Positions 1 through 55,681 of a DNA stretch of 55,681 nt are shown here, in pieces. The position numbers and the translations under genes are program-made. This DNA comes from a virus. The notes below the pieces were generated by a model, which saw nothing but the letters and a program-made list of their open reading frames with translations, was not told where the DNA came from and did not search any database. The stretch lies in IMG/VR virus record IMGVR_UViG_3300010885_015913, positions 1 through 55,681 of that record. One strand, written 5' to 3'. Position 1 is the first letter of the stretch, and every line of letters begins with the position of its first letter.

Positions 1-73
1 AAGTATTGTCCCAGCCCGCACGGGTGACGTAGCCCCTATCAGTGATACGCAATGGCGCACCCAAGATGTCGGT
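1..73. repeat. Left copy of the 73-bp terminal overlap
   Basis: These 73 bases are identical to positions 55609-55681. The reading frame at 55412-55681 continues exactly into the frame at 1-781, so this is a closed-circle assembly overlap rather than a biological duplication inside a gene. Whether the virion DNA is circularly permuted or has defined ends cannot be told from this. Confidence 0.95.
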
Positions 74-781
74 TGTACCTACCGCAACAGTTACCACGCT
101 TGCGCCAGAAGAGACAACACTGGAGATTTGGTAGAAGGCTTTTTTACCGCTCACAGTCGTTGATGCCACTGTTCCTGTTGCAATTACCTCGCTCATGGCC
201 TGACCGTAGTAGTCGTAGCCCGAGACGGTGATGTTTACCGAAGTTGGAGTGCCTGCGCCTGTGGTCGTAGAAACAGCACGAGGGCAGTCAAGTTGCAAGA
301 CTGTTGCACCACTTGTAGTCGTAACGGATGTAACACCAGCACCTGCGGCAAGCGTGAGCGTGGTAGCAGTTGTAATGACAGCGGCAACAATGTTGGTTGT
401 CAGCTTTGCTTGTGGAACAACGTCCCAAACATAAAGACGACCTAGTGGGCCTACACCTACGCTCATTGGGGATGGGTTTTGCAACAAAGCGTTGCCTGAA
501 CCAATAATTGTGGCGCTTGCTACAGTTTGTGAGGCGCTTACAGTGTAAGTACCTATACCGCCAGAACCAGTACCAAAAGCTGTAATATAAGTACCATTGG
601 TGAGTGACGTTGAACTGTCAATGAACATACCAACAGTAATTGGGTCACCAGAAAGCATAGCGGTGACAGTTAATGTGGTTGTAGCAATTGAGCCAGTAAA
701 AGTTGAAACAGCAGGGTACTGATCCACACCTTGAACGGTAATGGCTGAACCTAGAAATAGGTCATCTGAAAATTGGGGCAT
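1..781 (-). CDS. Virion structural protein downstream of capsid gene (N-terminal 260 codons; gene crosses the contig ends)
   Basis: Start is ATG at 781 with an AGGAG Shine-Dalgarno at 790-794. It begins [18 protein letters not shown] and runs off the left edge, continuing at 55412-55608 for 325 residues in all. The protein is rich in Thr, Val, Gly and Ala, with repeated beta-strand-like VTVAVGT-type segments and no membrane segment or catalytic motif. It sits directly after the major capsid gene, separated by a hairpin. That position fits a head decoration or minor head protein, but the role is inferred from position and composition only. Confidence 0.8.
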
Positions 782-814
782 CTCGTCTGCTCCTTGAAAA
801 GTTTGACGAATAGT

Positions 815-846
815 GAATAAAGGGGCTGAGTTTTACCCCAGCCCCT
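815..846 (-). terminator. Hairpin terminator-like element after the major capsid gene
   Basis: GGGGCTG (822-828) pairs with CAGCCCC (839-845), with an extra A-U pair outside and a 10-nt loop. Read on the minus strand the stem is followed by TTTATTC. It lies between the capsid stop at 853 and the next start at 781. The short U-tract suggests partial termination or 3'-end protection of capsid mRNA rather than a full stop. Confidence 0.55.
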
Positions 847-852
847 AATACT

Positions 853-1767
853 TTACACGCCGGGCGTGCCGTACAGCGCGCGAGGATCTGTCCAGCCAAT
901 ATCGTAACGCTCAGTGCTCTTGTAGCGCATTGAGTCAGTTTCGAAATCGCCTTCCATAGTTTTTTCCAAACCACGACGCATCATAAGTTTCATACCTTCT
1001 GGTGCATCGGTCTCTACCCACCATGCAGTTGCTGAAGTTAAACGAGAAAGAACAGCTGCGCCTTCTGGCAACAAACCAATTGATTTAACTGGGTTGATGT
1101 CGTTATTTGCAGTGCCTGCACGTAAAACAGACTTCAGCAATACTTCAGCTTGGAACACATTGCCCGGTGCAATAACCAATTTGGTTGGTTGCAAACGGAT
1201 TTTCTTACCGTTGTTGTCAACTGCTTGACGAACTTGGATAAGCATCTGCTCTAGTGAAGTTTGCGACAAGTTAGCGGCAGTCGATAGCAAATTGCTAAAG
1301 TTACCATTAACGATTGGGTGAGTAGTGGCATTCAACTGAACGCCGTCACCGCCTGGGTAGGCACTATTGAAAGCACGATTCAGCACGTTGGCTGCAAGTG
1401 TTTCTTTAGTTTCAACCAAGGATTGCGCCAAGTGCTTGGCATATACAGAACCAATACGGATGTGGTCACCATCTTCAACCAGCACTTTGGTCAGAGCGAA
1501 GGCCAAGCCATACACTTTGTACACATAGCGTTTGAGGAAGAGGACACCACCTTGTTGATACGACACTGGAGTACCGTCAGGCAACTCAGGTGCTGCACCA
1601 AAACCGTACAGGACTGGCTCTTCGTGGTAGTTACGTGGAATACCTTGTTGCTCACGGAAAACCTCGGACCATTCATCGGTGCGCTGGTCATAAACTCCGT
1701 CGAATGCTTCGTTGAGAATTGGCTCAACGATCGATCGGAAGTCGGTACTTCTCATTGGGGCTGCCAT
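853..1767 (-). CDS. Major capsid protein
   Basis: 304 residues, without an obvious cleaved delta domain. It builds the icosahedral shell, presumably with the HK97 fold. Support is positional and compositional: it follows scaffold, is of normal coat size, and has the N-arm/E-loop/P-domain style of Mu-like and P22-like coat proteins. The segment KLVIAPGNVFQAEVLLKS is typical of the P-domain helix region in phage coat proteins that recover resistance-like 'VVPP/VIAP' strands. It ends with a conserved-looking tail YDIGWTDPRALYGTPGV. A hairpin follows the gene, as often seen after highly expressed coat genes. I am confident of the role and less so of the exact fold subfamily. Confidence 0.8.
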   Translation of the reverse strand: MAAPMRSTDFRSIVEPILNEAFDGVYDQRTDEWSEVFREQQGIPRNYHEEPVLYGFGAAPELPDGTPVSYQQGGVLFLKRYVYKVYGLAFALTKVLVEDGDHIRIGSVYAKHLAQSLVETKETLAANVLNRAFNSAYPGGDGVQLNATTHPIVNGNFSNLLSTAANLSQTSLEQMLIQVRQAVDNNGKKIRLQPTKLVIAPGNVFQAEVLLKSVLRAGTANNDINPVKSIGLLPEGAAVLSRLTSATAWWVETDAPEGMKLMMRRGLEKTMEGDFETDSMRYKSTERYDIGWTDPRALYGTPGV

Positions 1768-1782
1768 AGTCTATGCCCTCCC

Positions 1783-2352
1783 TTAGATAGCGTTAAGAGT
1801 AGCGACCAACTGATGGTTAGCAACTTGTACACGAACAATCGTGTATGCATCACCCCAAGCGTTGTCAGCGTACGGTGCTAAGTCTACAATACGTAACTGA
1901 CCGAAAGTCGCAGTACCTGTCAATGTAGCCGACATAGTGCACTGTGACAGACCAGTTGTAGTAGAACCAGCAGTTAGGTTAGAAAAATTAGCGTTATCGC
2001 CAATCGAGGTTTGGGCTACAGAGCCATCCGCTTGGATTTCATATACAATCAAAGGATCGTTATAAAAATAAGCTATGCAGCTACCAGTTTGGTAAGCTGT
2101 ATTTGCAGGCCAGTAGTTAGAAACACGACGACGACCTGTAGTATCTGTCCACTCTACGCCGGAAAATGCTCCAACGAAAGCTTCTGTAGAAGTTACAGGG
2201 TTAATAACACCATTATTGTACTTGACCGGCTGACCTTTCAGAATATCTGAAGAGTAAGCTGATGTAATGCCATTAGTCAACGCCTGAGCACGTTCCAATC
2301 CCGTAGGAAAGAACGCCGGACGAAGACCGAATGGTGCAGAAGTTGCGCTCAT
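1783..2352 (-). CDS. Conserved structural protein upstream of capsid gene
   Basis: 189 residues, beginning MSATSAPFGLRPAFFPTG, a start I recognise from uncultured tailed phages in which the gene also lies next to the coat gene. It is beta-rich, with no membrane segment or catalytic motif. It lies between the 178-residue conserved protein and the major capsid protein, 15 bp upstream of the latter. A head decoration or capsid-stabilising role is plausible from position but not shown by sequence. Confidence 0.6.
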   Translation of the reverse strand: MSATSAPFGLRPAFFPTGLERAQALTNGITSAYSSDILKGQPVKYNNGVINPVTSTEAFVGAFSGVEWTDTTGRRRVSNYWPANTAYQTGSCIAYFYNDPLIVYEIQADGSVAQTSIGDNANFSNLTAGSTTTGLSQCTMSATLTGTATFGQLRIVDLAPYADNAWGDAYTIVRVQVANHQLVATLNAI

Positions 2353-2384
2353 ATAATGAGTCCTTTCACATTCGATATGCTAAA

Positions 2385-2921
2385 TCACTCAAAAATTGGT
2401 GTTTTAGCTGTGGCGTTAGATTCCATGCCTTCGCCTTCTACTGATACAAGCGAACGACCACCGCTATCGCGAGCTCCAAGCAATTGTTCTTGTTGCACCT
2501 TAATCTTGTCCTGCTCTTCGAGCGGGGCACGATGGTGTATTTCGAACATGATTTCTTGATAAAGATCCATAGGCATCTTGTACAAGATCATTTCGTTACA
2601 AGAAACAAAACCTGCATGCTCACCAGCTTTCACTCTTAGATGCTCAAAGCCCGGCAATTCTTCGGCTTTTACAGGCTCATAACCCATTCGCATCCGTTTG
2701 TGGATTGGGTCGTACTGATTTGTAGAAGACAACCAGCACAAATGGTAACCCGGAATTTCGGGTGGGGTCGGAAGTGCTTCTTGAAGCCACTCCGAGCGGA
2801 ACATCTTACGACGCTCCTCGGAAAATACAAAGTTGGTTTCGGGTGCATCGCGCTTACGATCATCGGCAGCACGACTTTCACGTCCTACACCAGCGTTTTT
2901 CTTTATTCTGTCATCCATCAT
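2385..2921 (-). CDS. Conserved phage head-module protein of unknown function
   Basis: 178 residues, with a charged N-terminus and a central conserved-looking block IPGYHLCWLSSTNQYDPI followed by HKRMRMGYEPVKAEELPGF. This block is familiar from phage head modules, where the gene sits beside the scaffold gene as here. The start overlaps the scaffold stop by one base (2921), indicating translational coupling. No enzymatic motif is seen. The C-terminal third is Glu/Gln-rich and probably helical. Confidence 0.65.
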   Translation of the reverse strand: MMDDRIKKNAGVGRESRAADDRKRDAPETNFVFSEERRKMFRSEWLQEALPTPPEIPGYHLCWLSSTNQYDPIHKRMRMGYEPVKAEELPGFEHLRVKAGEHAGFVSCNEMILYKMPMDLYQEIMFEIHHRAPLEEQDKIKVQQEQLLGARDSGGRSLVSVEGEGMESNATAKTPIFE

Positions 2922-3904
2922 TAGCCCCTATTCGGTTTGTTTTGACGATCCCAATCCGCAAATTTACGAATCATCTTATTACGTCGTTCTGTATTATCCC
3001 ACATGCCTGCTTCCTTAATGGCTGCGACACGATCAGGTGTTAAGCGAAACTCATTAGGTCGTACTCCGCCTGATGATTCTCGCCCCGAACTAGTAACCAC
3101 AGATCTAGGCCTCTGATTTCTGTTACGCTCATTATATCCTGTGTTAGAACGATGTGGTAAATATTTTTGTAAACGCTCGTCAAGCTCTTCCCAATAATCT
3201 TCTTGAGTTGGGTCAAACCCTTCTTCAGTCAATGTACGGTCAATTTTTTGAGCAATCTCTGAATCAAGATCTTTGGCTTGAGGGTCATACCAATTGTTGC
3301 GACTCATCCAATCAGCAGCCATTCTCTGAACCATAGGGTCAGGAAGTTGAATATTCTGCTTAGGTTGTTGCGACATTTGGCGAGTGGCAGTCTCCTTAAT
3401 ATTGCTTAAAGACTCCATCTTGCGCTGAGCCTCGTATAGCATCTCTTGAGCTTGAACCAAAGATTCACCATCTTGTGCAGACACAGCATCTTTCATCTTC
3501 ATTTTGGCGTACTCAACTTGTACACCAGCATCGTCGATGGCTTTATCTACACGTGCTAATTCTGCGCCTGATGTTTTCTTTTCCAACACAGCCAGTCTAT
3601 CCGCCAAGGCATTATTCTGCTTCTTTAGTGCAGAAATAAGATGGTTAGACTCACGTGCCTTTTCACGATGAAGTTGCTTCTTGAGCTTTCTCTCTTCTCG
3701 ACGAGCTGCTCGAATAGCTTCACGTTCAGGATCATTATCAGATACGCCGTCCTTGGCTTCATAATCGCCAGAAGGCCCATCGTCATCGTCATCGGAGTTA
3801 TTTTCAGAAGTTTGAGGTGATGGCTCACTATCAGGAAGCTGCACGACAGCAGATCCATCAAGCTCCTCATCCACCTGTAGCTCCAATTTTTCAGTAGGAG
3901 TCAT
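2921..3904 (-). CDS. Capsid scaffolding protein
   Basis: 327 residues. The acidic N-terminal region (about 1-65) holds an Asp-rich run. Long charged helices follow (about 65-190, Arg/Lys/Glu rich, coiled-coil-like), and the C-terminus is basic (about 270-327, many Arg/Asn). This acidic-helical-basic plan and the place between portal and coat genes are typical of scaffolding proteins, whose basic C-terminus binds coat subunits during procapsid assembly. No protease motif is visible, so scaffold exit or recycling as in P22 is more likely than cleavage. Confidence 0.75.
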   Translation of the reverse strand: MTPTEKLELQVDEELDGSAVVQLPDSEPSPQTSENNSDDDDDGPSGDYEAKDGVSDNDPEREAIRAARREERKLKKQLHREKARESNHLISALKKQNNALADRLAVLEKKTSGAELARVDKAIDDAGVQVEYAKMKMKDAVSAQDGESLVQAQEMLYEAQRKMESLSNIKETATRQMSQQPKQNIQLPDPMVQRMAADWMSRNNWYDPQAKDLDSEIAQKIDRTLTEEGFDPTQEDYWEELDERLQKYLPHRSNTGYNERNRNQRPRSVVTSSGRESSGGVRPNEFRLTPDRVAAIKEAGMWDNTERRNKMIRKFADWDRQNKPNRG

Positions 3905-3924
3905 ATAGTTTTACCTTTCTGCGC

Positions 3925-4347
3925 TTAAACAAACGCTTTAATTGCGAGGGGGTCCCCAGTACAGGCGCCAATGAGCTCATGGTCATTGAAAAAAGTAAAT
4001 AGCGCTTTACCTTTTTGCTCACCTTGCTCAAAGTCGATTTCCCAACGATCGCCACCCCATTTTGGCACACGCACGTAATCCCCAACTCGTGCCCATGCTC
4101 CTTCTGGCCATGGTTCCATGGTGTCACGCTTCATAAATGCAAGCGGGCCTACGGCAATAACTTTGCCGATCATGGTGTTCCACTTCTCAGTTTCTTTTGT
4201 TTCTTCCACTAACATAATACCCGATGCGGTAACTTTGTCTTTAACGGCGCGAAGCTGCACCAAGACACGAGCACCATAAGGGCGCATAAGTGGATCTACT
4301 AACGGAAACGCTTCTGCAAGCGTTTGCTCAGCGATATCATTCGACAT
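3925..4347 (-). CDS. GroES-like co-chaperonin
   Basis: 140 residues. Residues from about 20 onward follow the GroES (Cpn10) plan: PYGARVLVQLRAV (first beta-strand), a mobile-loop-like segment VTASGIMLVEETKETE, then GKVIAVGPL and VGDYVRVPKWGG (late barrel strands). Phage GroES homologues such as T4 gp31 replace host GroES when GroEL folds large coat proteins. Its place just before scaffold and coat supports the same job. The mobile-loop tripeptide is IML, close to the hydrophobic IVL/IML that docks onto GroEL. Its end leaves a 20-bp gap before scaffold. Confidence 0.7.
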   Translation of the reverse strand: MSNDIAEQTLAEAFPLVDPLMRPYGARVLVQLRAVKDKVTASGIMLVEETKETEKWNTMIGKVIAVGPLAFMKRDTMEPWPEGAWARVGDYVRVPKWGGDRWEIDFEQGEQKGKALFTFFNDHELIGACTGDPLAIKAFV

Positions 4348-4525
4348 CTCGTTTTTCCTCTTCTAAAAGAGCATCAAGAATTGACAAAGCTTCTTCCAAG
4401 CCTTGGTAATGGCCCACCAAGCGCTGATAAGATTCAAAATTCACAGGCGTACCAGCTTTAAGTACCTGTGAAATCTGTTCTTGCTCAGCCTTGATGCGGC
4501 CAATAAAGTCTGAAATAGTCCTCAT
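4337..4525 (-). CDS. Small helical protein, unknown function
   Basis: 62 residues, predicted all-helical, with many Gln, Glu and Leu: ISDFIGRIKAEQEQISQVL, then a second helix ending in an acidic EEEKRD tail. It overlaps the co-chaperonin gene by 11 bp and abuts the 91-residue gene (1-bp overlap), so it is coupled in the head operon. No family recognised. Confidence 0.6.
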   Translation of the reverse strand: MRTISDFIGRIKAEQEQISQVLKAGTPVNFESYQRLVGHYQGLEEALSILDALLEEEKRDVE

Positions 4526-4800
4526 CAGCGACCGCGACCTGCTTTTCGCATAGGTAGTGCTATTGCGATTGTCAGACCGGGACCTTTAGGAGAGCCACCC
4601 TTTTTTAGAGTAGCAATCTTACCGGTTGGTTTAGGCAGAGGCTGCTTCTGTGAAGAATCCTCTATCAGTGTGCGAGTTTTGCTTTCTGGCATAACTGCGC
4701 CACCTGATTTATAGCCTTTAATTCCTTTGCCTTTGGCTTGTGTAAAACCACCGGCTTCGCCCATAGCTAGGCGTTTATGCATGTTGATGTCGTCAGACAT
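4525..4800 (-). CDS. Small basic KGG-motif protein, unknown function
   Basis: 91 residues, strongly basic and Gly/Lys/Pro-rich, probably disordered. It carries GYKSGGAV and LKKGGSPKG, members of a Lys-x-Gly-Gly motif that recurs in several virion-module proteins here, and ends RKAGRGR. An AGGAGGT Shine-Dalgarno lies inside the 3' end of the portal gene, which this gene overlaps by 8 bp. A DNA-binding or packaging-accessory role would fit the charge but is a guess. Confidence 0.6.
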   Translation of the reverse strand: MSDDINMHKRLAMGEAGGFTQAKGKGIKGYKSGGAVMPESKTRTLIEDSSQKQPLPKPTGKIATLKKGGSPKGPGLTIAIALPMRKAGRGR

Positions 4801-7324
4801 TTTGACCTCCTAATTGAGATTGTAGTTCTTGCTGTGCGGAAAGAGCAGTTCTTACTTGCTCATGCTGTAATAAAGCTGCGTCATGAGACAACTCAGCCGA
4901 TTTGATACGTTCCTGAGTAAGGTTATCCTCAGTATTTAAGATTAGATCTGTTTGCAATTTCTTCTCATTTGCTTGCTGATCTAATGCCATTTTTTGCGCC
5001 TTCAATTGCAGATCACCTTGGTCTTTTGTTGCACGACGCTGTGTCTCAGCCATAGAAGTTTGCATAAAGGCTTGTGTTGCAGGGTCTGGAGGTGGCGCGC
5101 CTCTCATTTGCTGCAGCATTTGTATTGATTTTTGGATGATTGGCGGTATTTGTTCAAATGCGCCTTGGGTATCCATCATCACATGCTGCGATGAAACGGC
5201 TAAAAGCTTATCAGCATCATGCGGTAACTGCTGTTCGCGCATAACATCAAACGGTCTACCTAAAGCTTCGCTTGCGTAGGTATCAATTTGGTTGAGATAC
5301 CATAAAGTGACATGCTGCTTTAGGTGCTCAAGTGCTGCTGGGACATAAGTAGGGGCAATTATGGGATTACTACCATACATTGGGTTTTGTAGGTAATCCA
5401 GCAACACCTGAATGTGTGATAAATGGTCCTGATGTGGGAAAGCTCCAACAGCTTTGCCTACAGTCATGGCCACATTCTCCAAAGCTGGGTTCATATCCTT
5501 AACATTTTGTGGATCTGGCAGTACTTCGTTAATATCTGGGATCTTAATCTGCCGTAGAATACGTTTTTCAACAGCTAGACGGTTATATAGGTCAGGATTT
5601 GCTTGTGAACGTGCTGCAAGTGCTTGAATTTGTGCGTAGCGCTGAGTTTCTGAAAAGATATGTGGATCAGAAACAGGCACAATGTCAGAATTCTTTTCAA
5701 AATCCTCTTTTGTAACACCAATATCTTCAGCAATGTCATTTAAGCGTTGCTCATCAAGATACCAGCGGTTAAGACGTGCAATAACTTTAAGCACTCTCTT
5801 TTGCGACTCATGCAAACGTGCATGAATTGAAGAGAAAACAGCAGCGCCTTGCTCAATAAGGGCTTGTGTAGTACCTACCGGAGCTTGAGAATTAACATCA
5901 GCTATCTTCTCTTCACTAGTGGTGACCACGCCTTTAGCAGCATCGGTTAACCAGCCTAAAAGTGAGAATAGAACTGGGCTTGGCGGATTAAATGGTATAG
6001 GCATGGCGATCTTACGAACATCATCTACACCCGGTGCACCCTCAATCTCAGCAATCTGTGTAGGCTCAATGGTAGTACTTTGGCCAGAAATCTTGGCACC
6101 TTTGAGCTTCAACATGGTTGGTGCAGTATTGATGTGGGCGCTATCCAATAATGCACGTAATGCGCCAGTCAGTGCTGCCGATAAGCCACCAATGAGATGT
6201 GGAAAACCAATAGCATACGCACCACGCCAAGGGATAAACTTAAACTCAATAATCCAATCCATCTTGGATAGAGTCTTATCGCCTAATTCCCAGTTACGAT
6301 ATAAGCCTACAACTTCACGAGAAATCTCATCGATAGTTAAGATATACGGCGCGCGTTCACCTTTGGAGTAGGTATCATCCTCAAGCTCAAGCCATGTATA
6401 GATATTAAAGACTCGACGTACGCCATCAATATTCTCGCTTTGAGAACTCTTACCTTCAATCTTTTTATTGGCCTTCTCAGCTTTAGACTCTTCAGGCTCC
6501 ATACTTGCGCGATGAATTTGAATATCCAAATACAAGCCTTGCGCTACACGAAGCTCAAATTCTTCCTGCGTAATATCTTGCACCTCAGTAATACGAGCTG
6601 CGGTGTAAAAGTTACCAGCAGAAAATGGCAAATAGATATTGTCAATTGGCACGAACTCTACGCAAGGTCGTTTCTTTTGATCATCGTACCAGATTTTGAA
6701 ATACTGTGAGCCGCCCAGTGGAATCTGCGTAAACATCTGCTCTTGCTCATCGCGAAACTCTTCAATTTGCTCAGTTAACTGCCAATTGAGAAATTCTTTT
6801 TTACGATCAGCACGCTTAGTTTTTTCTTCAGTAATCTCGCCATAAAGCTTAGTTCTTACTGGACCATCCGGTGGAAAGAGTTCCTTAATAGCTCTTGCTG
6901 CAAAGTCTACGCAAGCTTCAGCCATTACTGGGTGTACTACCTTTGATGCACCTTGGAAAGATGCTCCACCCGGCGCGTCATGCCCTAAGCCTGTGCGCCG
7001 AATTCCATCCTCATATTGCTTATCACGCTCAGATCGGGCATCTTTATCTTTATCGATAAGATCCAAATACTTAATAGCGACATTACCCATGTCATAGGCA
7101 GGTAATATCTCAGCAAGATTCTCATAGAAATCAGGCTCATCATCTGGGCCTTTAAGATCATCCATACGTACGATGACTGAGCCATCAGGTAACTCTTCAA
7201 TATTACCTTCTTCCATATCAGCATCAAAGATGTCATTAAACTTATGGTCATCATCAGTCTCTTCATCTTCAACAGGCCCAACAAAACGACTATAGTCTTG
7301 TGGTATGGGCATTTCAGTAGCCAT
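4793..7324 (-). CDS. Portal protein (P22-like)
   Basis: 843 residues, the size of the long P22/podovirus portal class. It forms the dodecameric ring at the capsid vertex through which DNA is packaged and ejected. The N-terminal about 70 residues are very acidic. The central region holds portal-like alpha/beta segments and a stem/clip-like part. The C-terminal about 100 residues form a long Gln/Glu/Lys helix, like the P22 portal barrel. It lies downstream of terminase and upstream of scaffold and coat. The start overlaps the upstream giant gene by 3 bp (TAATG) with a GGAGAA site. Confidence 0.8.
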   Translation of the reverse strand: MATEMPIPQDYSRFVGPVEDEETDDDHKFNDIFDADMEEGNIEELPDGSVIVRMDDLKGPDDEPDFYENLAEILPAYDMGNVAIKYLDLIDKDKDARSERDKQYEDGIRRTGLGHDAPGGASFQGASKVVHPVMAEACVDFAARAIKELFPPDGPVRTKLYGEITEEKTKRADRKKEFLNWQLTEQIEEFRDEQEQMFTQIPLGGSQYFKIWYDDQKKRPCVEFVPIDNIYLPFSAGNFYTAARITEVQDITQEEFELRVAQGLYLDIQIHRASMEPEESKAEKANKKIEGKSSQSENIDGVRRVFNIYTWLELEDDTYSKGERAPYILTIDEISREVVGLYRNWELGDKTLSKMDWIIEFKFIPWRGAYAIGFPHLIGGLSAALTGALRALLDSAHINTAPTMLKLKGAKISGQSTTIEPTQIAEIEGAPGVDDVRKIAMPIPFNPPSPVLFSLLGWLTDAAKGVVTTSEEKIADVNSQAPVGTTQALIEQGAAVFSSIHARLHESQKRVLKVIARLNRWYLDEQRLNDIAEDIGVTKEDFEKNSDIVPVSDPHIFSETQRYAQIQALAARSQANPDLYNRLAVEKRILRQIKIPDINEVLPDPQNVKDMNPALENVAMTVGKAVGAFPHQDHLSHIQVLLDYLQNPMYGSNPIIAPTYVPAALEHLKQHVTLWYLNQIDTYASEALGRPFDVMREQQLPHDADKLLAVSSQHVMMDTQGAFEQIPPIIQKSIQMLQQMRGAPPPDPATQAFMQTSMAETQRRATKDQGDLQLKAQKMALDQQANEKKLQTDLILNTEDNLTQERIKSAELSHDAALLQHEQVRTALSAQQELQSQLGGQNV

Positions 7325-10300
7325 TAGGTTCTCCGAAGTTCAGCCCGCATGGCGGGAATTGTTTTTGCAATGCGCACTGTGCCACCTTTGGCGAATCCAA
7401 CACCACGCTCACGTTGAATGTGTTGTATGAGTAAGCGCTTTAAAAACTCTTTTTGCTCAGGCGCTAAAGCTCGTGCGTTAAATGACCAATTGCTAACGCT
7501 ATCAATCAGTTCTGGCGTGAGCGCAATATTGGAATCACGTGAACTGCGCACAATTTGCGCAAATACATTTTGTGCTTGCGTTGATTGCTCAATAGAAAGA
7601 CGCTGCGATAATTCAGTATCTGATAAATTGCTTACGTTAGGCGTAACTGCATTGCGCTGTGCGGCACGGACGTTGGCAGAAAACTGTCTTCCTGCAGCAA
7701 CCATTTGTGCTTCTGTATCTATTTGACTACGAATAATGTCATCAGCTTCGTCACGCATAGCTTCTAATGATCTTAGATTTCCTTCTGAGATAGCGCCTAA
7801 CATCTCTTGTCTAATTAGCGGCGCCATTCTGCGTGTGATGCTTGCATGAGCAGCGTTAAGCTCATCATACAGCGTATTTAAACGAGCAAGCTCAGGTGTT
7901 GTAGCACCGGGTCTATTGGCAGGGTGCGTAGGATCAGGTTCAAATAAACCAAGATCCTCAGGCGGTAGTTGCACTTCAGCAGGTGGTGGTGCCAATTGCT
8001 CTGGCGCAGCATTAGGTTGCATAAGGGCATCGTATTGCCGATAATCACCGGGAAAATAGTTTGTGTTATACCCTTCCGCTTCCACTACGTGAGCCAATAA
8101 TTCACGCTCTTGCTGTGTTAAATTGTCAAGCCCAACAAGTTGAGGGTCTACATTTCTAATACCATTTGCAAGATCATTTGTTGAATACATACCACTATTA
8201 AACGAAAATCTATCGTTTCCTAAGAAATTGTCATTTTGGGCAAGTGCAGCTTCGCCTATATTAAGAAACATTTGATATAGCTCGTCTATAGAACGAGGCG
8301 GTGCTACTTCTTGTTGTCGTTGCGCCAGTTGCTGTGAAGGCGTATACTCAAGATTACTAAGCGCTGCTTGTGTATCTTGTGGCGCAAGTTGATTACGCAA
8401 TTCACTACGCGATTGTCTAATTTGCGCTGCTCGTTCACGCAAATCATCTAGCGCTTGTGCATCTATAGGCTCGCCTTGCTCTTCTAAAGCAACATACTCA
8501 TCTATGTCATCAATTACGCGACTATACTCAGCATCAAGTTCTGTAAGACGAGTTCGCACTGCAGCAGGCATGGCGTCAGGCACAGTAAGCTCTGGTCGCA
8601 ACTGATCTATAGTACCAAGTACATACTCTATTATTGCAGGGTTTTCATTTCCAAAATACGCAGCTCTGTCCTCGTTGCGTAATGAATCTAAAAACTCGCG
8701 TTGCGCAAAAAGGGAGTCGCGATCTTGCGCTTCAGCATCAATACGTTCGGATTCCATAGCTTCAGCTATCTCTTCAAGCAATCGATTTGCCGTATTCAAT
8801 TGCTCAGCATTAAAACTATTGCGCATAGTTTCAAGCGATTGACGTTGCGCCAATGCGCGTGAAGGCGTATACTCAAGATTACTAAGCGCTGTTTGCGTAT
8901 CCTGCGGTGCAATATCTGGGTTCTGTTCTTCTATAAAGCGTAGTGCATACTCAATGATAGCTGGGTCTTCATCACCTGCGTAATACTCCGGGTCGTCGCG
9001 AAATGCTTGTAAAAAGTCGCGTTGCGCAGAAAGTGGGCTCTCATTTCGCTGTATAGCATCATATACAACCTGCTCTAACTGCCCCATAATTTCAGTATGC
9101 AACTCATTTGCGTCATCCAATTGCCGCGCAGTTAAACGATTACGCATATCGGCTGTGGACTCAACCGCAAACCTACTCTGTTGTGCAGTTGCAGATGGTG
9201 TATCGTCCATCGCCCCTGCAACAATCTCATTGAATTGTTTTTGCGTTACAAAACGAGGCAGCTCTACAAAGTCAAAATCCAAGCTTCTAACGTCAGCAGA
9301 ACTCATGCCTTGTACTCTTTGACTTAGTGAACGCATATCGGCAGGCATCTGCGTATCAAACACACCCGCATGTCTTTGCATATCAGAGCCTGAACCTATG
9401 ATTATATCTGCTTTAGAATTTAAATACGCAGCAATGCCTTCGCTATATGCGCGGTCAATAGCGCCATTTCGATAGCCATTAACCCAAGTTGCGTTGTATT
9501 TCCCAGGCTTAGTCGCACGTTCCAAACGTATGGTTGCAACAGGGTACCCTGTTGTACTATCTCGCACACTGGCTAATTTTACGCCATTATTATAAAGTTC
9601 TTCAGTGTATGTTGAAGTTTGTTTACCTTCAATTGCATTAGGGTTGCGCTTACCTGTTGTGATGTCAATTAGTGGCTCATGTCTTTGCTGCTTACCAGTA
9701 AGGAAATGCTTTTTAGTATCTCCCGCGGTTCCACCTTCAGCAACACAATGGTCAAGAATTGCAGAATCGGCTGACAAGTCTCTGTATGCTTGCTCTCTTG
9801 GTGTATTGGCATCAAACTCAATAACAGCTGTATTATAGAAATGCATATCCAATGGCACCTGCTGTACTCGTTCTTGTAGAACAGTATTAACATTGGTAAG
9901 AAATGTTTGCGCAGCTTTTTCTTCTTCTATTTCTCTAAGTCGGCGCTTATCAAAATGCTGTTGCACATACTTATCAACTGTTAAGCCTTTTAACTTCTCA
10001 ACAGGTACCTTGCCTGTAAGAACGTCATTATAAAAGCTACTCACCATGTCTTCAATACCTAGAGCGCCTAGTGTCCCTTTTTTCAAATTGTAGGCTATAG
10101 ACTGAGGCGGCGCTTTAGTAAGTGATGGATAGAAAGGTACTTCCTGTGGAGGCAATTCATTCAATACTTTGCTTACTATTCTTGGCTGCACAGCAGCATC
10201 AGCAAGGGTTTCGTAATCTTGCGCAATACGCAAGTTAGCCATATCTTTGCGAAGCTTATTGCGCTCAGCAATTTTGGCATCATATTTACGCATGAAATCG

Positions 10301-11973
10301 TTATACCCAGGGATGACATTATTGAATGTCCGTCCTCGCATTTCAGATTCAGGAGGCAACGTTGCATTCAACTCAGCTTTGCGAGCATCAAGCTCATTAA
10401 GCTCAGCGTTAACAATCTCTAGTCTATCACCAAGCGCGTGAAACTCTGGAAGAAACGCACCAGTTTCAGGGAACTTACCTGCTATTCTATTTTTACGTGC
10501 TGCGTCAGATACAGACTCAGCGTACCCTTCTAGCTCTGACGCAGGCTTATACGTAACGCCTTGCTTTGCCTTTTGCAATAACGGATCAGCAGTGGTGCCT
10601 ATTCGAACGTTTAAATAGTTCTTAAACGTCTCATTTAACCACTTGGACGCAGCTGCATGTCGCTCTGCATGTACAGATGGTGGCACCAACGTATCATAGC
10701 GAAGTAAAGCCTCCTTGCCGTCAGGAGTTTTAAAGAAATCCTCATACATGCCTAATAGCTTTTGGTCGCGTATGGTTGGCTTATTTCCAATTTGGAACGC
10801 TGCATGCAACGCATCATCTCCACCTTCGCCACTACGTATTGGAACATCTGGGTATATTTCTTGAAGACGGCCGGTGATGTAGTTATTAAGTTGCCTTTTT
10901 ACTACGACAGGAAGCGCTGCGCCTCGCTGAGAAGGCAACCGATGTGAATCCAAGTCAGTATACCTATTCAACAATCTTTTATTGTCTAACTCTGCAACTG
11001 ACGCAACCTCTGAAATAATATTCGTAAGTGGGTCAACATAAAATGGATGGGTCGACGTGTCTTCAGTACGAGTAGGTTGTATTACCCTTGTGCCCTTATC
11101 AGGTCGCACAGCGTACATATTAGTCTCAGGTGCAATGCCACCAAAGGTTGAAGTGCCTGTTACCTCTTGGCGGCGCTGTGATATGTTAGCCCAATCATCC
11201 ATGAGTGCTTGTGCCTTGGCACCTACAGTTGGCTTACCTGTGACTGGGTCCATACGAGTAAAGCCAGATTGCGCGTTGCGATAGTCAATAGGTATATCAC
11301 CAACTTGACGCGCAACATTCTGTACGTTGCCCTTCATGGCTCTAATATCCGAGCCTGTCAGCATTGGCCGTGTAGGCGATGGCGCCATAGGCCAAGCAGC
11401 TGGAACCTTTAATGTGTCAAGCACTTTGCCAAAGTTAGATGCAAAGTCTTGCCCACCTTGAGTTTGCAAAGGCTGAGTTGGGAACATCCCATTCTCGCCT
11501 ACAGACCTTTCCAAGTCTTTACGCATTTGCGCAGCTTCGCGCAATGATTGTGGGTCCTTGGCAACTTTCTCACGATACATAATGCCGGGCATCTTGTACG
11601 CAGACTTTAGTAATGCTTCCCAAGGCTGCAACACAGCAGCTCTTGTAGGCCCACCAAAAAGAACGTTCTCCACATCTGCAAATTGCTTAGGCAGCTCTGT
11701 CATGTCTCGTGTAAATTGCTCAGTACGTGAGAGAGGCGTAGCCTTAGGCGTTGTAAGCCTTGCGTATATATCATCCAATGTCACAGGCTTGGCGTTAAGG
11801 GCCATAAGCTCTTTTAACTGCGGTGACATTTGCTCAATGTTTGCAACTGCAGCAGGCAATGGCGATCTCTTATTTCTCTTAAGAGCAAGTGCTGCGCGCA
11901 TATCATCCATTGGCGGCGTGCCTACGCCATCGTCGCCTATATAGTTACCTAGCTGATCATACATGGCTGCCAT
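7324..11973 (-). CDS. Giant 1549-residue protein with PcfJ-like core and duplicated helical repeats
   Basis: The largest gene in the genome, lying between terminase and portal, where most phages have nothing of this size. Around residues 740-830 it has HCV (His742-Cys743), then ASVRDSTTGYPVATIRLER and, after a gap, GYRNG. This resembles the core of PcfJ-like proteins (HCV...SLRD...TIE...G..N). Residues about 940-1170 contain two tandem helical copies sharing AQR-FL, a PAIIEY block and a TALSNLEYTPS-type linker. The C-terminus carries GFAKGGTVR. It is hydrophilic with no signal or membrane segment. It may be an injected virion protein or an enzyme of unknown type; neither is proven. Confidence 0.75.
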   Translation of the reverse strand: MAAMYDQLGNYIGDDGVGTPPMDDMRAALALKRNKRSPLPAAVANIEQMSPQLKELMALNAKPVTLDDIYARLTTPKATPLSRTEQFTRDMTELPKQFADVENVLFGGPTRAAVLQPWEALLKSAYKMPGIMYREKVAKDPQSLREAAQMRKDLERSVGENGMFPTQPLQTQGGQDFASNFGKVLDTLKVPAAWPMAPSPTRPMLTGSDIRAMKGNVQNVARQVGDIPIDYRNAQSGFTRMDPVTGKPTVGAKAQALMDDWANISQRRQEVTGTSTFGGIAPETNMYAVRPDKGTRVIQPTRTEDTSTHPFYVDPLTNIISEVASVAELDNKRLLNRYTDLDSHRLPSQRGAALPVVVKRQLNNYITGRLQEIYPDVPIRSGEGGDDALHAAFQIGNKPTIRDQKLLGMYEDFFKTPDGKEALLRYDTLVPPSVHAERHAAASKWLNETFKNYLNVRIGTTADPLLQKAKQGVTYKPASELEGYAESVSDAARKNRIAGKFPETGAFLPEFHALGDRLEIVNAELNELDARKAELNATLPPESEMRGRTFNNVIPGYNDFMRKYDAKIAERNKLRKDMANLRIAQDYETLADAAVQPRIVSKVLNELPPQEVPFYPSLTKAPPQSIAYNLKKGTLGALGIEDMVSSFYNDVLTGKVPVEKLKGLTVDKYVQQHFDKRRLREIEEEKAAQTFLTNVNTVLQERVQQVPLDMHFYNTAVIEFDANTPREQAYRDLSADSAILDHCVAEGGTAGDTKKHFLTGKQQRHEPLIDITTGKRNPNAIEGKQTSTYTEELYNNGVKLASVRDSTTGYPVATIRLERATKPGKYNATWVNGYRNGAIDRAYSEGIAAYLNSKADIIIGSGSDMQRHAGVFDTQMPADMRSLSQRVQGMSSADVRSLDFDFVELPRFVTQKQFNEIVAGAMDDTPSATAQQSRFAVESTADMRNRLTARQLDDANELHTEIMGQLEQVVYDAIQRNESPLSAQRDFLQAFRDDPEYYAGDEDPAIIEYALRFIEEQNPDIAPQDTQTALSNLEYTPSRALAQRQSLETMRNSFNAEQLNTANRLLEEIAEAMESERIDAEAQDRDSLFAQREFLDSLRNEDRAAYFGNENPAIIEYVLGTIDQLRPELTVPDAMPAAVRTRLTELDAEYSRVIDDIDEYVALEEQGEPIDAQALDDLRERAAQIRQSRSELRNQLAPQDTQAALSNLEYTPSQQLAQRQQEVAPPRSIDELYQMFLNIGEAALAQNDNFLGNDRFSFNSGMYSTNDLANGIRNVDPQLVGLDNLTQQERELLAHVVEAEGYNTNYFPGDYRQYDALMQPNAAPEQLAPPPAEVQLPPEDLGLFEPDPTHPANRPGATTPELARLNTLYDELNAAHASITRRMAPLIRQEMLGAISEGNLRSLEAMRDEADDIIRSQIDTEAQMVAAGRQFSANVRAAQRNAVTPNVSNLSDTELSQRLSIEQSTQAQNVFAQIVRSSRDSNIALTPELIDSVSNWSFNARALAPEQKEFLKRLLIQHIQRERGVGFAKGGTVRIAKTIPAMRAELRRT
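8334..8891. repeat. Direct repeat pair inside the giant gene
   Basis: A 33-bp sequence starting GTGAAGGCGTATACTCAAG occurs exactly at 8334-8366 and again at 8859-8891, with partial similarity on both flanks. The copies are 525 bp (175 codons) apart and in the same frame, so they encode the repeated linker NLEYTPS. They mark an intragenic duplication in the 1549-residue protein. Confidence 0.85.
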
Positions 11974-11980
11974 GATTTTT

Positions 11981-12871
11981 CTATCGCCGGAAAAAAATAT
12001 CTAAATTTTTGAGTACATTGGTGACGTCATCTTCATCATACCCAGGATGATTTTCATCTAAGAAGTCATGAATTTGCTCAGGCTTATACCCATGTGCATG
12101 CAGCATTTCAGCAATAGCACTAGCATCAACCTCAAAGCCTGCTTCTTCCATCGTGGTTAGTACATGACCCTTAGGCATGTGCTCTACAAGATCGTTTAAG
12201 TGATCTGCTATATCATCATACGCGTCCATGTAATGCTCAGTGTCCATATCATCCGCATCAAGCTCATCTATCTTATTAAGTGTGGCGTCATGCGCTTGCA
12301 ACATATCTTTTGGTAGCTTATCATCACCAAGCTCGTTACGCAATCTGCTGTACGTCTCACCAAGCACTTCTTCAGCAGCAGTCTCAGCTAATTGTTCTTG
12401 CAATGCCTCTCTTAACGTGCCCCATATTGCAGCATGCGGATCTGCAACTGTTTTGCCTACAGTTTTGGCAACCTCGGTTAAAGGCGCTGGAGTCTCAGCC
12501 AAAGCGCCAAGCTCAGGTAGCGCGCCACGTAACGCCATGTTACCTGCAGCCCGGGCTGTATGCTCTAGGAAATCACGCCTTGTCATTGGAGTAGTAAGTG
12601 CTTTATATACAGGTGACATTGCAGGAGACTGCATAGGCATTGGCGCAGGTACAGGCGCTGTAGGCGCATCACTTAGCCCAAGCAGCTTACGCTTTTGAAT
12701 GTCAACAGGCGGCGCAACTGGCTTAGGCTTTGGTTTGCCAAATAGTCCGACGTCCATCAGTGCGGGGTTGCGTTGTAAGAGACTTGCGCCATCGTCATAC
12801 GTAGGCGGCGTTTGCTCGGCCATCATAGCAGCATATAGCTTGGCTAAGTCTTGGTCTATCTCAGGCGGCAT
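11981..12871 (-). CDS. Virion-module protein with internal twin-arginine-like motif, unknown function
   Basis: 296 residues. A Pro-rich disordered N-terminus (about 1-95) is followed by TRRDFLEHTARAAGNMAL at residues 97-114, a close match to the Tat signal motif (S/T-RR-x-F-L), and then by Ala/Leu-rich helices and an acidic C-terminal half. The motif is internal: no Shine-Dalgarno precedes Met96, so an alternative start there is not supported. The gene overlaps terminase large by 11 bp and lies 7 bp before the giant gene. No family recognised. Confidence 0.65.
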   Translation of the reverse strand: MPPEIDQDLAKLYAAMMAEQTPPTYDDGASLLQRNPALMDVGLFGKPKPKPVAPPVDIQKRKLLGLSDAPTAPVPAPMPMQSPAMSPVYKALTTPMTRRDFLEHTARAAGNMALRGALPELGALAETPAPLTEVAKTVGKTVADPHAAIWGTLREALQEQLAETAAEEVLGETYSRLRNELGDDKLPKDMLQAHDATLNKIDELDADDMDTEHYMDAYDDIADHLNDLVEHMPKGHVLTTMEEAGFEVDASAIAEMLHAHGYKPEQIHDFLDENHPGYDEDDVTNVLKNLDIFFRR

Positions 12872-14291
12872 AAGGGTTCACCCTCTTAGGTCGTGTTTCA
12901 TCAATATATTGACTCTCGTCATTGTATACCGGATCGATATCTAAGAATCCCATATCCCGCAAAATTCTTAGGGCTTGAGTCGTTGCATCAACCAAGTCAT
13001 CGTGTCGTACTTCGGGGAAAGAGCAGAGCTGGCTGATCAAAGGCTCAACCCAATCACGAGGATAGCCTTCCTTCTTGGAAGACTCAGGTACGTAAATGCG
13101 ACCCCGCTTGATGATTGGCGCCACGATATTAAGACGCTGCATCTTGTCTGCCATGCCCGGGTTATAGCTTCTCACAGGTACGCCAGCACGCTGCAAATCT
13201 TGGATCAGGCTGATACCGGCTGACTTATCTTCGATGAGTACGAGGTCGACCTTCTTCCCGCTTCCAAACTCATTATCGTCCCCATAAATCGACTTAGACT
13301 CCTCAATCACCTTAGGTCTCAGGTCAGGGTACTGCAAATATTCCTGCCAACAATCAACAACCATAGCGCCAAGTGGCTTATCTTCACTCGGCTTAAAGAT
13401 GCCAAGCACCACACACGCAGTCGGGTCGTTCTTTGTTTTGTCTGATGTAGCGCAGTCGTAAGACTGAATCACGTATTCAAACTTAGGTAACGCTTTCTCA
13501 GCAGGCCAGAGTTTGAACCAATCACGCTTAACGATGCCGGCTTCTTCAGGGTCGATGATCTCGGCGTAGATCTCTTGGCGCCCTAGCTTGGTACCTTCGT
13601 ATTGGAGAATTTGTTTTTGAAACGTTGGAGCAAGGTTCTGGATGTTGTCGTAGGTACTAGCTGTGGTGTACACCACATCCTTGCCATCTCTTGCCACCAG
13701 ATCAATAACTAGAGGCTTTGGCTTAGGTGTTGTGGTACATATCAACCGTGGGTGCTTACCTAATCGCATACCAAACTGCAGCATGTCCCATGCGTCATCA
13801 AGGTAATCCCATGCAGCCAATTCATCGAGCCAACCACGATGGAACTGAGGTCCGCGAAAGCGATCAGGCTCAGAGGCCGGAATGCCTTTGAGGGTTGACC
13901 CATTTGTAAGAGTTATCTCGTGCAAAGACCTTGTATAGGACTTAATGAGAATGCGTGGGATCACGTTCAGCAGCCCTGACTCACCTTCAAAGCAAACATC
14001 ACGCACATCACCGGACGTTGGAGCTGATACTAATGATCGTGTATTAGGGTTGGTCCACGCTTCCCACCACACCCATTCAGCTGCGCACCGAGTCTTGCCT
14101 GCGCCACGCCCAGCAAGCAGAAGCCAGATATCCCACCAATCGCCTGAAGGAGGTACTTGGTGCCGATTGGCTGCAACCAACCACTTAAGGCGAGCTAATG
14201 TGGCTGCCTTGTGATCAGGAGGAAGCTTATTAAGGTCAGGCCCTTTGCGAATCTTCTCCGCAAACTCCTCACTCAGTTCCGGACTCAGCAT
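12861..14291 (-). CDS. terL: Terminase large subunit
   Basis: 476 residues. This is the ATPase-nuclease motor that cuts and pumps DNA into the procapsid through the portal. Walker A is GRGAGKT (61-67); the Walker B-like acidic pair is in WLDELAAW (D156/E157). A C-loop-like motif follows in CTTTPKPKP (about 185-193). The RNase H-like nuclease has Asp279 in SYDCATSDK, the acidic pair E354/D355 in LIEDKSAG, and a distal RHDDLVDA. Domain order and length are normal. It overlaps terminase small by 23 bp. Subfamily resembles Terminase_6/GTA-type enzymes. Confidence 0.92.
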   Translation of the reverse strand: MLSPELSEEFAEKIRKGPDLNKLPPDHKAATLARLKWLVAANRHQVPPSGDWWDIWLLLAGRGAGKTRCAAEWVWWEAWTNPNTRSLVSAPTSGDVRDVCFEGESGLLNVIPRILIKSYTRSLHEITLTNGSTLKGIPASEPDRFRGPQFHRGWLDELAAWDYLDDAWDMLQFGMRLGKHPRLICTTTPKPKPLVIDLVARDGKDVVYTTASTYDNIQNLAPTFQKQILQYEGTKLGRQEIYAEIIDPEEAGIVKRDWFKLWPAEKALPKFEYVIQSYDCATSDKTKNDPTACVVLGIFKPSEDKPLGAMVVDCWQEYLQYPDLRPKVIEESKSIYGDDNEFGSGKKVDLVLIEDKSAGISLIQDLQRAGVPVRSYNPGMADKMQRLNIVAPIIKRGRIYVPESSKKEGYPRDWVEPLISQLCSFPEVRHDDLVDATTQALRILRDMGFLDIDPVYNDESQYIDETRPKRVNPYAA

Positions 14292-14736
14292 CCGCTTGGC
14301 GCACAGACAAGAGCTCAGTTAGTAAATGCCCAGTAAAGTCATGCATGTGATCGACTTCAATAGGCCCTTCATTTTTGCCTGTGACTTCCATCTTGGAGTT
14401 CTCACGATACTGCTCTGGGAACCGCGCCGCCATGCTTCTTGACCAAAGCCCTGTGTTGATCTTTGGCCCGCCCGGCGTCTCGATCATGTGTATGTGCGCC
14501 AAGTTCTCCCAATATGACAGCGAATATTCAAGCGCTAAGTCCATGGATGCCCGAAAATCGTCGTGCACAGCAGCCCACTCACGCAGGTTGTTGAACGTCA
14601 CACCGATTTCACTGGCGATTTGATGCTTTGACAATCCCTGCTTGCCAAGCTCAACAACTTGCTCACAATACGCTGAGTCGTACTTGCTAGGACGGCCTAA
14701 GAACTTCCCGTTCTTTGATGGTGTTTTCGTAGTCAT
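14269..14736 (-). CDS. terS: Terminase small subunit
   Basis: 155 residues, beginning with a basic tail and GRPSKYDSAYCEQVVELGKQ, then a helix-turn-helix-like segment GLSKHQIASEIGVTFNNLRE (about 35-54). This is the plan of DNA-recognising terminase small subunits. It directly precedes and overlaps terL. The start at 14736 is the first Met after the 225-bp non-coding segment that holds the hexamer repeats, which may include its recognition or control sites. Confidence 0.85.
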   Translation of the reverse strand: MTTKTPSKNGKFLGRPSKYDSAYCEQVVELGKQGLSKHQIASEIGVTFNNLREWAAVHDDFRASMDLALEYSLSYWENLAHIHMIETPGGPKINTGLWSRSMAARFPEQYRENSKMEVTGKNEGPIEVDHMHDFTGHLLTELLSVRQADAESGTE

Positions 14737-14961
14737 AAATGATTGTAAACATAAAATTGAATGGCTGTAAACTTAAATGCTGAAGAGGCTCAGGTTACAG
14801 TTCGGGTTACATCTACCTCAAAAACTATATAGCTATGTGTATATATAATATATATTCCTAATTTTTATTTTTACTGTAACTACTGTAACCATGTAACTAA
14901 GTAATCGTACCAAGGCATCTGGAGTTACATCAAAGTTACAAGTTACACCAAAACTGGTACT
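14737..14961. repeat. Iteron-like TGTAAC/GTTACA field around an AT-rich core (non-coding)
   Basis: Non-coding gap between primase stop and terS start. GTTACA occurs at 14794, 14806, 14924, 14935 and 14942; TGTAAC at 14875, 14884 and 14892; TGTAAAC at 14744 and 14766. Two more (GTTACA 15026, TGTAAC 15052) lie in the primase 3' end. Between the groups is a strongly AT-rich tract at about 14821-14874 with TATATA runs. This looks like a replication origin with iterons and an unwinding region, or an operator array for the terS promoter; it could also include the packaging site. Confidence 0.6.
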
Positions 14962-17043
14962 TTATAGCTCAATTTCTTTCTTTATTGCTTCTTCAGTAAT
15001 TATCGCAATGTCATTCAAAGTTGAGGTTACAACAACGTCTCCCTGCTGTGGTGTAACCACAAAAACTGTATACCTAGAAGTTTTGCCATGTACTTTGATG
15101 ACCTTGCTTGGTTCAACCTCACCTTGAGATTCAAGAGCTCTACGAATATATTGAGTCTTAGCTTTTGAATCGTAGCCCCACCGTTCACATAGAATTGAGA
15201 GCTGAGTAGCTGTGAAGGCAGCTGATCCTTTGCAGTGTTCACGGGTCCAGTCAGTAAGTTCTTTGGCAAAAGCTTCAAGTGGACTCTTGCTGAGCTCAAT
15301 AGCTTTTTGTTTGTACTTGGTCATTGGGGCTGGTGCGTAGGGATCAAAGTCAGATACATCACGACTCATATACCAATCAAGAACAGCTGAGAATCCAGCT
15401 CCATTATTAGCTCTTGCCCACCTCATCATAGTGCTAACGCGTTCCAAGATATCTTGTTGGCTGAAGGTGGGGCACTTATAAATAGCTTCACGACGGCTGC
15501 TTGCACCCATGTGAGTGATGTAGGGCTTGTTGGAAGTGAAGACGTAGTTCACGTAATTCTTAACAGTATACTGAGCCCCATACTTGTTGTTGATGGTAAT
15601 TTCTTTGCCTGTAATCAAATTCTTTAGTTTGGCTGAATGATCTTCTCTATCGGATGATGGTTCATTCACAACGACAAAGATCTTTCCTCTCATGCCACCA
15701 TTAAAGCTGGAGAACAGGTCGTCGGGGCCAAGTGTAGCAGCAGGAGAGTTCTCACCAAGTCCCATCATCTCTGCAACAAATTCAGGGATTGCCGACTTTC
15801 CCATCCCCTCCATGTCGTGGATGAATTGTGGGGTTGTGTTGTTTCTTCGCCACGGGTATTGGATAACGTTGGCGACCCAGTCGTGCCAGTAGTCGACAAA
15901 CGAAGGCTCAGACTGAAAGAAATATGCACAAAAATCCAAATAAGGACTAGGATCGCTAGGTATCGGCTCATAAGCCCAGTTTTTAAATAGGTTATACTTC
16001 TTATCTGGTGTTATTTGCAAGCCTTGAAACTCTGGGTACATACCAATGTGTTCAAGTTTGCAACAGCGTGGCCATTTTTTATACTCATCAAGTAATGGAA
16101 TGTCCTTGGTAGTAACATTTCCGCGGCTATTTGTATTGATTTGTGTAAAGTAATGCTGCGCGCTGTCAATTTTGGCCTTATTCCAATTAAGAATCAAGCC
16201 ATCTTTTAATCTTATAACATCTCCATTGAATAGAGCGTATTGAGTTTTGAATTCATATAGCTTTGTTTCCATGGTGTCAACACCATTCATCACCACCGAG
16301 GTAGCTGTGAGAACTGAGCCAAGCTCTCCGCCTCCAAGTATATGGTCATCAATAGCGTATTTGCTTCCTTTACCGGCTCCAAAGCGGCCAACACGACAGA
16401 GATGGACTACAGCTCCAAGACCACGTAGTGTGACAGCCAATTTAGTCTCGGCCATACCAACTTGCTCATTAGGTTCCCCTTCTTCTCCTGCGCCATCATA
16501 ATCGAAGACAATGTAAACCTTGCGATGCTTCTCGGCGAAGCTGGTTTTGCGGTGCCAAGCAATCTTCATAAGATCTTTGTGAAGAGGAAGACCGGACTTG
16601 TCAGTCCAGCTTGTCACACCAGCTAAGCCGATGGGAGCGTAGAGTAATGTGTCAGTGGTAACTTTCTTAAGAAGTTGGTAGGCTTTGAATTCCCCTTCGG
16701 TGATAATGATGGGGATATCTACATCCTGTGCTATACTTTTCCAATTGGCGCCCGGGGGAAAGTAGATATGAGACCCTGTAGCTCGAGCCTGTGAGTACTT
16801 CATCTTGGTCTTAGGAGCCAAGAGCCTAACACGATTAAAGCCGGTCAGTTGGCCTTGAATATCATAGTAAGGTAGCTTTACGGACCACTCTTTTGTGTGG
16901 CCTAGAAGCTCATGAGTATCTTCTGGTGACAATAATTCAAGGCCAAGCATGGCACTATCTTGGTCGTTGAACTGTCTGTCTGAGATGAAATTGGTGTATA
17001 ATTGTTGAGGTGTTGTTATGTGTGCGGCGAAACCGGATGACAT
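14962..17043 (-). CDS. Primase-helicase (TOPRIM-like DUF3854 plus D5-like ATPase)
   Basis: 693 residues. The N-terminal half holds a TOPRIM-like core: IIITEGEFKAYQLL (acidic motif, E116/E118) and VYIVFDYDGAGEEGE (DxD, about 181-183), as in the DUF3854 primase-associated family. The C-terminal half is a superfamily 3/D5-like ATPase: Walker A EGMGKS (412-417), a hydrophobic strand IFVVVNEPS (Walker B region) and YVFTSNKPYI (sensor-like). It ends in a winged-helix-like region. Role: priming and unwinding at the phage origin. It is the only replication gene on the minus strand, next to the hexamer repeats. Confidence 0.8.
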   Translation of the reverse strand: MSSGFAAHITTPQQLYTNFISDRQFNDQDSAMLGLELLSPEDTHELLGHTKEWSVKLPYYDIQGQLTGFNRVRLLAPKTKMKYSQARATGSHIYFPPGANWKSIAQDVDIPIIITEGEFKAYQLLKKVTTDTLLYAPIGLAGVTSWTDKSGLPLHKDLMKIAWHRKTSFAEKHRKVYIVFDYDGAGEEGEPNEQVGMAETKLAVTLRGLGAVVHLCRVGRFGAGKGSKYAIDDHILGGGELGSVLTATSVVMNGVDTMETKLYEFKTQYALFNGDVIRLKDGLILNWNKAKIDSAQHYFTQINTNSRGNVTTKDIPLLDEYKKWPRCCKLEHIGMYPEFQGLQITPDKKYNLFKNWAYEPIPSDPSPYLDFCAYFFQSEPSFVDYWHDWVANVIQYPWRRNNTTPQFIHDMEGMGKSAIPEFVAEMMGLGENSPAATLGPDDLFSSFNGGMRGKIFVVVNEPSSDREDHSAKLKNLITGKEITINNKYGAQYTVKNYVNYVFTSNKPYITHMGASSRREAIYKCPTFSQQDILERVSTMMRWARANNGAGFSAVLDWYMSRDVSDFDPYAPAPMTKYKQKAIELSKSPLEAFAKELTDWTREHCKGSAAFTATQLSILCERWGYDSKAKTQYIRRALESQGEVEPSKVIKVHGKTSRYTVFVVTPQQGDVVVTSTLNDIAIITEEAIKKEIEL

Positions 17044-17063
17044 ACGTAATCCTTGCGGTATAC

Positions 17064-17096
17064 AAAGGCTCTCTATTATGCAGATAGGGAGCCTTT
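17064..17096. promoter_or_regulatory. Stable 13-bp hairpin upstream of the primase gene
   Basis: AAAGGCT (17064-17070) plus CTCTAT pairs with ATAGGG plus AGCCTTT (17084-17096), with one G-U pair and a 7-nt loop. On the plus strand it is followed by ATCTTTTG, terminator-like, and would stop antisense transcription entering the divergent region. On the minus strand it lies in the primase leader about 20 nt before the start codon and could modulate its translation. Confidence 0.5.
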
Positions 17097-17207
17097 ATCT
17101 TTTGTCCAAATAATTGCGTGACTTACTTGCTGGTCAATAATCAAGAGTCCGCAATCTCATAGTGTATAACAGGCCCTGCAACTAGCCCTATGCCTATTAT
17201 ATTTCAA

Positions 17208-17226
17208 CATCCATTGTACATGGATG
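17208..17226. promoter_or_regulatory. Perfect inverted repeat, candidate operator in the divergent control region
   Basis: CATCCAT (17208-17214), spacer TGTAC, ATGGATG (17220-17226): a 7-bp perfect dyad of 19 bp total. It overlaps the candidate early-promoter -35 (TTGTAC, 17214-17219) and flanks a minus-strand TATAAT at 17197-17202. This is what a dimeric HTH repressor site looks like; the HTH protein at 18346-18600 is the obvious candidate ligand. Confidence 0.5.
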
Positions 17227-17243
17227 AAAAATTTTTGTAGTAT
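17214..17243 (+). promoter_or_regulatory. Candidate early promoter for the plus-strand operon
   Basis: TTGTAC (17214-17219), 18-bp spacer, TAGTAT (17238-17243) preceded by TG, sigma70-like but not strong. It lies about 35 bp before the first plus-strand gene. The TTGAAAGG leader box follows at 17263-17270. No other good promoter is seen in the 233-bp divergent gap. Confidence 0.4.
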
Positions 17244-17276
17244 GCTTTTGTGGTATTGATTATTGAAAGGAAAAGC

Positions 17277-17411
17277 ATGACACAAATTCTCAGCATCATC
17301 TTCACTCTCTTTATTGGTTCCTGCTTAACGTGCATAGGCATTATTTTGCTTCTTAAGTTCTGCATGTGGTGGGACTCTACATTCGAGGTAAATGACCGTT
17401 ATGATAAGTAA
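17277..17411 (+). CDS. Small single-pass membrane protein
   Basis: 44 residues (MTQILSIIFTLFIG...), with a hydrophobic helix over about residues 4-28 and a short hydrophilic acidic tail ending NDRYDK. It is the first gene after the candidate early promoter, and has a GAAAGG ribosome binding site 7 nt upstream. Early phage membrane peptides of this type often alter the host envelope or block superinfection, but no family is recognised. Confidence 0.6.
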   Translation: MTQILSIIFTLFIGSCLTCIGIILLLKFCMWWDSTFEVNDRYDK

Positions 17412-17430
17412 GCTATGGAGGAAACGGATA

Positions 17431-17607
17431 GTGGAAAAGCAAATTGATAAACAAATTGAGGACGCGCAATCCATTTACTTATTTGATGGATGGTATCGCA
17501 TTGGCGACTTAGAGCGTATGATTGCTGAGGCACATGCTGGGCGGCGAGATACGATGAGTCTTAATTCTCAGCAATTGGAATTACCTGAGATAGGAGATAA
17601 GAAATGA
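17431..17607 (+). CDS. Small early protein, unknown function
   Basis: 58 residues from a GTG start (translated as Met) with an ideal GGAGG site at 17417-17421. The frame is open further upstream to ATG 17392, which would give 71 residues but has a poorly spaced site. It is hydrophilic: an N-terminal helix VEKQIDKQIEDAQSIY followed by YRIGDLERMIAEA. It overlaps the next gene by 4 bp (ATGA), so translation is coupled. Confidence 0.55.
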   Translation: MEKQIDKQIEDAQSIYLFDGWYRIGDLERMIAEAHAGRRDTMSLNSQQLELPEIGDKK

Positions 17608-17810
17608 AGGCATTTCCGGGTAACAGATTTGAAGGCATGGAGTTGCGTGATTACTTTGCTGCGAAGGCTTTGCAAGGGATGAATGCCAATACTAACGATG
17701 ACCACGACATTGAACTAGAAACATATGATGAATATTGCGCTGAGATTGCTAGGTGTGCATACAAAATGGCAGACGCAATGATGAAAGCGCGGGAGAAGAA
17801 GGATGACTAA
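17604..17810 (+). CDS. Conserved small phage protein (RDYFAAKAL type), unknown function
   Basis: 68 residues with the block GMELRDYFAAKALQGM, a pattern common in small proteins of many tailed phages. A C-terminal helix is rich in Ala, Lys and Glu. TAGGAG at 17591-17596 is the ribosome binding site. Overlaps both neighbours by a few bases. Function unknown. Confidence 0.65.
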   Translation: MKAFPGNRFEGMELRDYFAAKALQGMNANTNDDHDIELETYDEYCAEIARCAYKMADAMMKAREKKDD

Positions 17811-18045
17811 GGATGACATTATCCGCATGGCGCGGGAGGCTGAATTGGGTGAAATAGATTCACAAGGTGACATGTGGTTCAGTGATGGCTTTTGGAATGA
17901 ACAAGTTTTTGTGTTTGCCAAGTTAGTCGCAGCAGCAGAGCGCGAAGCGTGTGCGAAGTTATGTATAGAAATGGCAAGCTGGCACGGTGACTTAGTTACT
18001 GCTGCATACGACTCCGCTGCTGATGCTATACGCAAAAGGGGCTAA
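17803..18045 (+). CDS. Conserved small phage protein, unknown function
   Basis: 80 residues with the pattern TKDDIIRMAREAEL, then W-rich middle and AAAEREACAKLCIEMA near the C-terminus. The DDIIRMAREA opening and the 'ERE-C-K' helix are common in small phage early proteins and also recur in the 18601 gene (IERDACAKIAED). It overlaps the previous gene by 8 bp. No catalytic motif seen. Confidence 0.65.
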   Translation: MTKDDIIRMAREAELGEIDSQGDMWFSDGFWNEQVFVFAKLVAAAEREACAKLCIEMASWHGDLVTAAYDSAADAIRKRG

Positions 18046-18047
18046 GA

Positions 18048-18194
18048 ATGAATAAAGATTACACAGACTACGAAATACAACGCGCAATTCTGCTTGAGTA
18101 TATGCAGGTAATGATTGCTAGGGGTGACTGGCACGGGGTATCTGATGCTGCGAATGATCTACGTGTACTTGAGGCTGAGGAGAAAAGCGTATGA
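18048..18194 (+). CDS. Small early protein, unknown function
   Basis: 48 residues (MNKDYTDYEIQRAILLEY...), acidic and probably helical. It shares the short motif of Asp-Trp-His-Gly (GDWHGVSDAAND) with the end of the preceding protein (WHGDLVTAAYDSAAD), which suggests that the two genes arose by a partial duplication or share a small domain. Ends in ATGA overlap with the next gene. Confidence 0.55.
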   Translation: MNKDYTDYEIQRAILLEYMQVMIARGDWHGVSDAANDLRVLEAEEKSV

Positions 18195-18349
18195 TAATAG
18201 CTAAATTCAAACCTCCTACGCAAGAAACATGTTTACGACTGGCGCAATATTATTGTGATGTGGTAAAGAATGAAAGATTAATGTGGGAATATTTAGTATG
18301 CTGGGCTGCCTATGATGATTACGTAGAACTATACTGGGAGGTAGAATGA
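18191..18349 (+). CDS. Small early protein, unknown function
   Basis: 52 residues (MIIAKFKPPTQETCLRLA...), with an unusually aromatic C-terminal half (several Trp and Tyr, ending YWEVE). It overlaps genes on both sides by 4 bp (ATGA junctions), part of a tightly coupled string of small early genes. No family recognised. Confidence 0.55.
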   Translation: MIIAKFKPPTQETCLRLAQYYCDVVKNERLMWEYLVCWAAYDDYVELYWEVE

Positions 18350-18600
18350 TTAACCACGTGGCACCTACGTATTGTTCGAATAAATTATTTGAACACATCA
18401 AACAAAAACATAAACTAACTAGTGATAGTCAATTGGCTAGGTTCTTATTTTCTTCATCGCCAACCATCAGTCGCATAATGAATGGTAAGCTTGGCTTAAC
18501 TCCAAAGATGGTACTTATTATTTATGATCGTACAGGTATGCCTATTGATCAGATACGTTCTCTCTTTAAACAAAAAGTAGCATCTAACGAAGGACTGTAA
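18346..18600 (+). CDS. Cro/CI-like HTH DNA-binding protein
   Basis: 84 residues. A helix-turn-helix fold of the Cro/CI (XRE) type spans about residues 24-62: SDSQLARFLFSSSPTISRI, then MNGKLGLTPKMVLIIYDRTG. The order (helix 2 'SQLARFL', recognition helix 'SPTISRIMNG', then 'LTPKMVL') is the normal XRE plan. It has no dimerisation or cleavage domain, so it is more Cro-like. A likely target is the inverted repeat at 17208-17226 in the divergent control region. It is in the first early operon, coupled to its neighbour. Confidence 0.75.
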   Translation: MINHVAPTYCSNKLFEHIKQKHKLTSDSQLARFLFSSSPTISRIMNGKLGLTPKMVLIIYDRTGMPIDQIRSLFKQKVASNEGL

Positions 18601-18852
18601 ATGGCAAAGAAAGAATTAAGCCCATTGGCTAAGCAATTACTTAGCGGCTCAGGCGCAATGGAGCTATTTACTCAAAGCGAATTTGATGAAGCTCTGGCAG
18701 TAGGTAAGGCAGAAATCATGACTATAGCTATTGAAACCACAAAACAGGCCATCTTTATAGAAAGAGATGCCTGCGCTAAAATTGCTGAAGACGAAGGGCA
18801 GTCAGATATTGCAAAAAAGATACGGAATCGCATCCCAAATCAAAGAAATTAA
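18601..18852 (+). CDS. Small early protein, unknown function
   Basis: 83 residues, helical, beginning MAKKELSPLAKQLLSGSGAM. The C-terminal part IERDACAKIAEDEGQSDIAK resembles the ERE-C-K helix of the 17803 gene product and of many small phage proteins. It follows the HTH gene without a gap (start directly after the stop). Last gene before an intergenic promoter. Function unknown. Confidence 0.6.
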   Translation: MAKKELSPLAKQLLSGSGAMELFTQSEFDEALAVGKAEIMTIAIETTKQAIFIERDACAKIAEDEGQSDIAKKIRNRIPNQRN

Positions 18853-18857
18853 CTGAT

Positions 18858-18887
18858 TTGACAACTAAATATGCATCTTTTTCTTAT
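18858..18887 (+). promoter_or_regulatory. Candidate promoter for the DUF932 gene
   Basis: A perfect TTGACA (18858-18863), 18-bp spacer, TCTTAT (18882-18887). The 129-bp gap that holds it has no gene. It is followed about 80 nt later by a TTGAAAGG box at 18965-18972, directly before the DUF932 start. Confidence 0.5.
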
Positions 18888-18981
18888 CTTTGTGCAAATA
18901 ATTGTGTTTCAAGGGCGAAAATCGGATTATTATTCTCATGTAGCACTTATTTTTAATCCTGAACTTTGAAAGGTACACAAA

Positions 18982-19938
18982 ATGGCACACATGATCGCAA
19001 CCACCTCTACCGGTAAAGACGCAATGGCCTACGTTGGTGATACGCCATGGCACGGTCTTGGTCAGCAATTAACTAGCAACGCACCAATTGAAACTTGGGC
19101 CGAGGAAGCTGGTCTGGATTTCATGATTAACTCAGCAGATGTCCAGTTTCAAACTCCTGCAACAGCTTGGTCAAAAAGCTTGGTGCTGCCGTATGAAGGT
19201 AAGAAAGTTCTTTATCGCGCTGATTCTAATATTCCACTTGGCTTAGTATCTGATCGCTACAAAGTAGTGCAGCCAATGGAAGTCCTCGAGTTCTTCCGCG
19301 ATATGGTAGGTAGTATAGCCCACCTTGAAACTGCTGGTGTGTTGCGTAATGGCGCGCATTACTGGGCTTTGGCTAAAATGGATGGTGAGTTCTCCATGGC
19401 TGGCGATAAAGTTAACCAATATCTCCTCTTGGCTTCTAGTTGCGACGGCTCTCTGGCCACTCAGGCACGCCTTACTTCGGTACGTGTTGTATGTAATAAC
19501 ACTCTACAGATTGCTGCCAAGGAAAAAGGCAACGTAGTTCAAGTTCGCCACAACTCCATCTTTAATCCTGAAGCTGTTAAGTCTCAGCTTGGTGAGTTTG
19601 ACGAAGCTTTCAAAACTTTTGAGCATACAGCAAAATACCTTGCATCCATCAAGTTATCAAGTGCTCAAGCTCAGGCAGTCTTTACCAAGGTTCTTGGTGG
19701 TGATGATAAGAAGCCAAGCCGCGCAGCCACTCGAGCTCTGGCTCTCTTTGATGGCGCAGGTATTGGCGCCGAGCTGGAATCTGCCAAAGGTACAGCATGG
19801 GGTGCTCTAAACGCAGTTACTCAATTGATGGATTGGGAAACAGCTCGTACACCAGATGCTAGAATGGCCAATGCTTGGTTTGGTGGCGGTGTTAATGTTA
19901 AGGCAAAGGTCGCCGAAGAATTACTGGCCTTGGCATAA
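18982..19938 (+). CDS. DUF932 phage/plasmid-like protein
   Basis: 318 residues matching the DUF932 (TIGR03299) plan: an N-terminal TPWHGLGQQL motif, then LVSDRYKVVQPMEVLEFF, VRVVCNNTL in the middle, and an alpha-helical C-terminus with TRALALFDGAGIG. Found on many phages and plasmids; the biochemical role is not established. It is a monocistronic unit with its own promoter and leader box, suggesting high early expression. The start is supported by the GAAAGG site 10 nt upstream. Confidence 0.8.
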   Translation: MAHMIATTSTGKDAMAYVGDTPWHGLGQQLTSNAPIETWAEEAGLDFMINSADVQFQTPATAWSKSLVLPYEGKKVLYRADSNIPLGLVSDRYKVVQPMEVLEFFRDMVGSIAHLETAGVLRNGAHYWALAKMDGEFSMAGDKVNQYLLLASSCDGSLATQARLTSVRVVCNNTLQIAAKEKGNVVQVRHNSIFNPEAVKSQLGEFDEAFKTFEHTAKYLASIKLSSAQAQAVFTKVLGGDDKKPSRAATRALALFDGAGIGAELESAKGTAWGALNAVTQLMDWETARTPDARMANAWFGGGVNVKAKVAEELLALA

Positions 19939-19943
19939 AATTG

Positions 19944-19971
19944 TTTACTTTCTCCAGCGAAACGGTATAAT
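19944..19971 (+). promoter_or_regulatory. Strong candidate promoter for the 20026 gene
   Basis: TTTACT (19944-19949), 16-bp spacer, perfect TATAAT (19966-19971). It is one of the best sigma70-like -10 elements in the early region and drives the gene starting at 20026. Confidence 0.6.
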
Positions 19972-19978
19972 GGCTCAT

Positions 19979-19997
19979 GTGGGGGCTACTCCCCCAC
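19979..19997 (+). promoter_or_regulatory. 5'-terminal mRNA stem-loop
   Basis: GTGGGGG (19979-19985), loop CTACT, CCCCCAC (19991-19997): a perfect 7-bp GC-rich stem that starts about 7 nt after the -10 element, i.e. at the expected transcription start. Such 5'-terminal hairpins protect mRNA against RNase E/RppH entry. It lacks a U-tract, so it is not a terminator. Confidence 0.5.
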
Positions 19998-20025
19998 TGA
20001 CCAACTGACTATTGAAAGGTATATC

Positions 20026-20445
20026 ATGACACACTTACACAAAACCCTAGCATCTAATGTTCGCATCATGTCTCTTGGCGATCCGTTTACAAATCGCTAC
20101 GACTTGGTGGTCGAAGTTCTTAAAGATGGTGAGTGGACATACTTCAGCGGCTTCAATACTTTCACCAATGATTATGCTTTCTCATCAGCCAACGACTCGG
20201 CACGTGAGGCCATGGTTCAGTTTCCCCTACCTGTTGATACCTCAACCAAAAAAGTAGGCACCTGGGAAAAAGGCCTATTAAAGTTTAGAGAATACGAGGC
20301 CTACCGCCATGAGTATGCTTCTTTGTGCCCACCTACCGAGGCTTTCATAGCTTACGAAAAAGGCCATGATGGTGATGATACCCATGCCTACGGTGCTACT
20401 GCTGAAGAAGCAATCGAAAACCTCCGTGATTTGATCGAAGACTAA
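20026..20445 (+). CDS. Early phage protein, unknown function
   Basis: 139 residues, beginning MTHLHKTLASNVRIMSLGD, with a beta-rich first half (YDLVVEVLKDGEWTYFSGF) and an acidic C-terminal helix AEEAIENLRDLIED. The strong promoter, 5' hairpin and TTGAAAGG box in front point to high early expression. No family recognised. Confidence 0.6.
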   Translation: MTHLHKTLASNVRIMSLGDPFTNRYDLVVEVLKDGEWTYFSGFNTFTNDYAFSSANDSAREAMVQFPLPVDTSTKKVGTWEKGLLKFREYEAYRHEYASLCPPTEAFIAYEKGHDGDDTHAYGATAEEAIENLRDLIED

Positions 20446-20446
20446 T

Positions 20447-20635
20447 ATGTTACGCTATGTCCTCGAAACTAAGCAAGATGATGGCACATGGCGTGCCATC
20501 CTTGCTGGTGTTAGTGTCATCCAACTGCAAAGTGTTGCAGACGCCATATTCGGTAAAAGACGTAAACAGTCCTACCGTATTATCGATTCAGAAACAGGCA
20601 ACATCAACGTAATGCACATCAGCAACTTAACTTGA
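20447..20635 (+). CDS. Small early protein, unknown function
   Basis: 62 residues, beta-rich (MLRYVLETKQDDGTWRAIL...), with a basic stretch GKRRKQSYRI and C-terminal beta strand. It follows the previous gene by 1 bp. The next gene has its own TTGAAAGG leader, which overlaps this gene's 3' end region. Unknown function. Confidence 0.55.
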   Translation: MLRYVLETKQDDGTWRAILAGVSVIQLQSVADAIFGKRRKQSYRIIDSETGNINVMHISNLT

Positions 20636-20653
20636 TCATTGAAAGGAACTACC

Positions 20654-20890
20654 ATGTCTGATAATAGAATCGTCACTCTGTCCCAACTGGATGCTTTGTG
20701 CCATGCTCTTGATGATTACCTTGCCCATACTCTGGATGAGCACTACAAGTACAATTCCACTATGAAGCCTGAATACCGTGAGATTCGTGCAAGATTGATG
20801 TCAGCCTATCAACCTCTTGAGGCTCAAGTTTGGGCAATCAAAGCATTTACAAATATTTCTATTGAAACTGTTGAAACTGTCACGACTTGA
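20654..20890 (+). CDS. Small early protein, unknown function
   Basis: 78 residues from the ATG at 20654, chosen because it follows a GAAAGG site (20640-20645) at good spacing. Helical, His/Tyr rich (ALCHALDDYLAHTLDEHYKY), then a second helix, ending in Thr-rich TVETVTT. No family recognised. Confidence 0.55.
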   Translation: MSDNRIVTLSQLDALCHALDDYLAHTLDEHYKYNSTMKPEYREIRARLMSAYQPLEAQVWAIKAFTNISIETVETVTT

Positions 20891-20898
20891 TGTATATT
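20871..20898 (+). promoter_or_regulatory. Candidate promoter for the 20948-23539 gene string
   Basis: TTGAAA (20871-20876), 16-bp spacer, TATATT (20893-20898), followed by a TTGAAAGG box at 20933-20940. The -10 surroundings GATGTATATT and TGTAGT resemble those at 30912-30930 (GATGTATAAT, TGTAGT), suggesting a shared promoter class. Confidence 0.45.
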
Positions 20899-20947
20899 GC
20901 TTATGTAGTCCACTCGTCCACTAGTTTTGATTTTTGAAAGGTATACC

Positions 20948-21475
20948 ATGAACATCTTCTATCTACACCAACTTGCCCCTGTTGCCGCAGCTATGCATTG
21001 CGACAAACATGTTGGCAAAATGCTTATCGAATCATGCCAATTACTTGCCACGGCTCATCACCAACATGGCAATGGCCATGCTGTATCCTATAAGTCTACT
21101 CACGTTAATCATCCAAGCGCCATCTGGACACGTCAGTCAACACTCCATTATCATTACGTCGTTACTCTGGCCATCTACCTTGGCCGCGAATTTTATATAC
21201 GTTATGGCAAAAATCATAAATCACGCGACGTGCTCGTTGCCGAGCTACTTAACCCTCCTTCAGCTATGCACGATTTACCTAAAACATGGTCTGCCCCACC
21301 TCTTGCAATGCCTGACGAATTCAAGTCCGACAATGCTGTTGAATCATACCGTCGCTATTATGCAAGCAAATCTGCAACCATGCCACTCATTTACCACCGT
21401 GGTGAGCGGCCTATGCCAATATGGCTCAGCGATCTTATCAACGAACGTCAGTCAGAATTGCAGGTGGCAGCATGA
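20948..21475 (+). CDS. Conserved phage protein (MHCDKHVGKM type)
   Basis: 175 residues. The opening MNIFYLHQLAPVAAAMHCDK and HVGKMLIESCQLLATAHH, then HPSAIWTRQS, REFYIRYGKNHKS, PPSAMHDLPK and AVESYRRYY, match a family widespread in tailed phages, sometimes labelled pyrimidine-dimer DNA glycosylase. I cannot confirm that activity: it has no visible similarity to T4 endonuclease V. Many conserved His, Cys and Asp residues (HCDKH) suggest a metal- or nucleotide-binding enzyme. Start chosen at 20948 after the GAAAGG site. Confidence 0.7.
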   Translation: MNIFYLHQLAPVAAAMHCDKHVGKMLIESCQLLATAHHQHGNGHAVSYKSTHVNHPSAIWTRQSTLHYHYVVTLAIYLGREFYIRYGKNHKSRDVLVAELLNPPSAMHDLPKTWSAPPLAMPDEFKSDNAVESYRRYYASKSATMPLIYHRGERPMPIWLSDLINERQSELQVAA

Positions 21476-21771
21476 GACTCTCACTAATCTCCCGTAACAA
21501 GGTACTTGAGTTGGCCACACAGGCTCGTATAGTTGATGCTCACTCAACATTAACCCCTGAAAATATACAGGCCTTTGTGCAACTGTTAGATGAATGGCAA
21601 ACTGCTTCTGAAAAGCGTGCACGTGATAGCTTTAAAGTGCAGCAGCAATTGGTGTATGAAATGGCCGTGTTGCTGCAAGATATGAAAGAACACAAAGGCC
21701 CAGCCCTTCCTCCTAATTGGGTGAATGAGCTAGTTGTTTTGGCGCAAACGCTTGAAGCAGAGGTGAAGTAA
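21472..21771 (+). CDS. Small helical early protein, unknown function
   Basis: 99 residues from ATG 21472, which overlaps the upstream stop (ATGA). All-helical with a long central helix (LLDEWQTASEKRARDSFKVQ and following). No catalytic motif and no family recognised. It abuts the next gene with a 1-bp overlap. Confidence 0.6.
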   Translation: MRLSLISRNKVLELATQARIVDAHSTLTPENIQAFVQLLDEWQTASEKRARDSFKVQQQLVYEMAVLLQDMKEHKGPALPPNWVNELVVLAQTLEAEVK

Positions 21772-22010
21772 TGGAAATCTATTTGGTTTATAACTACGAC
21801 ACTCTTGTAGCCGTAGCCGATACATCTGAAATGGCTCAACATTTAGCAATGGATTTTGAATATAGTGTTGGTGCTGATGATTGCGAAATGTATTGTGTTG
21901 CTCATCATGTTAATGAGTGGGTTGATGAGATCAAACCTCATACTGCGCCTGACAAAATCCTTTGGGGTGACATCATTTGGAAAAGCTCAAACGTGGAGAC
22001 AACAGAATGA
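21771..22010 (+). CDS. Small acidic early protein, unknown function
   Basis: 79 residues (MEIYLVYNYDTLVAVADTSE...), alpha/beta, acidic, with HHVNEWVDEIKPH in the middle. Overlaps both neighbours (1 bp and 4 bp). Its size and opening 'IYLVYNYD' resemble small phage proteins of unknown role; nothing further can be said. Confidence 0.55.
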   Translation: MEIYLVYNYDTLVAVADTSEMAQHLAMDFEYSVGADDCEMYCVAHHVNEWVDEIKPHTAPDKILWGDIIWKSSNVETTE

Positions 22011-22411
22011 CTTACTTCGACGCAGTTGGTGCGTTTAGATCTAAGATGGGGCTGCCTATATCTATAGACCCCCATCTATTACCTGCGAGTGAGGCATCAT
22101 ACTTTGCTCGTTTTATCATGGAAGAATTATCTGAGTACTTACGTGCATGTGAGGAGAATAGTCTTGTTGACGCTGCGGACGCTGTTATTGATCTGGTCTA
22201 TGTTGCCCTTGGTTGTGCTCACGCCATGGGAATACCTTTCGATGAATTATTCGGCGTTGTCCACCGCGCTAATATGGCTAAGGAACCTGCTAATGAGTAT
22301 TTGCGCTCTCTAAGAGGCAGTCAATACGATGTTATTAAGCCTCCGGGCTGGACTGCACCTGAAGGTGAGATGTGGGCCATCATTCAAACTAAACAGGCCA
22401 ACGCAAAATGA
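22007..22411 (+). CDS. MazG-like nucleotide pyrophosphohydrolase
   Basis: 134 residues from ATG 22007 (ATGA overlap). It carries the all-alpha NTP-pyrophosphatase signature: EELSE (E39, E40, E43), then DAADAVIDLVYVALG (D55, D58, D62) and VHRANMAKEP. This superfamily includes MazG, HisE-like enzymes and dUTPase/dCTPase of T4-like phages. It hydrolyses a (d)NTP to (d)NMP and pyrophosphate; the substrate is not predictable here. With the hydroxymethylase-like enzyme at 30133 it could act as a dCTPase that feeds base modification, or simply in ppGpp/NTP control. Confidence 0.75.
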   Translation: MTYFDAVGAFRSKMGLPISIDPHLLPASEASYFARFIMEELSEYLRACEENSLVDAADAVIDLVYVALGCAHAMGIPFDELFGVVHRANMAKEPANEYLRSLRGSQYDVIKPPGWTAPEGEMWAIIQTKQANAK

Positions 22412-22773
22412 AAATATCAGATCTTATCGACATATTTGTTGAAACCAAAGCTTTGAAGGAAAGCTTAAATGAAGACATCAAAAAGTGTAACGAGAAGTTG
22501 GCGCAAATTGAGGCCGATATTATGGAGCAAATGGCAAACGCCGGTATTAGTCAAGCCGCGTCGGATAAAGCCAGTTGTACAATGCGAGAAACCCTCCACC
22601 CAGCCATTGAAGACTGGGACGCCTTCTATGGTTATATTGCATCAACAAATCAGTTTGAACTTCTTCACAAGCGTTTATCCTCAACTGTTTTCCGTGAGCG
22701 GTGGGAAGCAGGTGAAACAATCCCCGGCACAAAGCCGTCGTCTGTCTGGGAACTTTCCGTTCGTCGCAAGTAA
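22408..22773 (+). CDS. Conserved phage replication-module protein, unknown function
   Basis: 121 residues. An N-terminal coiled coil (LKESLNEDIKKCNEKLAQIE) is followed by a conserved-looking block EDWDAFYGYIASTNQFELLH and FRERWEAGETIPG. That second block is familiar from phage proteins encoded next to DNA-binding and polymerase genes, as here. It overlaps the MazG-like gene by 4 bp. Function not known. Confidence 0.6.
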   Translation: MKISDLIDIFVETKALKESLNEDIKKCNEKLAQIEADIMEQMANAGISQAASDKASCTMRETLHPAIEDWDAFYGYIASTNQFELLHKRLSSTVFRERWEAGETIPGTKPSSVWELSVRRK

Positions 22774-22792
22774 CTTGTTTAAAGGAGCCATC

Positions 22793-23539
22793 ATGGCAAA
22801 GACTCAAACTGCAGTAGCATTATTTGAAGACCAACTGGCAGCAATGGCCACTGAAGTTGTAAAGGCCGAGCAGTCAGGATTATCAGCAACATTCCTATCA
22901 ACCAAAGGTGGTATTCTTACTTACCGTGGTGACCCTATCACTGGTAATAAGTTGGCCTGCGTTATTTTGGCAGCACCTATTGAGCGTTTGTATTATGCAG
23001 ATCGTTATGACCCTACTAAAATTGTTGGCCCTAAATGCTTCGCAATAGCAAGCGTTGCTACAGGTATGGGACCAACGTCAAGTGTGGAGCAAAAACAACA
23101 TGAAACATGTGAAGGCTGTCCACAAAACGAATGGGGCTCGTCGCCAAGTGGTGGGAAAGGTAAAGCCTGCCGCGAAACCCGCCGACTCCTCGTCATCCCA
23201 GCAGATAGTATTACCACTCCGGAGTCTGTGGCTGCGGCAGAGGTCGCGGCGCTTCGTCCGCCTGTAACAAGTTTAAAGAACTACGCTAACTACACTCAAA
23301 CTGTTGCAGCAACTTTAAAACGTCCACCTTTGGCTGTCATCACTGAATTGTCTGTGGTTGCAGATCCAAAAACTCAATTCAAGGTTGTTTTTAACGTTGT
23401 TAAAGCTATTGAGGATCCTGCAGTTATTCAGGCCATTATCAAACGTGCGGCTGAAGAAACTCAACGTGCCATTGCTACTGCTGGTGCGATTAATGAAGAG
23501 ACTGAGACAGCACCTGTTGCTGAATCCGATCGCTTTTAA
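22793..23539 (+). CDS. Putative ssDNA-binding or replication-accessory protein
   Basis: 248 residues from ATG 22793, with AAAGGAG at 22781-22787. A cysteine cluster in CEGCPQNEWGS...GKGKACRE looks like a small metal-binding insertion, followed by RRLLVIPAD. The C-terminus is acidic and ends ESDRF, like the flexible acidic tails of single-stranded DNA-binding proteins that recruit partners. The gene lies just before the polymerase, as SSB-type genes often do. I recognise the family as common in phages; the SSB assignment is inference. Confidence 0.6.
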   Translation: MAKTQTAVALFEDQLAAMATEVVKAEQSGLSATFLSTKGGILTYRGDPITGNKLACVILAAPIERLYYADRYDPTKIVGPKCFAIASVATGMGPTSSVEQKQHETCEGCPQNEWGSSPSGGKGKACRETRRLLVIPADSITTPESVAAAEVAALRPPVTSLKNYANYTQTVAATLKRPPLAVITELSVVADPKTQFKVVFNVVKAIEDPAVIQAIIKRAAEETQRAIATAGAINEETETAPVAESDRF

Positions 23540-23600
23540 TTGCCTTACAGGGGGAAAGCAGTTATTTGTTAGTACCCCGCCTGACCCTATGAGGATTGAA

Positions 23601-23879
23601 ATGAATAAATTGCTATTGATAATAGGGCTTCTAAGCCTAGCAGCATGCAATACCAATAAACCTATCACATCTTACTCAGAACCTCCTGTAGTGCCCATCG
23701 TAGTGGATCCACGTGCACAACAAATGAGCCGCAATGAAGTTATCCATGCAGTAGGCGATTGTGAAACCAATGGCTTACGTGCTGTGCCTATTATTTCCAA
23801 GCGTATGATCTCTGGTATGTTATCGGATATCGTTATTGATGTTCAATGTATGCCACGTCTTCGCTGGTTCGCTAACTAA
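23601..23879 (+). CDS. Small lipoprotein
   Basis: 92 residues from ATG 23601, with a GAGG site 8 nt before. The first 16 residues form a classical lipoprotein signal: positive start (MNK), hydrophobic LLLIIGLLSL, lipobox LAAC with Cys16. The mature part of about 77 residues is periplasmic-type. A lipoprotein in the early replication block, away from the lysis cassette, suggests superinfection exclusion or receptor masking (as with phage T5 Llp) rather than an Rz1 spanin. The segment between 23540 and 23600 has no gene. Confidence 0.75.
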   Translation: MNKLLLIIGLLSLAACNTNKPITSYSEPPVVPIVVDPRAQQMSRNEVIHAVGDCETNGLRAVPIISKRMISGMLSDIVIDVQCMPRLRWFAN

Positions 23880-23887
23880 GGCATAAT

Positions 23888-25705
23888 GTGAAACCAATTT
23901 TCCTAGACTTTGAAACCGAAGGTATCGAGGCTCGCCCTCTATATCCGCCTAAGCCTGTAGGCTTGGCTGTATATGATCCTGAAAATCAATTTGCCAATGG
24001 CTACTTTGCGTTTGGGCATATTACCGGTAACACCACTACACAAGACGTTGTAATTAACTTATTAAGGAGTATGTATGAATCTGGTCGCCAACTCTGCTTT
24101 CATAATGCCTTATTTGACTTGGATGTTGCTGATATCCATTTCGGCCTTGCAATCCCAAACCCTATTTATATACACGATACTCTCATTCTTTCTTTTCTCT
24201 TTGATCCACATGTTCCTTCACTATCACTCAAAGATCTTGTCGTACATTGGGATCTTGATAGACCAGACGAACGAGATGAGCTTAAAGAATGGATCATTAA
24301 TAACGTCCCTGACGCTAAAAGAAAGAAATCACAATGGGGAGCCCACATAAGCAAAGGCCCAGTTGAGTTGGTAGGTCGTTACGCCTCTGCTGACGTACGG
24401 CTTACTTCAAAGCTTTTTGACTTTGCTTCTTCTCACGTTTTACCGGCACAACAAGATGCATACTTTCGTGAGATTGCTTTGCTGCCAATGTTACTTGAAA
24501 ACTCACGGTTAGGGGTTCGTGTTGATGTCCCGGGTTTAGAAATAGCGAAAGGGCAAGCAATAAAAGACATTGAGGCGTGTACAGTTTGGGTTCGTGCATG
24601 TTTGAATTCTCCTGAGTTAAATGTCGATAGCGATCAACAGCTTATCGAGAGTATTTATACGACAGAGCATTGGGATAGAAATAAAACTTGGCCTACTACA
24701 GATAAAGGCCAAATGCAGGCAACTAAAGAAGCTTTAGAGGAGATGCTAACCAATGAGTACCTTCGAGATGTCCTCAGATATCGGGCAAATCTATCTACGT
24801 GCCTCTCAACTTTCATTGAACCTTGGCTTACATCAGGTCGAGCTACGGGCCGCATCTATACCAATTGGAACAGTGTTAGAGGCGAGCGTGGTGGGACCCG
24901 GACCGGACGGCTCAGTAGTACTCCGAATTTCCAAAATGCACCCATTAGATACCCAAAAGTAAAGCTACCTGAAGATCTACATGTTGCAGACTTGCCATTA
25001 GTACGTAGTTTCATTCTTCCTGATGAAGGCCATAAGCTAGTTGCATGTGACTTCAATGCTCAAGAGTTACGTATCTTTGCTCACTTTGAAGGTGGTAACC
25101 TAATGCAACAATATCAGCAGGATGCTAGAGCTGATTTGCATACGTACGCTGCCAATATGATGACCGAGGCAAGTGGCCGTGAGGTTAGTCGGACATATTC
25201 AAAAGGTGTATCCTTTGCTATTCTTTATGGCGCTGGGCCTAAGAAGATTAGTGAAATGCTTGAGGTTGATTACGGCTTGGCAAAAACATTGATGGATGCC
25301 TATACGACAGCTGTGGCGCCTGGGCTTAAATCAATGCAGGCAACTATGCGCACACGGTATAAGCTGGGGCAGCCTATTAAAACTCTTGGTGGACGTCTAG
25401 TAAAGATGGAACCGCCAAAGGTTATCAACGGTAAGCTTAGAGAGTTTGACTATAAAGGCGTTAACCTTCTTATTCAAGGCTCTGCTGCAGATCAAGCCAA
25501 GGCAGCTATGTTGCTGTATCAAAAAACTCGACAAGGCAGCCGCCTATTGTTAAGTGTACATGATGAATTAGTTATTAGTGTTCCTGAAGATAGTATAGAA
25601 CGTGAGGCTATATGTCTTACCAATGCTATGTGTGATGCATTAAAAATGTCAGTCCCCATGGTTAGTGACTATAAAGTTGGTAATAACTATCAGGAAACGA
25701 AATGA
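23888..25705 (+). CDS. DNA polymerase, family A
   Basis: 605 residues, GTG start. It replicates the phage genome. The 3'-5' exonuclease has ExoI FLDFETEG (D7, E9), ExoII CFHNALFDLD and ExoIII YASADVRLT. The polymerase has motif A VACDFNAQELRI, motif B RTYSKGVSFAILYG and motif C SVHDELV. It lacks a 5'-3' exonuclease and any thioredoxin-binding insertion. The motif B residue equivalent to E. coli Pol I F762 is Phe, which in surveys of viral PolA is associated with virulent phages. Length is slightly below T7 polymerase. Confidence 0.93.
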   Translation: MKPIFLDFETEGIEARPLYPPKPVGLAVYDPENQFANGYFAFGHITGNTTTQDVVINLLRSMYESGRQLCFHNALFDLDVADIHFGLAIPNPIYIHDTLILSFLFDPHVPSLSLKDLVVHWDLDRPDERDELKEWIINNVPDAKRKKSQWGAHISKGPVELVGRYASADVRLTSKLFDFASSHVLPAQQDAYFREIALLPMLLENSRLGVRVDVPGLEIAKGQAIKDIEACTVWVRACLNSPELNVDSDQQLIESIYTTEHWDRNKTWPTTDKGQMQATKEALEEMLTNEYLRDVLRYRANLSTCLSTFIEPWLTSGRATGRIYTNWNSVRGERGGTRTGRLSSTPNFQNAPIRYPKVKLPEDLHVADLPLVRSFILPDEGHKLVACDFNAQELRIFAHFEGGNLMQQYQQDARADLHTYAANMMTEASGREVSRTYSKGVSFAILYGAGPKKISEMLEVDYGLAKTLMDAYTTAVAPGLKSMQATMRTRYKLGQPIKTLGGRLVKMEPPKVINGKLREFDYKGVNLLIQGSAADQAKAAMLLYQKTRQGSRLLLSVHDELVISVPEDSIEREAICLTNAMCDALKMSVPMVSDYKVGNNYQETK

Positions 25706-25785
25706 AAACATTTTGGCTCATGGTCTTTGTATACATTGTAGGCATTATTGTTGCAGCCCTTGATTTGTTTGTTTGGAGACCATAA
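25702..25785 (+). CDS. 27-residue single-pass membrane peptide
   Basis: MKTFWLMVFVYIVGIIVAAL and a short tail DLFVWRP: nearly the whole peptide is one membrane helix. It overlaps the polymerase stop by 4 bp (ATGA) and its own stop overlaps the next start (TAATG), so it is translationally coupled on both sides, which supports a real gene despite its size. Function unknown. Confidence 0.45.
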   Translation: MKTFWLMVFVYIVGIIVAALDLFVWRP

Positions 25786-26423
25786 TGAAGTCATTATCAC
25801 ATTCATCTATTAAGTCCTATGAAGAGTGCCCTTATAAATATAAGTTAACTCGAATTGATAAGCTACAAGAGCCTACAGGCACAGCAGCGCAACGAGGTAA
25901 AGATATACATACCTCATTTGAAAATGCTCTTGATTCGCAACAAAAGCTTGATAGCGTATTTGCTCATTGGGATGACTACATTGAAAAGCTTATTGCGAAA
26001 GGAGCTAAAAGTGAAGTACAGTTTGCGATTACGAAAGATTGGGCTCGCACTGATTTTCTTGCTGCCAATGCTTGGCTTCGTGGTATTTACGACGTGCTGT
26101 GGATTGATGGCAATCATGCTCATGTATTGGATTGGAAAACAGGTAAGGAGCGCGATTATGGAGATCAACTCAAGTTGTATGCAACTATTATCTTGGCTGA
26201 ACATCCCCAAGTAGAAAAAGTTACTACTGAGATTTGCTATATTGATCTTAATAAGCAAACCGCAACACCTACCTATACACGTAAAGACTTTACTGCGCTT
26301 AAAGAATGGATTGGCAATCGTATTGCGCGGATTGAAAGAGATGACATTTACGCTCCAAAGCCTAGCAATAATTGTAGGTGGTGTCACTTCCGTAAAGATA
26401 ATGGCGGGCCTTGCCAATGGTAA
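25785..26423 (+). CDS. Cas4/RecB-like PD-(D/E)XK nuclease with putative Fe-S cluster
   Basis: 212 residues from ATG 25785. The N-terminal SSIKSYEECPYKYKL (Cys15) and C-terminal NCRWCHFRKDNGGPC (Cys197, Cys200, Cys210) provide four cysteines placed as in the 4Fe-4S Cas4/AddB-type nucleases. The PD-(D/E)XK core is GIYDVLWIDG then VLDWKTGK (D-x-K), with a QLKLYA motif following. It would act as a single-strand-directed exonuclease in replication, recombination or host DNA breakdown. It is followed by a second nuclease and a helicase. Confidence 0.8.
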   Translation: MKSLSHSSIKSYEECPYKYKLTRIDKLQEPTGTAAQRGKDIHTSFENALDSQQKLDSVFAHWDDYIEKLIAKGAKSEVQFAITKDWARTDFLAANAWLRGIYDVLWIDGNHAHVLDWKTGKERDYGDQLKLYATIILAEHPQVEKVTTEICYIDLNKQTATPTYTRKDFTALKEWIGNRIARIERDDIYAPKPSNNCRWCHFRKDNGGPCQW

Positions 26424-26701
26424 AAGTGCTACTTGAAAAAGACCTTGAGGCTTATTTCTCACGACAATGCAAAAAACAAAATCTCCTCACATTGAAGCTA
26501 AATGTTCGCTATGCAAGGGGATGGCCGGACCGCATCGTGGTATTGCCTGCTGGGAGTACATTATGGGTAGAACTGAAGAGGCCCGGCGCCAAAGTATCAC
26601 CGCTGCAAGCAAAGCTTCACAAGGAACTCCAAAGTCGCGGACATAGTATCCATGTAATAGATTCTACAGAAGGGATTGATCGTGTTTTGGGAACCCCATG
26701 A
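26417..26701 (+). CDS. VRR-NUC domain nuclease
   Basis: 94 residues from ATG 26417, overlapping the upstream stop. It is a minimal VRR-NUC protein: KLNVRYARGWPDRIVVL (with G-x-PD), LWVELKRPG (E-x-K) and SPLQAKLHKEL, the canonical order of this PD-(D/E)XK branch. Stand-alone phage VRR-NUC proteins are structure-specific, Holliday-junction-like resolvases that work as dimers. The neighbouring SNF2 helicase supports a recombination or replication-fork role. Confidence 0.85.
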   Translation: MVKVLLEKDLEAYFSRQCKKQNLLTLKLNVRYARGWPDRIVVLPAGSTLWVELKRPGAKVSPLQAKLHKELQSRGHSIHVIDSTEGIDRVLGTP

Positions 26702-28067
26702 GTATCAAAAAGAAGCTGTAAAGTTTCTCATTACTAGAGGCTCTGGTTCTCTTTGGCTAGACCCGGGCCTAGGTAAAACATCTGTTGTGTTATCAGCATA
26801 TAGAGTGTTACGCACCAAAGGCCTTGCAACAAAAATGCTAGTCATTGCCCCTTTGCGACCTGTGTACGCAGTATGGCCTGTTGAACTTAAAAAGTGGGAG
26901 CAATTCTCAAGCTATTCAATGGGTGTATTGCATGGGCCAAATAAAGCTAAAGTACTTAAGCAAAACCATGACATTTTTGTGATTAACTTTGAAGGCATTG
27001 GTTGGCTATCATCTCAACTCAATGGTAAGCCTTGGCCTTTTGATATTCTAGTGATTGATGAAAGTTCTTACTTAAAGAATACGCAAACACAACGCTTTAA
27101 AACGCTTAAGCCTTTGTTGAATAAGTTTGATCGCCGTTGGGGCTTAACTGGCTCACCTGCGCCTAACAGTTTATTAGATATCTTTGGGCCGCAATACATT
27201 ATTGACCAAGGTGCTACTTTTGGGCCTTATATTACGCACTTTAAAAATGCCTATTTCTATCCGGCAGGATTCGGTGGATATGAATGGAAGCTTAAACCGC
27301 AAGGTGAGCAACAAATCTACGATAGATTAGAAGGTAAGGTGCTTCGAATGGCGGCACTGGACCATCTAGATTTGCCTGAGCTAACGTATAACAATATTGT
27401 GGTAGAGCTACCGGCAGATGCTAAAAGAATTTACAAGAGCCTTGAAGATGATCTCACTATTGATATGCAATATGGGAACATTACTGCTGTGAACGCTGCT
27501 GTGGCTGTCATGAAATGTCAACAAGTAGCCAATGGAGGATCTTACTTAGATGGAGAAAAGAAACAATCGATCCACATTCATGATACCAAAACACAGGCCG
27601 TTCAGGAGTTGGTGGAGGAGTTGTCGGGTCAGCCTTGCATTATCGGTTATCATTTTCAACATGACTTGGAAAGACTCAAAGCTGCGTTTCCTGAAGCACC
27701 TATCATTGGTTCCGGTGTTGTTGGTGATAAACTCGATAGAATTATTAGCTCATGGAATGCCATGGAAGTTCCGGTTTTACTTGCGCATCCAATGTCTGCT
27801 GGCCACGGTCTCAATTTACAAGGTGCTGGGCATGCAGTTATTTGGTACTCATTAACTTGGTCACTTGAAATTTATGAACAATTTATACGCCGACTTTGGA
27901 GGCAAGGGCAAAAGAATCATATTGTAGTACATCACATTATTGCTAAAGATACTGTGGATGAGGCCATCATGTCTGCCGTTAGGCGCAAAGATAAAACTCA
28001 ACAAAATCTGTTGAATGCTGTGCGTGACTACGTAAGTCGTGATAAAATTGAAACCGTTGATATTTGA
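26682..28067 (+). CDS. SNF2-family (superfamily 2) DNA helicase/translocase
   Basis: 461 residues from GTG 26682, chosen for its 7-nt spacing from AGGG; a TTG six bases upstream is too close to the site. Motif Q/I: YQKEAVKFL and DPGLGKTS (about 27-34); motif II VIDESSYLKN; motif III LTGSPAPN; C-terminal motif V/VI AGHGLNLQGAG and QFIRRLWRQGQ. This is the two-lobed SNF2/RapA-like ATPase without accessory domains. It moves along duplex DNA and may assist replication or remodelling in concert with the adjoining VRR-NUC nuclease, whose gene it overlaps by 20 bp. Confidence 0.88.
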   Translation: MFWEPHEYQKEAVKFLITRGSGSLWLDPGLGKTSVVLSAYRVLRTKGLATKMLVIAPLRPVYAVWPVELKKWEQFSSYSMGVLHGPNKAKVLKQNHDIFVINFEGIGWLSSQLNGKPWPFDILVIDESSYLKNTQTQRFKTLKPLLNKFDRRWGLTGSPAPNSLLDIFGPQYIIDQGATFGPYITHFKNAYFYPAGFGGYEWKLKPQGEQQIYDRLEGKVLRMAALDHLDLPELTYNNIVVELPADAKRIYKSLEDDLTIDMQYGNITAVNAAVAVMKCQQVANGGSYLDGEKKQSIHIHDTKTQAVQELVEELSGQPCIIGYHFQHDLERLKAAFPEAPIIGSGVVGDKLDRIISSWNAMEVPVLLAHPMSAGHGLNLQGAGHAVIWYSLTWSLEIYEQFIRRLWRQGQKNHIVVHHIIAKDTVDEAIMSAVRRKDKTQQNLLNAVRDYVSRDKIETVDI

Positions 28068-28114
28068 AAAGTATGCAAGCCATCACACTATTTACACAAC
28101 AAGGAGATTCTGCT

Positions 28115-28327
28115 ATGTCAGAGGCAAAGACGCGTCGTTACGCAAACAAGAAAGCAATCATTACACTTTTAGCTGAAAACAATCCTAAGCGCCAAAACAC
28201 ATTGGCCTATGATCGTTTTGATTTATATAAAAGCGGTATGACAGTTGCTGAATACCTTGAGCAAGGTGGTCGCTCTGGTGATATTAACCATGATGTTGAA
28301 ATGGGCTTTATTTCATTGAGTGAATAA
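28115..28327 (+). CDS. Conserved small phage protein (GMTVAEYL type), unknown function
   Basis: 70 residues from ATG 28115, with AAGGAG at 28101-28106. The pattern NPKRQNTLAYDRFDLYKSGM then TVAEYLEQGG...DINHDVEMG is shared by many small phage proteins of unknown role. Its 1-bp overlap couples it to the glycosyltransferase-like gene. An upstream in-frame start overlapping the helicase exists but lacks a ribosome binding site. Confidence 0.7.
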   Translation: MSEAKTRRYANKKAIITLLAENNPKRQNTLAYDRFDLYKSGMTVAEYLEQGGRSGDINHDVEMGFISLSE

Positions 28328-29217
28328 TGAAGATCTTAATAACCGGCGTCACTGAGACGCATACAAATCATCCTGATCGAGCAAGCTCAACTAAGTTTGT
28401 ATCTATTCCCGAATTGATGCGTAATGCGTTCGAGCGGTTAGGGCATGAGGTACATCATCAAGCAATACATCAAGGTGATGATCTTTTTGATTACGACAAA
28501 GTTTTTATTTATGTCTACCCACTAGATCATAATGCATTAAACGCTGATGGCGCTATATGGGGATTAGTACAACGGCCTGATGCCTATATTTGCTTAGATG
28601 ATTGGTCTTTCCAAAATGTGATACCTACATGGGAAACCAAGATTAATGCTGATGCTTTAACTCAACGTACATGGTTGGCACCATTATTTCCATGGGGTGA
28701 TACCAAACAGATGGGGTTGCCGGTTGATGACATACGTCATTGGGACCCATCACCTTTATATAAACTACCTTTGTGCAATAAGTATCAGTGGGATAAGCGC
28801 AAAACAGAGTGGTACAACGCATCATTTTCAAAGGAAGCTCATGAATGGGCCGCAGCACAGCAACTTAATTGGCCTATACATTCCGTGGGTGGAAAGTCAC
28901 TTGGACAGCCAAGGCTCTTGGAGTCTCAGATTGTGTGGGATTACGGGCAATATAAAGGCGTGCTTTGCCCTACTTACGCACATGCAGGATGCGGATGGTG
29001 GAGAGTTAGATACCAGCATGCTGCTCATGCAGGAGCTATACTCGGTAGCGATCCTAAAGAAACAGGAGTCATACATCCGGCGTATGGCTATACATTAAAA
29101 GAAATAGAAAAAATGAGCGATGAGGCGAGAGATTATCTTGCATGGCTACAAGCAGACAAGTTAAAAATAGCCACATTGCAAGAAACATTAAAAAAAGTCG
29201 AAAGGTGGTTGGAATGA
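28327..29217 (+). CDS. Glycosyltransferase-like (GT-B-fold-like) protein
   Basis: 296 residues. The N-terminal MKILITGVTETH, then FVSIPELMRNAFERLGHEVH, looks like the first beta-alpha-beta of a Rossmann/GT-B domain. The C-terminal GWWRVRYQHAAHAGAILGSD resembles the donor-domain segment of phage glycosyltransferases. No DxD motif is evident. It is the first gene of a coupled set with the kinase (4-bp overlap) and the hydroxymethylase-like enzyme, so a sugar transfer to a hydroxymethylated base is a reasonable hypothesis. Family assignment is from pattern only. Confidence 0.5.
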   Translation: MKILITGVTETHTNHPDRASSTKFVSIPELMRNAFERLGHEVHHQAIHQGDDLFDYDKVFIYVYPLDHNALNADGAIWGLVQRPDAYICLDDWSFQNVIPTWETKINADALTQRTWLAPLFPWGDTKQMGLPVDDIRHWDPSPLYKLPLCNKYQWDKRKTEWYNASFSKEAHEWAAAQQLNWPIHSVGGKSLGQPRLLESQIVWDYGQYKGVLCPTYAHAGCGWWRVRYQHAAHAGAILGSDPKETGVIHPAYGYTLKEIEKMSDEARDYLAWLQADKLKIATLQETLKKVERWLE

Positions 29218-30158
29218 TCATAATTCTCGAAGGACCAGATGGTGGTGGTAAAACCACATTGGCTGAGAGACTTCGTCAATTTTTTGGTACACATCGTATG
29301 GCGCATGTTATGAAGCATGGCCCATACATAGGTATGTCAACTGAAGATTTGTGTAAGACATACTTTAGATCTATGACTCAAGCTCTTACGTATGACGATC
29401 ATGTTATCATGGATCGATCATGGCTATCTGAGCCTATTTACGGTACAGTCTATCGCAATGGCGTTAATCGCGTAGATCTACCTAGGCGGCGTATGCTAGA
29501 GCGTGTGGCATTATCTAGAGGCGCAGTAGTGGTGCATTGCCAACCTGATTTATCGTTGTGTGTTGATACTTTTAAGCAGCGCAAAGGTATTGAGTATCTT
29601 GATAACACAGAACAGCTTGGAGCTGTATATGAGGCATACGAAACGCTCCCACAGCATACTTGCCTTCCAGTTGTGCATTATGACTACGAAAAGAGTGCAC
29701 TGGAGTCCCTCGTTCAAACTCTTATGGATAGATCTACATCCAATAGGGCTTCTGGCGGTGGCAGTTTTAAGCAGGGTAACATACTTATGCTATGCGATAA
29801 GGGGCCAAGGACGAATATTAAAGCATCCGCAGCTGTTGTGCCTTTTATTAACTTCCTCGATGAAGATGGCCCTAGTCGTATGTTGGCAGATACGTTAGAG
29901 CGTGAAGGCATACCTGAGAGTGATTTGTACTGGATCAATACTCAAACATATCAAGGCACCCCTACAGATTCATCTTTTATGAAAGACTTACAGCCTAGTA
30001 AAATCTTTGCCTTAGGCAATAATGCCTATGCATGGGCTCTTAATAATAACGTACAAGCATATAAGTTACCGCCGCCTCTATATCACATGCAGAACTTTCC
30101 GCATCAACCTTATCATGTAACAGAAAGCGACTATGGAAATACCACTCATTCATCGTGA
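29214..30158 (+). CDS. Deoxynucleotide kinase fused to a uracil-DNA-glycosylase-like domain
   Basis: 314 residues from ATG 29214. Residues 1-175 are a P-loop dNMP/thymidylate-kinase-like domain: EGPDGGGKTT (6-15), MDRSWLSEPIYGTVYRNG (66-83, DR-W-SE lid/base region). Residues 188-293 form a second domain with the UDG-superfamily pattern: ILMLCDKGP, FLDEDGPSRMLADTLEREGI, DLYWINTQ, LQPSKIFALGNNAYAWAL, PPPLYH. Family-4 catalytic motifs (GE-PG and HPS) are not clearly present, so the second domain may be inactive or a binding module. It likely phosphorylates a deoxynucleotide made by the neighbouring TS-like enzyme. Confidence 0.75.
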   Translation: MIIILEGPDGGGKTTLAERLRQFFGTHRMAHVMKHGPYIGMSTEDLCKTYFRSMTQALTYDDHVIMDRSWLSEPIYGTVYRNGVNRVDLPRRRMLERVALSRGAVVVHCQPDLSLCVDTFKQRKGIEYLDNTEQLGAVYEAYETLPQHTCLPVVHYDYEKSALESLVQTLMDRSTSNRASGGGSFKQGNILMLCDKGPRTNIKASAAVVPFINFLDEDGPSRMLADTLEREGIPESDLYWINTQTYQGTPTDSSFMKDLQPSKIFALGNNAYAWALNNNVQAYKLPPPLYHMQNFPHQPYHVTESDYGNTTHSS

Positions 30159-30918
30159 AGAAGATCTTATCCTCCTCTATAAAGCACTCGACTATCGTGG
30201 AACAGAGTCCAACCCGCGGGGTGAAGGCACGAAGGAAATTGAGAACTTCACTTATTCTCTTGGGCCTTTCGTGCGCTTTAACTCTTTTATTGGTCGTAAC
30301 TTCAATCTTAATTATCTTAAGCGTGAAATGGCATGGTATATAAAGGCAGACCCTTTTGATACTTCCATTGCGACTCATGCAGCACAGTGGGGTAAGATCG
30401 TTGTCAATGGCAAGCTAAATAGTAATTATGGTAGCTATTGGTTTGGCAAGTATGGCGTAAGGCATATTGTTAGGTTGCTGCAAAAAGACCCAATGAGTCG
30501 TCGAGCAGTCATCCCTATGTTTGGAACTGACATCGATCACATGGATGAAGATGCCAAAGATGTGCCTTGCACTCTTGCTATTGAGTTTCGTTTGCGTCGT
30601 AGTAGGCTTAATGCAAGAGTCATTATGCGTAGCCAAGATATTCTATGGGGCATGGCTAATGATATACCTACCTTCTCATTCTTACAAGAAATCATTGCAG
30701 TTCTTCTTAACGCTGAAGTAGGCTCGCTAACTATATCAGTTGGCTCATTTCATGTTTACGAATCAAGAATGAAGATGTTCAAAGATATATTAGAAAAGCA
30801 ACAGCATATCCCAGTGGCAGACAAGCCCCCAAGGATTCAAAGGTATGAAGCCCACATGTTAATGGATAAGCATATTGATACTGCGCACCCGTTCTCACGT
30901 TGGCTGCTTGATGTATAA
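30133..30918 (+). CDS. Thymidylate-synthase-family dNMP hydroxymethylase-like enzyme
   Basis: 261 residues. TS-fold landmarks: NSNYGSYWFG (96-105), SRRAVIPMF (122-130, phosphate-binding Arg pair), VPCTLAIEFRLR with catalytic Cys146, MRSQDILWGMANDI (165-178) and SFHVYE (His207, Tyr209). At the position of the TS Asn that reads the pyrimidine ring there is Asp177, as in T4 dCMP hydroxymethylase (Asp179), not the Asn of thymidylate synthases. So 5-hydroxymethyl-dCMP production is a fair prediction; dUMP substrates cannot be excluded. The gene starts inside the kinase gene (26-bp overlap). Confidence 0.8.
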   Translation: MEIPLIHREEDLILLYKALDYRGTESNPRGEGTKEIENFTYSLGPFVRFNSFIGRNFNLNYLKREMAWYIKADPFDTSIATHAAQWGKIVVNGKLNSNYGSYWFGKYGVRHIVRLLQKDPMSRRAVIPMFGTDIDHMDEDAKDVPCTLAIEFRLRRSRLNARVIMRSQDILWGMANDIPTFSFLQEIIAVLLNAEVGSLTISVGSFHVYESRMKMFKDILEKQQHIPVADKPPRIQRYEAHMLMDKHIDTAHPFSRWLLDV

Positions 30919-30919
30919 T
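30891..30919 (+). promoter_or_regulatory. Candidate promoter before the 30955 gene
   Basis: A perfect TATAAT (30914-30919) overlaps the TS-like stop codon; a weak -35 (TTCTCA, 30892-30897) lies 16 bp before it. It is followed by TGTAGT and a TTGAAAGG box at 30940-30947. The arrangement copies that at 20871-20940. Confidence 0.45.
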
Positions 30920-30954
30920 TCACGTGTAGTACTTGACCATTGAAAGGAACACAA

Positions 30955-31626
30955 ATGCAAACGCCTAAAATCCGTTGGACCTCCAGAGAACGTGAGCAAG
31001 TTGTTGTAAGAGCTATTGAGCTTTACAATAATGGTAGTAAGTTATCCATTGCTGTAACTGATGCGCAAGCGGTAATAGATATGGCTCGTCAACGGCCTGC
31101 AGCTAGTGTTCGCTGCGATCAACAACTTCTTAAAGAGATTAGAACGCGGGCGCATGCAGTTACTATCACACCACAAAAGATCGATGCCCCAGAGCCCACT
31201 CCTGTGGCACAAGATATGCCTTCATTAGATTCGTTTGTAGCTTTACTTGCCAAACAATTTGCAAAGACGTTTAAAGAAGAAGTTAGGATTGCAGTTAAAG
31301 AGCTAGAGCATGAGTTCAAAATTGCCAAGCATAACCCAGAGTACGAAAGTACTCGAACTAACAAGCCCCGTGTTATTATCATAGGACTACTAGATGCTCA
31401 AGCATATATGATAGAGAAAGAGTTTCCTAACTTCGATATCTCATGTATTGACACTAATCGGGCATTGACTTATTTCCCGCCACTTGCTGACGCGTACTTA
31501 TTGATGAAGAACTTTATCAATCATGCAGTTTATGATAAGTACAAACCACTACCTAATCACGTTCTTATTGATGGAGGTATGACCGCATTAAGAACATGGC
31601 TTAGTTCGAAAGGAAACGAATTGTGA
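30955..31626 (+). CDS. Putative DNA-binding phage protein, unknown function
   Basis: 223 residues from ATG 30955 (GAAAGGAAC 10 nt upstream). The N-terminus RWTSREREQVVVRAIELYNN looks like a small HTH/SANT-type helix bundle. A Pro-rich linker and a coiled helix follow. The C-terminal half is Rossmann-like, with RVIIIGLLDAQAYMIEKEF, SCIDTNRAL and VLIDGGMTALRTWL. I recognise the C-terminal pattern from other phage proteins, but its role is not known to me. Its own promoter suggests separate control from the modification genes. Confidence 0.6.
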   Translation: MQTPKIRWTSREREQVVVRAIELYNNGSKLSIAVTDAQAVIDMARQRPAASVRCDQQLLKEIRTRAHAVTITPQKIDAPEPTPVAQDMPSLDSFVALLAKQFAKTFKEEVRIAVKELEHEFKIAKHNPEYESTRTNKPRVIIIGLLDAQAYMIEKEFPNFDISCIDTNRALTYFPPLADAYLLMKNFINHAVYDKYKPLPNHVLIDGGMTALRTWLSSKGNEL

Positions 31627-31856
31627 CTATACCTTATGAATATATATACACCCCTTCAACCACCGATGTAACCATACGTTGGCGTATAAAGTATAAGTGG
31701 ACTCCACCTACTGAGCAAGAGCAATTTAAAAAGAAATGGGCTGATTTTAGGACTCAAGCAGCACGAGGTATTGAAAGCTTAGCACCTGACAAAGAGCCTA
31801 TTACTGCTCAACAAAATGTTAACATTAGGAGTATTACTGAATGGAAGACCAAATGA
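31623..31856 (+). CDS. Small early protein, unknown function
   Basis: 77 residues, GTG start overlapping the previous stop (GTGA). An N-terminal beta segment TTDVTIRWRIKYKW is followed by a charged helix. No family recognised. Short ATGA-type overlaps on both sides make translational coupling likely. Confidence 0.55.
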   Translation: MTIPYEYIYTPSTTDVTIRWRIKYKWTPPTEQEQFKKKWADFRTQAARGIESLAPDKEPITAQQNVNIRSITEWKTK

Positions 31857-32014
31857 AACAGGAATACCACGATTGGGTAGCACTGTTAAATAAAACAGAC
31901 AATCGTGATTTGCTACGTGACCCTTATAGCATTTGGACAGAAGCATGGCATGTTGCTATGATGGTTAGCAAAAAAATCCCCGTACAAGACGGGGATAAAC
32001 CACTCTGTCAATAG
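31853..32014 (+). CDS. Small protein ending the plus-strand block
   Basis: 53 residues from ATG 31853 (ATGA overlap with the previous stop; GGAAGA ahead). An ATG at 31841 in frame would give 57 residues. Pattern YHDWVALLNKTDNRDLLRDP, then WTEAWHVAMMVSKKIP. The last 15 codons overlap the minus-strand terminator hairpin. No family recognised. Confidence 0.5.
   Translation: MKQEYHDWVALLNKTDNRDLLRDPYSIWTEAWHVAMMVSKKIPVQDGDKPLCQ
31970..31996 (-). terminator. Rho-independent terminator of the minus-strand virion block
   Basis: Read on the minus strand: ATCCCCGT, loop CTTGT, ACGGGGAT (8-bp perfect stem), followed at once by seven U residues (plus-strand A-run 31970-31976). It is 25 bp beyond the stop of the last virion gene (32021) and lies within the 3' end of the converging plus-strand gene. 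Confidence 0.85.
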
Positions 32015-32020
32015 CGAGAG

Positions 32021-33247
32021 TTACCTGACAGGCGGCATTGCTGTCTGCGGCTGCAAAGGCGGTTGTTGTTGCTGATCAGCAGGGTTGCCTTCATTCATAT
32101 ACTTATAGGCCTGATATAGCAGTGGTGGGGCTGACATTGCAAGACCTACACCTTTTGCAACTGGATGAGGCATAGACATAAGCGCACCACCTGCAGCGCC
32201 TAGGCCATGCTCTATCATGCCGGGAACGTCTTGATTCTTATAAGCTTCATAAGCTTGCACACCCTCATACCCAGTTGCAGCGCCGCCTAAAAGACCACTA
32301 AGAGGAATATTCTTGGCAAATCTTCCTAGCTTCTCAAGGGTACTTGGCGTGGTCATTTCTTCTAGCAATTTTGCACGTTGTCCTGCGCGGTTGGCAGTAG
32401 ATTGCGTTGTTTCCAATGTTTTGTTTAATTTCTCAAGCGCCAACTTATTCTCATTGGCGGCTTTTACAGCTGCGTCATACTCAGCTTGAGCTTTTATAAA
32501 GTTAGTATGCGCAGTTTTTTGCGCAGGAGATGTGAATTCATCAGCAAACTCTGCAGTGTTAGGCACAACTATGCCTGTACGAGATGCTTTAAACTGCGCG
32601 CCTTCACCGCTTGCGGTTAACTCTTTTTGTATTCGATAGTTACGAGCTGCTTCAGTTGTAGCATCACCGCCTGGGCCCATTGAGCCAACTGTTTTTGCAC
32701 TCCATTTATCGCCCGGTAGTGCTTCGCCTATTGGAGTTGTAGGCGCGCCATAACGTACTGCCTCTGCCTCAGCAGCACGCAAAGCTCTTTGCGCATCATC
32801 TAAAGCAATATTTAATGTTTCTTGTCGAGTCATTAAAGAACGTATATCAGTAGATACGTCTTTAAGATCGTCAAGACCTAGTTTTGCAGTGATTTTAAGA
32901 TCTTGTATGCGAGCCTCGCGTGTAGGCAACTTAGCAAACTTATCACGATTAAGAGCAAACCCTACGCCTGAGCCAGCTACAGCAGCACTTTCTTTGCTTA
33001 TAGGCGCATTATAGCGCTTATCAGAAGATACTGTGGTGGCTGGTGCTGGAGCTGGAGTAGATGGCCCAGGGCGAAATACTTCGCTTAACTCTTCAAGTTT
33101 CTTTTCACTAGGCGCATCAGGCATTTGTGGCAATGTGCCGGTGTATTCCTCACGTTTTCTACGTGGAGCAGGGGCAGGTTTTTTATCTGCAGTCGCCTTA
33201 CCGCCACCAAAAATAGGATCTAAATCTGCTAATGAGTCGGCGGCCAT
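32021..33247 (-). CDS. Putative internal/ejection virion protein
   Basis: 408 residues, the last gene of the virion block. A Pro-rich disordered N-terminus is followed by long coiled helices (about 120-290, Ala/Glu/Gln) and a Gly/Ala-rich C-terminal region (SGLLGGAATGYEGVQ, GAAGGALMS) that could insert into membranes. It ends in a Gln/Pro-rich tail. This resembles the helical ejection proteins of podoviruses, and its position after the tail genes fits. It has a 1-bp gap to the preceding gene. No direct homologue recognised. Confidence 0.6.
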   Translation of the reverse strand: MAADSLADLDPIFGGGKATADKKPAPAPRRKREEYTGTLPQMPDAPSEKKLEELSEVFRPGPSTPAPAPATTVSSDKRYNAPISKESAAVAGSGVGFALNRDKFAKLPTREARIQDLKITAKLGLDDLKDVSTDIRSLMTRQETLNIALDDAQRALRAAEAEAVRYGAPTTPIGEALPGDKWSAKTVGSMGPGGDATTEAARNYRIQKELTASGEGAQFKASRTGIVVPNTAEFADEFTSPAQKTAHTNFIKAQAEYDAAVKAANENKLALEKLNKTLETTQSTANRAGQRAKLLEEMTTPSTLEKLGRFAKNIPLSGLLGGAATGYEGVQAYEAYKNQDVPGMIEHGLGAAGGALMSMPHPVAKGVGLAMSAPPLLYQAYKYMNEGNPADQQQQPPLQPQTAMPPVR

Positions 33248-33248
33248 A

Positions 33249-34733
33249 TTATCTACCTACAAAAGGATTATGCTTGCTATACAACTCGTCGTAATACTTA
33301 CTAAAACGATCCATTACAGTATTATAGTCAGAAGAATTGAAGAACTCACCAAAGTCTGAAGTATTGCCATATTGCTTATTCCATGACCCATATAGCTTAT
33401 TCAATTCACCACGCATGTTCATACCAATGATATTCTCTTTAGCGTAATACTTAATGGCTTCAGCTGAGTCTTTAGCTGTAATCATTGGTGCTTGCAGAAG
33501 AGTTACGTCAGCATTAGAGATTTGTGGGCCAAGGATGGACTTATTAACTCGAGCATTTTCAAAGAATTGCTTGGCAATGATATTACTAACTCGTGCCAAA
33601 ACTTGTTGCTCAGCTGGAGGCAGTTGTACTTTGGATAAGAACTCCTGTACAGGCACTGAGAAAGAACCCCATGGAGTTGATACACCTTTTTCAGCAGCGG
33701 CTTGTAAGCCACTTAGTAAACCTTGCTTTTGCATAATGCCTAACACTTGAGGGTACTTATCTGCAAGATCATGCAACTCACGAAGATCTCTAATAGATGA
33801 GTTAACACGCTCTGGAACCCACGTAACAATGGTGCCAATTTCGCCTTTAAACATTTCATCGCGCATCTTTTGGCGCTCAAGCTGAGCTTTAGCTCGATTT
33901 GCTAATGGCACATTACTATCAGCTGCCGTAGTTTGCTCAGCTAGCTGTACTGGCCCAGGAGTTGTGGCAGACATTGGCTTTTCTATAATAGGCTCAATGC
34001 CTGTGTCAACTCTAGTTCCCGGCGAATTAGGCACTATATTAGTTTGTAAACTAGCTGCTGGCACAGGTAATACGTTAGGCTCACTTACAGGCGCCGGAGT
34101 TGCTTGTGGCTTTTCGCCTAAGCCTAAGATTCTACGTGATGCTGGAGATAAGAACTTAGTAAAGTCTTCACCAAACTCAGCACGTTGTTTTGCAAGATCA
34201 ACTTCTTTACCTGCAACATCTACACCAAGCTTAATATTACCTGTTTCCATCTCAGCGGCGTTCTTAAGCATGGTGCCTAGCTCAGGTGAGCGTAGAGCGA
34301 CTGCCATGTAAGCCTGTGGAGTAATCTTACTAAGTAAATCAGATGGGATGGCGCCTCTTTGAATCATTGCCTGAGTTGTTTTTGGGTCAGTACCAAAGAT
34401 ACCTGAAATAATAGATAAGGCTTCATTTTGGCGTGAAACACTATACTTTTGACCGGCAAGTTGCGCTCTAAGTTGAGCAATAGGTAGCGCCATTTCTTGC
34501 GACTTTTCAACATCTTGGCCAATGGAGGTAGACGCTTTGCCTATGGCCTCTGAAATATTGCCTGTTCGACCTGGGTCAGCCATTGCCCCTGCAACTTTCC
34601 ACCAGTTAATAGGCTTTGCCGCACGAGATTCTAATGATTGCAGTATTTTGCCAACTGCATCCATATACTCAGTTTGAGCTTGTGGATCTTGCCCTATGCC
34701 CAATGGTGCAGCAGGAAGTGCTCCGGTTGCCAT
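33249..34733 (-). CDS. Putative internal/ejection virion protein
   Basis: 494 residues, mostly helical. An N-terminal region of WWKVAGAMADPGRTGNISEA and coiled segments is followed by a Pro/Val-rich linker (about 210-255) and a helical C-terminal domain (about 270-494, including QFFENARVNKSILGPQISN). No transglycosylase or other enzymatic motif is visible. It is grouped with two other helical Ala/Gln-rich proteins that end the virion operon, as P22/T7-type internal proteins often are. Confidence 0.6.
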   Translation of the reverse strand: MATGALPAAPLGIGQDPQAQTEYMDAVGKILQSLESRAAKPINWWKVAGAMADPGRTGNISEAIGKASTSIGQDVEKSQEMALPIAQLRAQLAGQKYSVSRQNEALSIISGIFGTDPKTTQAMIQRGAIPSDLLSKITPQAYMAVALRSPELGTMLKNAAEMETGNIKLGVDVAGKEVDLAKQRAEFGEDFTKFLSPASRRILGLGEKPQATPAPVSEPNVLPVPAASLQTNIVPNSPGTRVDTGIEPIIEKPMSATTPGPVQLAEQTTAADSNVPLANRAKAQLERQKMRDEMFKGEIGTIVTWVPERVNSSIRDLRELHDLADKYPQVLGIMQKQGLLSGLQAAAEKGVSTPWGSFSVPVQEFLSKVQLPPAEQQVLARVSNIIAKQFFENARVNKSILGPQISNADVTLLQAPMITAKDSAEAIKYYAKENIIGMNMRGELNKLYGSWNKQYGNTSDFGEFFNSSDYNTVMDRFSKYYDELYSKHNPFVGR

Positions 34734-34759
34734 AATTTATCCTTTACGCAATCTTAATA

Positions 34760-35779
34760 TTAGGCAATCATTGAATCTTCATTGCCACTGCCACCAAACC
34801 AGTCGTATTGGTAGTCACCCTTATTGAATACATTTGTAGAAGGTGTGCTGTTCCACCATTCACTAGCTTTGTCACTAATCTTCTCCCAAGGCAACTTAGA
34901 AATGCCGCCAATAATATTACCTAATGGCGTATTACCTGCGGCGCCACCATACGAAGCAGGGGACGTATTTAGCGCTGCCAATAAGCTACCTAAACTACTA
35001 ATCTGTTGCAATGGAGACGCAGCATACGCGCCGGGTAATGGTCCTTTGTATGTAGACTCAGTTGCTGTAGGTACGTTATAGCCGCGCAACAATCCTGAAG
35101 AAGCAGTTGCTGTTTGCAATGGAAATAACTGTTGCTGCTGCTGAATCTGCTGCTGCTGGCCACCTAAAGTAGCAAGGGCATTAATATTACCTAAGCCAAG
35201 AGCTTGGTTACTTGTTGCAAAATTGCCAAGTTGTTGACCTGCAGCTAATTGGTTTTGTACTTGATTTTGCGCAGCTTGCAAAGCTTGCGTATATCCAGTT
35301 TGCATTGCTTGTTGTTGCTGAGCTTGTGTAGCTAAGTTAGCATTATTAATAACTTGCCCTAAAGCACCAGCGCCACGAGAAGAACCAAATTGACCACTAC
35401 CCACAATACCTGCAGTAGCTTGTGGTGAAAAGTTTCTAGCAATATTTTGCTGATTTAAGTCACCTAATGTATTAACTACATTGCTTGCGTAAGGCGTCAT
35501 CATTTGCTGAGTCAAGTCAGCAAGATTAGTATTGCCAGCAGTTTGAGCTAAATTAGTAGCAGCTTGCAAAGTAGGTTGATACGCGCTACCTGCAGCACCA
35601 ACTGTATTATATGCTTGCTGCTGTAATGCAGTAGGGCCTATAAATTGAGCGCCTGCAGCTGCGCTTTGGCCTGTTTGTGCAAGGTTACTAAGATAATCGT
35701 TATACCATCCCGGCGTCGTTGTCTTAGACGCCTGAGTAGTGGTAACGTCAGGTAGTGCACTACCTTGTGCTAATTCCAT
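34760..35779 (-). CDS. Gln/Ala-rich virion protein, probable internal protein
   Basis: 339 residues with very high Gln, Ala, Asn and Gly content and a long run of QQQ-containing segments (GGQQQQIQQQQQ, about residue 205). Helix-rich with small-residue packing, and no Cys. This composition is typical of internal or tail-tape-like virion proteins of podoviruses. It lies 2 bp from the 817-residue gene. Function inferred from composition and location only. Confidence 0.6.
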   Translation of the reverse strand: MELAQGSALPDVTTTQASKTTTPGWYNDYLSNLAQTGQSAAAGAQFIGPTALQQQAYNTVGAAGSAYQPTLQAATNLAQTAGNTNLADLTQQMMTPYASNVVNTLGDLNQQNIARNFSPQATAGIVGSGQFGSSRGAGALGQVINNANLATQAQQQQAMQTGYTQALQAAQNQVQNQLAAGQQLGNFATSNQALGLGNINALATLGGQQQQIQQQQQLFPLQTATASSGLLRGYNVPTATESTYKGPLPGAYAASPLQQISSLGSLLAALNTSPASYGGAAGNTPLGNIIGGISKLPWEKISDKASEWWNSTPSTNVFNKGDYQYDWFGGSGNEDSMIA

Positions 35780-35781
35780 AA

Positions 35782-38235
35782 TTAACCTTTCAAATACTCA
35801 AGTGGCGACTTGGCCTTAGGAGGAATATTCTTATGCGATGCTGACCGCTTATGTTTACGTATATTTTGGCGCATTTTATCAAGTGTTAAGGCACCTGCTT
35901 TATTTGAACCATTTCCGAGAGCAGCAACAGTATCGGCATCAAACACATATTCACCATCAGCCAACATTGCAGGTATACTGTCGGATTGTCCATCACCTTT
36001 ACCTTCAACATAAAAGCCAGTTTTACCAGTAATAAACTCAGGGACATGCGTTTTACCGCCTTTGGCGTAATAACGCTTTCGTATTGCTTCTTGGCGTTGC
36101 GTACTCATACCGTCCCAATCTTTTGTCATCGAGTCCATCTCATTATACCTATATGGGTCATTACGTATTCTATCACCCAACCCTGTAGAAGAGTTATTAA
36201 ACTTAAAGTCGCCCGGCATATCTACAATAGGCTGCTCCCATGGACCAAGTGGGCTTACTACACTATCTTGGTTTGATGGATACTTATTTGTGCCGTATTT
36301 GTCATGCTTATCTAACGTATAAGCTTTTTGCAATAAACTCTGCTCTAACGGGCTAAGGTTATTAATGTCATCGCGTGTTTGTTCTTTTGACGCAATCCAC
36401 TCATCTAGCATATCAAATAAGTTAGTATCTTCAACACCACCACCTTTTTTATATCCAGATATTTGACGTAGTCCAGCAGAGCCTAGCGCGTCATACTGCC
36501 CTGCTGTTTTGCCAGAAAGCAATGCGCCTGGGTTACCCATGTAAGTAGTATCTTGCATGGCAGGCATTGCGCCATAAGTATAATGACTAGGGCCTTGTTG
36601 ATTGCCCATAGCAGGCTTATTTTTATTAAGTAATTGCGATAATAATCTTGGGTCCACTGCGCCTAGTTCAGGAGATAATTGTTGTAATTGCAAAGGCTGT
36701 AATGCTGTATTCTCGCCAACAGGCGCACCCGGTAAAACTGAGCCCGGGTTTTCATTAGGTAATGCCCCAAGTTGCTTTCCTGCTGATAAACTAGAAAGCG
36801 TGCTTTCAAGCCCCGTACCTGGGTCAATACCAGCGCTAGGCCCATTACCGCTAGGGCCATTGCCAAGTAACTTATTTACGCCACCTGCAATTTGCGCTGC
36901 AGTCTTATACGCATTGTAGCCATTCTTTAAATCTTGTAATATTGACGAGCTACCAATGTTAGGATTTTGCGGAAAGTTTTGTGTGCCTATATCGGCAGGC
37001 CCTTCTGGATCAATTTGATATCCCGGAGCTTCTGGGTTTTGCGTACGTAAAATGTCAAATTGGTCCGGTGTATAGCCGTTTGCCAACCAAATATTTTCTA
37101 ACGTGTCAGCGCCAAAATAGCCTGCCCCACCTAAACCTGCAGATATTCCCATTGCATTAAGAGGCGCGCCAGTATAGCCGGCCATGATACTACCTGCGCC
37201 CGCTTCAACGCCGGGAAAATAGCTTATGCCTGTATTTGCAGCAACTTCACCTGCAGTTAAGCCTGCTGCAGAACTTGCGCCACCTAAAGACCCTAAATAC
37301 CCAGCATGCTGAAGAACACCACCTACAGCAGGCAATAACGCTAAGAATGGCCCATACTCTTCAAAGAAGCTTGGGGCATTGGCGTATCTAGTAGCATTAA
37401 AATACTGAGCTTGTGGCTGACCTTGGTCATTAGTTACAGGTACAAGATTTCCGCTGCCATCAGCTTTATAAAGAACAGTTGCATGCTTAGCTAACTCGCC
37501 TCGCTTTGCGCCTTCCACAGCGTTAGTTACTGAGTATAAGTCTTTGCCTTTTTCTTGAAGAAGGTTGTAAATCTTACCTTGATCCAAAACCTTAGCGCCA
37601 ATACTCCCTAAGCCCCCACCAGCCGATCTTTGATATTGCTCTGGGTTGTCAATACCCGCAGCCTGAGCTGCAGCAATAAAGTCTTTATCACTTGCAGTAT
37701 AGCCTGTTGCTGTTTTAAACTCAGTGCCGCCCATGCCTGCAATATTTGCAACAATCCCAAAATTCCCTGCACCAGTTAATACTCTGACAGCATCAGATTT
37801 TTGATCCCAACCTGCGTTATAAATGCCATCACGTATATCTGAATTAAAAGAAGTTATTTCATTGCTGCGATCTTTGCCATACCTAAAATTCTTATCAATA
37901 ATAGATTGATTAAGAGTAGGGAACTGGCTGTTACTACTTGATGAAGACTGCGACAATGGCGCAGCTTGCTGCTGCTGTTCTTGTTGGCGAGGTTGTTCTT
38001 GTGGTTGTTGAATTGGCGTAGGCGCAGGGCGCAATGAAGATTCAGCAGAATTAAACTGATCTGACATTCCTCTAAAATCTATGCCTAACGCATCGCCAGC
38101 GCCACTACCGTCATTATAGACTGTGTAGGTCTTCCCGTCGGAAAATTTAACGTCCATAGGCGCGCCTTGATTCGATACGCGAATCTTGGCAACAGCGTTA
38201 ATAAGATCTTGTTGAAGTTGCGCTTTAGTAGCCAT
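35782..38235 (-). CDS. Large virion protein with KGG motifs and conserved C-terminal GEYVFDADTVAALG block
   Basis: 817 residues. The middle (about 290-400) is Gly/Ala-rich and may insert in membranes. The C-terminal region holds GYKKGGGVED, YYAKGGKTHVPEF and SIPAMLADGEYVFDADTVAA, then LGNGSNKAGA, a block seen in many phage virion-associated proteins. The C-terminus is basic. It may be an internal or ejection protein that contacts DNA. No enzymatic motif recognised. Confidence 0.65.
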   Translation of the reverse strand: MATKAQLQQDLINAVAKIRVSNQGAPMDVKFSDGKTYTVYNDGSGAGDALGIDFRGMSDQFNSAESSLRPAPTPIQQPQEQPRQQEQQQQAAPLSQSSSSSNSQFPTLNQSIIDKNFRYGKDRSNEITSFNSDIRDGIYNAGWDQKSDAVRVLTGAGNFGIVANIAGMGGTEFKTATGYTASDKDFIAAAQAAGIDNPEQYQRSAGGGLGSIGAKVLDQGKIYNLLQEKGKDLYSVTNAVEGAKRGELAKHATVLYKADGSGNLVPVTNDQGQPQAQYFNATRYANAPSFFEEYGPFLALLPAVGGVLQHAGYLGSLGGASSAAGLTAGEVAANTGISYFPGVEAGAGSIMAGYTGAPLNAMGISAGLGGAGYFGADTLENIWLANGYTPDQFDILRTQNPEAPGYQIDPEGPADIGTQNFPQNPNIGSSSILQDLKNGYNAYKTAAQIAGGVNKLLGNGPSGNGPSAGIDPGTGLESTLSSLSAGKQLGALPNENPGSVLPGAPVGENTALQPLQLQQLSPELGAVDPRLLSQLLNKNKPAMGNQQGPSHYTYGAMPAMQDTTYMGNPGALLSGKTAGQYDALGSAGLRQISGYKKGGGVEDTNLFDMLDEWIASKEQTRDDINNLSPLEQSLLQKAYTLDKHDKYGTNKYPSNQDSVVSPLGPWEQPIVDMPGDFKFNNSSTGLGDRIRNDPYRYNEMDSMTKDWDGMSTQRQEAIRKRYYAKGGKTHVPEFITGKTGFYVEGKGDGQSDSIPAMLADGEYVFDADTVAALGNGSNKAGALTLDKMRQNIRKHKRSASHKNIPPKAKSPLEYLKG

Positions 38236-38244
38236 TATGCAACC

Positions 38245-38490
38245 TTATGTTATTTGAACAGGAGTGATAGACATAATGCCAACTAACGCTGTTGCCCAAT
38301 CTTGCCATGACTTAAAATTTCTAGGGTCAGGTACACCTGAGTTAACGAAGTATCCAATACCTTGCATACCTGATGCCCAGTCACGCCACTTATCTTCAGG
38401 CACGGTGCCTAACTGATTAGAGGCAAACAGCTCTGCCATCAATGCACACCATTGATCCCATTGCATATTGCGTGGGTCATACGTAATCAT
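38245..38490 (-). CDS. Small conserved tail-module protein
   Basis: 81 residues, Trp-rich: DPRNMQWDQWCALMAELF and a second copy-like segment DPRNFKSWQDWATALVGIM. The two DPRN-W-DW segments look like an internal duplication of about 40 residues. It abuts the nozzle-like gene (1-bp overlap) and precedes the 817-residue gene. Unknown function, probably structural. Confidence 0.6.
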   Translation of the reverse strand: MITYDPRNMQWDQWCALMAELFASNQLGTVPEDKWRDWASGMQGIGYFVNSGVPDPRNFKSWQDWATALVGIMSITPVQIT

Positions 38491-40259
38491 TACGGGTTAC
38501 CTGTGCTACGTTCATCACCAAGATCTACGCTTAATAATAAGCAACCTTGTTGATACGTGCCATTGAAAGTATTACTTGTAAAACGCAATCTCATCTCACG
38601 GCGTTGCTCACGCATATCTATTTTTAACGTAGTTGAGTCAAACGTGTAAGGGTCAGATGGCTGATCTGTATCATCCGCGTAGCCTTTACCTGTTACTACT
38701 ACACTCATATCGCCTTGTTGCACAAAGTCCGGCTCGATACGCTCTAATCTAATATACCTATTCTCACCTACTGGTGCTCTTACACCGGGGCCGCCATTAA
38801 CCCAGCCTAAACTGTTAGTTTCAAAATAGGACTCTACGGCGTTAACGTTGGTTAGGTATACCTCATTGACACCAGTCTCATGCTGCCATAGAGCATACTT
38901 ACCTGCTGAGTCAGCTGTGTTGCCTGCCCAAATAGGATTTCTAAATACTTCTGAGAATGTACCGGCTGAGCGACGAGCACCTATTGCTTCACCAGCGTCA
39001 TACCACACTTTATCTCGTACGTTTAAGATAATAGCATCAGTACACTCAGTAGCGTCACCTTTAGGGTAGAACCACCAGATCTCACCCCAACGTGGAATTT
39101 TTGCAGCCCATACTTTTTGTCGTTGCGCGTAGTTTAGATTATCAAAGAAATAGTTGATATTGGTATTATTCTCAATTTCTTGAACAACGCCATTATAGGC
39201 CAAGAAGCGGTCAACGCCGCACCAATAAATAATGCCATCATACTCAATAACAGATTGAGAAGATAGTATAGAAGACTGCCCAGAAATTGTATCGTAGCGC
39301 CAATATAAAGTCTCAGCGCCTACTGTTTGTGGCGCGTAAGTTACACGAATCAAAGAATCCAAAGACCAAAATAATCCTGCAGGTGATGTAGTACCACCTC
39401 GCAGCGCCATGCCTTTAACTATCTTTGTTGCTGAGACGTTATTGGAGTTAGAGTCAGAACTTACCCAATTAGTAAAGTCGCCTGCGGCGCAATTTTGTAA
39501 AAGCCCATTATTACCATACACAAACATGTACGGGTAAAGCATAACTGCACCGCCCGATACGGCAATATTATTGTCAAACTTAATGCTTACGCCTGCCTGT
39601 ACAGTCATTGCTGGGCCAGTTGTTGTAACTGTAGTTGTGCCACTCGCAACTACAACATTACTAACTGTCACACCTGTAGGTATGTAAGTTGGAGTAGTAA
39701 CAGTCTGGCCTATGCCAATTCTATAATCTGCTACAGCAATAACAATGGTTGTGCCTGTAGTAATATTGCCTGTGAGTGTAAAAGTACCTACAGCGCTTAA
39801 TGCGCCACCGGGGAAAGTGCCAGTCAATACAGGAGTGTTGATCGCATTGTCAATATGCAATAGATTATTGCCTGGGTGAGCAATAATTTGTAATGTGTTT
39901 GTACCATTGGCATCAAAGCCAACATCAAACTGCCATAAGTTCTCGGTACTAACAGTAAAATTGTTGAGAGTTATATTGGTAGGGCCTGAGCCTACGCCAT
40001 CATCATCATCAACCTGCCACTGTTGTAAATAACTTGCAGATCCAGAATAGACATAGTTAATACCGTTTTGAGATTGCATAATCATGCCGCGACTAATTTG
40101 GCTAGCATTAAGAAAAATGCCACGATAGCCACCGATTTTACGAGCACGACCACGTTGCCAACGTACCCATCGCCCATCCACATGCATAGGCGAGTCAAAC
40201 TCAGTACCATCCCGCTGGATACCAGCAGGCACAGTTAAGGATATAACCTTAGCGGTCAA
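38490..40259 (-). CDS. Tail hub/nozzle-like protein (P22 gp10 / T7 gp12-like)
   Basis: 589 residues from a TTG start. The Shine-Dalgarno GGAGG sits in the 3' codons of the upstream gene. Early motifs DSPMHVDGRWVRWQRGRARK and GGYRGIF, then repeated beta-strand segments (YVYSGSASYLQQWQ, IIYWCGVDRFLAYNG, GEIWWFYPKG) give the beta-propeller plan of podovirus nozzle/packaged-DNA-stabilising proteins. A Thr/Val-rich insert lies at about 140-235. It would form the lower tail tube below the adaptor (41476). Confidence 0.75.
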   Translation of the reverse strand: MTAKVISLTVPAGIQRDGTEFDSPMHVDGRWVRWQRGRARKIGGYRGIFLNASQISRGMIMQSQNGINYVYSGSASYLQQWQVDDDDGVGSGPTNITLNNFTVSTENLWQFDVGFDANGTNTLQIIAHPGNNLLHIDNAINTPVLTGTFPGGALSAVGTFTLTGNITTGTTIVIAVADYRIGIGQTVTTPTYIPTGVTVSNVVVASGTTTVTTTGPAMTVQAGVSIKFDNNIAVSGGAVMLYPYMFVYGNNGLLQNCAAGDFTNWVSSDSNSNNVSATKIVKGMALRGGTTSPAGLFWSLDSLIRVTYAPQTVGAETLYWRYDTISGQSSILSSQSVIEYDGIIYWCGVDRFLAYNGVVQEIENNTNINYFFDNLNYAQRQKVWAAKIPRWGEIWWFYPKGDATECTDAIILNVRDKVWYDAGEAIGARRSAGTFSEVFRNPIWAGNTADSAGKYALWQHETGVNEVYLTNVNAVESYFETNSLGWVNGGPGVRAPVGENRYIRLERIEPDFVQQGDMSVVVTGKGYADDTDQPSDPYTFDSTTLKIDMREQRREMRLRFTSNTFNGTYQQGCLLLSVDLGDERSTGNP

Positions 40260-41473
40260 AACGTGCCTCCAGCAATCCCGTTTGTGGCTGTAAAGCCTGA
40301 GGAAGTAAAAGAACCTGCCAAGGCGTTACCAATAACAAAACCTAACGTGCCAGATGAGGGTAGATATAAACCAGAGTTTGCATCGCCTGAAAACTTAAGT
40401 GAAGGCACAGCCAAAGAACCATTACCTAATGTTAGAGCAGTAATAGAACTTGCTGAGCCTGATGCTGCATTATATACGTTGGTGCCATCACAAATAAGTA
40501 CCAATGAGTTGCCTTGCGGTACAACCACTGTGGCGCCACCTACAACGGCGGTTTTCATTGTAAATGAGAACGCACCAGTCGTATTATTGGTAACTGTATA
40601 TAGCTGCACAGTTGAAGGCACAACCACAATTTGATTACTGGTTAAAATACCAGAGTAGCCTTGTATGGTATTAGATGCTTGTGCTGAAGTAAGTGTCAAA
40701 GTTCCACCAGTGACATTCAATGCCAACTGAGTATAGGCAAAAGCATTGGATCGCCCATACCCAAAGGTATTCCATCCGGTGCCATTACTAACAATAACTA
40801 AAGACTCAGTTAGTTGTAATTGCTGCGATGCGTTACCATTGATAGTATCAGTACCCTGTGGCGTCAAAGTTAAGATACCTGAGCCATTATTGGCAATCAT
40901 GCAAAACCAGTTATTACCTACACTGGCTGCCGAGGGTAGCGTAAATGCACCTACACCACCGGCCCATACAGCAAACTCAGCTCTATCTGCTGCTGTTAAT
41001 GTTGTGTTTGAATAATAAGTAACTACACCATAGGCTTGATTAAGAGTTGTACTTAATGCTGTTAAGCCATAGCCTGCTAACGTTGCAGCATTTGCAGCAG
41101 ATGTGCCTGCGCCAAAAGTTACTGATGTCCACGTACCCGCAGTTGTAGCATTATTAGTAAGGTAGATATACTTAGAAATACCTGAGGTAATTGCACTAAT
41201 AGTTGTGCCATCACTTTTTACGACAGTAAATGTAGTAGCACCAATATTATTGATAAGAACTGACTGCCCCACTGATACTTGAGTTGCTGCAGGCAAGTAC
41301 AACTTTAAATTAGCTACTGTCGCAGTTACATCAATAATGTTTGCAACAACTAAATTATCATTGCCATTAACAGGCCATTGCAGTATAGTATCTGTGGCAA
41401 TCGATAAGCTTTCATACCCAACCTGAGAAGGTTGAATAGTTTGGCCAGTAAAAGGATTGACGTAGCTTGGCAT
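40256..41473 (-). CDS. Tail fibre/virion beta-rich protein
   Basis: 405 residues, beta-rich, Thr/Ser/Gly/Asn dominated, with repeated GTxTLxxP-type strands and a C-terminal SLKFSGDANSGLYLPSSGT block typical of fibre or spike ends. Its C-terminus NGIAGGTF resembles that of the 50064 gene. It is placed between adaptor and nozzle genes, so it may be a fibre or an attached spike. Overlaps the nozzle gene by 4 bp (TTTTGA/TTG). No signal or catalytic motif. Confidence 0.65.
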   Translation of the reverse strand: MPSYVNPFTGQTIQPSQVGYESLSIATDTILQWPVNGNDNLVVANIIDVTATVANLKLYLPAATQVSVGQSVLINNIGATTFTVVKSDGTTISAITSGISKYIYLTNNATTAGTWTSVTFGAGTSAANAATLAGYGLTALSTTLNQAYGVVTYYSNTTLTAADRAEFAVWAGGVGAFTLPSAASVGNNWFCMIANNGSGILTLTPQGTDTINGNASQQLQLTESLVIVSNGTGWNTFGYGRSNAFAYTQLALNVTGGTLTLTSAQASNTIQGYSGILTSNQIVVVPSTVQLYTVTNNTTGAFSFTMKTAVVGGATVVVPQGNSLVLICDGTNVYNAASGSASSITALTLGNGSLAVPSLKFSGDANSGLYLPSSGTLGFVIGNALAGSFTSSGFTATNGIAGGTF

Positions 41474-41475
41474 AA

Positions 41476-42111
41476 TTAACTTTCTTTAGCAATCGCTTGA
41501 CGATCGGCAAGACGAAGATCATCTTCGAGTTTCAATGCAGACAGCGCTTGACTATATTTTTCTTGAAAGATCTGCCGTGTGTCGTTCTTCAAAAAAGGCA
41601 TCGCTTGAAGCAATGTACCAAAGAGCATCACGTTCGGCGCGTTTTGTGTAATCCAATTGGTTTGATTGGATGATGAAAGTGGCGCAATTCTTTCGTAAAA
41701 AAGGATTTCAACTGCCAATGCAGTAGCTGGAGTAGGTGCTATAAGCCAATGCTCATAGTCATAATCTGCATAGTACTTAGGCGCACTAGTTGATGTGGCG
41801 TTAGGCCAGTAGGCTTTTAAATACTCGTATTTGCGCAAAAGAATAGGCTGCTTTTCACCTAAGGCATCTGTATAGCCCATGGAGACAGTTTTGCGCCATC
41901 TTGCAGGCTTGGCTAATACAGGATTGCCTGCCACAAAATTTGTTTGTACAACTTGCATTTGCCCAAGCGTTTTAATCTGTTGCGCAATCTCAAACTCGCA
42001 AAGAGTAATAAACGTGGGAATTTGATTGACTACGGCTTCATCTTGCCGTTCAAGATACTGCTTGACTGTCTCAATGAGAGAGTCATAGGTGAGCACAAAG
42101 GAAACAGTCAT
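41476..42111 (-). CDS. Head-tail adaptor (P22 gp4 / T7 gp11-like)
   Basis: 211 residues. The helical N-terminus YDSLIETVKQYLERQDEAVV and IPTFITLCEFEIAQQI, the middle WRKTVSMGYTD and KYYADYDYEHWLIAPTP, and a C-terminal helix YSQALSALKLEDDLRLADRQ give the plan of podovirus tail-adaptor proteins that bind under the portal. It precedes the fibre and nozzle genes in the same order as in P22-type tail modules. A longer, domain-bearing adaptor-like protein also occurs at 52671. Confidence 0.75.
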   Translation of the reverse strand: MTVSFVLTYDSLIETVKQYLERQDEAVVNQIPTFITLCEFEIAQQIKTLGQMQVVQTNFVAGNPVLAKPARWRKTVSMGYTDALGEKQPILLRKYEYLKAYWPNATSTSAPKYYADYDYEHWLIAPTPATALAVEILFYERIAPLSSSNQTNWITQNAPNVMLFGTLLQAMPFLKNDTRQIFQEKYSQALSALKLEDDLRLADRQAIAKES

Positions 42112-42137
42112 TTTATACCCTCAACCTGTACTCTGTC

Positions 42138-42163
42138 ATTATAAATCCAATTTAAGTAAAGAA
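42138..42163 (-). promoter_or_regulatory. Candidate minus-strand promoter for the tail gene string
   Basis: In the 60-bp gap between lysozyme and adaptor genes the minus strand reads TATAAT (42138-42143), 27 bp before the adaptor start. The -35 is poor: TTCTTT at 42158-42163 with a 14-bp gap, or TTTACT nearer. It may serve adaptor, fibre and nozzle expression separately from lysis genes. Confidence 0.35.
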
Positions 42164-42171
42164 CTGACATT

Positions 42172-42657
42172 TTATGTCGTAACGCCTAGGTATAAAACAC
42201 GTTCATCTTTACGGCGATTCTCAAGCCCTTTTAAGACTTTACCACCAGCTTTCGTATACTTCAGAAACTCTTCGGCTGCACCAGCATAGTCTCCTCTATT
42301 GTGCTTTTGCCGTAAAGTGCTACGTTGTAACGTCCCTAAGCCTACATTAAAGCTAAAACTGACCAAGCTGTCCAACCAGCTTTGGCGGCTGCCAGCAGTA
42401 GGACAATACGTAAGAACTCCACGTTCAAACCTCTCAAGGTCTTTAGCAAGTATGGCATCTACTTCTTCCAGGGTAAAAGTTCTATTCCAGCCATTGGGGC
42501 AAGGTAAGCCTATTCTATCTTCAATCTTTAGCCTGCCGTGGTTTGGATCAATCACATGACCCACACCTATTGTCCATAACTTAGCTGGACATTGATACGG
42601 CTTTAATCTGACGCCCTCGTGATGGGCTATCATATTTAGCGCCTTTGGGCTGATCAT
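42172..42657 (-). CDS. Endolysin: T4-type lysozyme (GH24)
   Basis: 161 residues. The catalytic region is HHEGVRLKPYQCPAKLWTIG: Glu14, Cys23 and Thr29 fit the E-8-(D/C)-5-T triad spacing of GH24 lysozymes, with Cys in place of the more common Asp as in some phage endolysins. The downstream block LVSFSFNVGLGTL and NRRKDERVLYLG are also typical. It degrades peptidoglycan at lysis. No signal or anchor sequence is seen, so release depends on the holin encoded next door. Confidence 0.92.
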   Translation of the reverse strand: MISPKALNMIAHHEGVRLKPYQCPAKLWTIGVGHVIDPNHGRLKIEDRIGLPCPNGWNRTFTLEEVDAILAKDLERFERGVLTYCPTAGSRQSWLDSLVSFSFNVGLGTLQRSTLRQKHNRGDYAGAAEEFLKYTKAGGKVLKGLENRRKDERVLYLGVTT

Positions 42658-43169
42658 TTCCCAAACGCCCTGCCACCAAAGTGAAACGCAATAATCGAAG
42701 CGAAGAGCGCCTGAGTTTCGTTATCCCAAAGCTGATCAGCTAATGTATTAAAGTCCACGCCGCTAGTCAAGCCTTTGTATGCCAGCGTTGCATCTATAGC
42801 TACCAACAAGAAGAAGAACCCGTAGGTAATAACAGGGCGCACACTAGCCCGTAAGTCTTTCATCCACGTAGATGTACCCTCAGAGAGAGATGCGTCATGC
42901 GTGTATATGGCATTCATCTCCGCTTGTTGTGCGCCAATTAACGATACTTTCTCCGCAGATGCTGTCTGCGTCTTTATCTCGTCAAGCTTAATGGCTTCAA
43001 TCTGCTGTTGGGCTACGTATCCTGCGGCGGCTAGTTGTAGTTCACGCTCGGTCTGCATCTGAGCTAGTTTAAGTTCGTGAGACTTATCTTGTCTGTCTTG
43101 GAAAACGTCTAGTATCTTGGGCAAGCCGCCCATCAAAAAACTAACAAGCGTTGAAAGTAGTGTCAGCAT
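42654..43169 (-). CDS. Putative holin (GTA-holin 3TM-like)
   Basis: 171 residues. A short N-terminal membrane helix (LSTLVSFLMGGLPKIL), a long charged coiled coil (about 25-100) and a C-terminal half with SVRPVITYGFFFLLVAIDAT as a membrane helix and a further hydrophobic segment near the end (ALFASIIAFHFGGRAFG). This is the pattern of the phage holin family related to the gene-transfer-agent holin. It overlaps the lysozyme gene by 4 bp and precedes it in transcription. Confidence 0.75.
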   Translation of the reverse strand: MLTLLSTLVSFLMGGLPKILDVFQDRQDKSHELKLAQMQTERELQLAAAGYVAQQQIEAIKLDEIKTQTASAEKVSLIGAQQAEMNAIYTHDASLSEGTSTWMKDLRASVRPVITYGFFFLLVAIDATLAYKGLTSGVDFNTLADQLWDNETQALFASIIAFHFGGRAFGK

Positions 43170-43429
43170 TATCTTTTAGCCCTTTCTTCCATTAGTTTGA
43201 TGCGAACTTGCAGGTCATGCAAGTCTTTGTAAATGTCTTCTTTTAGCTTGTGCCTAGCCTCTGCACTTAACGGGCTGTCAGTTGGCACACCCTGTGGAGT
43301 AATCAACGCTGGCATAGAACCTTCAATTTTAGTCAAGCGGGTATTGAACGAACCAACTTCCCCAAGCAGCCAAGCTAGGCTTGCAACCACAATAGGCACA
43401 ATTGCTTTAAGTGCGTCTGACCAGTTCAT
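43169..43429 (-). CDS. Small membrane protein of the lysis cassette
   Basis: 86 residues: one membrane helix at the N-terminus (ALKAIVPIVVASLAWLLG), then a hydrophilic loop and an amphipathic Lys/Glu C-terminal helix (KDLHDLQVRIKLMEERAKR). The layout resembles an i-spanin or holin-accessory (one N-terminal anchor, coiled periplasmic part). It shares its stop region with the holin start. No lipoprotein partner is seen nearby. Confidence 0.6.
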   Translation of the reverse strand: MNWSDALKAIVPIVVASLAWLLGEVGSFNTRLTKIEGSMPALITPQGVPTDSPLSAEARHKLKEDIYKDLHDLQVRIKLMEERAKR

Positions 43430-43722
43430 TGTTCCCCCTGCATTTGCATTAATATTTTGGCTCGTAGTTCACGCATCTTCTTTACTTCTTCCATCGCTGC
43501 AATCGTGGCGTTGTTCATGTCCATATACATGATGCCCATAATTGGTAGAGCAATTACTAGCACAAGACACAGAACAAGGACGGTGACGAGTAAGCTCCAT
43601 GGTATGTGTGGCTCGTTCGAATCAGGATCATTAGCCATAGGAACCACAATATTATGAACACGACCGCGATTATTGATGTCATCTGTTCCGCGATTTTTTT
43701 TCTTATACTTGCCCGTCGCCAT
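43426..43722 (-). CDS. Small membrane protein, overlapping-frame member of the lysis cassette
   Basis: 98 residues: basic N-terminus (MATGKYKKKNRG), a membrane helix (about 43-66, LLVTVLVLCLVLVIALPIMG) and a short coil (AAMEEVKKMRELRAK). Its first 166 bp overlap the 3' part of the 43557 gene in another frame, so the same DNA encodes two membrane-linked proteins. This is unusual and resembles, in layout only, the nested Rz/Rz1 arrangement. Function likely in lysis. Confidence 0.55.
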   Translation of the reverse strand: MATGKYKKKNRGTDDINNRGRVHNIVVPMANDPDSNEPHIPWSLLVTVLVLCLVLVIALPIMGIMYMDMNNATIAAMEEVKKMRELRAKILMQMQGEQ

Positions 43723-44168
43723 ACTGCCGCCTGTTGCTTTAGTAATTCCTGACGCTGCACCTCTGCCCGCTCTACTTTCACCCTATCGCGCATAGCTTCA
43801 AATTCTGACCATATCGCACCGAGTTCCTTAGGCGCTTGGTAGACTAATGTCTCGCGTAACTCAGTCTCTAACCGCATCATTTCTTTTACTGCCATAACCC
43901 TGTTAAATGCTTCTTGGTTTACAGACAGATTAGGGTCACGCTCTTTCTTTGTCTTTAACTCTTCTTCGTGAACGTGTTTTTCAAGCTGCTCATGCGCTTT
44001 AAAAAAGTTTCCCAAATGACCGCCAATGTCTGCAACAACGTCTTTGACTTGGCCGTAAGCATCCACCAGCTCCATACCTTGCGCCTTGTATTCCTGATAC
44101 ATAGCGCAACCTTGCTTAATTGCCGTTGCAGCCAGTCTTGCACCTGCAAGGATCGTAAGAGGATCCAC
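43557..44168 (-). CDS. Coiled-coil protein with C-terminal membrane anchor
   Basis: 203 residues. A short hydrophobic N-terminal segment (LTILAGARLAATAI), long charged coiled coils (about 55-150), and a C-terminal membrane helix SIIAVVFIILWFLWLMILI with a short tail. It could span the envelope. It lies 1 bp from the 44170 gene and overlaps the 43426 gene by 166 bp. Role in lysis or a membrane-bound virion function is inferred from context. Confidence 0.55.
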   Translation of the reverse strand: MDPLTILAGARLAATAIKQGCAMYQEYKAQGMELVDAYGQVKDVVADIGGHLGNFFKAHEQLEKHVHEEELKTKKERDPNLSVNQEAFNRVMAVKEMMRLETELRETLVYQAPKELGAIWSEFEAMRDRVKVERAEVQRQELLKQQAAVWRRASIRKKIAEQMTSIIAVVFIILWFLWLMILIRTSHTYHGAYSSPSLFCVLC

Positions 44169-44169
44169 T

Positions 44170-44364
44170 TCATCCTATAAACCGTTTAACAAGCTCAGCA
44201 GCTACGCCGGGGCCAAGTAACACAAGCACCATCAATGCATAGATCAAATGCTCAATCTTTTGCATTCGTTTAGAGCCTTCATCGAATCTACGTTGAATGC
44301 CCTCATATCGTTCAGCGCATACAGCTTCATGCACTGACAAACGTGTATCGGTATCCTCAACCAT
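44170..44364 (-). CDS. Small C-terminally anchored membrane protein
   Basis: 64 residues: hydrophilic N-terminal half with charged helix (GIQRRFDEGSKRMQKIEH) and one membrane helix near the C-terminus (LIYALMVLVLLGPGVAAELV). The form recalls XhlA-type holin accessories. Its start overlaps the upstream gene by 8 bp. Together with the downstream genes it makes a lysis-like cassette. Confidence 0.55.
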   Translation of the reverse strand: MVEDTDTRLSVHEAVCAERYEGIQRRFDEGSKRMQKIEHLIYALMVLVLLGPGVAAELVKRFIG

Positions 44365-44530
44365 TTGCGACCTCGGGTTCTACCTTCTCAGCATTAGCCG
44401 CCTGTATCTGCGGTATAGCCTGATTATGAATAGACTGAATAAGCTGGAATGAATGAGTGTACGGAAGCTGACCCAAAGCAGTCAGCAACTCGTTAATCTC
44501 ATCAATTGTAAATTTTAAATTAATGTCCAT
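44357..44530 (-). CDS. Small helical phage protein, unknown function
   Basis: 57 residues from ATG 44530, supported by AAGGTGG just upstream; a further in-frame GTG at 44539 is less likely. Pattern FTIDEINELLTALGQLPY then SFQLIQSIHNQAIPQI, a helical protein type common in phages near the lysis or tail genes. Function unknown. Confidence 0.6.
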   Translation of the reverse strand: MDINLKFTIDEINELLTALGQLPYTHSFQLIQSIHNQAIPQIQAANAEKVEPEVANG

Positions 44531-44540
44531 AGCTACCACC

Positions 44541-44912
44541 TTATGCAGTTTGAACTGCTACCCAAGATGTTGTAGCTTCATCCCATGTATAAGGATTTTC
44601 CATCGTTGCGTCTGTAGGCACAGGCGTAGGTGGTTGCCACTGAGCATTAGCATCTAGTGTCCAGCTTGCATACGGCTGTGGAGGAGCAAACGCATCTATG
44701 TCTGCGTGATACTTGTAGCCAATACCAGCGTAGTTCTTACGCTTATTACCGTTGTAACTTGTTTGTTTCCATGTGCCGCCAAGTACGCGCTCGCAGAACG
44801 CAGCACCGATATGTTCTTTTTCAACGCCATGAGCGTCAGCAGTGTCTTTGTTGTCTACAACGATTACACGCAGAACGATATTGTTGACATCCAATTCAGC
44901 AAAATGTGCCAT
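44541..44912 (-). CDS. Conserved phage tail-module protein (MAHFAELD type)
   Basis: 123 residues, beginning MAHFAELDVNNIVLRVIVVD, with GGTWKQTSYNGNKRKNYAGI and PPQPYASWTLDANAQWQPP. This combination is very common in marine and freshwater phages near tail-fibre genes. Function not established; sometimes tail-fibre-associated. The start overlaps the 2OG-oxygenase-like stop by 1 bp. Confidence 0.7.
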   Translation of the reverse strand: MAHFAELDVNNIVLRVIVVDNKDTADAHGVEKEHIGAAFCERVLGGTWKQTSYNGNKRKNYAGIGYKYHADIDAFAPPQPYASWTLDANAQWQPPTPVPTDATMENPYTWDEATTSWVAVQTA

Positions 44913-45520
44913 TACTCTTCTCCTAAATGTAAACCTGTCAGACTCTCGTCCGAACCAATGTAACCTTTAACAAAGGTGTTAAACGAAATGCTAATGCGTG
45001 TCCCATCACCCTGCTTAGTCTGAACCATGTGCGTCAAGTCGGACGGGAAGATAATCAAGTCTCCTGCACCTGTTTCATACCACCAACTTTCACTGTTCCA
45101 ATGGTTCCAGTTTTCACTTGGTAGTTTTATTCTTTCGTAACCATCTTTGTAAAAATAAATTCTGTCTGATTCTCTATCTGCTTGTGGGTAAAACACACCA
45201 GAAATAATGCTGTTAGGGTGCGCATGTTTATGATGGTACTGACCCTTATCGGTAAAATTAGCCCACGACTGCGTTATGTATGGTGTTACATCAAACTTAG
45301 GTGCATACACTGATTTAAAATAATCCAGCATAGCTGTTTCAATAAACTCACGAATTTCTGTCATCTCGACAGACTTCAGAATTTTTCGGTTCTCGCTAGT
45401 GGTATTACCTTCGTTTGGATAACGCACTTGTTCTCTAATGAACTTTAATTCATCTTTAGTCAGATCACGATCAAACTTAGAAAAACCAACGGCTGTTGGA
45501 AATAGATTGTTTATGTTCAT
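44912..45520 (-). CDS. 2OG-Fe(II) oxygenase-like protein (TIGR02466-like)
   Basis: 202 residues. The metal-site region QYHHKHAHPNSIISGVFYP (94-112) and distal GDLIIFPSDLTHMVQ (153-167, His164) with Arg175 in RISISFN follow the double-stranded beta-helix plan of 2-oxoglutarate/Fe(II) oxygenases. Normally the first His is paired with Asp; here HKHAH supplies the ligands as in the TIGR02466 family. Phages carry such enzymes in tail regions; the target (fibre residue, nucleic acid or host molecule) is unknown. Overlaps its neighbours. Confidence 0.75.
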   Translation of the reverse strand: MNINNLFPTAVGFSKFDRDLTKDELKFIREQVRYPNEGNTTSENRKILKSVEMTEIREFIETAMLDYFKSVYAPKFDVTPYITQSWANFTDKGQYHHKHAHPNSIISGVFYPQADRESDRIYFYKDGYERIKLPSENWNHWNSESWWYETGAGDLIIFPSDLTHMVQTKQGDGTRISISFNTFVKGYIGSDESLTGLHLGEE

Positions 45521-45771
45521 GCAACCGCCTGATCGTATATCTCTTGTTGACCGCGCATTTGCACTCGTTGCTCTTTAGTCCAGATTGTATTAATCGTGTC
45601 CTCAAAAGCTTTTATCTTTTCCATCGTCTCTAACACTTCTTCCATGCTTGGGCACGGACGTGGGTCTTCCCATCGTGTAAACGTGGTGTTGCTTATTTCC
45701 CATTTAGCGCCGGGGCGCAGTAGGTGCATAGCTGTGTCGATACCGTAGAGTTGATAATGTTTAGTGTCCAT
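45517..45771 (-). CDS. Small conserved tail-module protein
   Basis: 84 residues. Pattern YGIDTAMHLLRPGAKWEISN and FTRWEDPRPCPSMEEVLETM, followed by a helix. It resembles small phage proteins of the XkdW-like type found beside fibre genes. It may be a fibre chaperone or accessory; low certainty. Overlaps the oxygenase-like gene by 4 bp. Confidence 0.6.
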   Translation of the reverse strand: MDTKHYQLYGIDTAMHLLRPGAKWEISNTTFTRWEDPRPCPSMEEVLETMEKIKAFEDTINTIWTKEQRVQMRGQQEIYDQAVA

Positions 45772-45775
45772 GTGT

Positions 45776-47449
45776 TTAGTAATTTAGTTTAAGAATAACG
45801 ATACCTGAACCGCCTGATTTAGCCCCTGAGCCGTGCGATCCGCCACCGCCACCACCTGTGTTAGCAGTTCCGTTTGCTCCTGTTGTGGTGCCTCCATACC
45901 CATTGCCACCGCCGCCTACTCCACCAATACCCCCATTAGGAGCTGATGGACTGTGGTACGCACCACCGCCGCCGCCAGCATAAATTACAGATTGACCAGT
46001 AATTGCAGAAGATAATCCAATGCCACCATAACCAGCATATGTAGAAATTGTTGTTGTATTTTGACCAACAGACCCTGCTCCACCACCGCCCCCACCACCA
46101 GCTTGAGGCGCACCATTTCCACCGTTATTTCCTTGTGAACCATATATTGCAATACCGCCTGTTGTAATACCAGCAGAAAATCCACCACCACCACCTGACG
46201 CACCATTTCCACCGTTAGGGCCAGATGCGCCAGTGCCACCACCTCCGCCACCATACGAAGTAATTGTGTAAAAAGTAGAATTCCCCCCAGCAGTGCCAAT
46301 TACACCATCTGAATCAGAACCCGGGCCGCCGTTGCCAACAGTAATAGTTGACGAGTTTCCAGCAGTTACGGCATAAGCAGTGCCAGCTAAAAAACCACCC
46401 CCACCGCCGCCTCCAGCACGACCACCACCTCCACCACCACCTATAACCAAATAATCCACGCTAGTAACACCAGCAGGTATCGTATATGACTGTGTAGATG
46501 TAAAAGAAACAGAGCTAATAACAGGGGCTACGTATCTGATGATGACTATACCGCTGCCGCCAGCGCCGCCTGTACCACTTCTGCCACCGCCGCCACCTGA
46601 CCCAGTATTTATTGTTCCAGCACTACCTGATGTATTCCCGCCACCATTACCTCCGATACCAGAACCACCTGTACCAGCTGTCCCTCCACTGCTACCTCCA
46701 CCACCCCCAGCGTAAGTAACAGATGAACCAGTAATTGTTGATGCTTGCCCAGCACCGCCATTACCACCTTGTGGAGCAGTTCCAGCGTTACCTACTGCGC
46801 TAGCACCTCCACCACCACCGGCATTAAAATCACCAGTATAAGAATTGCCGCCATTAAACCCTTGATACGCTACAGCAGGAGCGCCGTAACCACCGGCAGA
46901 AGGTGCGCTAGGCGTGTTTCCAGCGCCTCCTGTTGCGCTTTGCGACGCAGCACCGCCGCCAGAACCGCCAGCAAAACCGGGGCCACCTTGACCCGGAGGA
47001 AGGAAACCTCCACCAGCGCCTCCACCAGCAGAATTGATAGAAGAAAAAACTGAATCAGTACCATTTTTGCCGTTGTTTGCGACCGTGTATGTAGGCGCAT
47101 CATTGGCTCCACCACCACCACCACCGCCAACAGTAACAGCGTATGTAGTGCCGGGTACAACAGTTAAAGCAGTTCCTGTTCTAAAACCCCCAGCACCGCC
47201 TCCACCGCCTGTATGACCTCCACCTCCACCGCCGCCAGCCACCACCAGATAATCCACCTGCGTAACACCAGCAGGTGCAGTCCAGTAGCCAGAAGCAGTA
47301 AAGCTTTGTATAACAGTCGAGCCGATACCGGGCCACACGCCTGAACGGATGGCTTGCAAAGCTTGGTTTAACGTCCACACACCTGACGCTTGCGTTGTAG
47401 ATATTGTTATCGGAGCCTTGGTGATAATCCGACCGGGATAATTACTCAT
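45776..47449 (-). CDS. Glycine-rich adhesin-like tail protein, paralogue 1
   Basis: 557 residues. N-terminal attachment part (SNYPGRIITKAPITI, about 1-45), then two Gly-rich units, each opening with VDYLV(V/I)(A/G)GGGGGGG and closing with GGSGIVI. Runs of GGGGG and Gly-Gly-x motifs are the hallmark of polyglycine-helix receptor-binding domains such as T-even gp38 adhesins. It is a likely host-recognition or fibre-tip protein. It is paralogous to the next gene, from which it is separated by 8 bp. Confidence 0.75.
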   Translation of the reverse strand: MSNYPGRIITKAPITISTTQASGVWTLNQALQAIRSGVWPGIGSTVIQSFTASGYWTAPAGVTQVDYLVVAGGGGGGGHTGGGGGAGGFRTGTALTVVPGTTYAVTVGGGGGGGANDAPTYTVANNGKNGTDSVFSSINSAGGGAGGGFLPPGQGGPGFAGGSGGGAASQSATGGAGNTPSAPSAGGYGAPAVAYQGFNGGNSYTGDFNAGGGGGASAVGNAGTAPQGGNGGAGQASTITGSSVTYAGGGGGSSGGTAGTGGSGIGGNGGGNTSGSAGTINTGSGGGGGRSGTGGAGGSGIVIIRYVAPVISSVSFTSTQSYTIPAGVTSVDYLVIGGGGGGGRAGGGGGGGFLAGTAYAVTAGNSSTITVGNGGPGSDSDGVIGTAGGNSTFYTITSYGGGGGGTGASGPNGGNGASGGGGGFSAGITTGGIAIYGSQGNNGGNGAPQAGGGGGGGAGSVGQNTTTISTYAGYGGIGLSSAITGQSVIYAGGGGGAYHSPSAPNGGIGGVGGGGNGYGGTTTGANGTANTGGGGGGSHGSGAKSGGSGIVILKLNY

Positions 47450-47457
47450 CGTTCACC

Positions 47458-49179
47458 TTATGAATATAATCTTAGGATAACTATGCCAGAGCCACCTAGA
47501 CCACCAGAACCGGGGCCTCCGCCAGCTCCGCCACCGCCACCGCCACCAGTATTGGCAGTTCCAGAGGTTCCATTTCCTCCACTGGGACTAGCGCCAGCAC
47601 CGCCACCGCCAAGACCACCTGCACCGCCTGTTGCGTTATACGACCCGCCGCCGCCGCCGCCAGCATAGTAAACACCAGACCCAGAAAGACCGGACGCTAA
47701 ACCAGCGCCTCCAGCACCCCCAATTGCAGAAGCGCTGTAATTTGGATAAATTGTGCTTCCTTGATAACCTGAAGAACCCGCGCCGCCGCCGCCTCCGCCG
47801 CCGCCATTTACTCCGTCAGCGCCAGCATTTCCTTGACCACTTGTACCAGCAAGGCCAACAGTTTGACCAGCAGGTTGACCTGAAAGTGGGCTACATCCAC
47901 CACCGCCAGAACCGCCAGTTGTTGCTACAGCAGCACCACCACCTAATCCGCCGCCAGTTGCTGTAATAGATGCAGGTGCGCCGATTGAAGAATCTAATCC
48001 AGCGGTAGCACCGTTATATGTACCTCCGGGAGTATTACCGCCAACGCCGCCAGAACCAACAGTAATTGTGTATGTACCAGAAACAGAAAGCCCTACACCT
48101 GCTTTAAATCCGCCAGCACCACCTCCACCACCCCAACCATAACCACCACCACCGCCGCCAGCAACTACAAGATAATCTGCTGTTGTAAAGCCAGAAGGTA
48201 TTGTGTAGGTAGTAGTCGCATTAAACGTAACGATAGTAACTTTAGGTTGTTGGTATTTAAGAATGACTATGCCTGAACCGCCAGCAGCGCCAGCGTTAGG
48301 TGGTCTATTTGTACCGCCCCCGCCCCCGCCAGAATTACTGCCACCCGCGCCCCCTCGATCTCCCGAGGCTGATGTTCCAGATGTTCCATTTTTCCCCGGG
48401 TTATACCCGTCACCACCAACACCACTTATGCTAACAGGACTGCCCAAATTATCACAACCACCGCCCCCACCGCCGCCGCCTACACCACCATTCCCGCCAT
48501 ACGATTGAGAGCCAGCCGAAAATATTCCGCCGCCGCCGCCGCCAGCAAAATAGTAACCAGCACCAGCAAGAGCGCTGGCTAAACCTGCACCACCCGCGCC
48601 AGCTATTAATGTTGTTACTTTATTTTGCCCGACACTACTTGCACCGCCCCCGCCAGCAGCCGTAGAACTATCTGAAGTTCCTCCAGCATTACCTTGACCA
48701 GCAGTACCTGCTCCTGCCGCCGCACCAACAGCCCCGCCGCCACCTGAACCACCAGACGTAGCAGCAGCAGCACCATTAGCGCCTGCACCACCTCCGCCGC
48801 CAGTTGCTGTAATAGATGCAGGTGCGCCGATTGAAGAATTAACCCCAGCACCACCAACTGTACCAATGACCCCCGCGCCACCACTACCAACAGTAATTGT
48901 GTACGAAGTGCCGGGAATCACGGCTAAACCTGAACCTGTAAGAAAACCACCTGCGCCTCCGCCAGCACCGTTAGATGAACCCCCAGCGCCGCCGCCAGCT
49001 ACAACCAGATACTCTACAGACGTAACACCTTGAGGGCATACCCACGTAGATGTTGCATTAAATATCTGTACAACGGTAGAAAAGCCTTTGTTAAGACTAG
49101 TCAAATTCCAAATAGCCGAACTCAGCGCGGTAGGCGTAGTACCACTTATTATCTGACCGGGATAACCATGAATTGCCAT
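47458..49179 (-). CDS. Glycine-rich adhesin-like tail protein, paralogue 2
   Basis: 573 residues, same plan as 45776-47449: MAIHGYPGQIISGTTPTAL N-terminus, then units with VEYLVVAGGGAGG and ADYLVVAGGGGGGYG, with closing segments GGSGIVILKY and GGSGIVILRLYS. Units in both paralogues contain the linker SSIGAPASITATGGG in this copy. Strong sequence conservation in strand openers with divergence in Gly loops suggests diversification of receptor specificity. The Gly-rich coding makes this stretch GC-richer than its surroundings. Confidence 0.75.
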   Translation of the reverse strand: MAIHGYPGQIISGTTPTALSSAIWNLTSLNKGFSTVVQIFNATSTWVCPQGVTSVEYLVVAGGGAGGSSNGAGGGAGGFLTGSGLAVIPGTSYTITVGSGGAGVIGTVGGAGVNSSIGAPASITATGGGGGAGANGAAAATSGGSGGGGAVGAAAGAGTAGQGNAGGTSDSSTAAGGGGASSVGQNKVTTLIAGAGGAGLASALAGAGYYFAGGGGGGIFSAGSQSYGGNGGVGGGGGGGGCDNLGSPVSISGVGGDGYNPGKNGTSGTSASGDRGGAGGSNSGGGGGGTNRPPNAGAAGGSGIVILKYQQPKVTIVTFNATTTYTIPSGFTTADYLVVAGGGGGGYGWGGGGGAGGFKAGVGLSVSGTYTITVGSGGVGGNTPGGTYNGATAGLDSSIGAPASITATGGGLGGGAAVATTGGSGGGGCSPLSGQPAGQTVGLAGTSGQGNAGADGVNGGGGGGGGAGSSGYQGSTIYPNYSASAIGGAGGAGLASGLSGSGVYYAGGGGGGSYNATGGAGGLGGGGAGASPSGGNGTSGTANTGGGGGGGAGGGPGSGGLGGSGIVILRLYS

Positions 49180-49188
49180 AGCAACCCC

Positions 49189-49584
49189 TTAAGTTATATC
49201 TTCGTAGCTTATTGAGTAGGTGATCCCACTAGCTGTACCAGATGTGACCGAAATACTTGTGCCTTCTTCTAAGTAAATCGCTGTAGTTTTATCCGTAACG
49301 ATTAACGAAGCGTCAGCAGGTACAGATACTGTACTTACGATTGGATACGCAGTACCGCCAGCAGGAGCAGAGCCTTGCGCAACTGCACCGTTTGTGTAGA
49401 GAGACACCGTAGTATCTACAGCAGCGGAACCATTCACATTAGCAGCAACAATCTGGTTGATCTTAAAGACCTTGCCAGACGAAGCTGCATTAGGTAACAG
49501 AACCACCGCAGCAGTACCAGATGGGGTGTAGTACGTCGTCTTACCATAAATGGAAGTGACTGCAACAATATTGGGGTTAGCCAT
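49189..49584 (-). CDS. Conserved beta-rich tail protein (MANPNIV type)
   Basis: 131 residues, beginning MANPNIVAVTSIYGKTTYYT, with KVFKINQIVAANVNGSAAVD and TTAIYLEEGTSISVTSG. A small beta-sandwich-like phage structural protein found beside fibre genes in many environmental phages. No catalytic motif. Ten bp from the glycine-rich gene and from the next upstream gene. Confidence 0.65.
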   Translation of the reverse strand: MANPNIVAVTSIYGKTTYYTPSGTAAVVLLPNAASSGKVFKINQIVAANVNGSAAVDTTVSLYTNGAVAQGSAPAGGTAYPIVSTVSVPADASLIVTDKTTAIYLEEGTSISVTSGTASGITYSISYEDIT

Positions 49585-49593
49585 GATTACTCC

Positions 49594-50064
49594 TTAGAAT
49601 CCAAAGATCATCGCCATAGCGATAGATTTACCTGTTGTAATGCCACCTGATGCTGCAGACCATGTTGGTGCGCTTGCGCCATTACTTGTTAACACTTGAC
49701 CCGCAGTACCAGCCGAAGTAAACGCATACGCAGTGCCGGTACCATAAGGCACAGCGCCCGCAACAGGCGTAGCTGTCGCATTAGTGCCACCATTTGCTAT
49801 TGCTAATGTACCTGCAACAGTTACAACGCCTGTGGTAGCAGTACTAGGCGTTAAGCCTGTACTACCAAATGAAATAGATGACACATTGGTAACCGAGGCT
49901 TTAGTAGCAATGGTTTGCAACGCGCCTGCGTTGTCTTTATAAAAAAGCTTACCATCAGTAATATTGATGGCTAACTCACCATCAGCCAAGTTAGTAGTGC
50001 TTGGAGAAGCTGCTGCTGTTGTGCTATAGTATAGCTTTATTGGGGTATAGCCTGCTTGTGCCAT
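49594..50064 (-). CDS. Tail fibre-like protein
   Basis: 156 residues, beginning MAQAGYTPIKLYYSTTAAAS, followed by NLADGELAINITDGKLFYKD, a typical start of phage fibres. A repeat-like ANGGTNATATPVAGAVPYG follows, and the chain ends AMIFGF. It could be a fibre shaft component or a fibre subunit. It overlaps the upstream 97-residue gene by 1 bp; AGGAGGA in that gene's end is its ribosome binding site. Confidence 0.7.
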   Translation of the reverse strand: MAQAGYTPIKLYYSTTAAASPSTTNLADGELAINITDGKLFYKDNAGALQTIATKASVTNVSSISFGSTGLTPSTATTGVVTVAGTLAIANGGTNATATPVAGAVPYGTGTAYAFTSAGTAGQVLTSNGASAPTWSAASGGITTGKSIAMAMIFGF

Positions 50065-50357
50065 TAAAAGGTTCCTCCTGAAATACCGCCCGTTACGCCT
50101 GTGCCAGCAGTCAGTATGTTAGTTGACGAATTAAAACTGAGATTTGCTGATTGCGCCAGCACACTTGTACTTGACGCAAACAATACACCATTTGCAGTAA
50201 ATGTGGATAAGTTTGTACCCCCATTTGCAGTTGGTAAAACACCCGACACGCCAGTTGCCAAAGGTAAGCTAGCACCTTGACTCAGATCATACGTGTCGCT
50301 TGTCTGAATCTCTTGTATCGAGGTTGCGTTAAGTACGAGTGGATAACGTGCTGTCAT
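50064..50357 (-). CDS. Small tail fibre-like protein ending GGTF
   Basis: 97 residues with fibre repeats (LPTANGGTNLSTFTANGVLF, NLSFNSSTNILT) and the C-terminus GGISGGTF. The last Gly codons GGA-GGA form the Shine-Dalgarno of the next gene, and TTTTAATG couples stop and start. Probably a fibre segment. Similar C-terminus on the 40256 gene product. Confidence 0.65.
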   Translation of the reverse strand: MTARYPLVLNATSIQEIQTSDTYDLSQGASLPLATGVSGVLPTANGGTNLSTFTANGVLFASSTSVLAQSANLSFNSSTNILTAGTGVTGGISGGTF

Positions 50358-50366
50358 TTTTAATCC

Positions 50367-52334
50367 TTAGAAGCAGGTCACATTGACCGTAGTAACTCCA
50401 TTATGCAATAACACAGGCACAAAGCCATTCCCAATAGGTATGTCTGTCTGACTTCCTGAATGCAATGTTATTGGCAAGTATGTAGGGTTAACCTGCCATG
50501 CTGCTGTTGTACCTGTAGATTTTAATACGTAGCCAGACGTTCCGATACCCAAACGAGTAGCACTGTTAACTCCATTGCCTAAAATTAAATCACCAGTTGA
50601 TGTGATTGGCGATAAATTGTTAAACGCAGTACCTGCTGACGTAGCGTTTGTACCGCCATTAGCAATAGATACTGGAGCAGTAAGACTAAAAACAGTGCCA
50701 GTTAATGTGAGGCCGTTACCTGCGGAGTATGTGCCTGTACCAGAGAACTGCGACCATGAAATTGGACTTGTGCCTACAGTAGCTACTGGTAAAGTTTGCA
50801 CCCAGCCAGTGTTTCCATACAATGTGCCGTAAGTAACAAAGGTAAAGTCGCCATTGGCAATCTCTATATTAGTGTCAAAGTCAGTAGCACGAGTTAATAC
50901 TGTACCACCTGTAGCCCACGTATAAATACCGTTTTGTGCTTGCGTAGCTTGATCTTTAACTAAAATGCGGTTGCCATTTAACAGCGTGTAACCATCAAGA
51001 ACGGTCAGAGCAACCGACAATGTAAGAGTAGCGCCTACGCCTGAAGAACCATTGTTGTATGTTACTGTGCCACCAGTAATGCTTGCCAAAGTACCTGTAG
51101 TAGCTGCATTGCAAGCTGCATGAACATTCAACCCTTGCGCCACCGCATCTACATATTGCTTAGTAGCCAGTTGTAAAGCTGTGGTAGGGTCTTGCGTTAC
51201 AGCAACAGAGGTCAAACCACCTAGAGTTAAAGATGTACCACCTAACGAAATAGATGTTGACCCAATAGATAACGCACTATTTACTAATGCTGAGTTTGGC
51301 ACATTAGTTAACGTATTGCTGGAGCCACTAATTGTTTTATTAGTAAGTGTTTGATTACCTGTGGTAGTAATTACTGTTGCGTCAATGCCAATGGTTATTG
51401 GCGCCGAGCCATCAAAGCTACCACCTGTTAAACCTGCACCAATGGTTAACCCATTAGTTACTGATACAGTATTATTTGCACCACTAATAGTTTTATTAGT
51501 TAGCGTTTGAGTATTTGATAGCGTTGCAGTAATAGTGGTATCAACACTAATTGTACCTGTTGATGTAATTGGGCCACCTTGAAGACCATTACCTGTCAGA
51601 ATGGATGTAACACCAGAGCCTGCAGCAATTGTTGCCCATGACCCATTCAAATAAGCTTCAAAAAGACCAAAGTCTGTATTGTAGCGAATCGTACCATTTG
51701 TAGGTAATGCAGCTCGAGCGGCAGTACTACCAGAAGGCACAACCACACCTGCTGTACCCGGCAAAACAGGATTACTAGTAATAGAAATGGTTGGATTGCC
51801 TGAAGTGCCTGCGCCATCTGTTACAGTGATTTGCCCACTTGAGCCTGCCAACTGGCGTATAGTTGCGCCTGTACCCAGCATTGTCAGCTGCCCGTAACCA
51901 CTTAAACCTGCAATCGCTGCGGGAACCCCCGTTAAGGCAATCGTAGGATCACCAGAGACACCACTGCCATTTGTAATGGTTATACCTTGGCCACTGACTT
52001 GAAGTGTCCTGGGTGTTAACGTAGTGCTTCCGGTTTTTGCCATAATGCCTGTACTGGCATTAATTAGGCTTAAGAGTGCACCAGTAGTGCCAATTTGAAA
52101 CAATCCTTGCGCGCCACCGTCAGAAATGGTTAAACCTGAGGCCACGCCTACATAACGACTATTTGCAAGAGTAGATTCTAAATTAACTGTAAGGAAAGTC
52201 TGAGTTTGCGCAGGGCTGGCAGCTATGGCGCCTGTTGTAGTTTGTACAGTGACGCCATTTTGAACAATGGGGACAGCTTCAGTACCAGTAATGGTACCTG
52301 CTGAAGGTAGTTGAGTAATCTGTATGTTTGCCAT
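50367..52334 (-). CDS. Large tail fibre protein
   Basis: 655 residues, very rich in Thr, Gly, Ser and Asn. Opening MANIQITQLPSAGTITGTEA is a standard fibre start. Multiple repeats TLTNKTISG (twice), GNPTISITS-like segments, ATKQYVDAVAQGLNVHAA (a conserved fibre segment) and ANGGTNATSAGTAFNNL occur along the chain. The C-terminal domain from about 560 on is a likely receptor-binding or trimerisation head. Lies 1 bp after the Zn-ribbon-like gene. Confidence 0.8.
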   Translation of the reverse strand: MANIQITQLPSAGTITGTEAVPIVQNGVTVQTTTGAIAASPAQTQTFLTVNLESTLANSRYVGVASGLTISDGGAQGLFQIGTTGALLSLINASTGIMAKTGSTTLTPRTLQVSGQGITITNGSGVSGDPTIALTGVPAAIAGLSGYGQLTMLGTGATIRQLAGSSGQITVTDGAGTSGNPTISITSNPVLPGTAGVVVPSGSTAARAALPTNGTIRYNTDFGLFEAYLNGSWATIAAGSGVTSILTGNGLQGGPITSTGTISVDTTITATLSNTQTLTNKTISGANNTVSVTNGLTIGAGLTGGSFDGSAPITIGIDATVITTTGNQTLTNKTISGSSNTLTNVPNSALVNSALSIGSTSISLGGTSLTLGGLTSVAVTQDPTTALQLATKQYVDAVAQGLNVHAACNAATTGTLASITGGTVTYNNGSSGVGATLTLSVALTVLDGYTLLNGNRILVKDQATQAQNGIYTWATGGTVLTRATDFDTNIEIANGDFTFVTYGTLYGNTGWVQTLPVATVGTSPISWSQFSGTGTYSAGNGLTLTGTVFSLTAPVSIANGGTNATSAGTAFNNLSPITSTGDLILGNGVNSATRLGIGTSGYVLKSTGTTAAWQVNPTYLPITLHSGSQTDIPIGNGFVPVLLHNGVTTVNVTCF

Positions 52335-52335
52335 A

Positions 52336-52671
52336 TTAAGGACTTAAATTATCCAAGTTTCCGTTATTTTCCGGATTATCTTGATTATCTTCAGGCGAGA
52401 TTTGATTATTCTCGTATGGTCCAGTAATCAATGCATCCGGATCTGTACTCACATCGGCATCAGGCCGTGGAAAACGAATCGAAATCTTCTCAGGTTGCCT
52501 TGCCGGTAACCTATATGGGTCAAACTGATCTTTACAACCTTGATTACATACTCTTAACCCAGGAAAATTAGGATCTTGAGATAAATCAATATACGCCCTT
52601 TTCATACGACAACGATCGCATATCGCTATGCTAATTATACTATTGCCAAGTGTATCTAGTGTACGTGGCAT
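52336..52671 (-). CDS. Small zinc-ribbon-like conserved phage protein
   Basis: 111 residues. Cys18-x2-Cys21 and Cys42-x3-Cys46 could bind one zinc ion (ICDRCRMKRAYIDL, LRVCNQGCKDQFDPYRL). The C-terminus is acidic, Asn/Asp/Pro rich and probably disordered. It is encoded right after the large adaptor-like gene (1-bp overlap) and before the main fibre. Conserved in podoviruses; role unknown, perhaps structural. Confidence 0.65.
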   Translation of the reverse strand: MPRTLDTLGNSIISIAICDRCRMKRAYIDLSQDPNFPGLRVCNQGCKDQFDPYRLPARQPEKISIRFPRPDADVSTDPDALITGPYENNQISPEDNQDNPENNGNLDNLSP

Positions 52672-53729
52672 TAGCTTGTATAAGGCGCTATGTTAGGCGC
52701 AAGATAAATCGGTGACTTATCTCTTTCTTCTTGATCTGCTTGATTCCAATACTTATCAGCTTGCTGCTCAAGATATGTAATTCTACCTGCATCAACGCCG
52801 GGCAATTCCATAGCCATTTGATGGGCAAGCATATTTTGAATTGCTAAATACCATCTTTGTGGGATCTCTAACTCACCACTCAATGCGCCTACATCTTGTA
52901 TTTGCCGATGGTACCACGCAACTATTTGCTTAAATGGGTTACCCGGTACAGGCCATGTATACATTGAAGGCTGCGGGATAGTTCTATCAAACCAAAACAA
53001 TAAAGGCTGGTCTGATGTGAAATTCTTATTAGGCAAATTAGTGTAATCGTCACGATTTAAACGCGCCATAGGTATTTCTGTAGGCGCTGTGCCCCACACC
53101 AATTCACGAACAGCTAAAGTACCACCACCATTTTCTTTAATTCTCCACAAAGGCGTACTTTGTGAAGGCTCAAGATCATAGTAATACCATTTACCATCAA
53201 CCCAAGTGGTTGCTCCGGGTGAGTATACAGTGGTCCAAGTAATATTATCTGTACTACATTGGATAGCTATATTAAAAGAAGCAGAAGTACCTGCCAGAAT
53301 GCCTACTGTTGCAATATAAACGTTATTTCCTGTGCCATTGCTAATGCCAAGATACCCGTTTGGCGCGCTTTGTTGGCAAATTGTGTCTGTATTACCATCA
53401 TAGGCGTTTGCAACATTGCCTGAAGAGCCAAACATACCTGTAGTAACACGAGTAACTGAGCGATAATTGGCGTTTAGAACATCAACAGTGCCTAATGGCA
53501 TGTCATAGATGTATTGCTCTTGGTAAAGGCCTTGTACGACTTTATTAATGCACCAATATTGAATACCACGATTGGCCATATTGGAAAGAACATAATATAG
53601 ACTGGTCTTTGAGGCTAAAACTTGCTCATTGGTAAGCTCTTCTGCCAATTTACCAGCACGACGAGCCCCATGGTCAATCAGTTGTTGAACCGAAATAACT
53701 GTAGTACCGACGGTTCCACTTGTTGACAT
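52671..53729 (-). CDS. Adaptor/head-completion-like protein with inserted discoidin-like domain
   Basis: 352 residues. Residues 1-90 (VQQLIDHGARRAGKLAEEL, LYQEQYIYDMPLGTVDVLN) and 214-352 (PQPSMYTWPVPGNPFKQIVA, PQRWYLAIQNMLAHQMAMEL, ADKYWNQADQEERDKSP) form a podovirus adaptor-like body of the P22 gp4/T7 gp11 type. Residues about 91-213 are a beta-rich insert with NAYDGNTDTICQQ and RELVW, the pattern of F5/8-type discoidin/CBM domains. The insert may bind sugars or another virion protein. It is the second adaptor-like gene of this genome (the other at 41476). Confidence 0.75.
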   Translation of the reverse strand: MSTSGTVGTTVISVQQLIDHGARRAGKLAEELTNEQVLASKTSLYYVLSNMANRGIQYWCINKVVQGLYQEQYIYDMPLGTVDVLNANYRSVTRVTTGMFGSSGNVANAYDGNTDTICQQSAPNGYLGISNGTGNNVYIATVGILAGTSASFNIAIQCSTDNITWTTVYSPGATTWVDGKWYYYDLEPSQSTPLWRIKENGGGTLAVRELVWGTAPTEIPMARLNRDDYTNLPNKNFTSDQPLLFWFDRTIPQPSMYTWPVPGNPFKQIVAWYHRQIQDVGALSGELEIPQRWYLAIQNMLAHQMAMELPGVDAGRITYLEQQADKYWNQADQEERDKSPIYLAPNIAPYTS

Positions 53730-53732
53730 GAA

Positions 53733-54449
53733 TTACCACCTTCCTGTCTTTTTTGTAGTTGTCAAAGAACCGCCATCAGCGCAATGCCAACGCTTAAGAG
53801 ACGCCGCTTTTCGAGTAGGCTGCCCTTTGTCATCTTTCATAGGCCCCGGCATACCACTCATACGTGCGCAAAAAGAATCGTGTCTTGGACCCTTTGCTTG
53901 TGGCGCCTTAAGGTTACTACCGGTTGCACTATTAAATTTATCTCGACCTTTTTGAGTAAGGCCGGCGCCTTGGCTTGTAGGCAACTTTTCCCCACGACTA
54001 ACAGATAGTCTAGGGTCGCCACCTTTTGCCATTTTTGCTGTCTTGGCTGCAGCTTTAAAATCAGCCGCAGTAGGCGCGCCTTTAGCACCAACTTTGCGCA
54101 TCTTTTCACCAGAGCCACGCTCAATTCTTTCACGCTTGGCATGAATATTCTCATACAAACCGCCGCCAGCTTTCATTTTCTTTTCGGAAAATAATTTATC
54201 CACCATAGCCACCCTTTGAGGTTTTGTGGTTACGTTCTCAATAATTTCTGCACGTTCTGATTTGTTTTTTCCTGCATCATAAAACCCAGCCTTTTTTAAA
54301 GACTTAGTTACTCCACCATCTTTAAATTTCTTACCCTCATCAGCTTTGGCAAACTCTTTGCCAACTTTTTGAGGCACACCGCCATACCCACCTTTAGTGT
54401 GAGCTGCAGCTTGCATTAAGCGATGTTGAGCTGGTGATTTGCTTGGCAT
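53733..54449 (-). CDS. Basic DUF6321-like virion-module protein
   Basis: 238 residues, strongly basic. The C-terminal half has LTQKGRDKFNSATGSNLKAP and SFCARMSGMPGPMKDDKGQP, then TRKAASLKRWHC, a block I recognise as the DUF6321 type. The N-terminal half has MPSKSPAQHRLMQAAAH and KGG/KxGG motifs (FKDGGVTKSL, MKAGGGLYE, AKGGDPRLS, CADGGSLTT). A DNA-contacting or packaged virion role fits the charge. Unknown biochemically. Confidence 0.7.
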   Translation of the reverse strand: MPSKSPAQHRLMQAAAHTKGGYGGVPQKVGKEFAKADEGKKFKDGGVTKSLKKAGFYDAGKNKSERAEIIENVTTKPQRVAMVDKLFSEKKMKAGGGLYENIHAKRERIERGSGEKMRKVGAKGAPTAADFKAAAKTAKMAKGGDPRLSVSRGEKLPTSQGAGLTQKGRDKFNSATGSNLKAPQAKGPRHDSFCARMSGMPGPMKDDKGQPTRKAASLKRWHCADGGSLTTTKKTGRW

Positions 54450-54451
54450 GA

Positions 54452-54871
54452 TTAAGCCATAGGGTTGACGTAGTGTTTTTGCATCTCAAGAATTATTGTG
54501 TATGAGTCGCCTGCAGACCCATCTAAAGTAGTGAAAGTAATCACGCCATCTTTACCAGTGCCAGCGTTATTCCATAACCCACCAAAACCTGAATAATCTT
54601 GCGTATAATTTGTATTTTGCGGAATAGTTCCAATAACTACAGGCGTAGTTGCCTTCCAGTTCATTTGAACTTCTAAGCCATGCGTCGTAGCCGTACATTT
54701 TAAAATAGTCACAGCATCACAAGCGCCACCTGCAACAGAAGATGAAAGTGCTGAAGGCGTTACTTTTGCAACAGCAGACTCATTTTCAGTCGTACTCATA
54801 GTTGCGTAAAACTTCATAATGGCAACTCTTTCGCCATCAAACAATGTTTGGGATGTAGCAGTAATAGTCAT
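54452..54871 (-). CDS. Conserved beta-rich virion protein
   Basis: 139 residues (MTITATSQTLFDGERVAIMK...). Beta-rich with GLEVQMNWKATTPVVIGTIP, DYSGFGGLWNNAGTGKDG and a terminal strand EMQKHYVNPMA. Seen beside DUF6321-like genes in other environmental phages; likely a structural or neck protein. It is preceded in transcription by a UUCG-loop terminator. Confidence 0.65.
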   Translation of the reverse strand: MTITATSQTLFDGERVAIMKFYATMSTTENESAVAKVTPSALSSSVAGGACDAVTILKCTATTHGLEVQMNWKATTPVVIGTIPQNTNYTQDYSGFGGLWNNAGTGKDGVITFTTLDGSAGDSYTIILEMQKHYVNPMA

Positions 54872-54887
54872 GTCAATTCCCTAATCA

Positions 54888-54908
54888 AAAGCAGGGGCCG
54901 AAGCCCCT
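54888..54908 (-). terminator. UUCG-tetraloop terminator
   Basis: Minus strand reads AGGGGC (54908-54903), TTCG, GCCCCT (54898-54893), then GCTTTTGATT. A perfect 6-bp GC stem capped by the very stable UUCG loop and followed by a short U-run. It lies in the 44-bp gap between the 54916 and 54871 genes and would lower expression of genes downstream of the head genes. Confidence 0.75.
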
Positions 54909-54915
54909 ACTCTAT

Positions 54916-55401
54916 TTAGCAAGAGCCGCCGTACTTTTTCTTCATTACAGTATGGCCACAAGAGTCACCCTTCATTTCAACGTGGCCGCCTTCTTTATAC
55001 TTAGAAGGCGTAATCTTGCCACCAGTTTTGTATGCAGAAGGCGTAATCTTGCCGCCAGTTTTATAGCCACCTTGCATATTAGCCACACCACCAGTAGCCT
55101 TTTTCATAGCGTGCATTCCACCATGCTTTAACTTAAGCGTGGTGCCTTTGTCACCCTTATGCTCTTGCATATCATGTTGCTTAAAGGCTTTTTTCATCAT
55201 GGCCTTGTCTTGCGCCATATCTGCTTTGCCACCTTCTTTCATAGCTGCTGCCATTAAAGGCGGGGCTACATTAGGACGTGCTGCACGAGGCATACCCATT
55301 GCACCAGTACGTTGGATCGCAGCAGGCATACCTTTTTTCATACGAGGCTCAACTGAAGTTTCAGTTGTCATCTCTTTAGGTTCGCGTTTAAACTTAGCCA
55401 T
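54916..55401 (-). CDS. Basic KGG-repeat protein of the head module
   Basis: 161 residues from ATG 55401, chosen because AAGGAG precedes it closely; an ATG at 55452 in frame lacks such a site. Rich in Lys, Met and Gly. The C-terminal third repeats GYKTGGKITPS, AYKTGGKITPS and KYKEGGHVEM, then ends VMKKKYGGSC. It is probably disordered and DNA- or protein-binding. It follows the 325-residue head gene by 10 bp. Function not known. Confidence 0.65.
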   Translation of the reverse strand: MAKFKREPKEMTTETSVEPRMKKGMPAAIQRTGAMGMPRAARPNVAPPLMAAAMKEGGKADMAQDKAMMKKAFKQHDMQEHKGDKGTTLKLKHGGMHAMKKATGGVANMQGGYKTGGKITPSAYKTGGKITPSKYKEGGHVEMKGDSCGHTVMKKKYGGSC

Positions 55402-55411
55402 GCTATACTCC

Positions 55412-55681
55412 TTAAGCTTGTGTAACGCCAAGGGCGCCAACACGAGTTGCATTAGGGCCTACAGCAATTGCTGGCAGGGCTATTCCCATCACAAGACGTT
55501 TGATGCCATCTGCCGCCGAGGAGGGCAAATAAGTACCACGCACATCACCTGTGGTTGTGGTGGCCGTCAATGTAGCGGCAACAGTCATGGTGCCAGCATC
55601 TTCAGCCAAAGTATTGTCCCAGCCCGCACGGGTGACGTAGCCCCTATCAGTGATACGCAATGGCGCACCCAAGATGTCGGT
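55412..55681 (-). CDS. C-terminal part of the virion protein that crosses the contig ends
   Basis: Continues the frame of 1-781. On the circle the junction is at 55608/1, with residues 1-260 encoded on the left part; the whole gene is 978 nt (325 residues). This part reads [20 protein letters not shown] and ends VGPNATRVGALGVTQA. The start codon lies at 781 in the left piece, and any start inside this segment (such as the TTG in the overlap) is an artefact of the cut. Confidence 0.85.
   Translation of the reverse strand, partial: TDILGAPLRITDRGYVTRAGWDNTLAEDAGTMTVAATLTATTTTGDVRGTYLPSSAADGIKRLVMGIALPAIAVGPNATRVGALGVTQA
55609..55681. repeat. Right copy of the 73-bp terminal overlap
   Basis: Identical to 1-73. 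Removing one copy gives a 55,608-bp circle with an intact open reading frame across the junction. Confidence 0.95.

Follow-up and report, generated by a model that had tools for sequence, protein, structure and literature searches.

The hmC (5-hydroxymethylcytosine) pathway of phage T4, which consists of the dCTPase gp56, the dCMP hydroxymethylase gp42, the dNMP kinase gp1 and a beta-glucosyltransferase (BGT), protects the phage against restriction enzymes. The locus described here raises the question whether a small, water-borne phage carries a route of the same kind. The window, i.e. the whole stretch of DNA that was analysed (55,681 bases), is a metagenomic virus record, and the cassette is known from genes alone. 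The record has a direct terminal repeat of 73 bases and is therefore probably a complete genome; it also encodes a portal, a terminase, a DNA primase and DNA polymerase A. Judging from sequence comparisons and structural models, we consider it likely that a cassette of glycosyltransferase (GT), kinase, thymidylate synthase (TS) family enzyme and MazG replaces genomic cytosine by glycosylated hmC. The features of the cassette are as follows.

22007..22411, + strand: MazG-family nucleotide pyrophosphohydrolase, predicted dCTP pyrophosphatase and functional analogue of T4 gp56 (PF01503, E 8.6e-16; phrog_671, E 3e-23)
28327..29217, + strand: GT-B glycosyltransferase, predicted hmC-DNA glycosyltransferase, 296 aa, phrog_14998 (AF2 model, PDB fold matches, profile match)
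28600..28602, + strand: codon of GT D92, invariant in the extended family, paired with the catalytic D100 of T4 BGT (alignment)
28996..29010, + strand: GT motif W224-W225-R226-x-R228, unchanged throughout the extended family; R228 pairs with R269 of T4 BGT (alignment)
29214..30158, + strand: two-domain kinase, P-loop TMK/YorR-like dNMP kinase with a C-terminal domain, predicted 5hm-dCMP kinase, 314 aa (phrog_761, E 5e-19)
29775..30122, + strand: UDG-superfamily-like domain at the C-terminus of the kinase, spanning residues about 188-303 (weak PF03167 matches, profile comparison, F211/N242)
30133..30918, + strand: TS-family enzyme of predicted dCMP specificity, putative dCMP 5-hydroxymethylase, 261 aa (PF00303, E 7e-19; PDB matches; tree)
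30568..30570, + strand: codon of the catalytic Cys146, followed by Thr147 rather than His (residue comparison)
30661..30663, + strand: codon of Asp177, which is Asn in dUMP-specific thymidylate synthase (residue comparison, tree)

The first-pass annotation had described three coupled genes, and its coordinates are right: all three are intact open reading frames on the same strand, the GT and kinase genes overlapping by 4 bases (ATGA) and the kinase and TS-family genes by 26 bases. The start of the kinase gene at 29214 is common to all relatives; the mechanical open reading frame begins at 29142. Relatives were collected by a search with the kinase, which gave 65 IMG/VR loci, and they are widely sampled small aquatic phages. 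In every inspected IMG/VR relative that covers the region the genes follow one another in the order exonuclease, VRR-like gene, helicase, small gene, GT, kinase, TS, and the GT gene is never apart from the predicted hydroxymethylase gene in the approximately 65 relatives. The conservation of gene order and overlaps indicates that the cassette is not a chance arrangement. The MazG gene is present in 16 out of 16 long relatives, and its distance of about 6 kb upstream is similar in those that were compared. Neither dCMP deaminase nor ThyX was found in this virus and the 6 relatives tested, the virus also has no second ThyA, and UDP-galactopyranose mutase was found neither in the virus nor in 12 relatives.

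The first gene had been called GT-like, which holds by structure and profile comparison but not by database searches, since Pfam, NCBIfam and a PDB sequence search (phmmer) gave no match. The protein is not a sequence member of the T4 beta-glucosyltransferase family, and its sole family match is phrog_14998, which has no assigned function. The AlphaFold2 model (pLDDT 89, pTM 0.88) shows a GT-B fold to which, among solved structures, T4 BGT comes closest: ranks 1 to 5 of the PDB fold matches are all this enzyme (E 8e-8 to 3e-6, TM by query 0.56-0.61), with other GT-B enzymes ranking below it, albeit near in TM (SenB 0.58 vs about 0.6). Among predicted viral structures the next match after the protein's own family is a 351-residue entry, i.e. 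one that has the length of T4 BGT. The extended GT family matches the BGT family profile with P 6.7e-6 and a score of 48.7, which is reached by 0 out of 100 column shuffles (shuffled maximum 22.0), whereas the match to the single T4 BGT sequence (hhalign) is weak. This local profile match spans the N-terminal part of the protein, while the pairs D92-D100 and R228-R269 come from a full-length alignment in which E272 of BGT has no counterpart; the global hhalign comparison with BGT gave an alignment for one of two GT inputs. In BGT, D100 is the catalytic Asp and R269 a UDP-contact residue. We conclude that the protein, as modelled, is a remote homologue or a close structural analogue of T4 BGT. 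The earlier remark that no known hmC glucosyltransferase can be recognised by eye stands as far as sequence families are concerned, but at the level of the fold a BGT-like enzyme appears to be present. A profile scan found GT relatives encoded on 512 IMG/VR stretches.

A GT in a phage that makes hmC DNA may also act elsewhere, i.e. on a surface polysaccharide of the host or on a virion protein, in which case hmC would be left bare or be modified otherwise. Surface-glycan GT-B enzymes also match the GT model, and in the AXL3 and PW916 clusters that we inspected, kinase, TS and MazG are present without a GT. Moreover, C48C1-type viruses carry the GT family (in cyanophage-like C48C1 together with UDP-galactopyranose mutase), and no TS-family gene was detected in C48C1 or in four contigs of this type, some of which are fragments, so hmC is apparently not in every case the substrate of the GT family. 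Nevertheless, we find such a role unlikely in the present virus: the GT gene overlaps the kinase gene and is invariably accompanied by the hydroxymethylase gene, the nearest solved fold is that of an enzyme acting on hmC-DNA, whose catalytic Asp aligns with D92, and on a Bacteroidetes MAG contig the GT occurs with a gp42-type enzyme, dCMP deaminase and UDP-galactopyranose mutase within 4 kb. Distant GT relatives are also found in genomes with a D-type (Asp177) TS, namely phiAS4, BlueNGold, ctIqW946, DSL-LC01 and FBB1. UDP-galactopyranose mutase adjoins the GT relative in phiAS4, FBB1, C48C1, DSL-LC01 and the Bacteroidetes MAG contig; its position in these five genomes and its absence here suggest furanose transfer in the larger, mutase-bearing phages and a host-supplied sugar in this virus.

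The third gene had been correctly described as a TS-family enzyme with hydroxymethylase-like features. Its best PDB relatives are the CMP hydroxymethylase MilA (E 1e-15) and T4 gp42 (2e-14), and every thymidylate synthase ranks lower. Cys146, Thr147 and Asp177 (numbered as in E. coli) are invariant in 35 TS orthologues; all three are found in T4 gp42, Xp15 and AXL3 as well, whereas the true TS of Effie, phiAS4 and E. coli retain H147/N177. Effie and phiAS4 offer an internal contrast in this respect, as each of them encodes an ordinary N-type enzyme in addition to a D-type one. With Asp in place of Asn at 177 the enzyme comes to prefer dCMP over dUMP, and positions 177 and 147 ranked as the top two for association with modified cytosine in a metagenomic study (PMC8670742). 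The closest TS sequences are those of Xp15 (40% identity) and Effie (36%). In the maximum-likelihood tree the enzyme does not cluster with ordinary thymidylate synthases: Xp15 and Effie form the sister group of the window clade (92/89), T4 gp42 joins next (91/90), and E. coli ThyA and the N-type enzyme of Effie are separate (100/100). The ultrafast-bootstrap supports of the hydroxymethylase grouping (91-92) are not decisive, and since several branches are long we regard the tree as support, not as proof. That the enzyme adds a hydroxymethyl group to dCMP is a prediction strongly supported by the active-site residues and the phylogeny. A MilA-like ribonucleotide pathway was rejected by inference only, from the context of phage replication.

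It could be argued that the enzyme is instead a dCMP methylase and that the product is 5-methylcytosine DNA, as in phage XP12, given that N177D alone makes a thymidylate synthase form 5mdCMP, a result cited at second hand in PMC8670742. We consider this very unlikely. Among the enzymes compared, which included those of Xp15, Effie and T4 as well as ThyA, the protein groups with T4 gp42 and with Xp15, where the gene lies beside a 5hmC-type carbamoyltransferase gene; in addition, the linked GT needs a hydroxyl acceptor, which counts against plain 5-methylcytosine as the product.

The second gene is, as first described, a kinase with an extra domain, and we add the correction that the extra domain appears to be UDG-superfamily-like. 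Residues 1 to about 174 form a thymidylate-kinase-like P-loop domain (P-loop GPDGGGKT) with YorR/TMK as the best PDB fold matches (E 4e-7), and the C-terminal domain is separate in the AlphaFold2 model (pLDDT 86, pTM 0.86). For the latter, a PDB profile search gave no match, an hhalign comparison with E. coli Mug alone was uninformative, and the commonest weak match was PF03167 (7 out of 11 members, best E 0.009, below the cut-off). The corresponding domains of the fusion homologues in AXL3, PW916, ctUtU524 and DSL-LC01 match the family-4 UDG profile (P 4.4e-5, 0 out of 100 shuffles), the GE, PF, N and HP motifs of the AXL3-type domains aligning with those of family-4 UDG, whereas the domain of the window clade alone gives no significant match (3 out of 100 shuffles). 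AXL3-type domains retain the motifs GE and HPQ, whose places are taken by CD...GP and PPPLY in the window clade, so that the latter lacks the UDG catalytic motifs. The UDG-like remnants in the window clade are the acid D195 and the base-pocket residues F211 and N242, both of the latter invariant in the clade, and we take F211 and N242 to correspond to F55 and N82 in the enzyme from Sulfolobus (PMC11078745). We read the domain as UDG-like, and as the window clade has lost the GE/HP motifs and kept F211/N242, its domain may bind rather than cut.

A fusion of this kind might also act on hmC in DNA, the UDG-like domain flipping the base and the kinase phosphorylating its hydroxymethyl group there, leading to a hypermodified cytosine, in analogy to the 5hmU DNA kinases that act in thymine-hypermodifying phages. 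The kinase is fused to the DNA-glycosylase-like domain in the window clade, AXL3, PW916, ctUtU524 and DSL-LC01, always directly upstream of the Asp177 enzyme, and UDG-fold readers of glucosyl-hmC do exist, Brig1 being a UDG-fold protein that acts on this base (PMC11078745). Yet the kinases beside TS in Xp15, Effie and HTVC200P stand alone and have the size usual for dNMP kinases, which fits a nucleotide kinase, and the GT already suffices as a final step, so we hold phosphorylation within DNA to be highly improbable. Finally, ordinary thymidylate supply, which is how the AXL3 genes are annotated, by a thymidylate synthase and a thymidylate kinase next to a gene unrelated to them would agree with the automatic annotations (phrog_160/phrog_761, Pfam) and with a virus that has no ThyX or second ThyA, but it is scarcely credible and was rejected in view of the invariant D177/T147 and the tree position; in addition, ThyX is encoded separately in AXL3 and Xp15, and an N-type ThyA in Effie.

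The MazG-like pyrophosphatase noted upstream of the three genes is real. By sequence it is a member of the subfamily that adjoins the predicted hydroxymethylases in AXL3, PW916 and Xp15, with 41% identity to AXL3_30 and 36% to Xp15 gp38, both of which lie beside D177 enzymes.

Combining these observations, we propose that glycosylated hmC would be made in four steps. The MazG-family enzyme would hydrolyse dCTP to dCMP, and the TS-family enzyme, as its active-site residues and phylogeny suggest, would hydroxymethylate C5 of dCMP using methylene-tetrahydrofolate. The kinase domain, the fold of which is clear and the substrate putative, would then produce 5hm-dCDP, which the host would convert to 5hm-dCTP for incorporation by the phage polymerase. 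In the last step the BGT-like GT is expected to flip hmC in DNA and to add a sugar, a reaction to which the fold and the catalytic residue point. The donor would be a nucleotide sugar of the host, most simply UDP-glucose, although the sugar may not be glucose. The glycosylated hmC would block restriction and possibly CRISPR nucleases too. The UDG-like domain of the kinase, which is the least certain part of the scheme, probably recognises a pyrimidine base in order to discriminate or remove wrong bases. The first-pass annotation had interpreted the genes as a functional unit that makes hm-dNTP and then glycosylates DNA; the D177/T147 signature, the TS tree, the GT-B fold nearest to BGT and the context of the kinase fusion support this interpretation, the chemistry being predicted.

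A bolder version, which is possible though we would not expect it, is that the GT family represents a new class of DNA glycosyltransferases that places a non-glucose sugar (possibly a furanose) on hmC and so creates an undescribed base, and at the same time that the kinase-UDG-like fusion is a quality gate that phosphorylates 5hm-dCMP only and rejects or cleaves uracil-type bases.

The general kind of pathway is known from T4; new are the family to which the GT belongs, the fusion found in the kinase and the group of viruses. A description of the cassette was not found in the open-access literature, the coverage of which is incomplete. Glycosylated hmC is best known from large T4-like phages, and the present results would place it in small phages of aquatic habitats, with a set of four genes that does without dCMP deaminase. 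They also provide a testable function for the unannotated phage protein family phrog_14998, and a kinase-UDG fusion that recurs in phages with a dCMP-type enzyme. DNA of this type bears on restriction and CRISPR escape, on type IV and glycosylase-type defences, and on sequencing and enzyme bias in viromes.

It is instructive to compare the cassette with known systems. The four functional steps are like those of T4, the gp42-type active site and the BGT fold are common to both, D92 of the GT aligning with the catalytic Asp of BGT, and the gp42 and b-gt genes are neighbours in T4 as well. The differences are that the pyrophosphatase is of the MazG/PRA-PH type here, a UDG-like domain is attached to the TMK-like kinase, the GT belongs to another sequence family with undetectable pairwise similarity, and the genome is of about 55.7 kb, with no dCMP deaminase found in it. 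Xanthomonas phage Xp15 and Acinetobacter phage Effie, the 5cmdC type of the MetaGPA study, have the closest TS, the same MazG subfamily and, as here, a kinase adjoining TS, but they carry a carbamoyltransferase where this virus has the GT, and their kinase is without the UDG-like domain.

Stenotrophomonas phage AXL3 and Pseudoxanthomonas phage PW916 share MazG, the kinase-UDG fusion and the D177 TS with this virus; in both, and in ctUtU524, these genes are consecutive, with dCMP deaminase coming next. Unlike this virus, the first two have a SAM methyltransferase in the place of the GT as well as the deaminase, and AXL3 has ThyX. Of 37 restriction enzymes tried on AXL3 DNA, 35 do not cut it, each of them having G/C in its site, while the 2 cutters have A/T-only sites; the authors of that work interpreted these genes as serving thymidylate synthesis (PMC7504290). 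Cytosine modification is a likely explanation for this hitherto unexplained resistance, which, given that no GT was seen in the AXL3 cluster inspected, supports the modified base and not the sugar. A single genome, that of the Actinomycetia phage DSL-LC01, encodes the kinase-UDG fusion, the D177 TS, dCMP deaminase and a GT of the family found here; this GT, however, is only about 28% identical and lies about 7 kb away, beside UDP-galactopyranose mutase. As for the sugar, RB69 is a phage with a sugar other than glucose on hmC, as it carries arabinosyl-hmC (PMC6024577).

The following features were also found in the window:
1-73 and 55609-55681, direct terminal repeat of 73 bases
18982-19938, DUF932 protein (phrog_1221)
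45776-47449 and 47458-49179, two adjacent genes, each matching phrog_2295/phrog_863 (tail fibre assembly)

The repeat is consistent with a complete genome assembly, and the two tail fibre assembly genes are apparently tandem paralogues. With regard to the DUF932 protein we note that a TIGR03299 phage/plasmid-like protein is annotated close to the kinase-TS cluster of the ctUtU524 genome (L148:2671-3663).

A UDP-galactopyranose mutase gene immediately adjoins that of a distant relative of the predicted glycosyltransferase (GT) in five genomes, i.e. phiAS4, C48C1 (where no TS-family gene was detected), DSL-LC01, FBB1 and a contig attributed to a Bacteroidetes MAG, and this adjacency suggests a furanosyl modification. 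The MAG contig, which looks viral, groups GT and mutase with a gp42-type hydroxymethylase and a dCMP deaminase (L198:6144-10090).

In the Pelagibacter phage HTVC200P a stand-alone kinase gene overlaps a D177-type TS gene (L235:4001-5279), therefore we predict that this SAR11 phage would carry modified cytosine. Stenotrophomonas phage AXL3 encodes a thymidylate synthase (gp28) with Asp177 and Thr147 as well as a kinase (gp29) with a UDG-like domain (L147:5971-7744), which probably accounts for the hitherto unexplained restriction resistance of AXL3 DNA.
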